A stretch of 64,000 nt of DNA, taken from assembly GCF_027247405.1 (NCBI RefSeq), contig NZ_CP097463.1, positions 62,001 to 126,000 of the forward strand. The letters are read 5' to 3'. This DNA is from Jatrophihabitans cynanchi. GTDB taxonomy: Bacteria > Actinomycetota > Actinomycetes > Mycobacteriales > Jatrophihabitantaceae. Every line of letters starts with the position of its first letter. The first letter of the stretch is position 1. Below the pieces are notes generated by a model. That model searched no databases. It saw nothing but the letters and a program-made list of their open reading frames with translations, and was not told where the DNA came from. Made by a program: the position numbers and the translations under genes. Of the stretch, positions 1 to 64,000 are shown in pieces.

Positions 1-1
1 C

Positions 2-493
2 GACACCCGGCGCTGGGCGGGGGTGCCGTTCTACCTGCGCACCGGCAAGCGGCTGCCACGGCGGGTCACCGAGATCGCGGTCCTGTTCAAGCGTGCGCCG
101 CACCTGCCGTTCAGCCACACCGACACCGAAGAACTCGGGCACAACCAACTCGTCATCCGGGTGCAGCCCGACGAGGGCGTCACGCTGAAGTTCGGCTCGA
201 AGGTGCCCGGCTCGATGATGGAGGTCCGCGACGTGTCGATGGACTTCCTCTACGGCGAGGCGTTCACCGAGTCCTCCCCCGAAGCCTACGAGCGGCTGAT
301 CCTGGACGTGCTGATCGGCGATTCGACGCTCTTCCCGCGCAACGCGGAGGTGGAGGCCTCCTGGCGGGTGATCGACCCGCTGGAGCAGTTCTGGGCGACC
401 CACCCGCCGCAGCCCTACCGGGCCGGCGAATGGGGCCCGAAGGCCGCCGACGAGATGCTCGCCCGCGACGGGCGCACCTGGCGCCGGCCGTGA
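2..493 (+). CDS. zwf: Glucose-6-phosphate dehydrogenase, C-terminal part (runs off left edge)
   Basis: Last 163 residues of glucose-6-phosphate 1-dehydrogenase, the NADPH-producing entry step of the oxidative pentose phosphate pathway in the cytoplasm. The gene begins upstream of the window, so no start is visible; the frame is open from base 2. Family-typical stretches are RWAGVPFYLRTGKRL at the beginning of the visible part, FKRAPHLPF, and NQLVIRVQPDEG, all belonging to the C-terminal alpha+beta domain involved in oligomerisation. The NADP-binding fold and catalytic histidine lie outside the window. The stop is 22 bases before opcA, and pgl overlaps opcA, so the three genes form one oxidative-branch operon. 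Identity is secure from motif and context. Confidence 0.95.
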   Translation, partial: DTRRWAGVPFYLRTGKRLPRRVTEIAVLFKRAPHLPFSHTDTEELGHNQLVIRVQPDEGVTLKFGSKVPGSMMEVRDVSMDFLYGEAFTESSPEAYERLILDVLIGDSTLFPRNAEVEASWRVIDPLEQFWATHPPQPYRAGEWGPKAADEMLARDGRTWRRP

Positions 494-515
494 CCGGAGT
501 ACCAGGAGAGCACCG

Positions 516-1490
516 ATGACGACCCTGTGGGATACGACCGGGACGGCCGTGGTCAAGGCGCTCGCGGCCGAGCGGCGCACCGGCGGCGGCGTGACGAGCG
601 GGCTCGCACTCACGCTGGTCGTGGTGCTGGACGAGAAGGACACCGCGGACGTCGAGGCGGCGGTCAGCATCGCCGCGGCCAGGCACCCGATGCGGGTCCT
701 CGCCGTGATCCGGCGCCAGCTGGACGCGCCCGTCCCGCGCCTGGACGCCGAGGTCGAGATCGGCGGGCGGTACGGCCCGGTCGAGTCGGTGGTGCTGCGC
801 ATGTACGGCCGGCTGGGCCTGCATGCCGAGTCGGTGACGCTGCCGTTGCTGGCGCCGGACGCGCCGGTGGTCACCTGGTGGTACTCCGAAACCCCGCAGG
901 TGATCGCCCAGGACCCGCTGGGCGTGTTCGCCGACCGGCGGATCACCAACGTCATCCGCGACCCCGATCCGGCGGCGTCGCTGCGCCAGCGCGCCGTCGA
1001 CTACGCCCCCGGGGACACCGACCTGACCTGGACGGTGATCACGCCGTGGCGCGCCGCGCTGGCCTCCGCCTTCGACACGGTGCACACCCCGGCCGTGTCC
1101 GTCGTGGTCAAGGGCAACCCGGTCGACCCGTCGGCGCAGCTGCTCGCCGGCTGGCTGTCCAGCCGGCTCGGGCTGTACGTCCCGGTCGAGGCGGCCGAGG
1201 GCAAGTACATCTCGTCGGTCGACCTGCACTTCGGCGACGAGTACACCGTCACGCTGCGCAACGACAACTACAAGCTGATCATGAGCCGGCCCGGGCAGAT
1301 GGACTCCATCGCGCCGTTCCCGAACCGCAGCACCGGTGACGTGCTCGCCGAGGAGCTGCGCCGGCTCGACGCGGACCAGCCGTACGCGCAGGCGCTGGGC
1401 GCGGTGACCGGGCACAGCGACCTGAGCAGCCGCCCGGCGGTACGTACCCACATCTGGAACGATCCGGCGCTCGCCGCCCAGGAGGCATGA
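516..1490 (+). CDS. opcA: Glucose-6-phosphate dehydrogenase assembly protein OpcA
   Basis: 324-residue OpcA, the soluble protein that promotes assembly and activity of glucose-6-phosphate dehydrogenase in cyanobacteria and actinobacteria. The N-terminus LWDTTGTAVVKAL and the internal segments TWWYSETP and PVEAAEGKYISSVDL are typical of the actinobacterial family, and the length is usual. The ATG start is supported by an AGGAGAG ribosome site about 6 bases upstream. Its position between zwf and pgl is the standard actinobacterial order. The stop overlaps the pgl start (ATGA), implying translational coupling. There is no catalytic motif; the role is inferred from the family and context. Confidence 0.95.
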   Translation: MTTLWDTTGTAVVKALAAERRTGGGVTSGLALTLVVVLDEKDTADVEAAVSIAAARHPMRVLAVIRRQLDAPVPRLDAEVEIGGRYGPVESVVLRMYGRLGLHAESVTLPLLAPDAPVVTWWYSETPQVIAQDPLGVFADRRITNVIRDPDPAASLRQRAVDYAPGDTDLTWTVITPWRAALASAFDTVHTPAVSVVVKGNPVDPSAQLLAGWLSSRLGLYVPVEAAEGKYISSVDLHFGDEYTVTLRNDNYKLIMSRPGQMDSIAPFPNRSTGDVLAEELRRLDADQPYAQALGAVTGHSDLSSRPAVRTHIWNDPALAAQEA

Positions 1491-2260
1491 CGATGAGCCC
1501 TCGTGAAACGCACGTCGAGGAGAGCACCGAGGAGCTGGCCGCCTTCGTCGCGGCGCGACTGGTGGAGGTGCTCGCCGCGGCGCAGCACGAGCACGGCCGG
1601 GCGGCCCTCGCGCTCACCGCCGGGTCGGTGATGGAGAAGGTCTGGGCGGCACTGGCCGGCTCGGAGTCCGCCCGTGCACTGGACTGGTCCGCGGTGGACG
1701 TGTTCTGGGGTGACGAGCGGTTCGTGCCGGCCGGCGCCGCCGACCGCAACGACCGCCCGGCCGGGGAGATCCTGTTCGGGCACGCGCCCTTCTCGGCCGC
1801 CCGGCAGTTCCCGATGCCCACCTCGGACGGCGAGTACGGCGACGACCTGGACGCCGCCGCCGCGGGCTACGCGCGCACGCTGCACGATGCCCGCCGGCCC
1901 GACGACGCGGGCGAGGTGCCCAGCTTCGACGTGGTGCTGCTGGGTGTCGGCCCGGACGGGCACTGCTGCTCGCTGTTCCCGGACCACCCCAGCTCGCGCG
2001 AGGAGTCCGGGACGGTGATCGCGGTGCGCAACTCGCCGAAACCGCCGCCGCTGCGCATCTCGCTCAGCTTCGCCGGGCTGAACGCGGCCGAGCAGATCTG
2101 GGCCGTCGTCAACGGCTCCGGCAAGGCCGAGGCGGTAGCACGGGCGCTCGGCGGTGCAGCGCGCACCGAGGTTCCCTCGGCCGGGGCGCAGGGGCGCGCG
2201 CGAACCTGGTGGCTGCTCGATCGCGACGCCGCGAGTCTCCTGCCGGCCGGCCCCGACTGA
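1487..2260 (+). CDS. pgl: 6-phosphogluconolactonase
   Basis: 257-residue DevB-type 6-phosphogluconolactonase (SugarP-isomerase/NagB fold), which hydrolyses 6-phosphogluconolactone made by Zwf. Diagnostic segments are VFWGDERFVP in the middle and GVGPDGHCCSLFPDHP near residue 155, the latter matching the family GxGxDGHxxSLFP motif. The ATG overlaps the opcA stop by four bases. The 3' end is unusual: the stop codon lies inside the first copy of a 21-bp direct repeat (2254-2295). Length and motifs are normal for the family. It is the last gene of the oxidative branch operon; the next genes converge on it from the minus strand. Confidence 0.95.
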   Translation: MTMSPRETHVEESTEELAAFVAARLVEVLAAAQHEHGRAALALTAGSVMEKVWAALAGSESARALDWSAVDVFWGDERFVPAGAADRNDRPAGEILFGHAPFSAARQFPMPTSDGEYGDDLDAAAAGYARTLHDARRPDDAGEVPSFDVVLLGVGPDGHCCSLFPDHPSSREESGTVIAVRNSPKPPPLRISLSFAGLNAAEQIWAVVNGSGKAEAVARALGGAARTEVPSAGAQGRARTWWLLDRDAASLLPAGPD

Positions 2261-2295
2261 CCTACCGCGCCGCGCGACTGACCTACCGAGGCGCG
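2254..2295. repeat. Two tandem 21-bp repeats across the pgl stop codon
   Basis: Two adjacent 21-bp units (2254-2274 and 2275-2295) both begin CGACTGACCTACCG; they differ only near the end of the unit. The TGA of pgl is in the first unit, and since 21 is a multiple of three the second unit supplies a further in-frame TGA. It lies between the convergent pgl and exporter permease genes. It looks like a recent local duplication; function unknown. Confidence 0.75.
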
Positions 2296-2330
2296 GGCGG
2301 CGGCCTTCGGTCGCGACACGCCGGGTATGG

Positions 2331-3134
2331 CTAACGGATCGGACGGCGGTCGTACAACCGCACCGACCACAGATACGCCGCGATCGCGATGCCGAGACTC
2401 CAGGCGACCGCCGCGATCGCATGGTCGGCGACCGGGCCGCCGAGAAGCAGGTTCCGAACGCTGTCGGTGACCGGCGTGAAGGGCTGGTATTGAGCGAATT
2501 GCCGTAGCCCGGTCGGCAGCGAGCCGGTCGGGACGAAGCCGCTGCCCAGGAACGGCAGCAGGGTCAGGATCATCGGTGTGTTGCTGGCCGCCTCGACGCT
2601 CTTCGCGGCCAAGCCGAGGGCGGTGGACAGCCAGGCCAGCGCGAGCGCGAACAGCAGGAGGATGCCGGTGGCGGCCAGCCACTCCACTGCTCCTGCTGGC
2701 GGTCTGAAGCCGATGGCCACGGCGACACCTGCGAGGACGATCAGCCCGAGCAGTGCCTGCAGCAGCGTGCCGAGCACGTGCCCGGTGAGCACGGCGCCAC
2801 GGGAGATCGACATGGTGCGGAAGCGGGCCACGATGCCCTGGGTCATGTCGGTCGCGATCGAGAGTGCTGTCCCGAGCGCCGCGTAGGCGACGGTCATGAC
2901 CAGGATTCCCGGGGTGACGAAGTCGAGGTACCCGCTGCGGCCGTGCGGCAGCACCGCGGCAGCCGGAAGGCGGGCACCGAGTTGACCGCCGAAGACGTAG
3001 ACGAACATCAGCAGCAGGATCAGCGGCAGGCCGATGAGCATGACCGTGACCGACGGATAGCGCAGCTGGCGTTTGAGGTTGCGGCGCAGCATCGTGGCCG
3101 AGTCGGCCAGCGGGTACGCGATCGCGCTGTTCAT
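2331..3134 (-). CDS. ABC-2 type exporter permease (DrrB-like)
   Basis: 267-residue integral membrane permease of the ABC-2 family, the partner of the ATPase encoded just upstream. After a short cytoplasmic N-terminus (RRNLKRQLRYPSV) there are about six hydrophobic helices, including VMLIGLPLILLLMFVYVFGG, a central gating region MTQGIVARFRTMSISR typical of DrrB-type permeases, and C-terminal helices ending in the plasma membrane. The DrrAB class exports drugs, lipids or other hydrophobic compounds; the substrate here cannot be told. The start codon overlaps the ATPase stop by four bases (ATGA), so the two are coupled. Third gene of the regulator-ATPase-permease operon. Confidence 0.88.
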   Translation of the reverse strand: MNSAIAYPLADSATMLRRNLKRQLRYPSVTVMLIGLPLILLLMFVYVFGGQLGARLPAAAVLPHGRSGYLDFVTPGILVMTVAYAALGTALSIATDMTQGIVARFRTMSISRGAVLTGHVLGTLLQALLGLIVLAGVAVAIGFRPPAGAVEWLAATGILLLFALALAWLSTALGLAAKSVEAASNTPMILTLLPFLGSGFVPTGSLPTGLRQFAQYQPFTPVTDSVRNLLLGGPVADHAIAAVAWSLGIAIAAYLWSVRLYDRRPIR

Positions 3135-4108
3135 CGGACGGCAACTCTCTGCGGCTCCGGGTCCGGGTCCGGGTGGACGGTTGCGGGCCGGCCGGTGACC
3201 GCGAAGAACACGTCGTCGAGGTCCGGGGTGTGGATGGACAGGTTCGCCACGTCGATGCCCGCATCGTCGAGTTGTCCCAGCAGCGCGCGCAAGCCCGGGA
3301 CGCTGCCGTCGCCGGGCACCTGCAGGGTCAGGCCGTCCTCGTTGCGCGCCGCACCGGGCAGCAGCCGGCCGGCGGCGTCGAGGTCGCCCGGTGAGGCGAA
3401 CTGCAACTCGACATGGCCGCCGGGGATACGGCGCTTCAACTCCGCCGGAGTGCCTTCGGCGACGACGCGGCCGCGATCAAGTACGGCGACCCGGTCGGCA
3501 AGCTGGTCTGCCTCGCCCAGGTCCTGCGTGGTGAGGAAGATCGTGACGCCGTCGCGCACCAGGCCACGGATCGAGTCCCACATGGTGCGGCGGCTGCGCG
3601 GGTCCAGGCCGGTCGTGGGTTCGTCGAGGAAGATCAACCGGGGGGTGCCCATCAGGGTCATGGCCAGGTCCAGCCGGCGGCGCATCCCGCCGGAGTAGGT
3701 CGACGCCGGTTTGGCCGCAGCGGCGGTCAGCTCGAAGCGGCGGAGCAGTTCGCCGGCTCGTCTGCGACCGGCAGCTCGATCAAGGTGGAGCAGATCGGCC
3801 ATCAGTTGCAGGTTCTCCGTTCCGGTGAGCAGTTCGTCCACCGCGGAGAACTGGCCGGTGACGCCGATCGCGGCGCGCACCCCACGTGGGTCGGTCGCGA
3901 CATCGCAGCCGGCGACGGTCAGTTGTCCGGCGTCGGCGCGCAGCAGCGTCGCCAGGATGTGCACGATCGTGCTCTTGCCGGCACCGTTGGGTCCGAGCAG
4001 GCAGAAGACCGATCCCTGCGCGACGTCCAGGTCCACGCCGTCGAGGACCAGGTGGTCGCCGAAGGACTTCTGCAAGCCGGATACCTCGATCGCCGCAGCC
4101 ATGGCCAT
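3131..4108 (-). CDS. ABC exporter ATP-binding protein (DrrA-like)
   Basis: About 325 residues; the cytoplasmic ATPase of a DrrAB-type exporter. Walker A GPNGAGKST is near residues 39-47, the signature YSGGM near 138-142, and Walker B LIFLDEP near 158-164, followed by the D-loop TTGLD and a switch region TTQDL, where the usual switch histidine is replaced by glutamine as in many DrrA proteins. The C-terminal part (residues ~225-325) with HTPDLDDVFFAVTGRP is typical of daunorubicin-resistance ATPases. The ATG at 4108 is preferred because a GAGGG sits about six bases upstream; a GTG at 4111 is possible. It starts 13 bases after the regulator gene and overlaps the permease gene. Confidence 0.9.
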   Translation of the reverse strand: MAMAAAIEVSGLQKSFGDHLVLDGVDLDVAQGSVFCLLGPNGAGKSTIVHILATLLRADAGQLTVAGCDVATDPRGVRAAIGVTGQFSAVDELLTGTENLQLMADLLHLDRAAGRRRAGELLRRFELTAAAAKPASTYSGGMRRRLDLAMTLMGTPRLIFLDEPTTGLDPRSRRTMWDSIRGLVRDGVTIFLTTQDLGEADQLADRVAVLDRGRVVAEGTPAELKRRIPGGHVELQFASPGDLDAAGRLLPGAARNEDGLTLQVPGDGSVPGLRALLGQLDDAGIDVANLSIHTPDLDDVFFAVTGRPATVHPDPDPEPQRVAVR

Positions 4109-4121
4109 CACTCGCCCTCGA

Positions 4122-4631
4122 TCAGCGGCGGGAGGCGCCGGGGAGCGTACCGGCCGCTACCAGCGCCTCGCGTCGCGCAATCCATTCCTTCTCCAGGTCG
4201 GGCAGCTTCTCGACCAGGAAGTCCGCAAACGCCGCCCACCACAACAGCGTCGCTCGCCGCTGAAGCGGGGCATCCTCGAGCACCTTCAGACCCTCACGTG
4301 CCAAGTCAGCCTGTTCGGCGTACTCGCTGACGTCGAACCCGGCCGCTTCGGTGGACACCAGGTCGATCCGCACGCGGTCCATCCGCTCGCCCGCGGCGCG
4401 AGAACGCCGTAGCAGGTGCAGTTGCTCCAGCGCCTTGACCGCGCCGGTGATCGCGCTGCGACTGGCCAGGAGCGCGTCGGCAAGTTCGGCGATGGTCTGC
4501 TCCGGCGGATCGCAGATTGCGAGATAGCCGAGCAGTCGGCCGGTCATCGGCGCGAACCCGTACCGCCGGGCGTACAGCCGGCCCGCATGATCGGCGAAGG
4601 TCAACTCAGCATCGACAGGCACAAACCACAA
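4122..4631 (-). CDS. GbsR/MarR-type winged-helix transcriptional regulator
   Basis: About 169 residues, resembling the GbsR/MarR class of DNA-binding regulators. A winged-helix region spans residues ~20-95: YGFAPMTGRLLGYLAI, TIAELADALLASRSAITGAVKALEQL (recognition helix) and a wing around RRSRAAGERMDRVRIDL. The C-terminus is helical. As first gene of an operon with the DrrA/DrrB exporter it is probably the local repressor of that transporter. The start is uncertain: TTG at 4631 or in-frame GTG at 4622; neither has a clear ribosome site, so a leaderless message is possible. The upstream DNA (4620-4675) is conspicuously AT-rich for this genome. Confidence 0.8.
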   Translation of the reverse strand: MWFVPVDAELTFADHAGRLYARRYGFAPMTGRLLGYLAICDPPEQTIAELADALLASRSAITGAVKALEQLHLLRRSRAAGERMDRVRIDLVSTEAAGFDVSEYAEQADLAREGLKVLEDAPLQRRATLLWWAAFADFLVEKLPDLEKEWIARREALVAAGTLPGASRR

Positions 4632-4675
4632 ACTACAAGGACATCAGAGATAACACAAATCTGTGACATCAGCGC
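4632..4675 (-). promoter_or_regulatory. AT-rich presumed promoter/operator of the exporter operon
   Basis: The bases just upstream of the regulator gene are far richer in A and T than their surroundings. They contain a repeated GACATCAG (about 4640 and 4664) and an AGAT...ATCT inverted pair (4647-4661). This is where an autoregulated promoter would be expected for the regulator-DrrAB operon. No convincing -35/-10 pair can be assigned by eye; function is inference from position and composition. Confidence 0.4.
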
Positions 4676-4708
4676 GGGTGCGCTCCCGGCGCCTGACCGG
4701 CGTGGCCT

Positions 4709-5053
4709 TCAGCCCTCGCCGCGGCGCGCCTTGAGCTTGGCCAGCGCCTCTTCCAGGATCGCGGCGCCGTCGGCGTCCGAGCGGCGCTCCTTCACGTAGG
4801 CCAGGTGCGTCTTGTACGGCTCGTTGCGCGGTGCGTTGGGCGGCGTCGTGGACTCGCGACCGGCCGGGTACCCGCAGCGCGGGCAGTCCCACGTGTCCGG
4901 CAGCACGGCCTCGACCGCGAACGCCGGGCGCACCTCGTGCCCGTTGGCGCAGAAGAACGAGACCACCTGGCGGGGGGCGGACTCGCCGCGCTCCCGCTCG
5001 CCCATCGGACCGGCGCCGACTCGACTCCCCCGGATCGCGTTGCCACCTGCCAC
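4709..5053 (-). CDS. rbpA: RNA polymerase-binding protein RbpA
   Basis: 114-residue RbpA, an actinobacteria-specific general transcription factor that binds the principal sigma factor and RNA polymerase and helps open-complex formation. The order is as in the family: a basic N-terminal tail (GGNAIRGSRVGAGPMGE), a small beta core with cysteines (FFCANGHEV ... WDCPRCGYPA), a linker, and the C-terminal sigma-interaction helix (YKTHLAYVKERRSD ... ILEEALAKLKARR). The GTG start at 5053 has a GAGGAGAC ribosome site close upstream. It lies next to secG, as in many actinobacteria. An expected housekeeping gene; no oddities. Confidence 0.95.
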   Translation of the reverse strand: MAGGNAIRGSRVGAGPMGERERGESAPRQVVSFFCANGHEVRPAFAVEAVLPDTWDCPRCGYPAGRESTTPPNAPRNEPYKTHLAYVKERRSDADGAAILEEALAKLKARRGEG

Positions 5054-5144
5054 CTGCGTCTCCTCCGATGTCGTAACCAGTCCAGTGTCGTCACCAGCGA
5101 TGTTCGACGTGCCCGTTCCGCCCGTTGCGGGCGGGCGCCGGGGC

Positions 5145-5381
5145 TCAGCCGGTGTTCTTGTACAGCAGCGCCAACCCGATGATGCAGATCGTCCACACGA
5201 CGCCGGCGATCACGGTGAGCCGGTCCAGGTTGCGCTCGACGACGGACGAGCCGGACAGGTTCGAGTAGAACGAGCCGCCCAACATCGAGGACAGCCCGCC
5301 GCCCTTGCCGCGGTGCAGCAACACCAGCACGATGAGCAACAGGCTCACGGCGACCATCACGATCGACAGGGTCAAGATCAT
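5145..5381 (-). CDS. secG: Preprotein translocase subunit SecG
   Basis: 78-residue SecG, a non-essential component of the SecYEG protein-conducting channel. Two hydrophobic helices (residues ~2-22, MILTLSIVMVAVSLLLIVLV, and ~53-73) flank a cytoplasmic loop with the family motif LLHRGKGGGLSSMLGG. The length matches the family. It is the last gene of the gap-pgk-tpiA-secG arrangement, 77 bases beyond tpiA, and is followed by rbpA on the same strand. Confidence 0.95.
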   Translation of the reverse strand: MILTLSIVMVAVSLLLIVLVLLHRGKGGGLSSMLGGSFYSNLSGSSVVERNLDRLTVIAGVVWTICIIGLALLYKNTG

Positions 5382-5458
5382 TGCGGTTGGCGCCTCATGC
5401 TTCCGAAAAGAGTCCTCGTTGCGCTGTCGTGGTCCAGCCCGAACAGCCTACCTTGCGA

Positions 5459-6265
5459 TCAGCGCGCCGAACCCGCCGTGCCCGCCGCGCCGGCGGCGAG
5501 GCAGATCGTGGCGAACTCGGCGCCGTCCAGGCTCGCGCCACCTACCAGCGCCCCGTCGACGTCCGGTGCGGCCAGCAGCTCGCCGGCGTTGGCGGCCTTG
5601 ACCGAGCCGCCGTAGAGGATGCGCACCGCGTCGGCGACCTCGGCCGAGAAGCGTCCGGCGATGCGCCTGCGGATCGCCGCACACACCTGCTGGGCGTCCT
5701 CCGGCGTGGCGACCCTGCCGGTGCCGATCGCCCAGACCGGCTCGTAGGCGATCACGACCGACGCGGCCTGCTCGGCGCTCACGCCCTCGAGAGCCGCGTC
5801 GATCTGCAGTTCGCAGTGCTCGAGGTGGCCGAGCTGCTCGCGGATCTCGAGCGACTCGCCGGTGCACACGATCGGCGTCAGCCCGTTGCGGAACGCGGCG
5901 CGCACCTTGGCGTTGACGAGCTGGTCGTCTTCGTGGTGATGCTGGCGCCGCTCCGAGTGGCCGACGACCACGAACGTGCAGCCGAGCTTGGCCAGCATCG
6001 GGCCGGACACGTCACCGGTGTAGGCGCCCGAATCGTGCGGGGACAGGTCCTGCGCGCCGTAGGTCAGCAGCAGCCGGTCGCCGTCGACGAGGGTCTGCAC
6101 GCTACGGATGTCGACGAACGGCGGCAGCACCGTCGCGTCGACCGCGGCGTAGTGCTCCTCCTTGAGGCTGAACGCGATCTTCTGCACCAGCGCGATCGCC
6201 TCGAGGTGGTTCAGGTTCATCTTCCAGTTGCCGGCGATGAGCGGTTTGCGCACGGTCTTGGCCAC
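5459..6265 (-). CDS. tpiA: Triosephosphate isomerase
   Basis: 268-residue TIM-barrel enzyme that interconverts dihydroxyacetone phosphate and glyceraldehyde 3-phosphate in glycolysis. Visible motifs: [13 protein letters not shown] at the N-terminus (catalytic Lys in NWKMN), VVGHSERRQ (catalytic His), and [14 protein letters not shown] (catalytic Glu in [10 protein letters not shown]), then the phosphate-binding [10 protein letters not shown]. The start is GTG, placed directly after the pgk TGA with no spacer (TGAGTG), which suggests translational coupling in the gap-pgk-tpiA operon. Confidence 0.96.
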
Positions 6266-7474
6266 TCAGGCCTCGTCCAGGACCGCGACGCCGGGCAACG
6301 TCTTGCCCTCGAGGAACTCCAGCGACGCGCCGCCGCCGGTCGAGATGTGGCCGAACGCGTTGGCGTCCAGGCCGAGGGCGCGGACCGCGGCGGCCGAGTC
6401 GCCACCACCCACGACGGACAGGCCGTCGACCGCGGCCACCGCCTCGGCGACTCCCTTCGTGCCGGCCGCGAACGGGGCCACCTCGAACACGCCCATCGGC
6501 CCGTTCCAGAACACGGTCCGGGCCTCGGCCAGCACCGCGGCGAACGCCCGCACCGACTCCGGCCCGATGTCCAGCCCTTTCGACCCGGGCGGGATCGCGT
6601 CGGCCGCGACGAGCTGCGTCTGCGCGTCGTCGGTGATCTCGGTGGCGACCACGATGTCGGCGGGGAGCACGATCTTGTCGGCGGCCTCGCGCAGGAACGC
6701 CCGGCACGCCTCGAGCTGGTCCGGCTCGAGCAGCGAGTCACCCACCTCGTGGCCTTGTGCGGCGAGGAACGTGAAGCACATCCCGCCGCCCACCAGGAGC
6801 TTGTCCACCTTGGGCAGCAGCGAGTTGATCACCGCGAGCTTGTCGCTGACCTTCGAGCCGCCGAGCACCACGGCGTACGGCCGGGCCGGATCGCCGGTCA
6901 GTTCGCGCAGCACCGTCAGCTCGTCGCGCACCAGGTCGCCGCCGTAGTGCGGCAGCAGCGTGGCCACGTCGTACACCGAGGCGTGCTTGCGGTGCACCGC
7001 ACCGAACGCGTCCTCCACGAACGCCCCGGCGTCGTCGTCGCCGCCGGTCAGCAAGGCCAGGCGCTTGGCGAACTCGTGCCGCTCGGCGTCGTCCTTGCTG
7101 GTCTCCCCCGGGTTGAACCGGACGTTCTCCAGCAGCAGCAGGTCGCCGTCCTTGAGGTCGGACGCCAGCAGCCGGGCGCTCTCACCCACCGTGTCGAGCG
7201 CGAACCCGACCGGCCGGCCGAGCAGTTGGGCGAGCCGGTCCGCAACCGGCCGTAGCGAGTACGCCGGGTCGGGCGCGCCCTTGGGACGGCCCAGGTGCGC
7301 CGCCACGATGACCCGCGCGCCGTGATCGAGCAGCTTGGTGAGCACCGGCAGCGACGCGCGGATGCGACCGTCGTCGGCAACCGCTCCGTCCTTGATCGGG
7401 ACGTTGAGGTCGGACCGCACCAGGATCCGCCGGCCGGTGACGCCGCGCTTGATCAGGTCGTCGACGCTGCGCAT
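6266..7474 (-). CDS. pgk: Phosphoglycerate kinase
   Basis: 402-residue phosphoglycerate kinase, the first ATP-yielding step of lower glycolysis. Recognisable are [16 protein letters not shown] (substrate-binding N-domain), [24 protein letters not shown], the interdomain [11 protein letters not shown], and the nucleotide-binding C-domain with WNGPMGVFE and [11 protein letters not shown]. Length and motifs are complete. It follows gap by 12 bases and abuts tpiA, so the three glycolytic genes are co-transcribed on the minus strand. Confidence 0.97.
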
Positions 7475-7486
7475 CGCGGCACCGCC

Positions 7487-8512
<1,026 letters not shown>

Positions 8513-8584
8513 CTATTGACGAACGACGTGTGCCGCGGCGCTGCGGCGTCTCGTCCCAACCCTATCCGGTTGCCGCCGCCCGGT

Positions 8585-9565
8585 TCACGGCCCCAGCATG
8601 TCCGGGGTGACCGCGGACTCGGTGTCCGGGATGCCCAGCTCGGCGGCCCGCTTGTCGGCCATGGCCAGCAGCCGGCGGATTCGCCCGGCGACGGCGTCCT
8701 TGGTCATCACCGGTTCGGAGAGCGCGCCGAGTTCCTCAAGCGAGGCCTGCTTGTGCTCCAGGCGCAGCGCACCGGCCTGCAGCAGGTGCGCCGGCGCGTC
8801 GTCGCCCATGATCTGCAGCGCCCGCTCGACCCGGGCGCCGGCAGCGACCGCGGCTCGTGCGGAGCGGCGCAGGTTGGCGTCGTCGAAGTTGGCCAACCGG
8901 TTCGCGGTGGCGCGCACCTCGCGGCGCATCCGCCTCTCCTCCCACGCCATCACCGACTCGTGCGCGCCGATGCGCGTCAGCAGCGCGCCGATCATCTCGC
9001 CGTCACGCACCACGACCCGGTCATTGCCGCGCACTTCGCGGGCCTTGGCCTGCACGCCCAACCGCCGGCCCACCCCTACCAGTGCCAGCGCGGCCTCGGC
9101 GGACGGGCAGGTGATCTCCAGCGCGCACGCGCGGCCGGGTTCGGTCAGCGAGCCGTGCGCGAGGAACGCTCCGCGCCAGGCGGCCTCGGCGTCGGCGATC
9201 CCGCCCGCGACGACGTGGTGCGGCAGCCCCTTCACCGGCCGGCCGCGCAGGTCGACCAGCCCGGTCTGCCGCGCCAGCCCTTCCCCGTCGCGGCTGACCC
9301 GCACCAGGTAACGGCTGCCCTTGCGCAGCCCGCCGCCGGCGACGATCTGCACCTCGGAGCCGTGCCCGAAGATCTCGGCGATCTCCTTCCGCAGCCGGCG
9401 GGCGACCGACCCGGTGTCCAGCTCCGCCTCGATGACGATGTGCCCGCCGATCAGGTGCAGCGCACCGGCGAAGCGCAGCATCGTCGCCAGCTCGGACTTG
9501 CGCGCCGACAGCTTGGAGACCGGTATCCGGCTCAGCTCGTCCTTCACCGCGGCGGTCATCGCCAT
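8585..9565 (-). CDS. whiA: Sporulation/cell-division regulator WhiA
   Basis: 326-residue WhiA: two LAGLIDADG-like homing-endonuclease-type domains (residues ~20-205) followed by a C-terminal helix-turn-helix. In actinobacteria it acts with WhiB as a DNA-binding activator of division genes. Diagnostic stretches include [49 protein letters not shown], and the C-terminal [19 protein letters not shown]. The frame is open further upstream, but the start at 9565 ([11 protein letters not shown]) matches characterised homologues; it overlaps the yvcK stop by ten bases, and an internal ATG at 9559 would overlap by four. Last gene of uvrC-rapZ-yvcK-whiA. Confidence 0.95.
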
Positions 9566-10536
9566 GCGTCCACCCTTTCGCTGTCCCCGCCGTCCAGAGC
9601 GCGGCTGATTGCCTCGCTCAGCCGGTCCGGGTCGTGCCGTTCCGCGCTGTCCTTCGCGGCGAGCCTCGACAGTACGAGACGCGTCCCGATCGCGCGCGCG
9701 AAGCCCTCGAGTTCCTTGCGGTCCAGCACGGCGTCGTGGTCGGCGAGAACCGCGTGGATGTTCAGCCCGCCGAACGGCTCGGCATGGGCGAGCAGCACGC
9801 GCAACAGGTCCGCCGGCGAGTACTCGTCGGTCTCGCCCGCTTGGGGAACCAGGTTCAGCACGACCAGCACGCGGGCCCGCGTGGTCGCCAGCGCACTGCC
9901 CAGCTCGCGCAGCAGCAGGTGCGGGATGACGCTGGTGAACCACGAACCGGGCCCGAGCACGACGACGTCCGCCTCGCGCACCGCGTCGACCGCCTCGGCA
10001 CACGCGGGCGCACCCGGCGCGGTGAGCCGGACCGAGCGCACCCGGCCCGGGGTGGCCGCGATCGACGACTGGCCGCGAACGCGTCGCACCCGATCCGGAT
10101 CCTCCGGGTCGAACCGGTCCGCCTCGGCAATCAGGTCCAGCGGTGCGGGGCTCATCGGCAGCACCCGGCCCACTGCGCCGACCAGTTCGCCGAGGACGGC
10201 CAGGGCGCGGCGCGGGTCCTCGCCGTGGTCGATCATCCCGGTCAGCAGCAGATTCCCGACCGGGTGTCCCACGAGCACGCCGTCGCCGCCGAAGCGGTGC
10301 TGCAGCAGCTCGGCCCAGTACTGGTGCTGCGGCGCGCTGCCGGCCAGCGCCACCAGGGCCATTCGCAGATCGCCGGGCGGGAGCACGTTCATCTCGCGCC
10401 GGATTCGGCCGGACGAGCCGCCGTCGTCGGCAACGGTGACGACCGCGGTGAGCTCGTTCGTCAGCACCCGTAAGGCGGACAGCGAGGCATGCAGCCCGTG
10501 CCCGCCGCCGAGCGCCACGGCCTTGAACCCGCTCAT
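9556..10536 (-). CDS. yvcK: Gluconeogenesis factor YvcK/CofD-like protein
   Basis: 326-residue YvcK (CuvA) family protein with the CofD-like fold, which binds UDP-sugars and links central carbon metabolism to cell-wall synthesis. The N-terminus [18 protein letters not shown] is the nucleotide-sugar-binding glycine-rich loop; [15 protein letters not shown] and [12 protein letters not shown] follow, and [17 protein letters not shown] is near the middle. The ATG at 10536 overlaps the rapZ stop (ATGA), and its own stop overlaps the start of whiA. The rapZ-yvcK-whiA trio is conserved across Gram-positive bacteria. Confidence 0.94.
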
Positions 10537-11429
10537 TCGCGGCCGAGGTCGCGGTTGACGATCGTCGTCTGGACGCCGGCCGCCGACAGCCGGTCGGCCA
10601 ACTCGCGGGCCAGGACCACTGAACGGTGCTTGCCGCCGGTGCAGCCGACCGCCAGGGTCAGATAGCGCTTGCTCTCGCGGCGGTAGCCGTCGGTGATGAT
10701 CTGCAGCAGGTCGGTGTACCGGTCCAGGAACGGAACGGCGTCCGGCTGGCCGAGGACGAAGTCGCGGACCGGCTGGTCCAGGCCGGTGAGCTCGCGCAGC
10801 TCCGGCGTCCAGAACGGGTTCGGCAGGAAGCGGACATCGACCACCAGGTCGGCATCCACCGGCAGCCCGTACTTGAAACCGAAGGACACCACGGTCGCGC
10901 GCAACTCGGGCCGGCCCTCCGGAAGGTGGCCGCCGAGGAACGAGGTCTCGATGGCGTGGCGCAGTTCGTGCACCGAGCGGCCCGAGGTGTCCAGGATCAG
11001 GTCGGCGTCCTCGCGCACCCCCTCGAGCAGGGTGCGCTCGGCCGCGATGCCGTCGACCAGGCGCCCGTCGCCCTGCAGCGGGTGCTCCCGCCGCACGCTC
11101 TCGTACCGGCGCACCAGCACGTCGTCGGACGCCTCGAGGAACAGCACTCGCGGGCGCATGCCGCGATCGGTGAGCTCGCGCAACACACCGGCGATGTCCG
11201 ACGAGAACGCGCGGCCCCGCACGTCCATGACCACGGCCAGCCGGCTCACCTGGCCCTGGGTGCGCGCGACCAGGTCGACGAGAGTGATCACCAGCTCCGG
11301 CGGCAGGTTGTCGACGACGAAGTAGCCGAGATCCTCGAAGCACTTCGCCGCGGTGCTGCGCCCGGCCCCGGACAGTCCGGTGACGACGATGGTCTCCGGC
11401 GCCATCAGCGCCGTCGCGTCGACCGTCAC
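10533..11429 (-). CDS. rapZ: RNase adapter/nucleotide-binding protein RapZ
   Basis: 298-residue RapZ (YvcJ) P-loop protein. Walker A is GLSGAGRST near residue 17; the C-terminal domain carries [14 protein letters not shown], a region implicated in sensing small metabolites in the family. In E. coli RapZ guides RNase E to GlmZ; in actinobacteria the role is less clear. I chose the GTG at 11429 because it overlaps the uvrC stop exactly by four bases (GTGA), as the other genes of this operon do; an internal ATG at 11405 ([10 protein letters not shown]) is the alternative. Confidence 0.93.
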
Positions 11430-13462
11430 ATGTTCTCCCTGTCCCTCGTGCTCGCACCATCTTCGTCGTTCCCGCGCTCTTTGTCGCCGCGCACGGTGCC
11501 CGTGCCGCCTTCGGGGGCGACGGCGGCCACGACCGCCTCGGCGGTGCGCGGTCCGATGCCCGGCACGGTGGCGATCTCCGCCGCGGTGGCCTCGCGCAGC
11601 TTCTTCAGCGAGCCGAAGCGCAGCAGCAGCGCCTTGCGGCGCGTCCGGCCCAGGCCGGGAATGTTGTCCAGCGCGGACACCGTCATCGCTTTGGACCGCT
11701 TCTGCCGGTGGTAGGTGATCGCGAAGCGGTGCGCCTCGTCGCGCACCCGTTGCAGCAGGTACAGCCCCTCGGACGTGCGCGGCAGGATCGTCGGGTAGCT
11801 CTCCCCCGGCAACCACACCTCCTCCAGCCGCTTGGCCAGGCCGACCAGCGCGACGTCGTCGATGCCGAGGTCGGCGAGGACGGCCGCCGCCGCGGCCACC
11901 TGCGGCGCACCGCCGTCGACGACGAGCAGGTTCGGGGGGTAGGCGAAGCGACGCGGCCGCAGCCGCCCCTCGGGCCCCTCGACGAGCGCTGCCGGGTGCC
12001 CGTCGGCCCGCTCGCGCTCCTCGGCGGCCGGGTCGGAGTCGGCGTCCGCGCCCAGCTCCACCTGCTCCTGCAGGAACCGGGCGAAACGGCGGCGGACCAC
12101 CTCGGCGATCCAATCGGTGTCGCCGGTTCCCGAGCGCATCGCGAAGCGCCGGTACTCGCTCTTGCGGGCCAGGCCGTCCTCGAACACCACCATGCTGGCC
12201 ACGACGTTGGTGCCCTGGACGTGGCTGATGTCGAAGCACTCGATGCGCAGCGGGGCCGACGGCAGCGCCAGCGCGTCCTGCAGTTCGGCCAGCGCCTGCG
12301 ACCGGGCGGTGAGGTCCGAGGCGCGCTTGAGCTTGTGCTGGGTGAGCGCCTGCGCGGCGTTACGCGCGACCGTCTCGGCCAACGCCCGCTTGTCGCCTCG
12401 GCGGGGTACCCGCAGGTCGACCCGGGCGCCGCGCTGCTGGCTGAGCCACTCGCCCAGTGCCGCGGCATCCTCCGGCAGCGCGGGCACCAGCACCTCGCGC
12501 GGGATGGACGCGCCGGCCTGTTCGGCCTCGGCGCCGTAGAACTGGGTGACGAACTGCCCGACCAGCTCACCCGTCGAGATCTCCTCGAGCTTGTCGACCA
12601 CCCAGCCGCGCTGGCCGCGGACCCGCCCGCCGCGCACGTGGAACACCTGCACCGCCGCCTCGAGCGCGTCCTGGGCGAAGGCGACGACGTCGGCGTCGGT
12701 GCCGTCGCCGAGCACGACGGCCTGCTTCTCCAGCGCCCGGCGCAGCGCCTCGATGTCGTCGCGCAACCGGGCCGCCAGCTCGAACTCCAGGTTGCCGCTG
12801 GCCTCGGCCATCCGCCGTTCCAGCCGCCGGATCATCACGTCGGTCTTGCCGGCCATGAAGTCGCAGAAGTCATCGACGATCTGCCGGTGCTCCTGCGCGG
12901 TGACCCGGCCCACGCACGGCGCGCTGCACTTGCCGATGTAGCCGAGCAGGCACGGCCGGCCGATCTGCTGCGCCCGCTTGAACACGCCCGCGCTGCAGGT
13001 GCGCGCCGGGAACACGCGCAGCAGCAGGTCCAGCGTCTCGCGGATCGCCCAGGCGTGCGAGTACGGGCCGAAGTAGCGCACCCCCTTGCGCTTGGGCCCG
13101 CGCATGACCTGCAACCGGGGGAACTCCTCGTACAGCGTGACGGCCAGCGACGGGTAGGACTTGTCGTCGCGGTAGCGCACGTTGAAGCGCGGATCGAACT
13201 CCTTGATCCAGGTGTACTCCAGCTGCAGCGCCTCGACCTCGGTGCGGACCACGGTCCACTCGACGGAGGCGGCGCTGGTGACCATCTGCCGGGTGCGCGC
13301 GTGCAGTTGGCTCAGGTCGGCGAAGTAGGAGTTGAGCCGCTGGCGCAGGCTCTTGGCCTTGCCGACGTAGATGACCCGCCCGTGCGGGTCGCGGAACTTG
13401 TAGACCCCTGGCCCGACCGGAATGGTGCCCGGGGCCGGCCGGTAAACGGAGGGATCGGGCAC
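11426..13462 (-). CDS. uvrC: Excinuclease ABC subunit C
   Basis: 678-residue UvrC, the nuclease that makes both incisions in nucleotide excision repair. Domain order: GIY-YIG nuclease (residues ~15-95: [20 protein letters not shown]), a cysteine-containing segment ([10 protein letters not shown] ... [15 protein letters not shown]), UVR motif that contacts UvrB (~205-240), RNase H-like nuclease ([26 protein letters not shown]), and C-terminal helix-hairpin-helix pair ([25 protein letters not shown]). The acidic insert [16 protein letters not shown] near residue 475 is a low-complexity linker. First gene of the operon with rapZ, yvcK and whiA. Confidence 0.97.
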
Positions 13463-13487
13463 CCCCCGAGCCTAGTCAACCGGTACG

Positions 13488-14705
13488 TCAGGCGGCGTCG
13501 ATCTGCACGCTCGAGCGCACGGCCCAGTCGAGCGCACTCGCCGATACGTCGCGCAGCGCCGCGAATTCCTCGTCCGGCCCGGCGGGCGGCCCACCGGATT
13601 CGAAGTCGATCACCCGATGCACCAGTCGGCCCATGCTGGAGTCGGTGCCGAAGGCCGCACCCAGCAACTGGCCGTCCAGTGGCAGGACCGTCGTCAGCTG
13701 CGTCGCAGGCAGGCCGAGGAGGCGATCGAGCGCGGACACCATTCCGGCCGTGAACGCGAAGGCCGCTTGCTCAGCGTTGTCGCGGCAGGCGAGCAGCTCG
13801 CACATCCGAGCGCGAGCGAGCACGGTAACCAGGTCGTCCGGCGAGCCGGCATTCGATGACCTGAGCATGAGCAGGCTGATCCAGGTGCGCACCCGGTGCG
13901 TGCCGAGCAGTACGAGCGCCTCCCGGATCGAGCGCACCGGTCGGCGCAACCCGCCGACGGGTCCGATCGAGGCGACCTGCAGCAACTGCACTGCCAGGGC
14001 CGGATCGCGACGCAGGATGCGTTCGACCTCGTCGAAGTCGGTGCGTTCGTCGAGGACGGCCGAGGCAATCTGCAGCACCCCGAGCGCGGACGGTTCGAGG
14101 ATGCGGGCACTGAGCGCGGTCGGCCTGGCAAGCGCAAAGCCTTGGTAGAGGTCGAAACCGTGCCCGCGGTAGAAGGCCAGCTCGTCGGGTGTCTCGACCT
14201 TCTCGGCAAGCAACTGCACGCCGTAGGGGCGGCAGCGTTGCATCAGGTCCAGTGACGAATCGGGGCCGAGCTGGCGCACGTCGATCTTGACGACCGCCGC
14301 CTGCTCGACCAGCCGCTCGGCACCGTCGAACCACTCGAAGTCATCCAGCGCCAGCCGGTACCCGGCCGCGCGCAGGGCCCGGCAGCCGGCATCGATCTCG
14401 GCATCGAACCGGACCGACTCCAGCACTTCAACCACGGTGCGTTCGGGCGGCAGCGGGATCGGCACCGCGCCGGTGAGGACCCCTCGGTCGGCGTTGCAGA
14501 AGATCGTCTTGTCACCCACGAGCCGGTCCAGACCGATGCTCACGGCGCTGTGGAACACGGCAGTCGTCATCTCGTCGCCGTCGTGCAGGTGACTGGCGGA
14601 CGTTTCGTCGCGATCTTCCTGGCGGAACAACAACTCGTAACCGATCACCCCCAGGTCCGCGTCGAAGACCGGTTGCCGACCGACGACTACCTGGGTGGTG
14701 CTCAT
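13488..14705 (-). CDS. EAL-like plus HDOD domain signalling protein
   Basis: About 405 residues. The N-terminal ~200 residues resemble an EAL domain (VVVGRQPVFDADLGVIGYELLFR ... LALDDFEWFD ... VKIDVRQLG ... LLAEKVETPDE), but the catalytic EAL signature reads ELL and the DDFD region is altered, so cyclic-di-GMP phosphodiesterase activity is unlikely. The C-terminal ~200 residues resemble an HDOD domain (LLQVASIGPVGGLRRPVRSIREALVLLGTHRVRTW). This is the YuxH/CdgJ architecture, usually a signal-output or binding protein. The start is placed at the ATG at 14705 (MSTTQVVVGRQ); an upstream in-frame start at 14768 exists. It stands alone between uvrC and the NlpC/P60 gene. Confidence 0.8.
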   Translation of the reverse strand: MSTTQVVVGRQPVFDADLGVIGYELLFRQEDRDETSASHLHDGDEMTTAVFHSAVSIGLDRLVGDKTIFCNADRGVLTGAVPIPLPPERTVVEVLESVRFDAEIDAGCRALRAAGYRLALDDFEWFDGAERLVEQAAVVKIDVRQLGPDSSLDLMQRCRPYGVQLLAEKVETPDELAFYRGHGFDLYQGFALARPTALSARILEPSALGVLQIASAVLDERTDFDEVERILRRDPALAVQLLQVASIGPVGGLRRPVRSIREALVLLGTHRVRTWISLLMLRSSNAGSPDDLVTVLARARMCELLACRDNAEQAAFAFTAGMVSALDRLLGLPATQLTTVLPLDGQLLGAAFGTDSSMGRLVHRVIDFESGGPPAGPDEEFAALRDVSASALDWAVRSSVQIDAA

Positions 14706-14793
14706 GCCGATGTGAACTCCTGCTGCGTGGCGAGTGGACTCGTCCGGAGATCCTTTCGGCAGGTGCACCGCCCGACTTGAGCAGCTGGCGCGG

Positions 14794-16059
14794 TTATGCC
14801 TGCATATAGGTCAGCCGCGCGCGAGCAGTGGGTGCCGACCAGGCCCACGCGTTCACCACCTGCACCCCGACGGTCTGGGCACGATGCGCGGGAACCCGGA
14901 CCGTGATGGTGCTGGCAGACCTGATCGTGAACCGGTAGGTGCCGGTCGAACCGAACACGACCCGCGCCGTGGTGTCGAGGTGCCGGCCGTGCAGCGTGAT
15001 CGTGCTGCCGCCGCCGGTGCTGCTGCGGGAGGTGGACATCGACGTGATCACCGGCGCGGCGCCCTGCCTGCCGGTGCTCATCGGACGCGTCGCGCCGAAG
15101 TACCGTGGCTCGCCGGCCAGCACCTCGGCGAGGGTGTTGTAGCGCACCGGGTAACCGGACATGGCCGCCTGGATGACCTTGCCGCGGCCCGCGTACATGA
15201 CGACGTGGCTGATCACCGGGCCGCCACCGGAGAAGAAGAGCAGGTCTCCGGGCTGAAGCTCGCTCAGGCTCGGATGGAACCTTCCGGCCGTGCGGCGCTG
15301 CGTCGCGGCGTAGTGGTCCAGGTGGCGGTACTTCGCCCACGCGTACAGGGTCAGGCCGGAGCAGTCGAAGCCCCGGAACGTGCAGTCGAACTTGCCGATC
15401 AGCCCGTCGCCGTAGCACGAGCCGTACGTCGGGCCGGCGGCGTTGCCCCCTGCCCAGGTGTAGGGCATTCCGAGCCAGGCCGCTGCGCGCTTGACGGCGG
15501 AGCGCCCCATCGCCGGAGTCCAGCGCCCGGCGTTGTGAGCGACGGGCCGGGCGTTGACGCGCTTCGCCCGACCGATCATCGAGTTGGCGACCCGGCGCGA
15601 TTCGGCCGCGCTCCAGCCCCCGTTGAGCGGCGAGTACCGCGTGACCGGCATGAAGGTGAAGACGTCCGCCCGGGTGCGGGCGCTCATCGCCCCGTCACGC
15701 AGCACGACGCGCAGATCGACCGCCGCCCGCCGGTCACGGACTTGGGGGGTGTACGCCACGATCGTCGTCGCGTTCACGACACTGATCCACGCCGCCTTGT
15801 TCCTGCCGAACAGGACGCCGGCGACCCTGCGGCCGTGGATGCCGTCGAAGCCGGAGCCGCTGATGATCACCTGGTCGCCGCCCCAGGTCAGGCCGCGGTG
15901 CAGCGAGAGCCGGCTGATCGTCGGGGCGCCCGGTGTGCTCGCCACTGCCGACGGCGCCGCCGCGAGCGTGACCACCAGCGCGGCGACCACGGCCGCACCG
16001 ACAGCTCGGGCGCGGCGGACTCGAACAGGACTGAGGCGGGTGGCGTGGCGTGCGAACAT
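14794..16059 (-). CDS. Secreted NlpC/P60 hydrolase flanked by two TIG/IPT domains
   Basis: 421 residues. A basic, hydrophobic N-terminus (residues ~16-40) ending in SAVA is a Sec signal peptide. Residues ~45-135 form an immunoglobulin-like TIG/IPT domain (ISRLSLHRGLTWGGDQVIISGSGF). Residues ~185-325 are an NlpC/P60 cysteine peptidase: YTWAGGN, catalytic Cys233 in FDCSG, LQPGDLLFF, and His285 in ISHVVMYAG. Residues ~332-421 are a second TIG domain (ITLHGRHLDTTARVVFG). NlpC/P60 enzymes cleave peptidoglycan stem peptides; here the TIG modules may bind a surface partner. An extra cysteine pair (GSCYG, FDCTFRG) precedes the active site. A TIG-NlpC/P60-TIG arrangement is uncommon. Confidence 0.85.
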   Translation of the reverse strand: MFARHATRLSPVRVRRARAVGAAVVAALVVTLAAAPSAVASTPGAPTISRLSLHRGLTWGGDQVIISGSGFDGIHGRRVAGVLFGRNKAAWISVVNATTIVAYTPQVRDRRAAVDLRVVLRDGAMSARTRADVFTFMPVTRYSPLNGGWSAAESRRVANSMIGRAKRVNARPVAHNAGRWTPAMGRSAVKRAAAWLGMPYTWAGGNAAGPTYGSCYGDGLIGKFDCTFRGFDCSGLTLYAWAKYRHLDHYAATQRRTAGRFHPSLSELQPGDLLFFSGGGPVISHVVMYAGRGKVIQAAMSGYPVRYNTLAEVLAGEPRYFGATRPMSTGRQGAAPVITSMSTSRSSTGGGSTITLHGRHLDTTARVVFGSTGTYRFTIRSASTITVRVPAHRAQTVGVQVVNAWAWSAPTARARLTYMQA

Positions 16060-16158
16060 CAGCTGGTCAGGCTCCTGGCTGCGCGAGAATCGTCCGCTTC
16101 TTCCATCGGCGCGGGCGTGCGCGAACTTGAGCGCGAACCCCTTCTCGAACGGGTCGGT

Positions 16159-16374
16159 TCAGCCGCCGTCGTCGGCTGCGACACCGCGCAGCGCAACGGC
16201 GAACGCGAGCAGCCAGAGCACCGTCGCCACGCCTGCCAGCACGTGGACCGCCCGGACGAAGCCGGCGGGCTCAGACGGTTGCCCGGCCACCGCGCCGAGC
16301 AGCGCCACCGCGGCGGCGCTGACGCTTCGGCGCTCACCGAAGTGTGAGCGCGGCAGACTGGCCCCATGGTTCAC
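16159..16374 (-). pseudogene. Short membrane-segment ORF, possible remnant of a transporter C-terminus
   Basis: 71-residue frame with two hydrophobic stretches (SAAAVALLGAVAG and AVHVLAGVATVLWLLAFAVAL) and a charged tail. The sequence reads like the last two helices of a multi-helix permease, for example an MFS drug-efflux protein, rather than an independent protein. Its nominal start lies across the start codon of the divergent regulator and has no clear ribosome site. ArsR-type regulators are often divergent from efflux genes, so a deleted transporter is plausible. It could equally be a genuine small membrane protein or chance. Low confidence. Confidence 0.3.
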
Positions 16375-17157
16375 GCGTCAGCCGCGGTTCACGCGTCCGC
16401 GCCCAGCATCGCCCCGGTCGCGGCGCTGCTGGCCGACCGGTCCCGCGCCCGCATGGTCAGCGCGCTGTCCGACGGCAGGGCACTGCCCGCCTCGGTGTTG
16501 GCGCAGGAGTCCGGCATCTCGGCGTCGACCGCGAGCGAGCACCTGGGCCGGCTCGTCGCGGGCGGGATCCTGCAGGTGGAGCGCTCCGGCCGGCACCGCT
16601 ACTACCGGCTGGCCGGCGCCGACGTGGCCGCCGCGGTCGAGGCGCTGTCGGCGATCGCGCCGCAGCCGCCGGTCAGCTCGTTGCGGCAGTCGACGCGAGC
16701 GGCGGCCCTGCGCCGCGCCCGAACCTGTTACGACCATGTCGCGGGCCGGCTCGGCGTGGCGCTCACCGCGAGTCTGCTCGAACGCGGTGCGCTGGTCCGG
16801 GTCGACGGCGGGACCGGGCTGGACCGGGTGGAGGGTGACCGGCTGTCCGCTCCGTCGCGGCGGTGCCCGCTCGCACTCGGCCCTTCGGCCGGCGACGTCC
16901 TCGGCGCCTTCGGCGTCGACCTCGCGCCGCTACTGGACCGCCCTGACGACTCGCGCCCGCTGCTGCGCTGCTGCCTGGACTGGAGCGAACAGCGCTACCA
17001 CCTGGCCGGCGCGCTCGGCGCAGCGGTGCTGGAGCAGCTGCTCGCTGCCGGCTGGGTCCGGCGCGCAGGGCCACCCCGCGCGCTCGAGCTGACACCGGCC
17101 GGACGCGACGAACTGGGTGCCAGGCTCGGTGTGGCCGACTACCGAGCCGCGTCGTAG
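16366..17157 (+). CDS. ArsR-family winged-helix regulator
   Basis: 263 residues. Residues ~15-85 form an ArsR-type winged helix (LLADRSRARMVSALSDG, ASVLAQESGISASTASEHLGRL, VERSGRHRYYRL). Residues ~95-180 contain a second conserved part of this subfamily (RRARTCYDHVAGRLGV), and the C-terminus (LDWSEQRYHLAGALGAAVL) is typical of ArsR-like regulators that sit beside efflux or NAD(P)-binding genes. There is no metal-binding cysteine motif, so a metal sensor is unlikely. The first codons are an 18-bp near-repeat (GTTCACGCGTC twice). It converges on the deaminase gene, overlapping its 3' end by 19 bases. Confidence 0.85.
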   Translation: MVHASAAVHASAPSIAPVAALLADRSRARMVSALSDGRALPASVLAQESGISASTASEHLGRLVAGGILQVERSGRHRYYRLAGADVAAAVEALSAIAPQPPVSSLRQSTRAAALRRARTCYDHVAGRLGVALTASLLERGALVRVDGGTGLDRVEGDRLSAPSRRCPLALGPSAGDVLGAFGVDLAPLLDRPDDSRPLLRCCLDWSEQRYHLAGALGAAVLEQLLAAGWVRRAGPPRALELTPAGRDELGARLGVADYRAAS

Positions 17158-18182
17158 CCGGCGAGATAGTCGGCGAGGTAGCCGTCGATCTCGCCGAGCA
17201 GGGTCGCCTTGGCCGTGTCGTCGAGGAACGAGGCACGGACGGCGCCGCGGGCCAGCTCGGCGACCCCGCCCGCGTCGAGTCCGAGCAGTTCGGCGGCAAC
17301 CGCGTACTCGTGGTTCAGCGTCGTCGCGAACATCGGCGGGTCGTCCGAGTTGATGGTGACCCGAACGCCGGCCGCCACCAGCGCCGGCAGCGGGTGTTCG
17401 GCCAGCGAGGGCACCGAGCGGGTGCGCACGTTGGACGTCGGGCACACCTCCAGCACGATGCCCGTGTCCCGCAGGTGGGAGAGCAACCGCGGGTCGCGGG
17501 CCGCGGCGATGCCGTGGCCGATCCGCTCCGCTCCCAGGTGCTCCAGCGCGTCCCAGATCGTCTCGGGCCCGGTGGACTCGCCCGCGTGCGGGACGCTGTG
17601 CAGCCCGGCCGCGCGTGCCCGCGCGAAGTGCGGGGCGAACTGCGGGCGCGGCACGCCGAGCTCCGGGCCGCCCAGCCCGAAGCTCACCAGCCCGTCCGGG
17701 CGTTGCTCGAGTGCCACCTGCAAGGTGACGTCCGCCGACGGCACACCGGCCTCACCCGGGATGTCGAAGCACCACTGCAGCTGCACGCCGTGATCGGCCG
17801 CGGCCCGTCGGCGCGCGTCCTCCACCGCCTCGCAGTACGCCGCCGCCGCGATCCCGCGCACCACCGAGGAGTACGGAGTCAGCGTCAGCTCCGCGTACCG
17901 CACGTTCTGCCCGGCCAGCTCGCGCGCGATCTCGTAGGTCAGCGTCCAGATGTCCTCGGGGTCGCGGATCAGATCGACGACCGACAGGTACACCTCGATG
18001 AAGTGCGCGAAGTCGGTGAAGGTGAAGTAGTCGGCCAGCAGCGCCGGGTCGGCCGGCACCGGGGTGCTGCCGGCGTGCCTGGCCGCCAGCTCGGCCACGA
18101 TCCGCGGCGAAGCCGACCCGACGTGGTGCACGTGCAGTTCGGCCTTGGGCAACCCGGCGATGAAGTCGGTCAGCTCGGTCAT
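17139..18182 (-). CDS. Adenosine deaminase family protein, possibly aminodeoxyfutalosine deaminase
   Basis: 347-residue TIM-barrel amidohydrolase. Metal ligands His17 and His19 lie in LPKAELHVHHVGS; further ligands and catalytic residues are in HAGES (His and the catalytic Glu region), ERIGHG, and NSDDPPMF. It would deaminate an adenosine-type ring using one zinc. The HVHHVGSASPR signature differs from the HLHLxG of classical adenosine deaminases and, from memory, is seen in the actinobacterial group containing 6-aminodeoxyfutalosine deaminases of the futalosine menaquinone route. The substrate therefore is open: adenosine or aminodeoxyfutalosine. It overlaps the ArsR gene tail to tail and lies just upstream of uvrA's 3' end. 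Confidence 0.82.
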   Translation of the reverse strand: MTELTDFIAGLPKAELHVHHVGSASPRIVAELAARHAGSTPVPADPALLADYFTFTDFAHFIEVYLSVVDLIRDPEDIWTLTYEIARELAGQNVRYAELTLTPYSSVVRGIAAAAYCEAVEDARRRAAADHGVQLQWCFDIPGEAGVPSADVTLQVALEQRPDGLVSFGLGGPELGVPRPQFAPHFARARAAGLHSVPHAGESTGPETIWDALEHLGAERIGHGIAAARDPRLLSHLRDTGIVLEVCPTSNVRTRSVPSLAEHPLPALVAAGVRVTINSDDPPMFATTLNHEYAVAAELLGLDAGGVAELARGAVRASFLDDTAKATLLGEIDGYLADYLAGYDAAR

Positions 18183-18194
18183 CGCCTCAGACTC

Positions 18195-21215
<3,021 letters not shown>

Positions 21216-21348
21216 GGGTGGCCAATCAGGTAGGCGGTGGCTCCTGGGCGCAACACCGGCGCCGGCCGGTGCAGTCCCCTCACGAGGGTAATGACCGCCG
21301 CCGACAACGCGCGCGCCCTGCCTCCGGGCGGGCGGGCAGAATGGGCGC

Positions 21349-21819
21349 ATGCCCCGAACCGTCGCCACGAACACGCGCGTAGAGCTGGCCGGACTGCTCG
21401 AGTTCGTCCGGCCCCGGCATCACATGATCCTGATCACGCGGCGCGGCTCGGGCGGGCCGCAGGCGTCCCCGGTGACCGGTGGCGTCGACTCGGCGGGCCG
21501 GATCATGGTCTCGACCTACCCGCAGCGGGCCAAGACGGGCAACCTGCGGCGCGATCCCGCGGCCGCCGTGCTCGTGCTCTCGGACGACTTCGGCGGCGCC
21601 TGGGTCCAGGTCGACGGGCCTGCGGAGGTGCTCGACCTCCCGGAAGCGCTGGAGCCGTTGGTCGAGTACTACCGCAGCATCAGCGGCGAGCACACCGACT
21701 GGGACGAGTACCGGCAGGCGATGCGGGAGCAGGGCAAGTCCCTGATCCGGATCACGCCGGAACGCTGGGGCCCGATCGCCACCGGCGGCTTCCCGGCCAG
21801 GCTTGCCGCCGGGACGTAG
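21349..21819 (+). CDS. PPOX-fold (F420/FMN-dependent) oxidoreductase family protein
   Basis: 156-residue split-barrel protein of the pyridoxamine-phosphate-oxidase-like superfamily, of the type annotated as PPOX class F420-dependent enzymes. Visible: [22 protein letters not shown] and [25 protein letters not shown] (the cofactor phosphate-binding region with the K/R-rich turn), then [11 protein letters not shown] and a C-terminal ITPERWGP. Such proteins reduce small molecules with F420 or bind flavin; the substrate is unknown. The last eight codons and stop are inside the first of five 34-bp tandem repeats, so the C-terminus FPARLAAGT is repeat-encoded. Divergent from uvrA. Confidence 0.82.
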
Positions 21820-21961
21820 GTGGAGCCCGGCCAGGCTTGCCGCCCGGACGTAGGTGGAGCCCGGCCAGGCTTGCCGCCGGGACGTAGGTGGAGCCCGGCC
21901 AGGCTTGCCGCCGGGACGTAGGTAGAGCCCGGCCAGGCTTGCCGTCGGGACGTAGGTAGAG
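21792..21961. repeat. Five tandem 34-bp hairpin-forming repeats
   Basis: Five head-to-tail copies of a 34-bp unit: 21792-21825, 21826-21859, 21860-21893, 21894-21927 and 21928-21961. Copies differ at only one or two positions. Each unit begins CCCGGCCAGGCTTGCCGCCG and can fold: CCCGGC pairs with GCCGGG, with GGC/GCC closing a TT loop inside. The first copy contains the stop codon (TAG) of the PPOX-fold gene. The array is perfectly contiguous, with no spacers, so it is not CRISPR. No U-tract follows the hairpins. A role in transcription termination or mRNA 3' protection is possible but unproven. Confidence 0.9.
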
Positions 21962-22145
21962 CGCCCAGGTCAGATGCCCGGACAGGCGTGTCGGTCTGTA
22001 TCTGTGCATGTGTACCGGGCCGATCGGGCTCTGCATGCATTCTTGCCAGCAGAGCCCGACTGATCCGGCAAGCACTATCTCGCCGCGGCGCGGGTTCACC
22101 GCTGGGTCGGCAGAACCGAGTCAGCCGAGGGTCCAGAGCTCACTG
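21962..22145. other. Non-coding stretch between the 34-bp repeats and ung
   Basis: Together with the repeat array this makes about 325 bases without a credible gene between the convergent PPOX-fold gene and ung. The bases contain GCATGCATT and TGTGCATGTGTACCGG and are a little less GC-rich than their surroundings. I see no structured RNA, promoter or coding frame in it. Confidence 0.5.
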
Positions 22146-22832
22146 TCAGTCGAGGGTCCAGTCGACGGGTTCTGCCCCCTGCTCCTCGAGCAGGGCGTTG
22201 GCGCGGCTGAACACCTTCGAGCCGAAGAAGCCGCGGTCGGCCGACATCGGGCTGGGGTGCGCGCAGGCCACGCTCGGGACGTCGCCGAGCATCGGCTGCA
22301 GGGTCTGCGCGTCGCGTCCCCAGAGGATCGCGACGAGCGGCGTCCGGCGCGCGACCAGCGCCCTGATCGCCTGCTCGGTGACCGCCTCCCAGCCCTTGCC
22401 GCGATGCGAGGCGGACGCGCCCGGCCGCACCGTCAGTACCCGGTTGAGCAGCAGGATGCCCTGGCGCGACCACGCGGACAGATCACCGTGCTCGGGCGTC
22501 GCGATGCCGAGGTCGGTGCGCAGTTCGCGGTAGATGTTCTGCAGGCTGCGCGGGATCGGCCGCACGTGCCGCTCCACCGCGAACGACAGCCCGATCGGGT
22601 GCCCCGGGGTCGGGTACGGGTCCTGGCCGACGATCAGCACCCGTACATCCGCGAACGGCTGGGTGAACGCCCGCAGCACGTTGTCGCCGGACGGCAGGTA
22701 GCTGCGCCCGGCCGCCACCTCCGCGCGCAGGAACTCCCCGAGCGCCGCGACCTGCCCGGCGACGGGAGCGAGCGCCTGCGCCCAGCCGGCCTCGACGAGG
22801 TCGCCGAGCGGGCGCGGTGCTACGGCCGCCAC
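22146..22832 (-). CDS. ung: Uracil-DNA glycosylase
   Basis: 228-residue family-1 uracil-DNA glycosylase, which removes uracil from DNA. The catalytic water-activating loop is [17 protein letters not shown] (the usual GQDPYH has the actinobacterial form [10 protein letters not shown]); [25 protein letters not shown] and [15 protein letters not shown] (catalytic His loop HPSPLS) follow. I place the start at GTG 22832 ([17 protein letters not shown]), which overlaps the 3' end of the upstream peptidase gene by 13 bases. Cytosine deamination pressure in a high-GC genome makes the gene expected. It lies in a same-strand run proS-peptidase-ung. Confidence 0.95.
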
Positions 22833-24805
22833 AGTTCGATCGCCGGGACGCCCGGCGGGGTGAAGCCGAAGATCTGGCCGTAGAACGAGAGCTCGGCCTG
22901 ACGCGAGTCCACGATGGTCTCCACCTTGCGGAACCCGTGCGATTCGCCGGCGTAGGTGCGGTAGGCGTGCGGCAGCCCCTTGCGCACCAGCGCGTCGCGG
23001 AACAGTTCGGCCTGCGCCGGCGGCACGATCGGGTCGTCCAGGCCCTGCAGCAACAGCACCGGGCAGGACAGCCCGGCCACGTTGTTCAGCGGCGCACGCG
23101 TGTCGTACAGCTCGCGTGCCTCCGGCAGCGGCCCGATCAGGCCGTCCAGGTAGCGCGACTCGAAGTCGTGCGTCTCCTGCGCGAACCGGACGAGCTCTGC
23201 GACGCCGAAGTACGAGACTCCGCAGGCGAATGCCGACGTGCCGGTGAGCGCGGCGAGCACGGTCCAACCGCCGGCCGAGCCACCCTCGATCGCCAGCCGG
23301 TCCGGATCGGCCAGGCCCGCCGCGCCGAGCCCCCGGACGGCCGCGACCGTGTCCTCGACATCGATCACGCCCCACTGCCCGCGTAGCCGGTCGCGGTACT
23401 CGCGGCCGTACCCGGTCGACCCGCCGTAGTTGACGTCGACCACCCCGATGCCGCGGCTGGTGAAGAACGCGTGCGTCAACGACAGCGCCGGTGCCACGTG
23501 CGCGGTCGGGCCGCCGTGCACGAAGGCAATGTACGGCGGCAGCTCGCCGTCGGGCGCGGCGAAGTCCTGATTCCGGGGCGGGTAGACGACCGCGTGGACC
23601 GTCCGCTTGTCGCCGGCGAAGCTCATCAGCTGCGCCTCGGGCAGGTAGCCGGCGGCGGGGACCTCGTCGACCGCGAGCCGGACGTCGGTCACCGCACCGG
23701 TCGCGATGTCGAGCTCGCGCAGCCCGGACGGCGCGGTCGCGCTGCCGGTGACGATCAGGGCCCGGCCGTCGCGCACCGGCCCGAGCACGGTGCGCCCGAG
23801 CGCGCCAATGGAGGTCCCCCCGCCCGTGCAGGCGTAGCCGGCGGGGAAACCGGGGTCGAGGTCGGTGAGCTCGCCGGTACCGACGTCGAGGAGTGCCAGC
23901 GAGTCGGTGCCGAAGGTGCGAACGGTCAGCAGCCGACGCTCGTCCACCACGCGGTACCAGGCCGCACCGAGCTGCCACAGCGGCCCGCCGAAGTCCGCAT
24001 CGCGTGGGCAGAGCGGCTCTGGTTCTCCCCCGGTGACCCCGACGCGGTACAGGTTCCAGAACGTGGACCGGTCGCTGATCGCGTACAGGGTGTTCTCGTC
24101 GGCCCACTCCGGCTGCAGGACGGACTCGGTCGCCGAACCGAGCAGCACGCGCGGCTCGCCGCACACGCCGTCCGGCCCGAGGTCGGCGACGCGCAGCTCG
24201 GTACCGTCCCACGGCATCTGCGGGTGCTCCCAGGCGATCCAGGCGAGCTTCGACCCGTCCGGCGACAGCCGCGGATAGGCGAGGAAGTGCGAGCCCGACA
24301 CCACCGAGCGGACAACGCCGGCGTCGTCTGCCGCGGAGCCGTCGAGCGGGACGGCCGCGATGTCGCGGTGCACCGTACCGGCGTCGTGGCGTTCGCGGAC
24401 GCACAGCACGTCCGTCCCGGCGATCTGCAACTCGCCGTAGCGTGCGTCCGTCCCGGTGTCCGGAGTGAGCGGCGTCGGCTCGGCGGCGCCGGGGTCCAGC
24501 CGGTACAGCCGCTGATCGGCGAAGTGGACGAAGACCAGCTGCTGCCCGTCGGTGGCGGTCCAGGCGCCACCGCCGTACTCGTGCACCCGGCTGCGCGCGT
24601 TCCACGGCGCCGGCAGCACGTCCTCGGGATCGCCACCCTGGCCGGCGCGCCGGACCGCGTACCGCCCGCCCTCGGTCGGCCGCAGCTCGGACCACCAGAG
24701 CTCCGGCCCCACCCATGCGCCGCACTCGACCGGGTGCCCGCTGGCAGCGAGCATCTCGGCCGAGATCGGCGAGACCCATTCGCCGTAGGGCGCGGTGCGC
24801 GTCAC
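22820..24805 (-). CDS. S9 family prolyl oligopeptidase-like serine peptidase
   Basis: About 661 residues. The N-terminal ~390 residues look like a WD40-type beta-propeller (repeats such as [21 protein letters not shown] and [16 protein letters not shown]), and the C-terminal ~260 residues an alpha/beta hydrolase: nucleophile Ser in IEGGSAGGW, Asp in GLDDPIVPP, His in GESHGFRK. This is the dipeptidyl-aminopeptidase/acylaminoacyl-peptidase group that cleaves short peptides. There is no signal peptide, so it is probably cytoplasmic. The frame is open upstream, but GTG 24805 overlaps the proS stop exactly by four bases (GTGA) and matches where recognisable sequence begins. Confidence 0.9.
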
Positions 24806-26550
24806 GAGCGGCACGCCGCCGAGATCGTGGCCACCGCCTGATCGAGCGGGACGTCCTGGCGCGCGTCGCTGTGCCGGTCGCGCAGTTCGACCACACCGTC
24901 GGCCAGCCCCTTGCCGACGATCACGATCGTGGGCACGCCGAGCAGCTCGGCGTCCTTGAACTTCACGCCCGGCGAGACGCCCCGCCGGTCGTCGTAGAGC
25001 ACCTGCACTCCCAGCGCAGCGAGCCCGTCGGCGATCCGGCCGGATGCCTCGAACACCGCCTCGTCCTTGCCGGTCGCGACGATGTGGACGTCGGCCGGCG
25101 CGATCGAGCGCGGCCAGCACAACCCCTTCTCGTCATGCGTCTGCTCGGCCAGCGCGGCGACGGCCCGGGTGATACCGATCCCGTACGAGCCCATGGTCAC
25201 GCGCAGTGGTTTGCCGTCCGGGCCGAGTGCCGTCAGGTCGAAGGCCCGGGCATACTTCTCGCCGAGCTGGAACACGTGCCCGAGCTCGATGCCGCGCGCG
25301 ATCTGCAGCGGCGCGCCGCACTTCGCGCACCGGTCGCCGTCGCGGATCTCGACCGCACCGATCTCACCGGCCGGGACGAAGTCGCGGCCGCGCACCACGT
25401 TCGCCGCGTGCTTGCCCGGCTCGTTGGCGCCGGTGATCCACGAGCTGCCCTCGACGACGAGCGGGTCGACCAGGTACCGGACCTTCCATTCGGCCAACTG
25501 CTGCGGGCCGATGTAGCCCTTCACCAGCTCGGGCACCGTGGCCAGGTCGTCCGGGCCGGCCTGCTCCACCTCGACCGGTTCCAGCTGGCCGCCGAGTCGC
25601 TTGAGGTCGACGTCGCGGTCACCCGGCACGCCCACCACGAGCAGATCCCACCTGTCGGCGCCTGGCGCCCGGGTCCGCAGCACCACGTTCTTCAGCGTGT
25701 CCGCGGCGGTGAACTCACGTCCCAGGCCGAGGGAGTTGAAGCAGTGGACCAGCGTCTCGATCGTCGGGGTGTCCGGCGTGTCGTACACCTGAGCCGGCGG
25801 GTACTCGTTCGCGCTGTGCGTTTCGGGCGCCGCGATCTCGACGGCCTCGGTGTTCGCCGCGTAGTCGCAGTTGCTGCACTGCACGAAGGTGTCCTCGCCG
25901 GACGGCGTCGGGGCGAGGAACTCCTCGGACGCGGAGCCCCCCATCGCGCCGGAGACCGCGAAGACGATGCGGTAGTCGAAGCCGAGCCTGGTGAAGATCC
26001 GCTCGTACGCGTCGCGGTGCGCCCGATACGACGCGGCCAGCCCGTCGCCGGAGGTGTCGAAGGAGTAGGAGTCCTTCATGATGAACTCGCGGCCGCGCAG
26101 GATCCCGGCGCGCGGACGCGCTTCGTCGCGGTACTTCGTCTGGATCTGGTACAGCGCCAGCGGATAGTCCTTGTACGAGGAGTACTCGCCCTTCACCAGC
26201 AGGGTGAACAGCTCTTCGTGCGTGGGCGCGAGCAGATAGTCCGCGTCCTTGCGGTCGCGCAGTCGGAAGATGCCCTCGCCGTAGTCGGTCCAGCGGCCGC
26301 TGACCTCGAAGATCTCACGCGGGATCAGCGCCGGGAAGTGCACCTCCTGCGCGCCGATGCCGTTCATCTCCTCGCGGACGATCTGCTCGACCTTGCCCAG
26401 CACCGCCAGGCCCAACGGCAGCCACGAGTAGATGCCGGGCGCGACCCGGCGCACGTAACCGGCACGGACCAGCAGTTTGTGGCTCGGCACCTCGGCGTCG
26501 GCCGGGTCGTCGCGCAGGGTCCGCAGGAACAGCGTGGAGAGCTTCAGCAC
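24802..26550 (-). CDS. proS: Prolyl-tRNA synthetase (bacterial type)
   Basis: 582-residue class II aminoacyl-tRNA synthetase charging tRNA-Pro. Motif 1 region [14 protein letters not shown], motif 2 [24 protein letters not shown], an inserted editing domain (residues ~230-395, YbaK-like), motif 3 [18 protein letters not shown], and the C-terminal anticodon-binding domain ([24 protein letters not shown]). The presence of the long insertion marks the bacterial rather than the archaeal/eukaryotic form. GTG start. Followed by overlapping S9 peptidase and ung genes. Confidence 0.96.
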
Positions 26551-26648
26551 CCGCCCAATCTATCGGCGCGGCGATAACCGGTTGCCGGCACGCGGAACAT
26601 GGAACGAAATCCGCTGGAACCGCGATCGGACGAGGAGGTGGCCGGAAA

Positions 26649-26699
26649 TGTCCCACGACGTTGCCCGGGTGACCCCGCTCTCCCGATCACCGCGCTGAC
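26649..26699 (+). CDS. Possible 16-residue leader peptide upstream of the RIO kinase gene
   Basis: A tiny frame, MSHDVARVTPLSRSPR, begins 10 bases after a good GAGGAGG ribosome site (26631-26637) and ends with TGA. It is followed by a GC-rich inverted repeat (GGGCG...CGCCC, about 26713-26728) and then the RIO kinase gene with its own AGGAGA site. This leader-plus-hairpin arrangement resembles translational attenuation, but the gene may also be chance. No known leader family is recognised. Confidence 0.3.
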
Positions 26700-26746
26700 A
26701 CCGCCCCGGTCCGGGCGGGCAGCGCCCGCCTTCCAGGAGATTGCCA

Positions 26747-27544
26747 GTGCAGCTGTCCGACGTACCTGAATTCATCGAACCGAACTACTCCAGTTGGGAC
26801 GGCGCCACCCACGGCCCGGTCCCCCGCCCCGACTGGGTGATCCCCGACCTGGCCGCGATCGACACCGAACTCGGCGTCCTCAAGACCGGCAAGGAGGCCG
26901 ACGTCCACCTCGTCCGGCGCACCGCGCCGGACGGGCGCGAGTCGATCCTGGCGGCCAAGCGCTTCCGCACCGCCGAGCACCGCATGTTCCACCGCGACGC
27001 CGGGTACACCGAGGGCCGGCGGGTACGGCGCAGCCGCGAAACCCGCGCGATGGCCCACCGCACCACGTACGGACGGGAGCTGCTGGCCGCCCAGTGGGCC
27101 GCGGCCGAGTTCGCCGCGCTCAGCCGCCTCTGGCAGGCGGGCGCCCCCGTGCCGTACCCGGTCCAGCTCGCCGGCACCGAGGTCATGCTCGAGTTCCTGG
27201 GCACGCCGGACGGCGTTGCCGCGCCGCGCCTGGCGCAGTGCCGGCCCGGCGCGGCCGAGCTGGCCGACCTGTTCGAGCAGTGCGTCGCGGCGATGCGGCT
27301 GCTCGCCCGCGCCGGGCTGGCGCACGGCGACCTGTCGCCGTACAACCTGCTGGTGCACGACGGCCGGCTGGTGCTGATCGACCTGCCGCAGGTCGTCGAC
27401 CTGATCGCCAACCCGCAGGGGGCGGAGTACCTGCGACGCGACTGCCAGAACGTGTGCGCCTGGTTCATGCGTCGCGGCCTGGTCAGCGCCGAGTTCGAGT
27501 ACCTGTTCGGCGACCTGATGGCCGAAGCCGTCGCCGCCTGGTGA
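26747..27544 (+). CDS. RIO-type atypical protein kinase
   Basis: About 265 residues with the RIO kinase fold. Visible are a glycine-poor nucleotide loop VLKTGKEADVHLVRR (the RIO1 GKEA.V form), the ATP-binding lysine in ILAAKRFR, the catalytic loop LAHGDLSPYNLLVHDG, and the metal-binding LIDLPQVVD (DFG equivalent). Bacterial RIO proteins are small serine kinases of uncertain target, possibly ribosome related. GTG at 26747 is chosen because the AGGAGA site is seven bases away; an in-frame TTG at 26741 would touch the site. A possible leader peptide precedes it. Followed on the same strand by mycothione reductase. Confidence 0.88.
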   Translation: MQLSDVPEFIEPNYSSWDGATHGPVPRPDWVIPDLAAIDTELGVLKTGKEADVHLVRRTAPDGRESILAAKRFRTAEHRMFHRDAGYTEGRRVRRSRETRAMAHRTTYGRELLAAQWAAAEFAALSRLWQAGAPVPYPVQLAGTEVMLEFLGTPDGVAAPRLAQCRPGAAELADLFEQCVAAMRLLARAGLAHGDLSPYNLLVHDGRLVLIDLPQVVDLIANPQGAEYLRRDCQNVCAWFMRRGLVSAEFEYLFGDLMAEAVAAW

Positions 27545-27567
27545 GCCGTCCCGGATACCGTCGACGG

Positions 27568-28938
27568 GTGACGCACTACGACCTCGTGATCGTCGGTTCC
27601 GGCTCGGGCAACTCGCTGGTCGGGCCGGACTTCGACGACTGGCAGATCGCGGTCGTGGAGGAGGGCACCTTCGGCGGGACGTGCCTGAACGTCGGCTGCA
27701 TCCCGACCAAGATGTTCGTCTACCCCGCCGACCTCGCCGAGGCGGCGCGCACGTCGGGGCGCCTCGGCGTCGACGCCTCGCTCGAGCGGGTGCGCTGGGC
27801 CGACATCCGCGACCGGATCTTCGGCCGCATCGACCCGATCTCCGCCGGCGGCCGCGAGTACCGCGCGCACGGCGAACCGAACACCACGCTGTACGAGGCG
27901 CACGCGCAGTTCACCGGACCGCGCGAACTACGGCTGTCCACCGGCCAGAGCATCACCGCCGACCGGATCGTGCTGGCGACCGGCTCGCGCCCGGTGATCC
28001 CGGACGCGATCACCGACAGCGGGGTCCCGTTCCACACGTCCGACACGGTGATGCGGATCGACGAGGTGCCGGCGCGGGTGGCGATCCTCGGCGGCGGCTA
28101 CATCTCGGCCGAGTTCGCGCATGTCTTCGGCGCGTTCGGTGCCCAGGTGAGCGTGATCGCGCGCAGCGCTCCGCTGCTGCGGCACCTGGACCTGGACCTC
28201 GCCGAACGGTTCACGTCCCTCGCCGAAGAGCGCTGGGACGTGCGGCTGAACGCGATCGTCACCGGTGCGTCGAAGACCGCCGACGGCATCGCGCTCGAAC
28301 TCAGCGACGGCTCGAGCCTCGAGGTGGACCTGCTGCTCGTCGCCACCGGCCGGCGGCCCAACTCCGACCGGCTGAATCTCGCGGCCGCAGGTGTAGCCGT
28401 GCACCCCGACGGGCGCATCGTCGTCGACGCGCAGCAGCGCACCACGGCCGACGCAATCTGGGCGCTGGGCGACGCGAGCAGCGAGCACCAGCTCAAGCAC
28501 GTCGCCAACCACGAGGCCCGGGTGGTGGCGCACAACCTGGCGCACCCGGACGCGCCGATCGAGTCCGACCACCGGGTCGTGCCGGCCGCGGTGTTCACCC
28601 ACCCGCAGCTCGCCTCGGTCGGGTTGACCGAGGCGCAGGCCGCCGCATCCGGACGCCGGTTCGTCACCGCGCTGCGCGGCTACGGCAGCACCGCGTACGG
28701 CTGGGCGATGGAGGACAACTCGAGCGTCTGCAAGCTGATCGCGGACCCGGCGACCGGCCAGCTGCTCGGCGCGCACCTGATGGGCGAGCAGGCCGCCACG
28801 CTCGTCCAGCCGCTGATCCAGGCGATGAGCTTCGGTCTCGGCGTGCGCGAGATGGCGCGCGGCCAGTACTGGATCCACCCGGCACTGACCGAGGTGGTCG
28901 AGAACACCCTGCTCGCGCTGGAGCTGGATCAGAGCTGA
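27568..28938 (+). CDS. mtr: Mycothione reductase
   Basis: 456-residue flavoprotein disulfide reductase. N-terminal FAD motif THYDLVIVGSGSGNSLVG is characteristic of mycothione reductase; the redox disulfide is in FGGTCLNVGCIPTKMF; NADPH-binding motif ILGGGYISAEFAHVFG; second FAD motif IWALGDASS; and the C-terminal catalytic His-Glu pair in IHPALTEVVENTL. It reduces oxidised mycothiol, the actinobacterial equivalent of glutathione, using NADPH, to which the pentose phosphate genes at the left of the window contribute. GTG start 23 bases after the RIO kinase stop. The 3' end overlaps the convergent VOC gene by ten bases. Confidence 0.94.
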   Translation: MTHYDLVIVGSGSGNSLVGPDFDDWQIAVVEEGTFGGTCLNVGCIPTKMFVYPADLAEAARTSGRLGVDASLERVRWADIRDRIFGRIDPISAGGREYRAHGEPNTTLYEAHAQFTGPRELRLSTGQSITADRIVLATGSRPVIPDAITDSGVPFHTSDTVMRIDEVPARVAILGGGYISAEFAHVFGAFGAQVSVIARSAPLLRHLDLDLAERFTSLAEERWDVRLNAIVTGASKTADGIALELSDGSSLEVDLLLVATGRRPNSDRLNLAAAGVAVHPDGRIVVDAQQRTTADAIWALGDASSEHQLKHVANHEARVVAHNLAHPDAPIESDHRVVPAAVFTHPQLASVGLTEAQAAASGRRFVTALRGYGSTAYGWAMEDNSSVCKLIADPATGQLLGAHLMGEQAATLVQPLIQAMSFGLGVREMARGQYWIHPALTEVVENTLLALELDQS

Positions 28939-30167
28939 CCGAGGTAGAAGCGCGAGCCCTGGTCGTCGGCGCACTCGCTGGTCTCGCCGTACGGCTGGCG
29001 CTCGGGGTCCGTCGCGGTCCCGCCGAGCGCACGCACCCGATCGACCGCGACGCGGACATCCTCCACCCGCCACATCGGCACGGCGGTCGGGTGCGGGTGA
29101 CCGCCGGAGAGCCCGGTCATCGGCGCGACGCCCTCGACCTGCCAGCCGTCCTCGATGCGCCCGGGCGCGAACGTCCAGCCGAGAACCGCGCCGTAGAACG
29201 CGCGCGCCCGCGCCGAGTCGACCACCTCGAGGGTCAGGTAGGACAGGTCGCCGGGCTGCCGGCCGTTCGGTTCGGGACGGTCCGTGCCGGCCTCGATCTG
29301 CCAGAGCGCGAACTCGGTGCCCTGGTCGTCGACGCATTCGGCAACCACGCCGTGCGGCTCGCGGCTCAGTTCACCGGCTTGCCCGCCGGCCGCGCGCACC
29401 CGCTGCACTGCAGCGCGGATGTCGCCCACCGCGTAGCAGCAGAACAGGTCCGGGCGCCCGGGCCGGCCGAACAGCCCCACGTGCGGCGAGGCGTCCAAGA
29501 TGCGGTACCGGCCGCCGTCCGTGCTGACGTCCCAGCCGGCGACGTCGGAGTAGAACGCGGCTGCGCGATCCGGGTCCGGGACCCACAGCGAGACGTAGAC
29601 GACGTCGCCGTCCCGGACCGACGGGGCGGGGGTCAGCGGCGAGGTGAGCCCCCAGCGGTGCCCGAACGGGTCCACGATCCACGCGGTGCGGGTGCCGTGC
29701 GCGTCGTACGGCACCCGGTCGCCGGACGCACCCGCCGCCATCGCGCGGGCCCGCACCTCGTCGGCGTCGGGCACGGCGAGCATCAGGCTCACCGAAGCGC
29801 CTGCCTGCGGTGCGACCACGCCGAGCTCGGGGTACTCGTCCGCCAGGTAGATCACCCCGTCGGCCAGGCCGAGTTCGGCGTGGCCGATCCGCCCGTCCGG
29901 CATGGCGATCGGCTCGCCGACGACGGAGGCACCGAAGGCCTCGACGTACCAGTCGATCGCACTCCTCGCGTCGCGCACGGCCAGGTACGGCACGGCGGCG
30001 CCACGGGGTCCGGCGGCGGTCTGCGGTTCACTGACTGTGGTCATCGGCACTACTCCTCTCGGCAGGGCGAGCGCGCGCTCCAGCCGCGCGCGCAACGCCG
30101 TGGCGAACTCGGGGTCGGGCCGCACCGGGACGGTCCCGGCGCGCAGTTCGGTGAAGACGTCAACCAC
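28929..30167 (-). CDS. Triple VOC-domain protein coupled to an ECF sigma factor gene
   Basis: About 412 residues. After an N-terminal helical segment (residues ~1-38: VDVFTELRAGTVPVRPDPEF, then ATALRARLERALALP) come three glyoxalase/VOC modules: ~50-160 (AVPYLAVRDARSAIDWYVEAFG), ~172-285 (VYVSLWVPDPDRAAAFYSDVAGW) and ~297-412 (SYLTLEVVDSARARAFYGAVLGW). VOC proteins are metal-dependent lyases/dioxygenases or ligand binders. GTG 30167 overlaps the sigma factor gene's stop by eight bases. The N-terminal segment is placed like a sigma-binding peptide; whether this protein controls or is controlled by the sigma factor is inference. An internal start at 30043 (MTTVSEP) would omit it. Confidence 0.82.
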   Translation of the reverse strand: MVDVFTELRAGTVPVRPDPEFATALRARLERALALPRGVVPMTTVSEPQTAAGPRGAAVPYLAVRDARSAIDWYVEAFGASVVGEPIAMPDGRIGHAELGLADGVIYLADEYPELGVVAPQAGASVSLMLAVPDADEVRARAMAAGASGDRVPYDAHGTRTAWIVDPFGHRWGLTSPLTPAPSVRDGDVVYVSLWVPDPDRAAAFYSDVAGWDVSTDGGRYRILDASPHVGLFGRPGRPDLFCCYAVGDIRAAVQRVRAAGGQAGELSREPHGVVAECVDDQGTEFALWQIEAGTDRPEPNGRQPGDLSYLTLEVVDSARARAFYGAVLGWTFAPGRIEDGWQVEGVAPMTGLSGGHPHPTAVPMWRVEDVRVAVDRVRALGGTATDPERQPYGETSECADDQGSRFYLGQL

Positions 30168-30729
30168 GGCGCTCGCCCCCTTTCCCGGTCTCACCGGGGG
30201 CGGCTCCGCTCGCGGTGCAGTACGCGGCCCGGAACGCCTGCTTGGCCCTGGTCAGCAGCGCCTCGGTCGCGCCCGGCGTGCGGCCGAGCAGCTCGGCCAC
30301 CCGGGCGACGGGCAGGTCGTCGACGTAGCGCAGCGTGAGAGCGAGCCGGTGCTGCGGCGCGAGCGCGGCCAGGGTCTGCTGCGAGCGCAGCGCGTCCAGG
30401 TGTTCCGGGTCACCCGGCGCCACCTCGGCCGGTTCGGGTTCGCCGGCCACCGCGTGCAGGTTGCGCAGCTCGCGCGCCTCGCGGCGCCAGTGGTCGACGA
30501 GCTTGTGCCGTGCGACGCCGATCAGCCACGGCACCGCGACCCGCGGCGGCGGGGTGCGGCGCACCGCGTCTGCAGCGGCGAGGAACGTCTCCGACGTGAG
30601 CTCCTCGGCGACCTCGCGCCGGCCGCAGCGCGCCAGCAGGTAGCCGTAGACCTCCGGCAGCGCGGCGTCGTACGCGGCGAGCAGGGCGGCACGCGCGTCG
30701 CCGCCCGCGGCCGTGTCCGCCTCGCCCAT
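30160..30729 (-). CDS. RNA polymerase sigma factor, ECF type
   Basis: 189 residues. Region 2 (YLLARCGRREVAEELTSETFLAAADAV ... WLIGVARHKLVDHWRRE) and region 4 (ALAPQHRLALTLRYVDDLPVARVAELLGRTPGATEALLTRAK) are intact, separated by a short linker, so it is an extracytoplasmic-function sigma factor binding -35/-10 promoter elements. The N-terminal extension GEADTAAGGDARAALL is flexible. No classical zinc anti-sigma gene adjoins; instead the downstream gene is the triple VOC protein, overlapping by eight bases. ATG at 30729; the upstream gene with DUF4032 is divergent, leaving about 87 bases for both promoters. Confidence 0.9.
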   Translation of the reverse strand: MGEADTAAGGDARAALLAAYDAALPEVYGYLLARCGRREVAEELTSETFLAAADAVRRTPPPRVAVPWLIGVARHKLVDHWRREARELRNLHAVAGEPEPAEVAPGDPEHLDALRSQQTLAALAPQHRLALTLRYVDDLPVARVAELLGRTPGATEALLTRAKQAFRAAYCTASGAAPGETGKGGERRG

Positions 30730-30816
30730 ACCCCTATCGTCGTCGCTCGCGTCGCGAACCCGACGCACCGCCGCGCGATTCGGCCCGGCCCGGGCCGTCC
30801 CCCTACGCTTCGCTGC

Positions 30817-32073
30817 GTGGGCACGTACCGACTCACCACGCTGGGGACGAACACCGAACTGCTCTCCCTGCCCCTGGACCGTCCCCTGATCGAGTGGGAC
30901 GACGACCGTCTCGTGCACGTGCCGCGCGGCATCTCGCGGCACGTGGTGCGCTTCGTCCAGCTCGGCGCGGACGTGTTCGCCGTGAAGGAGGCGACCGACC
31001 GGTTCGTGTTGCGCGAGCACCAGTTGCTGCGCGCGCTGGCCGAGGGCTCCGTCCCGGTGGTCGACGCCTTCGGCACCGTGGTCGAGCGCCGCGACGACGG
31101 CGGCGGCGAGCTGCCCGGCCTGTTGCTCACCCGGCACCTGGCGTTCTCGCAGCCCTACCGCTCGCTGTTCGGTGGTCGCGGACTGCCACAGCTCCACCTG
31201 CGGCTGCTGGACTCGCTGGCCGGGTTGTTCGTGCGGCTGCACCTGGCCGGCTTCTACTGGGGTGACTGCTCGCTGTCGAACACGCTGTTCCGGCGCGACG
31301 CCGGCGCCCTGGCCGCTTACCTCGTCGACGCCGAGACGGGCGAGCTGCACCCGAGCCTGTCGGACGGGCAGCGCGCGCACGACCTCACGATCGCGACCGA
31401 GAACATCGCCGGCGAGATGCTCGACCTGCAGGCCGGTGGGCGGCTCGACCCTTCGATCGACCCGGTCGAGTCGGCGCTGGAACTGACCCCGCGCTACGAG
31501 CGGCTGTGGGACGAGCTGACCCGCGACGAGGTGATCGGCAGGGACGAGAGCTACCGGATCGAGGGCCGGATCAAGCGGTTGAACAGCCTCGGCTTCGATG
31601 TGGCGCAGGTGGCGATCAGTACCGAGGAGGACGGCCGCCGGCTGCGCTTCGACACCCAGGTGGTCGAGCCCGGGCACCACCAGCGCCGGGTGTTCGCGCT
31701 GACCGGGCTGCGGGTTCAGGAGAACGAGGCGCGTGCCCTGCTGAGCGACCTGGCCCGGTTCCGCGCCAAGTGGGTCGAGGGCGTCGGCCACGACGTGCCC
31801 GAAGAGCTGGCCGCGCGCAGGTGGCTGGTCGAGAAGTTCGACGCCACCCTGGAGCTGGTCCCGGCCGAGCTGCGCGACAAGCTGCCGGACGCCGAGCTGT
31901 TCCACGAGATCAGCGAGCACCGCTGGTTCCTGTCCGAGTCCGTGGGGCACGACGTGGGGCGCGCCGCCGCGGTCTCCTCCTACGTCGATACGGTGCTGCG
32001 TTTCCTGCCGGACTCGCGGGTGGACCTGAGTTCGGGGCCACCGACCGAAGAGTTCGAGCCGATCTTCGACTGA
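30817..32073 (+). CDS. DUF4032 protein with lipopolysaccharide-kinase-like fold
   Basis: 418 residues of the actinobacterial DUF4032 family. The first ~170 residues carry kinase-like motifs: VFAVKEATDRFVLREH (ATP lysine), LHLAGFYWGDCSLSNTLF (catalytic-loop-like GDxSxxN) and AAYLVDAETGEL (metal site-like D). The second half (residues ~220-400) is the DUF4032 domain proper, with YRIEGRIKRLNSLGFDVAQV and VVEPGHHQRRVFALTGL. An actinobacterial family of unknown function; phosphorylation activity is plausible but unproven. The GTG start at 30817 fits the family N-terminus (VGTYRLTTLG). Divergent from the sigma factor gene; the MBL gene follows 30 bases on. Confidence 0.85.
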   Translation: MGTYRLTTLGTNTELLSLPLDRPLIEWDDDRLVHVPRGISRHVVRFVQLGADVFAVKEATDRFVLREHQLLRALAEGSVPVVDAFGTVVERRDDGGGELPGLLLTRHLAFSQPYRSLFGGRGLPQLHLRLLDSLAGLFVRLHLAGFYWGDCSLSNTLFRRDAGALAAYLVDAETGELHPSLSDGQRAHDLTIATENIAGEMLDLQAGGRLDPSIDPVESALELTPRYERLWDELTRDEVIGRDESYRIEGRIKRLNSLGFDVAQVAISTEEDGRRLRFDTQVVEPGHHQRRVFALTGLRVQENEARALLSDLARFRAKWVEGVGHDVPEELAARRWLVEKFDATLELVPAELRDKLPDAELFHEISEHRWFLSESVGHDVGRAAAVSSYVDTVLRFLPDSRVDLSSGPPTEEFEPIFD

Positions 32074-32103
32074 TCCCGCGGCCCGATCTCGTAGGCTTCG
32101 GCC

Positions 32104-32766
32104 ATGAGCGAGTACACCGGGAAGGTCACTGTAGGCGGCGAGATGGACGTGCGCCGCCTGCCCGGGCTGACGATCGCGAAGCTGGCCGTCGGCCCGATGG
32201 ACAACAACGCCTATCTGCTGCGCTGCACGCAGACCGACGAGGGGCTGCTGATCGACGCGGCCAACGAGGCCGACCGGTTGCGCGGCTTGATCGTGTTCGA
32301 CGGACCGCCGGTGTCGGCGGTGTTGACCACGCACAAGCACGCCGATCACTGGCAGGCGCTGGACGAGATCGTCGATGCCGCGGGGGCTGCGGTGTACGCG
32401 GGGGCGGAGGACGCCGACGAACTGCCGGTCGCCGTCGACGAGCGTCTGGTGCACGGCGACGTGATCACCGTCGGCGACGCGACGCTGGAGATCATCGCGC
32501 TGCGCGGCCACACCCCCGGTTCGATCGCGGTGCTGTACCGCGACCCGGAGGGCGTGCCGCACCTGTTCACCGGCGACTCGCTGTTCCCCGGCGGCGTGGG
32601 TCGGACGACCTCACCGGAGGACTTCGCGTCCTTGCTGGACGACGTGTCGGCGCGGGTCTTCGACGTGCTGCCGGACGAGACCTGGTTCTACCCCGGACAC
32701 GGCGACGACTCCACCCTCGGCGAGCAGCGCCCGCACCTGGCCGAGTGGCGCGAGCGCGGCTGGTAA
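32104..32766 (+). CDS. Metallo-beta-lactamase fold hydrolase (glyoxalase II-like)
   Basis: 220 residues. Zinc ligands are in VLTTHKHADHWQAL (the HxHxDH motif), RGHTPGSIAVLY, LFTGDSLFPGGVGR and YPGHGDDSTLGEQ; spacing is like hydroxyacylglutathione hydrolases. In mycothiol-using bacteria such enzymes may act on S-acyl-mycothiols or related thioesters. The start ATG has a modest upstream site. It follows the DUF4032 gene and is itself followed by the first of the extragenic palindromes (32781-32826). Substrate not determined. Confidence 0.9.
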   Translation: MSEYTGKVTVGGEMDVRRLPGLTIAKLAVGPMDNNAYLLRCTQTDEGLLIDAANEADRLRGLIVFDGPPVSAVLTTHKHADHWQALDEIVDAAGAAVYAGAEDADELPVAVDERLVHGDVITVGDATLEIIALRGHTPGSIAVLYRDPEGVPHLFTGDSLFPGGVGRTTSPEDFASLLDDVSARVFDVLPDETWFYPGHGDDSTLGEQRPHLAEWRERGW

Positions 32767-32780
32767 CCGCATTCGTCCGG

Positions 32781-32826
32781 TTCGTCATGCGATCGCGGGG
32801 GTGGGGCACCACGATCGCATGACGAA
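32781..32826. repeat. Extragenic palindrome 1 of the GTC[AC]TGCGATCG family
   Basis: Perfect 15-bp inverted repeat TTCGTCATGCGATCG (32781-32795) and its complement (32812-32826) with a 16-base loop. It sits 15 bases beyond the MBL gene. Two other intergenic palindromes in this window (41641-41688 and 53903-53946) share the same core, so it belongs to a repeated family. No U-run follows. It could serve as terminator, mRNA 3' stabiliser or a protein-binding element. Confidence 0.85.
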
Positions 32827-32885
32827 GCGCGCCCGCTCGGGCCAGCCTGCCCGGGACGGCGCGCCGCCGCCGCTATCGTCTGCGC

Positions 32886-33938
32886 GTGATCAGCGGGCAC
32901 CGGCACCGGACAGCGGCGAGAACCGCCGCCATCACAGCCGCGATCGCCGTGCTCGGCATCGCCACCGGGTGCACCCAGGGCGCCGTCACCGCGACGCATC
33001 CGGCCACGCCGACCCCGTCCCCGCGCCCGAGCACGACGCAGACCACGCCGCCACGTCCACCGACCCGCGCGCCGTCCGTGCTGGCCCGGCTCACCGACGC
33101 CGACCAAGCCCGCCCCGCGGACCTGCTCGCCCCGCCTGAGGCGAACAGCCCGCAACTGCCGCAGGGCGGCCGCACGATCCTGGGCTCGTACCGGGTCGTC
33201 GCGTACTACGGCGGCCCGGGCGGACCCGCCCTCGGCGCTCTCGGCAACGCCCCGCCCGAGCAGATGGCGAAGGTGATCGCGGCGCGTGCCCGGCAGTTCG
33301 CCGGCTACGGGTTGCCCGTCCAGCCCGCGATGGAACTGATCGCCAGCGTCGCGCAGGCCGGCCCCGGCCCGGACCACCTGTACTCCAAGACGATCTCGCC
33401 GGCCGTCGTGCAGAAGTACCTCGATGTCGCGCACCGGCACCACCTGCTGCTGATCCTGGACTTCCAGCCGGGACGCGGCGAGTTCCTGCCGCAGGTGCAG
33501 CGCTTCGCCGAGTTCCTGACCGATCCCAGCGTGTCCGTCGCGCTGGACCCGGAGTGGAAGATGGCCCCGGGGCAAGTGCCGGGCACGGTGATCGGCTCGT
33601 CCCGCGCGAGCAGCATCAACCGGGTCGGCGACTACCTGGCCGGCATCGTCCGCCAGCACGAGCTGCCGGACAAGCTGCTGATGGTGCACCAGTTCACCCT
33701 CGGGATGCTGCCCGACCGCGCGAAGCTGCGGCACTACCGGGGCATCGAGCTGGTGCTGCACGCCGACGGGTTCGGCAGCCGGGCGGCGAAGATCGGCACC
33801 TACCGGCAGCTGGCGTTCCCGGGACGGCCGGACGGCGCCGGCTTCAAGCTGTTCCTGACCCAGGACACCGGTGGTCTGATGAGCCCCGCGCAGGTGATGG
33901 CGCTGCGCCCGCAGCCGGACGTCGTCACGTTCCAGTAG
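32886..33938 (+). CDS. Probable lipoprotein with TIM-barrel-like domain, function unknown
   Basis: 350 residues. A hydrophobic N-terminal segment (TAAITAAIAVLGIATGC) ends in a lipobox-like cysteine near residue 29, followed by a Pro/Thr-rich linker (THPATPTPSPRPSTTQTT) to about residue 60. The remaining ~280 residues look like a beta/alpha barrel: RVVAYYGGPGGPALGALGN, LLLILDFQPGRGEFLPQ, VSVALDPEWKM and FKLFLTQDTGG. Acidic residues in LDPEWK resemble glycoside hydrolase active sites, but I recognise no family with certainty. GTG start. Probably an exported, membrane-anchored protein. Stands alone between the MBL gene and the convergent DUF2237 gene. Confidence 0.72.
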   Translation: MISGHRHRTAARTAAITAAIAVLGIATGCTQGAVTATHPATPTPSPRPSTTQTTPPRPPTRAPSVLARLTDADQARPADLLAPPEANSPQLPQGGRTILGSYRVVAYYGGPGGPALGALGNAPPEQMAKVIAARARQFAGYGLPVQPAMELIASVAQAGPGPDHLYSKTISPAVVQKYLDVAHRHHLLLILDFQPGRGEFLPQVQRFAEFLTDPSVSVALDPEWKMAPGQVPGTVIGSSRASSINRVGDYLAGIVRQHELPDKLLMVHQFTLGMLPDRAKLRHYRGIELVLHADGFGSRAAKIGTYRQLAFPGRPDGAGFKLFLTQDTGGLMSPAQVMALRPQPDVVTFQ

Positions 33939-33950
33939 GGGTGCGGCGGC

Positions 33951-34343
33951 TCAGGTCAGCGAGCCCGGATCGGCCGGGACGTCGACCGCGTGCTCGCGCA
34001 GCGCCTCCAGCGGCACGACCGCCAGCGCCGCCTCGTGCGTCGAGGCGAGCACCACCGGCGCCGCGACACCGTCGTGGTAGGCCTGCAGCCACCGCGCGGC
34101 GACCACGCACCAGCGATCCCCCGGCCGCAGACCGGGGAAGCCGTACTGCGGCAGCGGCGTGCTCAGGTCGTTGCCGACCTGCTGCTGGTGCGCCAGGAAC
34201 TCGCGGGTCACCACCGCACACACCGTGTGGCTGCCCAGGTCGTCCGGACCGGTCGTGCAGCTGCCGTCGCGGTAGAAGCCGGTCACCGGGTCGCGCCCGC
34301 ACGCCTGCAACGGGCCACCCAGGACGTTCCGCGCTCCGGCCAT
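33951..34343 (-). CDS. DUF2237 family protein
   Basis: 130-residue member of the widespread DUF2237 family, function unknown. Conserved features are ARNVLGGPLQACGRDPVTGFYRDG, CTTGPDDLGSHTVCAVVT, GNDLSTPLPQYGFPGL and GDRWCVVAARW; the four conserved cysteines suggest a small metal-binding or redox fold. Length is normal. It reads on the minus strand, convergent with the lipoprotein and divergent from the PH-domain operon. No evidence on the role in the neighbourhood. Confidence 0.88.
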   Translation of the reverse strand: MAGARNVLGGPLQACGRDPVTGFYRDGSCTTGPDDLGSHTVCAVVTREFLAHQQQVGNDLSTPLPQYGFPGLRPGDRWCVVAARWLQAYHDGVAAPVVLASTHEAALAVVPLEALREHAVDVPADPGSLT

Positions 34344-34438
34344 GTGCCCGATCCTCGCACCCCGCTGACATCTGTCACCGCACGCCGGTGCCGTCGCGTC
34401 GCTGCCGTGCCCCGAGCCGGACGGGCAGGATGGACTGC

Positions 34439-34930
34439 GTGACCGAGCTCCGCCTGCGCGCGCCGACCCACCTGGTCAGCCCGCGGGCGATCGCGTACTG
34501 GACCGTTCGTGCCGTCCTGTGCTGGCTGGTGATCGGTGCCGTCGAGATCGTCGTCTGGCTCGGCCGCCAGCACCCGAGCGGGCTGCACCTGACCCTCCTG
34601 ATGATCACGGTGCTGCTCGCCGCGGCGCACGTGGTCGTCATGCCGCAGTGGCGCTACCGGGTGCACCGGTGGGAGGTGGGCGACACCGCGGTGTACACGC
34701 AGGCCGGTTGGTTCACCCAGGAGCGCCGGATCGCCCCCGTCGCGCGGATCCAGACCGTCGACACGCACCGTGGCCCGCTCGAGCAGCTCTTCGGGCTGTC
34801 CAACGTCACGGTCACCACCGCCTCGGCCGCCGGCCCGTTGAAGATCCACGGCCTGGAGCGCGGCGTCGCCGAACTGCTGGTCGAGGATCTCACCGTGCGC
34901 ACCCAGGCCGCCGGAGGCGACGGGACGTGA
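34439..34930 (+). CDS. Bacterial PH-domain membrane protein (YdbS-like)
   Basis: About 163 residues. Two N-terminal membrane helices (AVLCWLVIGAVEIVVWLG and HLTLLMITVLLAAAHVVVM, residues ~25-65) are followed by a bacterial pleckstrin-homology (bPH2) domain (YRVHRWEVGDTAVYTQAGWFTQERRIAPVARIQTVD). This is the YdbS type, always paired with a larger YdbT-type protein. GTG 34439 is chosen because GCAGGA is eight bases upstream; ATG 34430 is too close to that site. Stop overlaps the next gene by four bases. Confidence 0.85.
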   Translation: MTELRLRAPTHLVSPRAIAYWTVRAVLCWLVIGAVEIVVWLGRQHPSGLHLTLLMITVLLAAAHVVVMPQWRYRVHRWEVGDTAVYTQAGWFTQERRIAPVARIQTVDTHRGPLEQLFGLSNVTVTTASAAGPLKIHGLERGVAELLVEDLTVRTQAAGGDGT

Positions 34931-36453
34931 GCCTGACCCAGCTCACCGCCGCGCCGCCGACGCCGCCGGCGCCGCAGTGGCGGCGGCTGAGCCCGCGCAT
35001 GCTGCTGGTGCACCCGGTGATCGAGGTGGGCAAGGCATTGCCCGCGATCCTCGGGGCGTTCCTCGCCGGGCACAGCAGCGGGCACGACGGCAGCGGCTCG
35101 CGCTGGAGCCTGGCGATCGCCGGAGTCGTCGCCGCCCTTTCGCTGCTGCGCTGGGTGACCACCCGGTACCGGATCACGCCGCAGCAGATCCAGCTGCGGC
35201 ACGGGCTGCTGCGCCGCCGCACGCTGGCCGCGCCGGTCAGCCGGGTGCGCACCGTCGATGTCACCTCGCATCTGCTGCACCGGGCACTCGGCCTGGCCCG
35301 CGTGGTGATCGGCACCGGCACGTCCGACCGCAAGGGGCGCGACCGGCTGGTGCTCGACGGCCTCACCGCGGCCACCGCCGCCGGCCTGCGCGCCGAGCTG
35401 CTGCACCGCGCACCAGCCGTCGCCCCGGGCGCGACCGTCCAACCGATGCAGCCGGAGATGCAGCTCGCTGTGCTCGACCGGCGCTGGCTGCGGTACGCCC
35501 CGTTCACCCTCACCGGGGCGGTCACCGGGCTGGCGCTGCTCGGGGTGGGGTGGCGGGTCGTCACCGAGGGGCACGTCGACGTGAACCGGCTCGGTCCCTA
35601 CCGCGCCGCGGCCGACCGGCTCGGGCACTGGTCGCTGGGCGTGGACATCGCGGTCGTCACGCTCGCCGTCGTCCTGTTCGTCGCGGTCGCCTCCACGCTC
35701 GGCTACCTGCTGTCGTTCTGGAACTTCCGGCTCACCCGGCACGCCGGCGGCACGCTGCACGTGAGCCGCGGCTTGCTGACCTCGCGCGCGACCAGCATCG
35801 AGCGGCGCCGCCTGCTCGGTGCCGAGCTGTCCGAGCCGCTGCTGCTGCGGGCGGCCGGTGGTGCCCGCTGCCTGGCGATCGCGACCGGGCTGCGGGTGGG
35901 CCGCGGCGCCGAGCGGGGCGGCGAGATCCTGCTGCCGCCGGCGCCGCGCGCCGAGGCGACGCGGGTCGCCGGGGCGGTACTCGGCACCGCCGGCCCGTTC
36001 GTCGCCGCCCTACCGAAACATCCGGCCGCGGCACGGCGGCGCCGGGTGGCCCGCGCGGTCGGCGCCCTGCTGCTGGCCGCGGCGATCTCGGGGCTGGTCG
36101 CGTGGGCGGCCGGCTGGTCGGCCTGGCTGTTGCTGGTGCCCGCGGTGCTGCTCGGCCCGGCCGTCGCGCTCGGCCTCGACCGCTACAGCTCGCTCGGGCA
36201 CGCCCTGGTGGCCGGTCACCTCGTCACCCGCTTCGGTTCGCTGGTGCGCCGACGCAGCGCGCTCGCGGTGGACGGGATCATCGGTTGGAACCTGCGTTCC
36301 AGCTGGTTCCAGCGCCGGCTCGGGCTGGCGACGCTCACCGCCACGACGGCCGCCGGCAGGCAGCGGTACCCGGTGCAGGACGTCGGCGCGCAGGAGGCCG
36401 TCCGGTTCGCCGCCGAGTGCGTCCCCGGCCTGCTGACACAATTCCTCGCGTGA
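34927..36453 (+). CDS. Multi-PH-domain membrane protein (YdbT-like)
   Basis: About 508 residues, containing several bacterial PH (bPH2) domains with paired membrane helices between them. The first PH unit is around residues 70-160 (TTRYRITPQQIQLRHGLLRRRTLAAPVSRVRTVD), a second around 250-340 (WNFRLTRHAGGTLHVSRGLLTSR), and a third around 415-500 (GHLVTRFGSLVRRRSALAVDGIIG). Helices include VAVASTLGYLLSF and AVGALLLAAAISGLVAWAAG. YdbS/YdbT pairs are membrane proteins of unknown function, linked in some bacteria to resistance against membrane-active compounds. Start GTG overlaps the preceding stop (GTGA), and its own stop overlaps the ROK kinase gene. Confidence 0.85.
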   Translation: MSLTQLTAAPPTPPAPQWRRLSPRMLLVHPVIEVGKALPAILGAFLAGHSSGHDGSGSRWSLAIAGVVAALSLLRWVTTRYRITPQQIQLRHGLLRRRTLAAPVSRVRTVDVTSHLLHRALGLARVVIGTGTSDRKGRDRLVLDGLTAATAAGLRAELLHRAPAVAPGATVQPMQPEMQLAVLDRRWLRYAPFTLTGAVTGLALLGVGWRVVTEGHVDVNRLGPYRAAADRLGHWSLGVDIAVVTLAVVLFVAVASTLGYLLSFWNFRLTRHAGGTLHVSRGLLTSRATSIERRRLLGAELSEPLLLRAAGGARCLAIATGLRVGRGAERGGEILLPPAPRAEATRVAGAVLGTAGPFVAALPKHPAAARRRRVARAVGALLLAAAISGLVAWAAGWSAWLLLVPAVLLGPAVALGLDRYSSLGHALVAGHLVTRFGSLVRRRSALAVDGIIGWNLRSSWFQRRLGLATLTATTAAGRQRYPVQDVGAQEAVRFAAECVPGLLTQFLA

Positions 36454-37343
36454 GCGCCGATCCGATCCCCGTGCTGGAGGTCGGCGGCACCCATGTCACC
36501 GCCGCGCTGCTCGGCCCGCGGGACTGGAGCTACCTCGTGCCGCCGCACCGCACCGACCTGGACGGGCACGGCACAGCCGCCGAGATCCTGGGCGCCTTCG
36601 CCGCTGCCGCGCGCACGCTGGACGCCGCGGCCGGGGCGAGCTGGGGCGTCGCGATGCCCGACCCGTTCGACTACGAGCACGGCATCGGTCGGTTCCACGG
36701 CGTCGCCAAGTTCGAGGCCCTGGACGGCGTCGACGTGCGGGCCGCACTGCGCGAGTCGCTGCCGGCGCCGCGCGGTATCGCCTTCGTCAACGACGCCGAC
36801 GCGTTCGCGCTCGGCGAGGCGGCGCAGGGGGCAGCGTCCGGGCGGCGCCGGGTCGCCGGGCTCACCCTCGGCACGGGCGTCGGCAGCGGCTGGGTGGTCG
36901 ACGGCCAGGTGGTCTCGGACGGACCCGGCATCCCACCCGGCGGCCGCATCCACCAGCTCGACGCCCTCGGCCGGCCGCTCGAGGACGTCATGTCCCGGCG
37001 GGCGATCCGCCGCGCCTACCGCGACGCCGGTGGCGACGACCTGGACGTGCGCGAGATCGCGGACCGCGCGCGGCGCGGCGAGGCCGCAGCCATCGAGGTG
37101 CTGCGGCACGCCCTGTGCGCGCTGGGGAAGGTGGTCGGCGGGTGCGTGCTCGGCTTCGGTGCGGACGTGCTGGTCGTCGGCGGTTCGATGGCCGGGTCGT
37201 GGCAGCTGTTCGAGCCGTGGTTCCGGGCGGGCGCCGGCGAGTTGCCCGCCGAGATCGTGGTCAGTGCCGACAGCGAGCGGGCCGGCCTCGTCGGCGCCGC
37301 GCTGGCCGCCCTGGCTGCCCTGGCCGAGTCATCGCCTAGCTGA
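36450..37343 (+). CDS. ROK-family sugar kinase-like protein lacking the zinc motif
   Basis: About 297 residues with an ASKHA/ROK fold. Visible: phosphate-1 loop VLEVGGTHVTAALL (the usual DxGGT aspartate is Glu), FVNDADAFALGEA (catalytic Asp region ND.D), and GLTLGTGVGSGWVVDG (phosphate-2). The family's zinc-binding CxCGxxGC segment after PPGGRIH is absent; the stretch reads QLDALGRPLEDVMS. That suggests either a divergent sugar kinase or a protein that has lost kinase function. The GTG overlaps the YdbT stop by four bases, so it is coupled to the PH-domain pair, an unexpected association. Its stop lies in a 12-bp tandem repeat. Confidence 0.82.
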   Translation: MSADPIPVLEVGGTHVTAALLGPRDWSYLVPPHRTDLDGHGTAAEILGAFAAAARTLDAAAGASWGVAMPDPFDYEHGIGRFHGVAKFEALDGVDVRAALRESLPAPRGIAFVNDADAFALGEAAQGAASGRRRVAGLTLGTGVGSGWVVDGQVVSDGPGIPPGGRIHQLDALGRPLEDVMSRRAIRRAYRDAGGDDLDVREIADRARRGEAAAIEVLRHALCALGKVVGGCVLGFGADVLVVGGSMAGSWQLFEPWFRAGAGELPAEIVVSADSERAGLVGAALAALAALAESSPS

Positions 37344-37383
37344 TGTTCTAGCTGATGTCCTAGCTGATGTCCTAGCTGACGCC
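37336..37383. repeat. Four tandem 12-bp repeats holding stop codons of two convergent genes
   Basis: Four copies of a 12-bp unit of the form CTAGCTGATGTC (37336-37347, 37348-37359, 37360-37371, 37372-37383); the outer copies differ by one or two bases. The TGA of the ROK gene is in the first copy and the TAG of the L,D-transpeptidase gene, on the other strand, in the fourth. Because 12 is a multiple of three, every copy gives an in-frame stop on both strands. Confidence 0.9.
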
Positions 37384-38289
37384 GATGAGGATGCGCGGGT
37401 GCGCGGCGGGCCTGAGCCAGCGCAGGATCCGCACCAGCTGGTCCTGCGGGATCGAGACGCAGCCCGCGGTAGGTTCACCGACCGAGACGTGCAGGAAGAA
37501 GGCGCTGCCCGCACCCAGCTTGACGCCGCCGGGCGCGTTCGCCGTGTTGTAGTCGATCACGATCGCGTAGTCGTAGTACGGCGTCTCGTAGCGCAGGTGC
37601 TCGTTGGGATCGCCCTGGGTGAAGGCGCAGTTCGACGCGCAGCGCTGGTGGGTGTTGTACAGGGCCGCGCCGCGCCCGCTCGTCTGGCTGATCCACCAGT
37701 CGGCCGGCGTCGTCCGGAAGTACGGCAGGTCAGTGCCGGGATCGGTGTTCGCGCCGAAGGCCTGGGTGAGCGTGAAGCTGCCCATCGGGGTCGCCGACAG
37801 CCCCTCGCGCGTCTGCGTCGACATGCCGCTCGAGCCGACGAAGGCGGGCACCGGCGGCCCGACCCTGCGCCACGCCGAACCGGACTTGGACCAGGCCTGC
37901 AGCGTGGCGGTGGTGCTGCCTGTCGACGGCGCGGTCACGGTGACCACCTGGGTCGCGGAGCCGGTGCGGTAGCCGAGCGGAAGGCCTCCGCCGGAGCGCG
38001 AGGACGGGGTCGCCGACCGCGACGGCACCGCCGGGGTGTGCTGTTCGTGACCGCCAGGCGTCGTGCTGTGCGTCGTGCTGGGCGCCGTGATGAGCGCCGT
38101 GCTGCTCGGCGCGGGCGGCGTCGTGCTCGGCAGGGACGACGCCGGCGGGGACGACGTCACGGGGGTGGAGCCTGCGGACGATGCGCCGGGCGGGGTGCTC
38201 GTGCGCTGCGTGCCCGGCGACGTGCTGCACGCTGCGAGGGTCAGCGCCGCCAGGACGAACGCGGCGAGGCGGGACGAATCAGCGGGCAC
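37372..38289 (-). CDS. L,D-transpeptidase family lipoprotein (first of a tandem pair)
   Basis: 305 residues. A lipoprotein signal (AAFVLAALTLAAC, cysteine near 21) leads to a long Ser/Thr/Pro-rich linker to about residue 100, then a YkuD-like catalytic domain with SFTLTQAFGANTDPGTDLPY, a cysteine-containing ALYNTHQRCASNCAF, and the active-site HVSVGEPTAGCVSI (His and Cys of the HxxxGxxxxGCxx motif). These enzymes cross-link peptidoglycan or act on envelope peptides outside the membrane. GTG start. Its neighbour 12 bases upstream is a clear paralogue, so the two arose by duplication. Confidence 0.87.
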   Translation of the reverse strand: MPADSSRLAAFVLAALTLAACSTSPGTQRTSTPPGASSAGSTPVTSSPPASSLPSTTPPAPSSTALITAPSTTHSTTPGGHEQHTPAVPSRSATPSSRSGGGLPLGYRTGSATQVVTVTAPSTGSTTATLQAWSKSGSAWRRVGPPVPAFVGSSGMSTQTREGLSATPMGSFTLTQAFGANTDPGTDLPYFRTTPADWWISQTSGRGAALYNTHQRCASNCAFTQGDPNEHLRYETPYYDYAIVIDYNTANAPGGVKLGAGSAFFLHVSVGEPTAGCVSIPQDQLVRILRWLRPAAHPRILIGVS

Positions 38290-38301
38290 CAGTCCAGGGT
38301 G

Positions 38302-39303
38302 TCATGCCGTCCCGATCAGGATGCGCGGGTGGGTCGACGGGGTCAGCCAGCGCATCAGGGTGACCAGCTTGCTCTGCGGGATCGCGACGCAGCCCGCCGT
38401 CGCGCGGCCGTCGGTGACGTGCAGGAAGAACGCCGAGCCGTGCGGGTACGCCGCGGCGCCGGACGGCGTGTTGATGACCACCGCGTAGTTGTAGTACGGG
38501 ACCGCGGCGCGCAGCTGCTCGTTCGTGCCGTTGTCGTAGCCGCACGACGAGCAGCGCTGGTGGGTGTTGTAGAACGCGCCCGGGCTGCTGATCCAGTAGT
38601 CGGCCCAGGTGGTCCGGAAGTACGGCAGGCTGGTGCCGGGATCGCTCAGCGCGCCGAACGCCTGGGTGAGGGTGAAGCTGCCCATCGGGGTGGCCGAGCG
38701 GAACTCGCTCGGCGAGCGGGTCATGCCGTCGGCGCCGATGTGCGCGGTGACCGCCGCTCCGTAGTGCAGCCAGCCACCGCCGGGCGCCCTGTACCAGGCC
38801 TGCAGCCGGGCGGTCGTGTTCCCGGTGCCGCTCGCGGTGACGGTGATGACGCGCGTGGCGCTGCCGGTCGAGTACTGCAGCGGCAGCGCGATGCCGCGCC
38901 GCGGTGCGGGCTTGGGCTTGGCCGGCGGCGGCTTCGGGGCGGCAGGGGTAGTGCTTGCCGGGGCGTGCCTGGTGGGCTTCGGCGGCGGCGCGGCCGACGT
39001 CGACGCGTGGCTCGTCGGCGGCGCGGCGTGCACGGTGTGCGTGGCAGCCGGGTGCGTGGCGGCCGGATGGGTGCTGCTCGGCGGGGCACTCGACGCACGG
39101 GCGCTGCTCGGTGTCGTCGCCACGATCCGCGGCGCGAACGTCGGGGTCGCCGGCTCAGAGGTGGTGACCGGCGCCGTGACCGGATCGGTGAACTCGGCCG
39201 CCGGCTTGCTGCTGCCGGCCCGGCTCATCCCGACGGCGACCACCGCGCAGCCCGCGACGGCAGCGGTCGCGGCGAGCGAGGAGACGATCCGGCCGAGCGA
39301 CAT
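38302..39303 (-). CDS. L,D-transpeptidase family protein (second of a tandem pair)
   Basis: 333 residues and paralogous to the gene just downstream. N-terminus with signal/anchor SSLAATAAVAGCAVVAVG, a long Ala/Thr/Pro/His-rich linker (THPAATHPAATHTVHAAPP, then a PKPTRHAP-type stretch) to about residue 140, then a YkuD-like domain: SFTLTQAFGALSDPGTSLPY, YNTHQRCSSCGYD and the active-site HVTDGRATAGCVAIP. The linker probably spans the peptidoglycan layer. ATG 39303. The pair is read as one unit toward the ROK gene; both enzymes keep His and Cys and so may both be active. Confidence 0.87.
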   Translation of the reverse strand: MSLGRIVSSLAATAAVAGCAVVAVGMSRAGSSKPAAEFTDPVTAPVTTSEPATPTFAPRIVATTPSSARASSAPPSSTHPAATHPAATHTVHAAPPTSHASTSAAPPPKPTRHAPASTTPAAPKPPPAKPKPAPRRGIALPLQYSTGSATRVITVTASGTGNTTARLQAWYRAPGGGWLHYGAAVTAHIGADGMTRSPSEFRSATPMGSFTLTQAFGALSDPGTSLPYFRTTWADYWISSPGAFYNTHQRCSSCGYDNGTNEQLRAAVPYYNYAVVINTPSGAAAYPHGSAFFLHVTDGRATAGCVAIPQSKLVTLMRWLTPSTHPRILIGTA

Positions 39304-39392
39304 GTGACCAGTGTGCCAGTTGTGACTGATGTGAATCCAGTGCGACGCACCCCGGGTTCCGGTGCGCCCGCCGGATCTGCCACGCTGCGGCC

Positions 39393-39680
39393 ATGGTTCT
39401 CGAGGTCGCCGACATCCAGGTCACGCCGGGCGCGGAAGAGGAGTTCCTCGCTGCCTACCGCGGGATCCGCGACGTCCTGGTCACGACGCCGGGATGCAAC
39501 TCGGTCCGGATGACCCGCGGCATCGAGTCGCCGGCCCGGTTCACGCTGCTGGTGGAGTGGGACTCGGTCGAGGCGCACGAGGACAACTTCCGCGCGAGCG
39601 AGAGGTTCGAGCGCTGGCGGGCCGCGATCGGCCCGTTCTTCGCGGCGCCGCCGAACGTCGAGCACTTCACCGACATCTGA
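39393..39680 (+). CDS. Antibiotic biosynthesis monooxygenase (ABM) domain protein
   Basis: 95-residue dimeric ferredoxin-like barrel of the ABM family. Visible are IQVTPGAEEEFLAAYRGIRDVL, a central GCNSVRMTRGIESPARFTLLVEWDSVEAHEDNF and RWRAAIGPFFAAPPNVEHF. Members include small monooxygenases and haem-degrading or quinol-oxidising enzymes; without conserved catalytic residues visible, the role is open. ATG start, normal length. Converges with the VOC gene, separated by four bases. Confidence 0.85.
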   Translation: MVLEVADIQVTPGAEEEFLAAYRGIRDVLVTTPGCNSVRMTRGIESPARFTLLVEWDSVEAHEDNFRASERFERWRAAIGPFFAAPPNVEHFTDI

Positions 39681-39684
39681 ACGA

Positions 39685-40104
39685 TCACTCCGGGGCGACG
39701 GCCTCGATCAGGTTGCCGTCCGGGTCGAGCACGATCGCGTTGAACTCGCCGGTGCGGAAGATCGGCCAGCGGCGCGGGGCATCGTGCGAGCGCCCGCCTG
39801 CGGCGAGTGCTGCGGCGTGGAATGCCTCGACGTCGGCGCGGCTGCGCGCGCGCAGGCAGACGTGCAGCCCGGACGTCGGCCGCGTCCCGGCGACCGCCCA
39901 CAGCATCGCGCGCGCGGGCCCCGGCTGCTCCGGCTCCGCCCAGGCGATCGCCTCGATTGCGGCGTCGTCCTCCTCCTCGTCGCCCAGCTCGACCACCCGG
40001 CACAGGCCCAGCGCGCCGAGCGCCGCGTCGTAGAACGCCGCGCTGCGTGCCAGGTCGGCGACCGTGACAGTTACATGGTCGAGGAACACGCTCACACCGG
40101 CCAC
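39685..40104 (-). CDS. VOC family (glyoxalase/bleomycin resistance-like) protein
   Basis: 139-residue single glyoxalase-fold domain: [27 protein letters not shown] at the N-terminus, an acidic loop [36 protein letters not shown], and [16 protein letters not shown] at the C-terminus with a metal-ligand-like Glu. The substrate is unknown. It overlaps the end of tenA by 13 bases on the same strand, so the two are co-transcribed. Confidence 0.85.
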
Positions 40105-40760
40105 GCCTCACGGCGCCATGCCGCGTCCCAGAACATCCACTCGTAGCGCGACGTCGTGGCGAAGTGCCGGGCGGCCCGCGCGGATTCGTCCGGGGCAAGG
40201 GCGGCGCCGATCCGGTCGGCGAGCGCCAGCACCTCGGACACCGTGGCCGCGAACGCGTCGCCGCCGTAGGTGTCGATCCAGCGGGCGTACCGCGGGTCCG
40301 GCGAACCACGGCCGGCGAGCTCGGCGCCGACCCGCTGGTAGATCCAGTAGCAGGGCAGCACCGCGGCCACACCCTCGGCGAACGTCCCGCCGTACGCCGC
40401 GGCGAGCAGGTAGCTCGTGTACGCGGTGGTGGTCGGTGACGGCGCGATCGCGTCCAGCTCAGCCGGGTCGAGGCCGAGCTGCGGCAGCAGCGTCTCGTGC
40501 AGCGCCAGTTCGACCGCCACCGTCTCGGCCGCGTGCCGGGCGAACAAGCCGGTGTCCGCGTGCGTCGCTGCCTTCGCCCCGACCACGGCGAGCGCCCGCG
40601 CGTAGTCGCGCAGGTAGTGCGCGTCCTGCGCCAGGTAGTAGGCGAACCGGGTCTGCTCCAGGCTGCCGTCGGTGAGCCCGGTCAGGAACGGGTGCGCCAG
40701 GATCGCGCGGTACGTCGGCTCGACCTGCGTCCACAGTCGGGTCGTCCAGCTGTCGGTCAC
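40092..40760 (-). CDS. tenA: Aminopyrimidine aminohydrolase/thiaminase II TenA
   Basis: 222-residue TenA helical-bundle enzyme, which salvages thiamine breakdown products (aminopyrimidine to HMP). Features: [49 protein letters not shown] (ligand-binding region), a [12 protein letters not shown] helix, [37 protein letters not shown] (catalytic Cys in LPCYWIY), and [13 protein letters not shown]. The frame is open upstream; I place the start at GTG 40760 where homology begins. Divergent from thiD with 37 bases between, in the thiamine region. No TPP riboswitch precedes this gene. Confidence 0.92.
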
Positions 40761-40797
40761 CTGCAGGGCCCCTCGTGCGATTGGCGATACTGACGCC

Positions 40798-41625
40798 GTG
40801 ACGCTACCGGGCACCGTGCAGCCGCCGACCGCACTCACCATCGCGGGCTCCGACTCCGGCGGTGGCGCCGGGGCACAGGCCGACCTGAAGACGTTCCTGT
40901 CCTGCCACGTGCACGGCATGTCCGCGATCACCGCGGTGACCGTGCAGAACTCGCTCGGCGTGACCGGCTTCTACGAGCTGCCCCCACAGGCGGTCGCCGA
41001 GCAGATCGAGTCGGTAGCGACGGACATCGGGGTCGGCGCGGCCAAGACCGGCATGCTCGCCTCCGCGGCGATCATGGACGCGGTCGCCGAGGCGGTGCGG
41101 CGGCTGAAGGTCACCCCGTTGGTCGTCGACCCGGTCGCGGCATCGCAGCACGGCGACCCGCTGTTGCGGCCGGACGCGCTGTCGGCGCTGCGCAAGGTGA
41201 TCCTGCCGCTGGCCACCCTGGTGACGCCGAACCTGGGCGAGGTCCGGCTGCTCACCGGCCTCGAGGTGCGCGAGCGGGCCGACATGGACGAGGCCGCGAA
41301 GGCGCTGCACGCACTGGGACCGCAGTGGGTGCTGGTCAAGGGCGGCCACCTGCCCGGCGGCGACGCGGTCGACGTCCTCTACGACGGCAGCACGTTCGCC
41401 GAGTTCGCCGCCCCGCGGCGTACGACCGAGCACACGCACGGCTCGGGCGACACCCTCGCGGCCGCGATCACCGCGGGCCTCGCGCGCGGGCTGGACGTGC
41501 CGGCCGCGGTCGAACTCGGCAAGGCGTTCATCACCGGCGCCGTCGCGGGCTCGTTCCCGCTCGGCGCCGGCCTCGGACCGGTCGGCCACTTCTGGCGCGT
41601 CAAGCCCTGGCCGGCCCAGGCCTGA
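40798..41625 (+). CDS. thiD: Hydroxymethylpyrimidine/phosphomethylpyrimidine kinase
   Basis: 275-residue ribokinase-fold kinase that phosphorylates HMP and HMP-phosphate for thiamine assembly. N-terminal [23 protein letters not shown] is diagnostic (GGGAGxxAD); [44 protein letters not shown] and the C-terminal anion-hole [15 protein letters not shown] complete the set. GTG 40798 preferred over upstream in-frame starts, as the sequence before it is not family-like. Divergent from tenA; the 3' end faces thiE with a long palindrome between. No riboswitch is seen in front of it. Confidence 0.95.
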
Positions 41626-41640
41626 GGCGTGGCGCGCTGC

Positions 41641-41688
41641 CTGTGTCCTGCGATCGAGGGGCCGTGACCCCTCGATCGCAGGACACAG
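41641..41688. repeat. Extragenic palindrome 2 of the GTC[AC]TGCGATCG family
   Basis: Perfect 21-bp inverted repeat (41641-41661 and 41668-41688) with a six-base loop CCGTGA, containing GTGTCCTGCGATCGAGGGG on the left arm. It lies between the convergent thiD and thiE genes, 15 bases from each. It shares its core with palindromes at 32781 and 53903. No T-run flanks it, but as a very stable hairpin it could terminate both transcripts. Confidence 0.9.
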
Positions 41689-41704
41689 CGGCGCCGGCAC
41701 CGGA

Positions 41705-42340
41705 TCAGGCAACCCGGAGGCGGGTGGCGAAGGCCCGCGCGGCGGCGCCCGGATCCTGCGCCTCGGTGATCGCGCGCACCACGACCGCGCGGCGCGCTCC
41801 GGCCGCGATCACCGCGTCCAGCCGCTGCAGGTTCTCGATGCCGCCGATCGCGAACCACGGCCGCTCGTCCTGAGCGGCCGCCGCGTGCCGGATCAGCTCG
41901 ACGCCCGCGGCCGGACGCCCCGGTTTGGTCGGCGTCGTCCAGGTCGGTCCGCAGCAGTAGTACGCGACGTCCGCCTCGACGCGTGCCGCATCGGCCTGGG
42001 CGGCCGAGTGGGTGGACCGCCCGATCAGCACGTCCGGCCCGACGATCGCGCGAGCGAGGGGCACCGGCAGGTCGTCCTGGCCCAGATGCAGCACCGGCGC
42101 GCGCACCGCACGGGCGACGTCGGCGCGGTCGTTGACCGCGAACAGTGCGCCGTGCCGCTCGGCCGCCGCCGCGAACAGCTCGAGCAGCCTGATCTCCTCG
42201 CGCGCCTCCAGCCCCTTCTCGCGCAGCTGGACGACGTCCACCCCGTTCGCCAGCACCGCGTCCAGGAACTGCTCGAGATCACCGGTCCGGGCGCGGGAAC
42301 CGGTGCACAGGTACAGGCGGGCGTCCTTCAGCTCAGGCAC
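41705..42340 (-). CDS. thiE: Thiamine-phosphate synthase
   Basis: 211-residue TIM-barrel enzyme that joins HMP-PP and thiazole phosphate to thiamine phosphate. Recognisable: [79 protein letters not shown] (phosphate/product loop) and [14 protein letters not shown] 42340 selected because the protein family begins there; the frame extends into the riboswitch region. It is divergent from the riboswitch-controlled thiO; its own short leader carries no riboswitch in the right orientation. Confidence 0.94.
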
Positions 42341-42363
42341 CCCGCGAGCGTAGGGTGGTCGGT

Positions 42364-42443
42364 GCACGGGAGCCCCGACCGGGGGCTGAGAGGGCAGATC
42401 GCCGACCGTCGAACCTGATCCGGGTAATGCCGGCGCGAGGGAG
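42364..42443 (+). promoter_or_regulatory. TPP riboswitch (THI element) controlling thiO-thiS-thiG
   Basis: Conserved THI-box segments in order: GGGGGCTGAGAGGGC (42381-42395), AACCTGATCCGGGTAATGCC (about 42412-42431) and GCGAGGGAG just before the thiO ATG at 42445. The last segment doubles as the ribosome-binding site, which suggests thiamine pyrophosphate binding sequesters translation initiation of thiO, as usual in actinobacteria. The core motif is complete. Confidence 0.95.
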
Positions 42444-42444
42444 C

Positions 42445-44557
<2,113 letters not shown>

Positions 44558-44563
44558 CCACCC

Positions 44564-44643
44564 ACCGCGGGAGCTCCACCAGGGGCTGAGAGGGCCGTCC
44601 GGCCGACCGCCGTACCTCCCGGGTAATGCCGGGGCAGGGAGAG
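44564..44643 (+). promoter_or_regulatory. TPP riboswitch (THI element) in front of the HMP permease-psuG-kinase genes
   Basis: Second complete THI box: AGGGGCTGAGAGGGCC (44581-44596), TACCTCCCGGGTAATGCCGG (about 44613-44632) and GCAGGGAGAG directly before the permease ATG at 44648. As with the first copy, the purine-rich end overlaps the ribosome site. It begins right after the thiG stop, so it can retune expression inside a longer thi transcript or act from its own promoter. Confidence 0.94.
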
Positions 44644-44647
44644 ATGC

Positions 44648-45991
44648 ATGACCACGACGCACGAACGCAGCACCACCGCCGGTACGCCCACCGAGGTCGG
44701 CCGCACCCTCGCCGACGAGAACCCGCGCACCCTGACCGCACTGGACATGGGCGCGCTGTGGGGCAACCTCGGCGTCAGCCTGCTCGGCTTCACCGGCGCC
44801 ATCTTCGTGCTGGTGCCGGTCGACAAGCCGATGTCGCTGCTCGCCGCGTGCGTCGCGGTCGCGGTTGGCACCCTGCTCGGCACGCTCGGCTTCGCGGCCG
44901 CCGGCATTCCCGGGTCGGACACCGGCGCGCCGTCGATGGTGCTGCTGCGTGGCCTGTTCGGTACCAAGCCGTCCTACCTGCCCACCGTGCTCAACGTGGT
45001 GCAACTGCTCGGCTGGACGACGTTCGAGCTGGTCACCATCGCGACCGCCATGCACCAGGTCGCCGGCGGTGTGCCGCGCTGGGGGTACGTGCTGGCCGGC
45101 GGCGTGATCACCACGCTGCTGGCGCTGCGTCCGCTCGGCTGGATCCGGGTGCTGCGCCGCTACGTCACCGTCGCGGTGGCCGTCGCGCTGGTCTACCTGT
45201 TCGTGCAACTGCTGCGTCACCCGCTGCCGTCGTTCACCCATGGCGGCTGGGGCGGGTTCTGGATCGCGGTCGACACCGTGATCGGCGTGTCGGTGTCCTG
45301 GGTACCCCTCGCCTCGGACTACTCGCGGCACGCGCGCAGTGCGCGCGGCGCCTTCGCCGGAACGCTCGTCGGCTACTCGCTGACCCAGTTCGGCTGCTAC
45401 CTGCTCGGCCTGGTCGCGCTGGTCACCGTGGCGACCGCGCCGGAGCAGATCTTCGGCTCGTTCATCGCGGTACCGCTCGGCACGGTGGCCTTCGGCGTCC
45501 TCGCCGTCCGCGAGTTGGACCAGTCGTTCGCGGACACCTACTCGACGGCGGTGTCGCTGCAGAACTTCCGGCCCACCTTCGACCGTCGCCTGCTCGCGCT
45601 CGCCGTGGGGACCGTCGCGACCGTGTGCGCGCTGGCGCTGGACATCAACGACTACGAGAACTTCCTCACCCTGATCGGGTCGGTGTTCGTGCCGCTGCTC
45701 GGCGTGCTGGTGGTGGACTACTTCGTGATCAGCCGGCGCAGCTGGGACCTCGGCGAGCAGGTGGCGGCCCGCTGGTCGACGCTGGTCGCCTGGTTGCTCG
45801 GTTTCGTCGCGTACCAGCTGATCTATCCCGGGACGATCGGCTGGTGGCAGCGCATGTGGCTGCGCATCCAGGACTGGCTGCACTTCACGCCGCAGAGCTG
45901 GATGAGTGCCTCCCTGACCGCGTTCGTGGTCGCCGCGATTGCGACACTGGTGGCCGGAATGCCGCGACGCAGGAGGGAACCCGAGTGCTGA
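44648..45991 (+). CDS. NCS1-family permease, probable hydroxymethylpyrimidine transporter (CytX-like)
   Basis: 447-residue multi-helix transporter of the nucleobase-cation-symport 1 family. About 12 hydrophobic helices, beginning [21 protein letters not shown] and including the family-type [20 protein letters not shown]. Immediately downstream of a TPP riboswitch and thiG, so the likely substrate is HMP, as for CytX. A purine/cytosine substrate cannot be excluded from sequence. ATG 44648 next to GGGAGAG. The 3' end overlaps psuG by seven bases. Confidence 0.88.
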
Positions 45992-46887
45992 TCCACCCCG
46001 AGGTGCAGGAGGCGCTCGAGGCCGGCCGTCCCGTGGTCGCGCTGGAGAGCACGATCATCAGTCACGGGCTGCCGCGGCCGGACAACCTGCGCATCGCCCG
46101 CGAGATCGAGCAGTCCGTGCGCGACGGCGGCGCGGTCCCCGCGACGATCGCGGTCGTCGACGGGCAGGCCCGCGTCGGCCTGGACGACGCGGCCCTCGAG
46201 CGGGTGGCCAACGACCCGTCCGTGGTGAAGGTCAGCGTGCGCGAACTGGCGGCGGTGGCGGCGCGGAGGGGCGTGGGTGCGACCACGGTGGCCTCCACGG
46301 CGCATCTCGCGGCCCGGGCCGGCATCGGGGTGTTCGCCACCGGCGGCCTGGGCGGCGTGCACCGCGGCGCCGCCGAGTCCTGGGACGAGTCGGCCGACCT
46401 CACCACGCTCTCGCGCACGCCGGTGCTGGTGGTGTGCGCCGGGGTGAAGTCGATCCTGGACGTGCCGGCCACGCTGGAGCGGCTGGAAACGCTCAACGTG
46501 GGCGTACTGGGGTACCGCACCGACCGGTTCCCCGGCTTCTACCTGCGCGACGCCGGGTACGGGCTGGACTGGCGGGTCGACTCACCGGCCGAGGTCGCCG
46601 CGGTGCTGCGGGCGCGCACCGACCTGGGCACCGACCGGTACGGGCTGGTGCTGGCGAACCCGATCGCCCCCGAGGACGAGCTGGACCGCGACCTGCACGA
46701 CACGGTGCTCGCCAGCGGGCTGAAGGCGGCCGAGCACGCGGGGGTGCGCGGCAAGGACGTCACGCCGTTCCTGCTCGACTGGTTCCACCGCGAGACGCAC
46801 GGCGCGTCGCTGGCCGCGAACGTCGCGCTGGTGCGCGGCAACGCCACCCTGGCCGGCGAGGTCGCCGCGGCGCACGCCACGCGATGA
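45985..46887 (+). CDS. psuG: Pseudouridine-5'-phosphate glycosidase
   Basis: About 300 residues. PsuG reversibly splits pseudouridine 5'-phosphate into uracil and ribose 5-phosphate. Marks: [20 protein letters not shown] at the N-terminus, [45 protein letters not shown] (active-site region), [19 protein letters not shown] and [24 protein letters not shown] 45985 has AGGAGGGA seven bases upstream and overlaps the permease gene; the PfkB kinase gene overlaps by four. Its place behind a TPP riboswitch and HMP permease is unusual; a thiamine-related role is a possibility. Confidence 0.92.
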
Positions 46888-47819
46888 CGCTCGTCTGCCT
46901 CGGCGACGTGATGGCCGACGTGCTGGCCCGGCTGCCCGGCCCGCTCGCCCTCGGCAGCGACACGCCGGCGGCGGTGCGCATCTCCGGCGGCGGGTCGGCC
47001 GCGAACACCGCGGCCTGGGCGGTGGCCGCGGGTGGCTCGGCGCTGTTCGTCGGCTGCGTCGGCGACGACCCGCTCGGCCGGATGGTGCGCGACGAGCTGA
47101 CGGCAGAACGCCTCGACCTCGCCCTGAGCGTTGATCCGGGCGAGCCGACCGGCACCTGCGTGGTGCTGATCGAGCCGGGCGGCGAGCGCACCATGATCCC
47201 GTCCATCGGGGCGAACGCGAGCCTGCGTCCGGAGCACCTGCCCGCCCGCGCGTTCGTCGCCGGCAACCGGCTGCACGTGTCCGGTTACGCGCTGCTGGGC
47301 CCGGCCCGCGCGGCCGCGCTCGCGGCCCTGGAACGGGCCCGCGGCGCCGGCTTGCCGGTCTCGGTCGGGGCCGGATCCGCCGCCCCGCTGCGGGCCGTGG
47401 GTGCCGAGCAGTTCCTGAGCTGGGTCGGGCGTGACGTGCTGCTGTTCGCGAACCGGGACGAGGCGGCCGCGCTCACCGGCCGCGACGACCCGGCCGAGGC
47501 TGCCGGACTGCTGGCCGAGCGGGCCGGGCGGGCCGTGGTCACCTGTGGCGCGAGCGGAGCGCTGTGGGGTGAGGGCTCAGGCCGGCCGCAGCACGTCCCG
47601 GCCCCGGCTGTCGGCGTGCTCGACAGCACCGGCGCGGGAGACGCCTTCGCCGCCGGGATGCTGCTGGCGCTGGCGGCCGGCAGTCCGGCGCCGGAGGCGG
47701 TTCAGGCCGGGCACCTGCTCGCCGCCCGGGCCTGCGGCGTGGTCGGCGGGCGTCCGGTCGGTCCGGTCAGCGGCGGTCCGGTCAGCGGCGGAAGGTCAAC
47801 TGCTGCGCCGTCAGCCTGA
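46884..47819 (+). CDS. PfkB-family carbohydrate kinase, possible pseudouridine kinase
   Basis: 311-residue ribokinase-like kinase. N-terminal [22 protein letters not shown], substrate-binding [23 protein letters not shown] and the C-terminal anion hole/catalytic base [17 protein letters not shown]. Next to psuG it is likely the pseudouridine kinase (PsuK) that produces PsuG's substrate, though an HMP- or ribose-type specificity is possible in this thiamine context. ATG overlaps psuG's stop (ATGA). The C-terminal [12 protein letters not shown] is encoded by a 15-bp tandem repeat that also overlaps the convergent gene's 3' end. Confidence 0.87.
47760..47789. repeat. Two tandem 15-bp repeats at the kinase/DUF2993 convergent junction
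   Basis: Two identical 15-bp copies of GGTCCGGTCAGCGGC (47760-47774, 47775-47789). They encode the repeated GGPVS at the end of the kinase, and on the minus strand the TGA of the DUF2993 gene (47782-47784) is in the second copy with another in-frame TGA in the first. Confidence 0.85.
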
Positions 47820-48501
47820 CGCTGAGCCCGTCCGCGCCGGCGCTCAGCGAGCGCACCTGCACACCGAACGGCAGCCCGCGCAACGAGATGGCGGTGCCGA
47901 ACACGCCGGCGAAGTAGCTGTCGACCTCGGCCGGCACGCGCTGGCCGGCCACGGTGACCTTCGGGTCGACGAAGGTGAGCTCGCCGGAATGGCTCAGGTG
48001 CACGCCGGCGGTCGCGCTCGCCGGCACCGAGACACCGGCGACGGTGACCGTGTGGGTGGCGCGCACCCGGTGGTCCCCCGCGTACGCGAGTGCCACGCCG
48101 AGGGTGCTCGCGATGTCGGAGTACCTGATCTGCGCCGTCGCTGTGCTCGACCTGGACGTCGCGCTGCGGAAGTCGCGCGCGACGTGCACGTGATGCATCG
48201 CCACGTCCAGGCGCCGGACGCGCAACTGCCGGCTCCCGTCGCCGACCATCAGGTCGTCGGCCCGCACGTCGATCTCGTCGAAGGTGCCGCTGGCCAGCTG
48301 GGTCAGGAACGGAAAGCCCGTGACCGAGACATCGGGCCGGTGCGCCAGGTTCTGTGAACGCTGCAGCAAGCTGGCAGCCTCGTGCTCGGCGACGGCGTCG
48401 GCGATCCGGTCGGCGGCGACGAGCAGGGCCAGCACCACGAGCAGCACGATCACCAGCCGCCTGCCCAGTCGGCTGCGGCGCCGGGGCGCGGAGATGCTCA
48501 T
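47782..48501 (-). CDS. DUF2993 membrane-anchored protein
   Basis: About 239 residues. A basic N-terminus and one transmembrane helix (RLVIVLLVVLALLVAADRIAD, residues ~14-34) are followed by a ~200-residue extracytoplasmic DUF2993 domain: VSVTGFPFLTQLASGTFDEIDVRADDL and GELTFVDPKVTVAGQRVP. These actinobacterial proteins resemble LmeA, a lipoprotein implicated in mannan/lipomannan maintenance in mycobacteria, but the similarity is only at family level. ATG 48501 is favoured by a GAGG upstream; in-frame ATGs at 48519 and 48537 are alternatives. Its 3' end overlaps the kinase by 38 bases. Confidence 0.8.
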   Translation of the reverse strand: MSISAPRRRSRLGRRLVIVLLVVLALLVAADRIADAVAEHEAASLLQRSQNLAHRPDVSVTGFPFLTQLASGTFDEIDVRADDLMVGDGSRQLRVRRLDVAMHHVHVARDFRSATSRSSTATAQIRYSDIASTLGVALAYAGDHRVRATHTVTVAGVSVPASATAGVHLSHSGELTFVDPKVTVAGQRVPAEVDSYFAGVFGTAISLRGLPFGVQVRSLSAGADGLSVRLTAQQLTFRR

Positions 48502-48535
48502 CGAGGAAGATCCTCGCATCCGGCAGACTCCCCTC

Positions 48536-49611
48536 ATGTCGCTCCCTCATCCGATCCTCGGCGAGCGCATCGCGCGGCACGGCTTCGCCACGCGCCCCGC
48601 GGCCGACCCGGCCGCCGCGGCAGCGCTGGTCTGCGGCATCCAGGCCCAGGACGGTCCCGCCTCCCGGCTCGGGGCGCCCGGTGCGGTGCGTCTGCCGATC
48701 AGGACGTGCTCGACGCGATCGCCGAGCGGCGCGTCGTGCGGACCTGGCTGATGCGCAACACGATCCACCTCGTGGCCGCCGCGGACATCCGGTGGATGAC
48801 GGCGTTGCTCGGACCGATGATCCGCCGCCGGTTCCAGACGGTGCGCTGGCCCGAGCTGGGGCTGACCCCGGCGCTGCTCGAGGCCGCCGCGGGCATGACC
48901 CCCGAGGTACTCGCCGGGCAGGCGCTCACCCGGCACGAACTGGCCGCCGCGCTGGTCGAGCACGGCGTGCCGGTGCCCACCGACGGGCAGGCGCCCACAC
49001 ACCTGCTGGTGTACCTGAGCACTGTCGGGCTGACCTGCCGCGGCATCGACCGCGGCCGCGATGCCACCTTCGTGCTGCTCGAGGAATGGCTGCCGGACGC
49101 GCCGGCCGGCCCCCGCGGCGACGACGCGCTGACCGAACTGGCCCGCCGCTACTTCGCCGCGTTCTCGCCCGCCACCGCGGCGGACTTCACCACGTGGTCG
49201 GGGCTGCCGTCGTCGCGGGCGATCGAGACGATCCGCGACGAACTGAGCGAGACCGATGTCTTCGGCCGTCCCGGGTACCGGCTCGGCGAGGTCGAGCCCG
49301 CGCACGGGGTGCGGCTGCTGCCCGCGTTCGACAACTACCTGGTCGGCTATGCCGTGCGCAGCTTCATCGACGACACGCGGCGCGGCGAGGTGTACGTCGG
49401 CGGCGTGATCCGCCCGACGGTGCTGCGCGACGGGCGGGTGGTCGGGCGGTGGCGGCTGGTCAAGGGCGCCGTCGAGATCACGCCGTTCGAACCTTTCGAC
49501 GGGCGCACGGCCTCGGCGATCGAGAAGGAGATCGCCGACATCACCGGCTTCCTCACCGCGCCCGGACGATCAGCGGCACGGCGAACCCGGCTGCTCCCCG
49601 GGGCGCGATAA
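48536..49611 (+). pseudogene. Winged-helix DNA-binding domain protein gene with a frameshift
   Basis: The gene starts at ATG 48536 (MSLPHPILGERIARHGFA ... CGIQAQDGPASRLG), the normal beginning of this family, but the frame ends at 48751 in unrelated sequence. The rest continues in another frame from about 48697 (DQDVLDAIAERRVVRTWLMR, then ...IHLVAAADIRWM) to the stop at 49611, through conserved LLPAFDNYLVGY and KGAVEITPFEPFDGRTA. One lost base around 48690-48702 (expected GLTDQDV-like junction) explains both halves. Intact members are ~380-residue proteins with tandem winged helices (HTH_42/YcaQ-like), some acting on DNA crosslinks. Either a real inactivating mutation or a sequencing error. 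Confidence 0.85.
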
Positions 49612-49653
49612 ATCGTTCGGAATAGTTCGGCGACAGCGGGTACTTGTGTAGTT

Positions 49654-50556
49654 GTGGTCTATCTCGTCGGGTTGCTGGCCGCCGCAAGCATCGGCTTCGG
49701 CTGGGTGTTGCAGCAGCGGGCGGCGGTACGACGGGCCGCGGGCGACCCGCTGACCCCCCGGCTGATCCTGCGCCTGGTGCGCGACGGCTCGTGGTGGTGC
49801 GGTGTCGCGGCCATGGTGAGCGGGAACCTGCTGTGGGCGTTGACGCTGCACCTCGGCACGGTCAGCCTGGTCGAGCCGCTGCTGGCCACCAGCCTCGTCT
49901 TCGCGTTCCTGTTCTCCGCGCTGCTGCGCCGCCAACCACCTTCTGCCGTCGAGCTGTCCGGCGCGGTGCTGGTCGTTGTGGCGCTCGCCGGCTTCGTGGT
50001 GACCGCGCAGCCGGAGCAGGGCGGGCACGCCACGCCGGAGTTCACCGAAACGCTCGCCGCCGTCGTCGCCGTCGCGGGGCTGGCGCTGGCTCTCGTCGCG
50101 CTCGGCCGGCGGGTCGGCTTCGCCGCTGCCTCGGCGGCGTTCGCCACCGCCGCCGGCGTCCTGTACGGACTGCAGGACGTGGCCGCCCGCTGGGCGCTGG
50201 TGTCGGTCGACCGGCACGGGCTCGTCGCGTTGCTGACTTCGCCGGGTACCTACCTGGTTGCAGGCACGGCGTTGGGCGGGTTGCTGCTGAGCCAGAGCGC
50301 CTTCGGGGCCGCCCGGCTGACCCACTCGCTGCCGTCGCTGACGGTGACCGAGCCTCTGGTCGGCATCGGCCTGGGCGTGGCGCTGCTCGACGACCGGCTG
50401 GTGACCTCCGGTGACGCGCTGATGGTCGAGTCGCTGTGCCTGGCGGCGCTGGTGTGCGGGGTACTGCTGGTCAGCCAGTCGCTGCGGGTGCCGGCAAGCG
50501 CATCGGCGCCCGCCGACCCGCGCGATCTGCTCGCCACCGCGAGCGCCACGCCGTAA
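49654..50556 (+). CDS. DMT-superfamily (EamA-like) membrane transporter
   Basis: 300 residues with about ten hydrophobic helices. The N-terminus LVGLLAAASIGFGWVLQQRAA, MVSGNLLWALTLHLGTVSLVEPLLATSL and the second-half repeat ALGGLLLSQSAFGAARLTHSLPSLTVTEPLVGI show the two-fold EamA-type repeat of drug/metabolite transporters. The transported compound is unknown. GTG start 42 bases beyond the frameshifted winged-helix gene. Convergent with uvrB, 15 bases apart. Confidence 0.85.
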   Translation: MVYLVGLLAAASIGFGWVLQQRAAVRRAAGDPLTPRLILRLVRDGSWWCGVAAMVSGNLLWALTLHLGTVSLVEPLLATSLVFAFLFSALLRRQPPSAVELSGAVLVVVALAGFVVTAQPEQGGHATPEFTETLAAVVAVAGLALALVALGRRVGFAAASAAFATAAGVLYGLQDVAARWALVSVDRHGLVALLTSPGTYLVAGTALGGLLLSQSAFGAARLTHSLPSLTVTEPLVGIGLGVALLDDRLVTSGDALMVESLCLAALVCGVLLVSQSLRVPASASAPADPRDLLATASATP

Positions 50557-50571
50557 CCGGAGCGCTACCGG

Positions 50572-52722
<2,151 letters not shown>

Positions 52723-52777
52723 GGACACCACGGTACGAGGCGGCACCGACACTGCGCGCCGGTGCCAGACTCGAACG

Positions 52778-53878
52778 ATGACCGACACCGGTGCCGCCGT
52801 CTCCGCCCTGACCGCGGCCTGGCTGCGCGCGCTGCCGCTCGACGAGGACACGGTGGTCTCCGGCGCCGGGTTGTGGCCACTGCTCGGGCTGCTCGCGGGG
52901 GCGGCGGACGGGCCGGCCCGCGCCGAGCTCAGCGCGGCCGTGGGGCTCGATGCCGACGTCGCCGCGCGCGCCGCCGGTGAACTGCTGGCCGCGCTGGACG
53001 CCTCACCCGACATCGCCGCGGCGTCCGGCACCTGGGTGCGGCCGGGCGTTCCGCTGGCGGACTGGTGGCGCGCGCACGTGCCGGCGGACAGCATCGGCGA
53101 ACTCGTCTCGCAGCAGGCGCTGGACGACTGGGCCGGCGAGCACACCGGCGGGTTGATCGAGCGGATGCCGGTCCGGCTCGCGCCGCAGGTGCGCCTGGTG
53201 CTGGCGACGGCCGTGGTGTTGCGCACCACCTGGCGCTCGCCGTTCCGCGAGATCGGCCACGACGGCAACACTGTGCTGACGCGCAGCACCGGCGGGGTCG
53301 AGGACGTGGCGGTGCACTCGGGCCGCACCACCGTCATCAGCGTGCGGGGTGAGCAGGACGTGGACGTCATGCTCGGCATAGGAGCCGAGGACGCCGCGCC
53401 GGCCGACGTGCTCACCGCGCTGCTCACCGGTGAGGTGAGCGCGACCGGCGAGGACCTGCTGGCCGGTCCCGACCCGGCTCCCGCCCCGGCGCTGGCACTG
53501 CGGACGGTCACGGGTCACGCGCCGAGGACGGAACTGACCGTGCCCGCCTTCGAGGTGCGCCGCACCCACGACCTGTTGCGCCACGCCGACGTGCTGGGGC
53601 TGCGCAGCGCCGCCGCGGACGGCGGGTTTCCCCGGTTGAGCCCGCAGCCGCTGCGCGTCGACCAGGCCGCCCAGCAGGTGCTGGCGCGGTTCTTCGCGAC
53701 CGGCTTCGAGGCCGCCGCGGTCACCAGCGTGGGGATGCGGGCGAGCGCGATGTCCCGGCCGGGGCAGACCCGGGTCGTCTCGGTGCGGCTGGACCGTCCG
53801 TTCGGCTTCGCGGCCGTGCACCGCCCGACCGGGGTGCCCGTGGTGGCCGGCTGGATCGCCGACGTCCCCGAGTTCTGA
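52778..53878 (+). CDS. Divergent serpin-like protein
   Basis: 366 residues, the usual serpin length. Serpin landmarks in order: [27 protein letters not shown] (helix B/strand region, residues ~25-52), [17 protein letters not shown] (strand 3A equivalent, ~140-156), [16 protein letters not shown] (~251-266), a hinge-like [12 protein letters not shown] (309-320), the presumed reactive loop to about residue 335, and [20 protein letters not shown] plus AGWIADV (~336-362), matching the C-terminal serpin signature. No signal peptide is visible, so it is probably cytoplasmic. Serpins inhibit serine or cysteine proteases by loop insertion; the small residues in the hinge (AAA) are compatible with inhibition. 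Target unknown. Confidence 0.8.
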
Positions 53879-53902
53879 CGCCTCGGCTCCACTCTGCTCG
53901 AT

Positions 53903-53946
53903 CTGTCATGCGATCGAGGTGCGCGGGCACCTCGATCGCATGACAG
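53903..53946. repeat. Extragenic palindrome 3 of the GTC[AC]TGCGATCG family
   Basis: Perfect 20-bp inverted repeat (53903-53922 and 53927-53946) with a four-base loop GCGG; the left arm is CTGTCATGCGATCGAGGTGC. It lies 24 bases after the serpin gene and directly touches the truncated end of the SDR remnant on the other side. Core shared with the elements at 32781 and 41641. No T-run. Confidence 0.9.
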
Positions 53947-54160
53947 CCACCACGGCGTGTCGACCACGCCGGGCGATACCGCGTTGACTCGGATCGGCGC
54001 GAGCTCCACGGCGAGCGGGCGGGCCATCGCCTCGAGGGCGCCGTTCACCGCGGCCAGTCCGCCGTACTTCGTTCAGGCGCGATTCGTCACGCCCGGTGAC
54101 GTGTACGGTGGCGCCCCGGCCCGCGAACTGCCGCGCGGCGCGCGAGATCCCGCTGCCCGA
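53947..54160 (-). pseudogene. Remnant of a short-chain dehydrogenase gene
   Basis: Read on the minus strand, 54160 to about 54070 gives an SDR N-terminal part (GSGISRAARQFAGRGATVHVTGR followed by DESRLNEVR: cofactor-binding loop and strand 2). In another frame, about 54065 to 53947 gives the segment after the SDR active site (LAAVNGALEAMARPLAVELA, then PIRVNAVSPGVVDTPWW). The ~100 residues between, including the catalytic Tyr-Lys region, are missing, and the C-terminus stops exactly at the palindrome. Internal deletion plus truncation; not functional. Confidence 0.75.
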
Positions 54161-54308
54161 CGTCGGCGACCTGCGCTCGGACCTGTACGCCTTCTTGCGC
54201 GCGACGTTCCGAGCCGGCCGGCGAGCTGGGATCGCGCCGGTTCGCAAAGCCCTGATGGCCGAGGCGCAGCTCGACGCCCCCTTTGCCGAGGCGTTTCGCA
54301 CGACCTGA
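54143..54308 (+). pseudogene. Remnant of a TetR-type regulator C-terminus
   Basis: The plus-strand frame through this stretch reads PLPDVGDLRSDLYAFLRATF, RAGRRAGIAPVRKALMAEAQ and LDAPFAEAFRTT before a TGA at 54306. This resembles the ligand-domain helices of TetR-family repressors (DTGSLRGDL...LMAEAQRDPELAAAFR). The DNA-binding half is absent: upstream is the SDR remnant. TetR/SDR gene pairs are common, so this may be what is left of such a pair after deletion. Confidence 0.6.
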
Positions 54309-54319
54309 CCCGGGTGCGG

Positions 54320-54545
54320 TCAGGTCGTCGCGATGCCTTCGCCGCCCGCCGCGTCCGGGATCGCGACCGAGCCGAGCGGGGTCAGCGATCCGTCCGGCCG
54401 CACGGCGAATCCGTCCACGGTGCCGGTGCCGCCGGTCTGGACGTACAGGTACCGGCCGTGCGCACCGACCGCGGCGTCGACCGTGCCGGCATCGGTGCCG
54501 GTGTTGCCGAGCGCGGTCGTGCTGCCGTCGCGTACCCCGGTGCGA
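54320..54545 (-). pseudogene. Remnant of a beta-propeller (lactonase-like) protein C-terminus
   Basis: A minus-strand frame ending in TGA at 54320-54322 reads TALGNTGTDAGTVDAAVGAH, GRYLYVQTGGTGTVDGFAVR and PDGSLTPLGSVAIPDAAGGE. GRYLYV..G.GTV..F.V..DGSLTPLGSV is the repeat pattern of seven-bladed lactonase/YVTN-type propellers, and this would be the last blade. No start or earlier blades exist upstream (54546 onward encodes another remnant on the other strand). Interpreted as a truncated, non-functional 3' end. Confidence 0.65.
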
Positions 54546-54555
54546 GCCTGGTCGC

Positions 54556-54732
54556 ATGAGCGCTATCGAGATCGCCGAACGTTACTTCGCCGCCTGGCGG
54601 GCCAACGATTTCGACCTGCACACGGCAGCGGCCCCTGCGTGCCCGGTCGCGAACTGGACCCACGTCGAGAACGGCAGGATCACGCGGGTCCGGGTGGCCT
54701 TCGACCCGCGCCCGCTGCAGCCCCCGGATTGA
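54556..54732 (+). pseudogene. Internally deleted SnoaL/NTF2-like gene
   Basis: A 58-codon frame starting MSAIEIAERYFAAWRANDFD, the usual N-terminus of SnoaL-like polyketide-cyclase/NTF2-fold proteins, and ending with VENGRITRVRVAFDPRPL, the usual C-terminal strand. The normal ~120-residue fold lacks its central ~60 residues, so the product could not form the cone-shaped barrel. It may still be translated, but is best seen as a decayed gene. Confidence 0.65.
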
Positions 54733-54772
54733 GCCCGCCGGGCTGTGTCGGCGTCACCAAGCGCTGCCCTGC

Positions 54773-55675
54773 TCACGCGTGGGCGCGAAGGGCACGGGCG
54801 TACCACTCCCAGGAGTCGATGACGCCGTCCGGCGCCTGGGCCGGAGCCCAGCCGTTGACGATGCCGACGAGCGTCCAGTAGCGGCCGACCCGGCGGTCGG
54901 TGAACGCCTCGATCCGTTCGGCGGCGCGCAGGCGCTCCCCCGGTGCCTGGGCGCTCATGGCTTCCAGGCGTTCGACCACGGCCAGCGCTTCGGCCGAGGA
55001 CGGGTCCACGCCGGCGCGGGCCGCGGGACCGGCGAGCTCGCCGACCGCCGTGCCCATCTCGAAGCGTGCCACGTCCGGCTCCGGTCCCTCCGCCAGCGCC
55101 CGCTGCGCCATCGCGCGGCTGGACGCGACGAAGCCGGGGTCGCGCATCAGCTCGACGATCTCCACCCAGGCGGCCACCTGCTCCGGCGTCGCGTCATCGG
55201 GCAGCTCGGGGGTACCCATGCGCAGCTTGTCGGCCACGGCGCTGGGTTCGTCGCCGAAGACGGCGTCGAGGTAGTCATCGACGATGCGCCGGCGCTCGTC
55301 GGCGGTGAGGTTGGTCAGGTCGGTCATGCGTTCCAGCTCCTCGGGGTCGGTGGATCCGATGAAGGCGCGCAGCACGGCACGCTGCAGGCGCAGCGTGCGG
55401 ATCTGTGCGTCGAGGGCGCGGACATGCTCGGTGGCCACGTCGATCAGCGACGTCTCCGCGGCCAGTACCCGCTTGATGTCGTCCAGCCCGACGCCGAGTT
55501 CGCGCAGCGTCCGGACCAGCCGGGCCCGGGCGACTGCTTCGGGCCCGAAGATCCGGTAGCCCGCCTGGGTACGTCCCGTCTCGGGCAGCACGCCGGCGTC
55601 CGCGTAGAACCGAAGCGTCCGGACCGAGAGCCCGGTGCTCGCAGCGAGCTGGCCGATCACCATGCCGTCGATCAT
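54773..55675 (-). CDS. MerR-family transcriptional regulator
   Basis: About 300 residues. N-terminal MerR winged helix: VIGQLAASTGLSVRTLRFYADAGVLPETGRTQAGYRIF, then a dimerisation coiled coil (residues ~80-120, LAAETSLIDVATEHVRALDAQIRTLRLQRAVL). The ~170-residue C-terminal domain (DLTNLTADERRRIVDDYLDAVFG ... IEAFTDRRVGRYWTLVGIVNGW) is a helical effector domain of a type seen in actinobacterial MerR proteins, ligand unknown. ATG 55675 with GGTGGAGA upstream. Divergent from the YqeY-like gene; the inverted repeat at 55762 is a candidate operator. Confidence 0.85.
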   Translation of the reverse strand: MIDGMVIGQLAASTGLSVRTLRFYADAGVLPETGRTQAGYRIFGPEAVARARLVRTLRELGVGLDDIKRVLAAETSLIDVATEHVRALDAQIRTLRLQRAVLRAFIGSTDPEELERMTDLTNLTADERRRIVDDYLDAVFGDEPSAVADKLRMGTPELPDDATPEQVAAWVEIVELMRDPGFVASSRAMAQRALAEGPEPDVARFEMGTAVGELAGPAARAGVDPSSAEALAVVERLEAMSAQAPGERLRAAERIEAFTDRRVGRYWTLVGIVNGWAPAQAPDGVIDSWEWYARALRAHA

Positions 55676-55761
55676 CAGGTCTCCACCGACTGGACAGTCA
55701 AGCGCCGTGCCGGACCGGTGCCGCACACGCGAAGCACCCGAAGCGGCAGTCCGGCGCTGGA

Positions 55762-55778
55762 CCGCTACTCGGTAGCGG
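55762..55778. promoter_or_regulatory. Inverted repeat in the MerR/YqeY-like divergent region
   Basis: CCGCTAC-TCG-GTAGCGG, a perfect 7-bp inverted repeat with a three-base centre, 20 bases upstream of the GTG of the YqeY-like gene and 87 bases from the MerR gene start. MerR regulators bind dyads of this size between -35 and -10 elements. Candidate operator by position and symmetry only. Confidence 0.4.
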
Positions 55779-55797
55779 CGTCAGAGATGATGAGGGC

Positions 55798-56181
55798 GTG
55801 ACGGCCAAGGACGCGACCTCGATTCGCGATGCTCTCAAGTCCGCCGTGGTCCAGGCGATGAAGCGACGCGATAGTGAGGCACTCGCCGTCTACCGCACAG
55901 CGCTGGCGGCGATCGACAACGCCGAGGCTGTTCCGATCGGTCCGTCGAATCCGGTCGGTGCGATCGAGCTGTCGGCGGTCGGCGTCGGGCGGACCGAGGC
56001 GCAGCGCCGCGCGCTCACCGAGCAGGACATGATCGACATCGTGTCGCGCGAGGCGGACGAGCGGCGCGCAGCCGCCGACTCAATGTCTGGCCTGCATCCC
56101 GCCGAGGCGCAGCAACTGCGCCGTGAAGCGGGTGTGCTGCAAGCGTTGACCGACGACGTCAGAGCCCGCGCCGAGGAGTGA
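55798..56181 (+). CDS. GatB/YqeY-like domain protein
   Basis: 127 residues, all helical. The N-terminus IRDALKSAVVQAMKRRDSEALAVYRTALAAIDNAEA and the later ALTEQDMIDIVSREADERRAAADS resemble the YqeY/GatB C-terminal helical domain that recognises tRNA in amidotransferases, though the typical length is ~150. The precise role of free-standing YqeY proteins is unknown. GTG start. Isolated between the MerR gene and the catabolic operon. Confidence 0.75.
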   Translation: MTAKDATSIRDALKSAVVQAMKRRDSEALAVYRTALAAIDNAEAVPIGPSNPVGAIELSAVGVGRTEAQRRALTEQDMIDIVSREADERRAAADSMSGLHPAEAQQLRREAGVLQALTDDVRARAEE

Positions 56182-56274
56182 TGCGGCCCGTGGGCGGACC
56201 GCTTCACTGCGCAACGAAGCGGTCGCCAGCGGGCAATCCGTCGCGCGCGCGTGCTCCCGCACCGCGATCGCGGA

Positions 56275-57693
56275 TCAGAGCGGCCGGACGACCGGCGGGC
56301 GCTGCAGGTGGTGGCGCGTCGCCTGCTCGAAGGCGTATCCGGCCTGCAGCACCGCGAGGTCGCCGTGGTGCGGCCCCACGACCTGCAGCCCGACCGGCAG
56401 CCCGTCGGCGGTGAAGCCGGCCGGCACCGACAGGGCCGGGCAGCCGGTCACCGTGACGAAATACGCCGACCGCATCCAGTCCAGGTAGGTCTGCTGCTCC
56501 TGGCCGGCCACAGTGGTCGGGTACTCCAGTGACGCGTCGAACGGCACCACCTGGCTGACCGGCAACAGCAGCAGGTCGTAGCGGCCGAAGAACTCGCGCA
56601 CCCGGTGGAACAGCTCGGCATGCAGCCGCTCGGCGCGCGCCAGGTCGGCACCGGTCAGTTTGCGCCCCTCGTCGACGTTCCAGACGATGCTCTCCTTGAG
56701 CAGCTCGGGCCAGCGGTCGCGGTGGCCGCCCAGCGACAGGTCGAACAGCCAGGCACGCAGCGTGCGGAACACGTCCTCGGCGCCGGCGAAGTCCGGGCAG
56801 TCCTGCTCGACCGTGCAGTCCAACTGTTCGAAGACGGCGACCTGCGGCGCGAGTGTGTCGGCGACGGCAGCGTCCACGCTCACCGCGCCGCCGAGGTCCG
56901 GCGACCACGCCACCCGCAGCCCGGTCAGGTCGCGGTCCAGCCCCGCGGCGAACCCAGCGCCGGGCTGGTCGATCGCGATCGGCGCGCGCGGGTCGGGGCC
57001 GGCCTGAGCCGAGAGCAGCAGCGCCGCGTCGGCGACCGTGCGCGCCATCGGCCCCTGCACCGACAGGGTCGACCACGGCGCCGCGCTCGGCCAGGTCGGG
57101 ACGCGGCCGGGCGAGGGCCGCAGCCCGACGACGTTGCAGAACGACGCGGGGTTGCGCAGCGAACCGCCCATGTCGCTGCCGTCGGCGAGTGGGGTCATCC
57201 CGCAGGCGAGCGCAGCCGCCGAGCCGCCGCTCGAGCCGCCGGCCGAGCGGCTCAGGTCGTACGGGTTGCGGGTCAGCCCGAACAGCGGGTTGAAGGTGTG
57301 CGAGCCGGCCGCGAACTCCGGAGTGTTGGTCTTGCCGAGCACGATCGCGCCGGCGCCCCGGACCCGTTCGACGACCAGTTCGTCGCGTTCGGGCACGTGA
57401 TCGGCCAGGATCGGCGAACCGTGTGTGGTGCGGATGCCGGCCGTCTCGTGGGTGTCCTTGACCGCTATCGGCAGGCCGTGCAACGGGCCCACGTCCGCAC
57501 CCGCCGCGAGCCGCTCGTCCGCCGCACGTGCCTCGTCGAGCGCCCGTTCGGCGACGAGCGTGACGACCGCGTTCACCTGCGGATTGACCCGTTCGATCTG
57601 GTCCAGGTGCGCCTGCGTCACCTCCCGCGCGGACACCTCGCGCCGGCGCAACAGCGCGGCGAGCTCGGTCGCGGGCAGGAAGCAGAGGTCCAC
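56275..57693 (-). CDS. Amidase signature family hydrolase
   Basis: 472 residues. Catalytic triad of the family is visible: Lys79 in LPIAVKDTHETAG, the cis-serine Ser154 in AGGSSGGSAAALACG, and nucleophile Ser178 in GSDMGGSLRNPASF (canonical GSDTGGS, with Met here). It hydrolyses C-N amide bonds. GTG 57693. Its start follows the barbiturase-family gene by four bases. In oxidative pyrimidine breakdown an amidase-type ureidomalonase follows barbiturase, so ureidomalonate or a similar acyclic ureide is one candidate substrate; this is inference from proximity. Confidence 0.9.
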   Translation of the reverse strand: MDLCFLPATELAALLRRREVSAREVTQAHLDQIERVNPQVNAVVTLVAERALDEARAADERLAAGADVGPLHGLPIAVKDTHETAGIRTTHGSPILADHVPERDELVVERVRGAGAIVLGKTNTPEFAAGSHTFNPLFGLTRNPYDLSRSAGGSSGGSAAALACGMTPLADGSDMGGSLRNPASFCNVVGLRPSPGRVPTWPSAAPWSTLSVQGPMARTVADAALLLSAQAGPDPRAPIAIDQPGAGFAAGLDRDLTGLRVAWSPDLGGAVSVDAAVADTLAPQVAVFEQLDCTVEQDCPDFAGAEDVFRTLRAWLFDLSLGGHRDRWPELLKESIVWNVDEGRKLTGADLARAERLHAELFHRVREFFGRYDLLLLPVSQVVPFDASLEYPTTVAGQEQQTYLDWMRSAYFVTVTGCPALSVPAGFTADGLPVGLQVVGPHHGDLAVLQAGYAFEQATRHHLQRPPVVRPL

Positions 57694-57697
57694 GCGA

Positions 57698-58810
57698 CTA
57701 GCGTGCGCCCAGATCGACGATCGCGGCGACCGGGCCGCCGCCGTCCGGGCCCTGGTGCGCTGCCGACACCGAGACGAACACGGCCGGATCGCCGGTCACG
57801 GCCGCGGTGACGCCGCCGACCGCCGCCTTGATCTGCCGGTGCCAGTGGACGTCCGAGTCGTCGAGCATCGCGTTGCGGCGCCCGCGCACGTGACCGTCCT
57901 GGCTGGCCTCGCACTTGAGGAAGACGTTCACCAGCCGACCGTCCAGGTCGGACGGGTGCGGCCGGTCGGGCAGCTCGAGGCCGGCGCTGCGGATCGCGTT
58001 CCAGATGCCGTCCTGGTCCAGGGCGTCGGTCATCACCGAGTGCCCGATTCGGTACCGGCCGCCGACGCCCGGCGCGTTGCCGACCACGACGACCTGCGCC
58101 CGGTCGAGCTCGACGCCGGAGGAGCACGAGGCCACCGACGAGTACAGCGAGCGGTCCCGCAGCACGTCCTCGTCCCTGGGCATGTCGATCTCGCCGAGGG
58201 CGACCGCGATGCCCAGTGCCGTGCCGCCGTTGGACACGTCCATCGAGGTCAACGTGTCCTCGGTGAACACGTCGTGGCCCCGGCTCTTCGCGTCGGAGAT
58301 CGTGTCCAGCGTGAGCAGCGGCGTCTTGGTCTGGACGTAGTGAACCTCGGCCGGGTCGGTGATGCCCGCGCGCTGCATCGCCACCTTCACCGCGTCGGCG
58401 ACCTTGCTGATCATCGCGGTGCGGCCGATGTCCTCGGGCAGCAGCACCTCGCTCATCGCGAAGCCCACGGTCAGCCGCGGCTCGTCGGTCTGCTCGGCCT
58501 TGTCGGCAGGCAGCGTGGCGAAGATCGTCGCGTGCGGGCTGATCACGCCGTCCGTGCCGCCGGACCAGACGATCGGCACCTCGCGCACCTGCTCCATCGT
58601 GCGGCTGCCCTTGTCGACCAGCACCTCGCGGAACGCGCGGTCGGCCAGGATCCGCGTGTAGTCGTTGACGCCGCCGTTGCCCTCGGTCTTGCCGATCACC
58701 GCGATGACGCGGTCCGCCTCGAGCACGCCGTCGTCGATGAGCTTGGCGAGTTCGCTCGCGTCGGTGACGCTGTGCAGCGGGACCTTGCGGACCTCGATCG
58801 GTTCGGGCAT
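57698..58810 (-). CDS. Ring-opening amidohydrolase (barbiturase / cyanuric acid hydrolase family)
   Basis: 370 residues of the small family with the three-repeat 'Toblerone' fold. Each repeat gives a Ser-Lys pair: [15 protein letters not shown] (~80-95), [23 protein letters not shown] (~230-252) and the C-terminal [21 protein letters not shown] (~345-365); lysines occur in [17 protein letters not shown] and IKAAVGG. The members open cyclic imides: barbiturate to ureidomalonate, or cyanuric acid to carboxybiuret. Sequence alone does not decide between them. ATG 58810; separated by 24 bases from carbamate kinase, four from the amidase, all same strand. Confidence 0.88.
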
Positions 58811-58834
58811 GGACGGTGCTCCTCGGGTTGGTGG

Positions 58835-59764
58835 TCAGGACGTGACGATAGTGCCGGCGGTGCCGCGCAGCGCCTCGCCGATGCGGTGCAGGGACGTGAT
58901 GACGGAACGGCCGCCGGTCTCGGCGAAGCGGCAGGCGGCCTCGACCTTCGGACCCATGCTGCCGCCGGCGAAGTGGCCCTCGGCCGCCAGGGCCCGCAGC
59001 TTGTCCACCGTGATCGCGCCGAGCGGGCGGGCCTGCGGGGTGCCGAAGCCGACGACCGCCGCGTCGACGTCGGTCGCGATCACCATCACGTCGGCGCCGA
59101 GCTGACGGGCGAGCACCGCAGCGGTCAGGTCCTTGTCGATCACGGCCTCGACGCTGAGCAGCGTCCCGTCGCCGTCACGCACCACCGGGACGCCACCGCC
59201 GCCGGAACAGGTCACCACGTACCCGGCGTCGAGCAGCACGGCCGCGGCGCAGGCGTCGAGCGACTCCAGCGGCTCGGGCGAGGCGACGACGCGCCGCCAG
59301 CCGCGCTCGCCGCGGTCCTGCCACTGCTGGCCGTGCTCGATCATCACGGCGGCCTCCGCGGCGGGCAGGTAGCGGCCGATCGGCTTGCTCGGTTCGGCGA
59401 AGTGCCGGTCGCCGGCAGCGACCAGGGTGCGCGACACGACCGCGGCGACCCGGGGCGCAAGACCGCGCCGGGCGAGGGCAGGCTCGAGGGCGTCCAGGAT
59501 CAGCATCGCGATCGTCCCCTGGGTCTGCGCCCCGCACCAGTCCAGCGGGACGGGCGGCACGATCGAGGCGGCGATCTCGTTCTTGACCAGTAGGTTGCCG
59601 ACCTGCGGGCCGTTGCCGTGCGTGAGCACGACCTGCGAGCCGGCGGCGACGACGTCGGCAACGGCCTCCATGGCCGCGGTGATCGCGGCGCGCTGGTCCT
59701 CCGGCCGGGCGCTGCCGTCGGGCGCCGTCATGGCGTTGCCCCCGAGAGCGATCAGCGCGCGCAT
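58835..59764 (-). CDS. Carbamate kinase
   Basis: About 309 residues. N-terminal MRALIALGGNAM, then VVLTHGNGPQVGNLL (carbamate/phosphate binding), PVPLDWCGAQTQGTIAML, VTCSGGGGVPVVRDGDG, VIDKDLTAAVLARQLGADV and the C-terminal GSMGPKVEAACRFAETGG are all family hallmarks. It converts carbamoyl phosphate and ADP to ATP, ammonia and CO2 in catabolic settings (or the reverse). No arginine deiminase genes are nearby; the association with ring-opening amidohydrolase suggests energy recovery from a ureido compound, which needs a transcarbamylase not seen in this window. Start ATG 59764 at the conserved N-terminus. Confidence 0.92.
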   Translation of the reverse strand: MRALIALGGNAMTAPDGSARPEDQRAAITAAMEAVADVVAAGSQVVLTHGNGPQVGNLLVKNEIAASIVPPVPLDWCGAQTQGTIAMLILDALEPALARRGLAPRVAAVVSRTLVAAGDRHFAEPSKPIGRYLPAAEAAVMIEHGQQWQDRGERGWRRVVASPEPLESLDACAAAVLLDAGYVVTCSGGGGVPVVRDGDGTLLSVEAVIDKDLTAAVLARQLGADVMVIATDVDAAVVGFGTPQARPLGAITVDKLRALAAEGHFAGGSMGPKVEAACRFAETGGRSVITSLHRIGEALRGTAGTIVTS

Positions 59765-59845
59765 GCCGCCGACGCTATTGACGCCGACGCCGCCGCGGCA
59801 TCGGCAATGTTCGCCCAATCCCGGGCTCGTGTTGGTGAGTTCGCC

Positions 59846-61333
59846 TCAGCCCGGCACGCCGAGGCGGCGGTAGCGGCCCAGCCGCTCGGCGACCAGGGCG
59901 TCGGTGTCACGGCGCAGCAGGGTGGCCAGCTCGTGTTCGAGCACCCGGCCCAGGCGTTGCAGGAACGCCGCGGGCTCGTCGGCCGCGTCCGGGTGCTCGA
60001 CGACGATGCGGTCGACGATGCCGTGCTCGAGCAGGTCCAGGCTGCGCACGCCCTGCTTGCCGGCCATCTCGGCGGCCCGTTCGGTGGTGTGGAACTTGAT
60101 CGCGGACGCCCCCTCGGGAGGCAGCGGTGAGAGCCAGGCGTGCTGCGCGCACAGCACCCGGTCGGCGGGCAGCAGCGCCAGCGCGCCGCCACCGCCGCCC
60201 TGGCCGAGCAGCACGCAGATCGTCGGCGCGCGCAGCGTGGTCAGTTCGGCCAGCGAGCGGGCGATCTCGCCGGCGAGGCCGCCCTCCTCCGCCTCCTGGC
60301 TGAGGGCCGCGCCCGCGGTGTCGATGACGGTGACGAGCGGCAGCCGCAGCTCGGCGGCCAGCCGCATGCCGCGGCGCGCCTCGCGCAGCCCGGCCGGACC
60401 CATCGGCCTGGCGGCGAACCGGCGGTCCTGACCGAGCAGCACGCAGGGTGCGTTGCCGAATCGCGCCAGTGCGATCAGCAGGCCGGGTTCGAGCTCGCCC
60501 TCGCCGGTGCCCTGCAGCGGCGTGACGGTGTTCGCGGCCACCTTCAACAGGGCCCGCACGCCGGGGCGTTCCGGGCGGCGCGAACGCAGGATCGAGTCCC
60601 AGGCCGGGACGTCGGGCAGCGGCTCGCGCGGCAGTTCGGGCACCGGCGGCGGCGCCTCGCGCGGCGCCGCCAGCACGGTGAGGGCGTCGATGGCCACGGT
60701 GCGCAGTTGCTCGGGCGAGACGACCGCGTCGACGAGCCCGTGCGCGGCCAGATTCTCGGCGCGCTGCACGCCGTCCGGGAAGTCGCTGCCGTACAGCGCG
60801 CGGTACACCCGCGGGCCGAGGAAGCCGATCAGCGCGCCCGGCTCGGCCGCGGTGACGTGCCCGAGCGAGCCCCACGAGGCGAGTACCCCGCCGGTCGTGG
60901 GGTGCCGCAGGTACACGACGTACGGCAGCCCGGCCGCCTTGTGCGCGGTCACCGCGGCGGAGATCTTCACCATCTGCAAGAAGGCGACGGTGCCCTCCTG
61001 CATCCGGGTGCCGCCGGACACCGGTCCGGCGAACAGCGGCAACCCCTCGGTGGTCGCTCGCTCCACCGCGCGCACCAGCCGCTCGGCCGCCGCCACCCCG
61101 ATCGAGCCGGCGAGGAACGCGAACTCGCACACCACGATCGCCACGCGCCGTCCGCCGAGCAGCGCCTCGCCGGTGACGACGGACTCGTCCAGCCCGGTGC
61201 GCCGGCGCGCCTCGTCCAGCTCGGCCCGGTAGGCGGCGTCCGGCACGGGACCGTCGACCGCGTCGTCCCAGCGGCGGAAGCTGCCCGGATCGGTGACCCG
61301 CTCCACCAACTCGAGCGCGCCGAGGCCACTCAC
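59846..61333 (-). CDS. Fused carboxyltransferase beta-alpha subunit (acyl-CoA carboxylase/decarboxylase-like)
   Basis: About 495 residues with two crotonase-like halves. The first (residues ~30-235) resembles AccD: VAIVVCEFAFLAGSIGVAAAERL, LPLFAGPVSGGTRMQEG, HPTTGGVLASWGSLG, GALIGFLGPRVYR; it lacks an N-terminal zinc finger. The second (~270-495) resembles AccA: VTPLQGTGEGELEPGLLIAL, LPLVTVIDTAGAALSQEAEEGG, GQGGGGGALALLPADRV. No biotin carboxylase or carrier is in the window. It may carboxylate an acyl-CoA or, working backward, decarboxylate malonyl-CoA-type thioesters. GTG 61333 overlaps the CoA-transferase stop by four bases, so the two are functionally linked. Confidence 0.85.
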   Translation of the reverse strand: MSGLGALELVERVTDPGSFRRWDDAVDGPVPDAAYRAELDEARRRTGLDESVVTGEALLGGRRVAIVVCEFAFLAGSIGVAAAERLVRAVERATTEGLPLFAGPVSGGTRMQEGTVAFLQMVKISAAVTAHKAAGLPYVVYLRHPTTGGVLASWGSLGHVTAAEPGALIGFLGPRVYRALYGSDFPDGVQRAENLAAHGLVDAVVSPEQLRTVAIDALTVLAAPREAPPPVPELPREPLPDVPAWDSILRSRRPERPGVRALLKVAANTVTPLQGTGEGELEPGLLIALARFGNAPCVLLGQDRRFAARPMGPAGLREARRGMRLAAELRLPLVTVIDTAGAALSQEAEEGGLAGEIARSLAELTTLRAPTICVLLGQGGGGGALALLPADRVLCAQHAWLSPLPPEGASAIKFHTTERAAEMAGKQGVRSLDLLEHGIVDRIVVEHPDAADEPAAFLQRLGRVLEHELATLLRRDTDALVAERLGRYRRLGVPG

Positions 61334-62478
61334 GTCGCCAGCCAGGCCCGGATCGCGGCGCCGTGCTGATCGAGCGTCGGCGGTGCGGCGTGCTCGCGCG
61401 GCGGCGCGCCGTCGAAGCGCAGCGGCGGCCCGGGCAGCGTGATCGTGCCCAGGGCGGCGTGCTCGACGTCGACGAGCAGCCCCTGCGAGCGGGTCTGCTC
61501 CCACTCGTACACCTCGCGCAGGTCGCGCACCTTGCCGGCCGGCACGCCCAGCTCGTCCAGCAGCGCCAGCACGTCTGCGGACGTGTGCCGGCCGAAGGCC
61601 TCGTTGACGGCGGCGATCACCGCGTCGCGGTCGCCGACGCGCTCCGGGTTCGTGGCCCACTGCGGCCGGTCCAGGCCGAAGGCGGGGGCGATCCGCCGCC
61701 AGAGCCCGTCGCTGCCGACCGCGATCTGCACCGGACCGTCGGCGGCGTGGAACAGCCCGTACGGGCAGATGGACGGGTGATGCTGGCCGGTCTGCCGCGG
61801 CACCTCGCCGGCCACCGTGTAGCGGGTGCCCTGGAACGCGTGGACGCCGACGATCGCCGCCAGCAGGCTGGTGCGCACGATCCTCCCGGCGCCCGTCCGC
61901 TCGCGTTCGTGCAGCGCGGCGACCACCCCGTAGGCGCCGTACATGCCGGCGAGCAGGTCCCCGATCGGCACGCCGACGCGGGTGGGTTCGTCAGGCGACG
62001 GGCCGGTCAGCGACATCAGTCCGGCCTCCCCCTGCGCGATCTGGTCGTACCCGGCGCGGCCGCCCTCGGGGCCGTCGTGACCGAACCCGCTTATCGACAA
62101 GACGACCAGGCGCGGGTTCAGCGCGTGCAGCCGGTCGGTGTCGAAGCCGAGCCGATCCAGGACCCCCGGCCGGAAGTTCTCGACGAGCACGTCGGCGCGT
62201 TCGATCAGCGCGGTCAGCGTCTCGCGGCCGTCGTCGCTCTTGAGGTCGAGCGCGATCGACTCCTTGTTGCGGTTGCACGACAGGAAGTACGTCGAGTGGC
62301 GCTCACCGTCACTGCCCTGGATGAACGGCGGTCCCCACGATCGGGTGTCGTCGCCGCCGGACGGTGACTCCACCTTGATCACGCGAGCACCCAGATCGCC
62401 GAGCATCATCGCCGCGTGCGGCCCGGCGAGCGCCCGGGACAGGTCGACGACTAGGACGCCGTCCAGCGGACCGCTCAC
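61330..62478 (-). CDS. CaiB/BaiF family (type III) CoA-transferase
   Basis: About 382 residues. LDGVLVVDLSRALAGPHAAMMLGDLGARVIKVE is the family start; the catalytic aspartate region follows at GVPIGDLLAGMYGAYGVVAAL, and GRIVRTSLLAAIVGVHAF, WATNPERVGDRDAVIAAV and HAALGTITLPGPPLRF complete the pattern. It moves CoA between carboxylic acids by a formyl-CoA-transferase-type mechanism, so it can activate the acid released by the upstream hydrolases. GTG 62478 overlaps the PhzF stop (GTGA). Confidence 0.92.
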   Translation of the reverse strand: MSGPLDGVLVVDLSRALAGPHAAMMLGDLGARVIKVESPSGGDDTRSWGPPFIQGSDGERHSTYFLSCNRNKESIALDLKSDDGRETLTALIERADVLVENFRPGVLDRLGFDTDRLHALNPRLVVLSISGFGHDGPEGGRAGYDQIAQGEAGLMSLTGPSPDEPTRVGVPIGDLLAGMYGAYGVVAALHERERTGAGRIVRTSLLAAIVGVHAFQGTRYTVAGEVPRQTGQHHPSICPYGLFHAADGPVQIAVGSDGLWRRIAPAFGLDRPQWATNPERVGDRDAVIAAVNEAFGRHTSADVLALLDELGVPAGKVRDLREVYEWEQTRSQGLLVDVEHAALGTITLPGPPLRFDGAPPREHAAPPTLDQHGAAIRAWLAT

Positions 62479-63266
62479 AGTTCGATCGTCCCGTCCAGCA
62501 CGGTCACGGCCGAGCCGGTCAACACGACCCGGTCGCCCGCCACCCGGGTGCCGACCCGGCCACCGCGCCGGGAGGCCTGGTAGCCGAGGAGCGTGTCGCG
62601 TCCCAGCTTCGCCGACCAGTACGGCGCAAGCACGGTGTGTGCGCTGCCGGTCACCGGGTCCTCGTTGACGCCGACGCGCGGCGCGAAGAACCGTGACACG
62701 TAGTCGTATCCGCTGCCGGGTTCGGCGGCCGCGGTGACGATCACGCCGCGCGCCTCGACAGCGGCGAGTGCGCCGATGTCGGGACGCAACTCGCGCACCG
62801 TCTGCTCGTCCGCGAGCTCGCACAGCAGGTCGTCGGTGCCGCCGCGTCCCACCCAGCGAGGCGTGCCGCCGAGCGCGGCGGACAGTCCGGGCGGCTCGGC
62901 GCACTCGGTGGCCGGCCGGGCCGGGAAGTCCAGCGCGTACTCCTCGCTCGAGCGGTTCACGGTGAGGGTGCCGCTGCGGGTGTCGAACGCGACGGGCGAC
63001 GGGACACCGTCGGCGAACAGGCAGTGCGCGGTGGCCAGGGTCGCATGTCCGCACAGGTCGACTTCGGTGCCGGGGGTGAACCAACGCAGCCGGTAGCCGC
63101 CGGCGGACGGCACAGCAAAGGCGGTCTCGGACAGGTTCAGCTCGGCCGCGATCGCCTGCAGCACGGCGTCAGCAGGGTACTCGTCGAGCACCACCACGCC
63201 GGCGGGGTTGCCGCTGAACGGCTTGTCGGCAAAGGCATCCACGGTCCTGATTCGCACGCCGTTCAC
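62475..63266 (-). CDS. PhzF family isomerase/epimerase-like protein
   Basis: 263 residues of the diaminopimelate-epimerase-like fold: RIRTVDAFADKPFSGNPAGVVVLDEYP, a catalytic Glu in AELNLSETAFAV, LRWFTPGTEVDLCGHATLATAHCLF, and SRFFAPRVGVNEDPVTGSAHTVLAPYW. PhzF-like proteins catalyse hydrogen shifts in small acids; most have unknown substrates. GTG 63266 overlaps the hydantoinase stop by four bases (GTGA); an in-frame GTG nine bases later also fits. Its place between a hydantoinase and a CoA-transferase suggests an isomerase step in the same pathway. Confidence 0.92.
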   Translation of the reverse strand: MNGVRIRTVDAFADKPFSGNPAGVVVLDEYPADAVLQAIAAELNLSETAFAVPSAGGYRLRWFTPGTEVDLCGHATLATAHCLFADGVPSPVAFDTRSGTLTVNRSSEEYALDFPARPATECAEPPGLSAALGGTPRWVGRGGTDDLLCELADEQTVRELRPDIGALAAVEARGVIVTAAAEPGSGYDYVSRFFAPRVGVNEDPVTGSAHTVLAPYWSAKLGRDTLLGYQASRRGGRVGTRVAGDRVVLTGSAVTVLDGTIEL

Positions 63267-64000
63267 CCTAGGTGGTCGAACTCGGACGACGCGGCGCCCC
63301 CGGACAGTCGCGCGTAGCCGGGGCCACGGTCGAAGAACGGCCGTTCCCCGGGACGCTCGGCGCGCAGCCGGGACCGCAGCGCGCCGGTTGCGTCCGGGTC
63401 GGCGGACGGCGCGTCGGCGGGGCCGGTGATCACGACGCCGTAGTCGCGTTCGGCCGCCGCGCGGGACACCTTGCCCCACAGCACGTCCTGCACCACGAGC
63501 TGGACGTCGCGCTCGATCGGGTCGCCCCAGCCGCCGCCGCCGGTGGTGCGGATGCGGATCACCGTGCCGGCCGGGACGAACTCGGCGTCGACCAGGGCGT
63601 CGACGTCGTGCTCCCCCGGCCCGCCCGGGTCGATGGTGACCTGGAACGGCTGCCCCGCCCTGCCGCCGCGCACGCCCCAGCAGGCCAGGATCGAGCGGTC
63701 GGCGATGGACATGAAGTGCGCGTCGCGGCGCATCCGGATGTGCTTCTCGTAACCGAGGCCGCCACGGAACTGCCCGGCACCGCCTGAGTCGACGGCCAGG
63801 CCCAATCGTTCGACGATGAAAGGGAATCGTGACTCGGTGAACTCGGTGGGCAGGTTCCGCGAATCGGGCACGACGTGGATGGTGTCCTCGCCGTCGGCGT
63901 AGTAGCGCCCGCCCGACCCGCCGCCGAGCACCTCGCGCATCAGGTACGGCTCACCCGCGTCGTCGGTGCCGTAGACGCCGGTGTACCGGATCGTCTCCTG
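63263..64000 (-). CDS. Hydantoinase B/oxoprolinase family subunit, C-terminal part (runs off right edge)
   Basis: The visible 245 residues belong to the C-terminal half of HyuB-type N-methylhydantoinase/5-oxoprolinase subunits: RYTGVYGTDDAGEPYLMREVLGGGSGGR at the edge, PTEFTESRFPFIVERLGLAVDSGGAGQFRGGLGYEK (diagnostic), and TTGGGGWGDPIERDVQLVVQDVLWGKVS. The frame is open to base 64000; the start and presumably the HyuA partner lie beyond the window. These ATP-dependent enzymes open cyclic imides or lactams. It is the most upstream visible gene of the overlapping catabolic operon. Confidence 0.92.
   Translation of the reverse strand, partial: QETIRYTGVYGTDDAGEPYLMREVLGGGSGGRYYADGEDTIHVVPDSRNLPTEFTESRFPFIVERLGLAVDSGGAGQFRGGLGYEKHIRMRRDAHFMSIADRSILACWGVRGGRAGQPFQVTIDPGGPGEHDVDALVDAEFVPAGTVIRIRTTGGGGWGDPIERDVQLVVQDVLWGKVSRAAAERDYGVVITGPADAPSADPDATGALRSRLRAERPGERPFFDRGPGYARLSGGAASSEFDHLG

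Follow-up and report, generated by a model that had tools for sequence, protein, structure and literature searches.

Which compound is broken down by an operon that combines a ring-opening hydrolase with carbamate kinase (CK) and CoA chemistry, and how energy might be saved in the process, are questions raised by a 64,000-nucleotide stretch of the Jatrophihabitans cynanchi genome (NZ_CP097463.1, 62001 to 126000; G000:C1), hereafter the window, in a genome consisting of one 4.52-Mb contig. An initial annotation described seven same-strand genes at the end of the window, and all seven lie on the minus strand where it had placed them. Extension past position 64000, which it had suggested as a check, added an eighth, HyuA (genome 127131 to 129239, minus strand; PF01968, PF05378, and PF19278), just right of the window. 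The operon order is HyuA, HyuB, PhzF, CaiB, carboxyltransferase, CK, ring opener, and amidase. Computed with start codons picked from the open reading frames, 4-base overlaps join HyuA to HyuB (genome 127131 to 127134, outside the window), HyuB to PhzF (window 63263 to 63266), PhzF to CaiB (62475 to 62478), and CaiB to the carboxyltransferase (61330 to 61333), which confirms the overlaps claimed for the first four genes.

The ring opener (window 57698 to 58810, minus strand; PF09663, 489.6 bits; TIGR02714, 598.7 bits) belongs to the AtzD/Bar “Toblerone” family. Its nearest solved structure is PDB 5hwe, “Barbiturase” (681 bits over residues 1 to 368), and the best cyanuric acid amidohydrolase structure reaches 326 bits. 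The group VI signature separating Bar from AtzD is Asn194, His324, Lys328, Val348, and Ser/Ala349 (PMC3758960), and the window protein carries all five residues (N194, H324, K328, V348, and S349 in Bar numbering). The first four do not vary among the 14 aligned rows, and position 349 is Ser, Gly, or Ala. Residues K41, K162, and K299 and S83, S230, and S347 are likewise invariant in 14 aligned rows and, as we read the alignments, probably represent the three Ser-Lys pairs of the Toblerone fold named in PMC3758960. The ring opener is thus predicted to be a barbiturase, hydrolyzing barbiturate. The opening of a cyclic ureide, as first proposed, is supported by this identity, and the family assignment (barbiturase/cyanuric acid hydrolase) is narrowed to its first member.

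Genes for a transporter, a regulator, and an FdrA/DUF1116 transcarbamylase, which the annotation had recommended seeking, are all present in the same genome, 12 to 24 kb right of the barbiturase. AllH, AllF, and AllG are consecutive at genome 140581 to 144238, about 20 kb from the barbiturase operon, and divergent from genes for PucR, a RutG-like permease, an XDH-type hydroxylase, and CoxG (genome 132842 to 140553). AllG exceeds the PF06545 cut-off (329.5 bits) and is 48% identical to Escherichia coli AllG; AllF is 38% identical to its E. coli counterpart and falls below the PRK06091 cut-off (392.7 versus 433). AllH shows weak similarity only (42% identity to E. coli AllH over just 95 residues) and gave no NCBIfam match. 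Together they are predicted to be a three-subunit transcarbamylase, with all subunits encoded together. E. coli AllFGH is a proven transcarbamylase with oxalurate as substrate (PMC11326118), and in nitrifiers allFGHK lies beside biuret hydrolase genes and is assigned there to oxalurate (PMC12625717). Oxalurate is one CH2 shorter than ureidomalonate, the expected product of a barbiturase.

The CK gene (window about 58835 to 59764, minus strand; TIGR00746, 322 bits, below the 358 cut-off; NF009007, 288 bits, above the 266 cut-off) encodes a protein 42% identical to E. coli AllK/YbcF. It sits in the barbiturase operon, separate from the AllFGH operon by about 20 kb; in loci L235, L238, and L239, CK is contiguous with AllF and AllG. 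The permease is closer to the RutG model (356 bits) than to uracil permease (276 bits) or xanthine permease (151 bits), all under cut-off. The molybdenum hydroxylase set comprises FAD, 2Fe-2S, and Mo subunits with CoxG, and its Mo subunit scores 439 bits as quinoline 2-oxidoreductase versus 163 bits as xanthine dehydrogenase. If the pathway proposed below is right, the database name carbon monoxide dehydrogenase looks wrong for a protein resembling N-heterocycle hydroxylases.

Comparison of neighborhoods across Actinobacteria, also advised at the outset, showed that the operon core recurs and that the set is not peculiar to J. cynanchi. The named loci are the best 80 of 541 confirmed matches to the window's barbiturase and are therefore a biased sample. 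In 72 of these 80 loci, CK lies upstream of barbiturase at a distance of ≤500 bp, a grouping beyond chance. Among 42 named genomes from the same best 80 of 541 loci, AllG and the barbiturase-linked CK are 5.8 to 39.4 kb apart (median, 23 kb) in 38 and on different contigs in the other 4. Genome G075 has a single run of barbiturase, permease, XDH, CoxG, CK, AllH, AllF, AllG, HyuA, HyuB, and CaiB.

Co-occurrence follows the same pattern. In one actinobacterial draw, AllG was present in 22/22 barbiturase-type genomes versus 27/374 others (Fisher P = 7e-23), the 22 falling in 7 coded families and not being independent; the 27 indicate that AllFGH serves other pathways too. Within the family of J. 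cynanchi the counts are 12/13 versus 1/11. Of 48 named barbiturase genomes (from the best 80 of 541 loci), 45 have AllG and 43 a full-length CK. The three AllG-negative exceptions are all Rhodococcus, also lack full-length CK, and all have urease, and two Streptosporangiaceae assemblies of the named set have barbiturase and AllG without full-length CK.

The AllG proteins of 32 barbiturase genomes group in one clade, which includes just one further row. All 32 have Gly at the site of E. coli AllG His385 and Ala, Cys, or Thr at that of Met54, with Thr, not Ala, in J. cynanchi. Gly at the His385 site is also found in 3 of 27 other AllG rows, one of them G416, the row inside the clade. No AllF residues specific to barbiturase genomes were found in the alignment. 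The AlphaFold model of AllG has a mean pLDDT of 93.2, and 3clq is its sole structural match at E ≤ 0.001.

We consider it likely that the operon and its partner set break down uracil via barbiturate, saving energy as ATP without release of urea. Uracil would be imported by the RutG-like permease, oxidized to barbiturate by the molybdenum hydroxylase with CoxG, and opened by barbiturase to ureidomalonate (3-oxo-3-ureidopropanoate). By analogy with E. coli AllFGH acting on oxalurate, AllF-AllG-AllH would convert ureidomalonate and phosphate to malonamate and carbamoyl phosphate, from which CK, in the proposed direction, would form ATP, NH3, and CO2 with ADP. With carbamoyl phosphate so used, no urea would be made and urease would not be needed. 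The amidase would convert malonamate to malonate, CaiB would form malonyl-CoA, and the carboxyltransferase-like protein would decarboxylate it to acetyl-CoA. Support comes from the barbiturase identity, gene linkage, co-occurrence, the AllG clade, and the lack of urease in this genome; all reactions, including the barbiturase step, are inferred from sequence. Weighing against the scheme are the separate AllFGH operon, the AllG-bearing genomes without barbiturase, the lack of barbiturase-specific AllF residues, the Gly in other AllG rows, the two Streptosporangiaceae assemblies, the AllG-positive genomes that have urease, and the oxalurate assignment in nitrifiers. Two of the first proposals, recovery of ATP from carbamoyl phosphate and a carbon skeleton ending as acyl-CoA, are probably correct, and the amidohydrolase split of ureidomalonate cited with them is probably replaced by phosphorolysis. 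This phosphorolytic, ATP-saving version was not found described in the open-licence literature, where no paper naming both “barbiturase” and “carbamate kinase” was found; an earlier report elsewhere is possible.

The classical hydrolytic route, in which the amidase is a ureidomalonase yielding malonate and urea while AllFGH and CK serve something else, is unlikely here. It is the known route in Rhodococcus erythropolis, where uracil is converted via barbiturate and ureidomalonate to malonic acid and urea by barbiturase and ureidomalonase (PMC3758960). The window's amidase (56275 to 57693, minus strand; PF01425, 361 bits; NF005686, 547 bits) adjoins barbiturase and is 45% identical to an R. erythropolis amidase of the same family encoded directly after barbiturase. 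Against this, the J. cynanchi genome has no urease alpha over cut-off (best, 25.6 versus 680 bits) and no urea carboxylase over cut-off (best, 480 versus 1304 bits, covering only profile positions 2 to 434 of 1201), enzymes that the route would lead one to expect without being defined by them. Eight of the 45 named genomes with AllG (best 80 of 541 loci) do have a urease scoring over cut-off, as do 5 of the 13 barbiturase carriers in the family of J. cynanchi. A urea-forming route gives no reason for CK adjoining barbiturase or for barbiturase and AllG occurring together at the frequencies given above, and the amidase is in just 18 of the best 80 of 541 loci within the flanks fetched. The amidase-signature family includes malonamidase E2, which the window's protein matches at 88 bits; we propose that it is a malonamate (malonic monoamide) amidase or, alternatively, a ureidomalonase.

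It is quite improbable that AllFGH and CK instead serve oxalurate from purine or allantoin breakdown, the region being a mixed nucleobase island. Oxalurate is the substrate proven for the E. coli enzyme (PMC11326118), and PucR and XDH-type genes belong to families often tied to purines. Nevertheless, a search of 24 genomes from the window's family for one enzyme of that route, the E. coli ureidoglycolate dehydrogenase AllD, gave no match (the E. coli control did match), which disfavors oxalurate as substrate. In addition, the AllG clade tracks barbiturase, and of the two AllG copies in genome G386, the one in the clade is near its barbiturase and the other is outside. The permease and Mo subunit are likewise further from xanthine permease and xanthine dehydrogenase. 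Finally, a cyanuric acid hydrolase in an s-triazine pathway is highly improbable and was dropped on the five Bar-type residues and the structure scores, despite the protein passing the NCBI cyanuric acid amidohydrolase model (482 versus a 360 cut-off), a database name that looks wrong for a barbiturase.

Other operon proteins fit the phosphorolytic uracil scheme to different degrees. CaiB (window 61330 to 62478, minus strand; PF02515, 406 bits) is a class III CoA-transferase (CaiB/BaiF) with succinate-glutarate CoA-transferase as best NCBIfam model (337 bits, under the 750 cut-off), and we propose acyl-CoA:malonate CoA-transferase activity. The fused AccD-AccA-like protein (59846 to 61333, minus strand; PF01039 and PF03255; TIGR00515, 186 bits), with weak matches to malonate decarboxylase beta and gamma, is a proposed malonyl-CoA decarboxylase. 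The genes identified in the operon include no biotin carboxylase or carrier protein; biotin carboxylase-like genes elsewhere in the genome could be trans partners. Of the 16 loci having the carboxyltransferase gene (best 80 of 541), 12 place it directly beside CaiB in the same orientation. PhzF (62475 to 63266, minus strand; PF02567, 220 bits) had no match in these 80 loci or in 40 others, within the stretches fetched, and is the weak member of the set. Of the two proteins first singled out as notable beside the ring opener, PhzF was found here only, and the carboxyltransferase goes with CaiB rather than with the ring opener.

HyuB (C-terminal part, window 63263 to 64000, continuing to genome 127134, minus strand; PF02538, 464 bits) and HyuA, which among solved structures comes closest to N-methylhydantoinase (469 bits), occur in 50/80 and 41/80 named loci (best 80 of 541), respectively, yet have no step in the uracil scheme, which counts against it. 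Replacement of the transcarbamylase by HyuAB was rejected, as clusters L235, L236, and L238 contain both Hyu subunits alongside AllF and AllG, and HyuA is also present in R. erythropolis, which lacks AllG. Loci L208 to L210 have XDH-HyuA-HyuB-AllF-AllG without barbiturase, suggesting HyuAB as a possible stand-in for barbiturase, but L207 and L210 also have a similar gene near AllF-AllG, the L207 copy being weakly arylformamidase-like (41 bits, under cut-off). A broader reading, one energy-conserving pathway for uracil and thymine in many Actinobacteria, is doubtful: the molybdenum enzyme would make barbiturate and 5-methylbarbiturate, opened by barbiturase and ATP-dependent HyuAB, respectively; each ureido acid would be phosphorolyzed by the AllFGH clade; and CaiB and the fused AccDA-like protein would together act as a CoA-based, biotin-free decarboxylase yielding acetyl-CoA from malonate and propionyl-CoA from methylmalonate.

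To our knowledge, the uracil dehydrogenase genes are unassigned, and the phosphorolytic scheme, if true, offers candidates. It would also explain why CK adjoins barbiturase, add a second natural substrate for AllFGH transcarbamylases, and divide oxidative pyrimidine breakdown into two forms, one urea-releasing (Rhodococcus) and one phosphorolytic, ATP-yielding, and urease-free, the latter indicated in most barbiturase-bearing Actinobacteria examined (22/22; 45/48 from the best 80 of 541 loci).

Three known systems resemble the one proposed. First, R. erythropolis has a barbiturase (L142) 86% identical to that of the window, and in strain NBRC 15567, RutG-like permease genes, an XDH-type hydroxylase, CoxG, a HyuA match, CaiB, and an AccDA-like gene lie beside it. 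The three Rhodococcus genomes searched have urease and lack AllG and full-length CK, whereas J. cynanchi has AllFGH and CK with no urease over cut-off. Second, biotin-independent malonate decarboxylase (MdcA/D/E) moves malonate to a thioester, which is then decarboxylated, and AccD/AccA-like decarboxylation of a thioester is proposed here. The window's carboxyltransferase weakly matches MdcD- and MdcE-type models, but the fused protein scores 186 bits as AccD versus 41 bits as malonate decarboxylase beta, and a CaiB-family CoA-transferase would replace MdcA and the acyl carrier protein. Third, E. coli allFGHK encodes oxamic transcarbamylase and a catabolic carbamate kinase, and the same chemistry is proposed for the J. 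cynanchi homologues, at the identities given above (AllF, 38%; AllG, 48%; AllH, 42% over 95 residues; CK, 42%). In contrast to E. coli, AllFGH is linked in J. cynanchi to barbiturase rather than to AllC/AllD/AllE, and its AllG belongs to a clade of its own in which Gly and small residues replace His385 and Met54.

All seven genes of the predicted cyclic-ureide operon are present on the minus strand, as judged from open reading frames and profile matches, and the HyuA gene that the initial annotation hoped to find lies directly past the right edge of the window (genome 62001-126000). In order of transcription, the genes encode HyuA (genome positions 127131-129239) and HyuB (genome 125263-127134) of a hydantoinase-type, probably ring-opening enzyme (HyuAB), PhzF (window positions 62475-63266), CaiB (window 61330-62478), a fused AccD-AccA-like protein (AccDA-like; window 59846-61333), carbamate kinase (CK; window 58835-59764), barbiturase (window 57698-58810), and an amidase (window 56275-57693). 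The 4-base overlaps described earlier hold for four successive junctions, given the start codons that we chose from in-frame codons; CK and barbiturase are separated by 24 bp and barbiturase and amidase by 4 bp. HyuA is preceded, on its own strand, by a DUF222/HNH endonuclease gene (L002:17370-18731, right of the window), which lies between the genome's two operons.

Sequence comparison indicates that the ring opener is a barbiturase. Among solved structures it is closest to "Barbiturase" 5hwe (681 bits, residues 1-368), and those ranked next are cyanuric acid amidohydrolases (≤326 bits). Barbiturase (Bar) is distinguished by Asn194, His324, Lys328, Val348, and Ser349, versus Arg195, Thr321, Arg325, Gly345, and Gly346 in AtzD, and the Group VI signature is Asn, His, Lys, Val, and Ser/Ala (PMC3758960); at the Asn194 site, PMC4051656 gives glutamine where PMC3758960 gives Asn. 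All five Bar residues occur in the window protein, and the first four are invariant in the 14 actinobacterial rows of the alignment. The protein also passes the NCBI cyanuric acid amidohydrolase model NF052395 (482 versus a cutoff of 360), which we take to be an over-wide model that seemingly misnames it. The product would be 3-oxo-3-ureidopropanoate, i.e., ureidomalonate (PMC3758960). AtzD-family proteins with 39 to 43% identity to the barbiturase, possibly with a different ring-opening activity, are encoded at L060, L061, L081, L082, and L083 (genomes G191, G050, G297, G181, and G192, respectively), with an amidase match beside the gene in three of the five.

The transporter, regulator, and transcarbamylase sought to the right of the window were found as an NCS2 permease, PucR, and AllH-AllF-AllG (AllFGH) in a second gene set (L003, genome 132842-144238), 12 to 24 kb right of the barbiturase gene. 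Its minus strand carries genes for CoxG, a molybdopterin subunit, a 2Fe-2S subunit (recognized by eye), an FAD subunit, the permease, and PucR, and divergent from these are AllH (genome 140581-141372), AllF (141369-142850), and AllG (142847-144238). Identities to the E. coli proteins are 38% (AllF), 48% (AllG), and 42% (AllH, over 95 residues only), and CK is 42% identical to E. coli AllK. In E. coli, AllFGH interconverts oxalurate plus Pi and oxamate plus carbamoyl phosphate, and its genes stand in one operon with that of the carbamate kinase AllK (PMC11326118). Because ureidomalonate is oxalurate with one additional CH2, AllFGH may convert it to malonamate and carbamoyl phosphate. The permease scores higher with the RutG model (356 bits) than with those for uracil (276) and xanthine (151), each below its cutoff. 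To the molybdenum subunit (L003:1475-4030), NCBI model NF040766 (1510 bits, cutoff 950) gives the name "aerobic carbon-monoxide dehydrogenase, group 5", but among PDB structures the best score is with quinoline 2-oxidoreductase (439 bits), followed by CO dehydrogenase (374) and xanthine dehydrogenase (163). This order suits an N-heterocycle hydroxylase, and the NF040766 name seems to be a misnomer.

Both sets occur in one piece elsewhere. Overlapping stretches L072 and L235 of genome G075 carry PucR, barbiturase, NCS2 permease, XDH-type genes, CoxG, an amidase match, CK, AllH, AllF, AllG, HyuA, HyuB, and CaiB, and one strand of one stretch of G279 carries barbiturase, AllF, AllG, XDH-type genes, CoxG, HyuA, and HyuB, with other genes interspersed. 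The best interpretation of the window genome's two operons (on a single contig of 4.52 Mb) is therefore that each forms half of a single pathway.

Co-occurrence points in the same direction. In a phylum-wide draw of 396 genomes, an AtzD-family gene was found in 27, with ≥69% identity to the window protein in 22 (barbiturase type) and 39 to 43% in 5; AllG (PF06545), searched in an equal-sized draw with the same genome handles, was found in 49, i.e., in 22/22 barbiturase-type genomes and 27/374 others, with 0/5 among those with distant AtzD-family genes. AllG is thus associated with the barbiturase type (Fisher p = 7e-23), although the 22 genomes represent only seven coded families and are not 22 independent cases. 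Among the 24 genomes examined of the window's family, including its own, 13 have barbiturase, 13 have AllG, and 12 have both; the two that carry only one of these genes, G397 and G416, are split into 470 and 670 contigs, respectively. CK lies ≤500 bp upstream of barbiturase in 72 of 80 loci from named organisms, which are the best 80 of at least 541 confirmed relatives and thus biased towards the window's protein. Genome-wide searches of 48 named genomes, including those of the seven loci without CK except L145, found AllG in 45, full-length CK in 43, and weak kinase-family matches in all 48. The three without AllG are Rhodococcus and also lack full-length CK, which is absent too from two AllG-containing Streptosporangiaceae assemblies. 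Where barbiturase-linked CK could be placed (42 genomes), AllG was on the same contig in 38 (5.8 to 39.4 kb away, median 23 kb) and on another in 4.

In an AllG tree of 60 rows (built by a quick method, with several long branches flagged and the partial AllG of G415 left out), the 32 rows from barbiturase genomes form one group together with one other row, G416 (SH-aLRT 96), with E. coli AllG outside; the barbiturase label changes twice, versus a mean of 19.8 when shuffled. Part of this clustering reflects shared descent. Genome G386 has two copies, one inside the clade on its barbiturase's contig and one outside. They lie at L219 (G386:C76) and L119 (G386:C223), and next to the outside copy are matches to AllF and, in part, to CK. 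Two sites within conserved motifs set the barbiturase rows apart. At the site of E. coli His385, all 32 barbiturase rows have Gly, versus His (19), Asp (4), Gly (3), and Ser (1) in the 27 other rows, which include G416 and the second G386 copy; at that of Met54, all 32 have Ala, Cys, or Thr, versus Met (17), Ala (2), Thr (1), and otherwise larger residues. Both changes to smaller residues would suit a longer acceptor. No residue specific to barbiturase genomes was found in AllF. The AlphaFold model of AllG is good (mean pLDDT 93.2), and AllG matches a single structure at E ≤ 0.001, that of 3clq, a protein of unknown function.

HyuAB accompanies XDH-type genes in both route types, with HyuB in 50 and HyuA in 41 of the named loci (best 80 of at least 541). 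Its likely function is ATP-dependent ring opening, since the closest match of HyuA is N-methylhydantoinase (469 bits); a thymine-derived ring is our guess at the substrate. The nearest hint to its role comes from three genomes without barbiturase (L208, L209, and L210), where XDH-Mo, HyuA, HyuB, AllF, and AllG are clustered. Two barbiturase-free genomes carry, close to AllF-AllG, genes that resemble each other (L207:4854-5660 and L210:7523-8380) and might encode an unrelated enzyme that opens the same ureide or one like it; the product of the L207 gene has weak similarity to arylformamidase (41 bits, below cutoff). Among the loci compared, within the stretches covered, PhzF was found only in the cluster of the window's genome.

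For the carbon skeleton, CaiB together with the carboxyltransferase fold, in an operon without biotin partners, suggests a route from malonate via malonyl-CoA to acetyl-CoA, which the model scores fall short of proving. Biotin carboxylase-like genes occur elsewhere in the genome. CaiB is present in 49 and AccDA-like protein in 16 of the named loci (best 80 of at least 541), the latter adjacent to and codirectional with CaiB in 12, the three Rhodococcus included. Malonamidase E2 (88 bits) belongs to the same family as the amidase and is a precedent for putative hydrolysis of malonamate.

A urea-releasing route would waste nitrogen in the window's genome (99.67% complete), as neither urease (best match, 25.6 bits versus a cutoff of 680) nor urea carboxylase was matched there above cutoff. 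Urease alpha exceeded its cutoff in 3/3 Rhodococcus versus 8/45 other named genomes (p ∼0.01, by hand), but 5 of the 13 barbiturase-bearing members of the window's family also have urease, which counts against a simple rule.

Ureidomalonase was reportedly found in the 2002 study of R. erythropolis barbiturase. Rhodococcus offers a natural control: downstream of barbiturase in R. erythropolis NBRC 15567 come an amidase (45% identical to the window's), a RutG-like permease, XDH-type genes, CoxG, and a HyuA match, and CaiB and an AccDA-like gene lie alongside. The cluster closely resembles that of the window's genome but lacks AllFGH and CK. The barbiturase work used R. erythropolis JCM 3132 (PMC3961730), and the known route yields malonic acid and urea (PMC3758960). 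The portions of the AllFGH literature consulted deal with oxalurate (PMC11326118 and PMC12625717), and nitrifiers carry allFGHK beside biuret hydrolase genes (PMC12625717); in the open-licence literature searched, no paper naming both barbiturase and carbamate kinase was found. We class the predicted pathway as the known oxidative breakdown of pyrimidines, here with a putative new phosphorolytic, ATP-yielding middle step.
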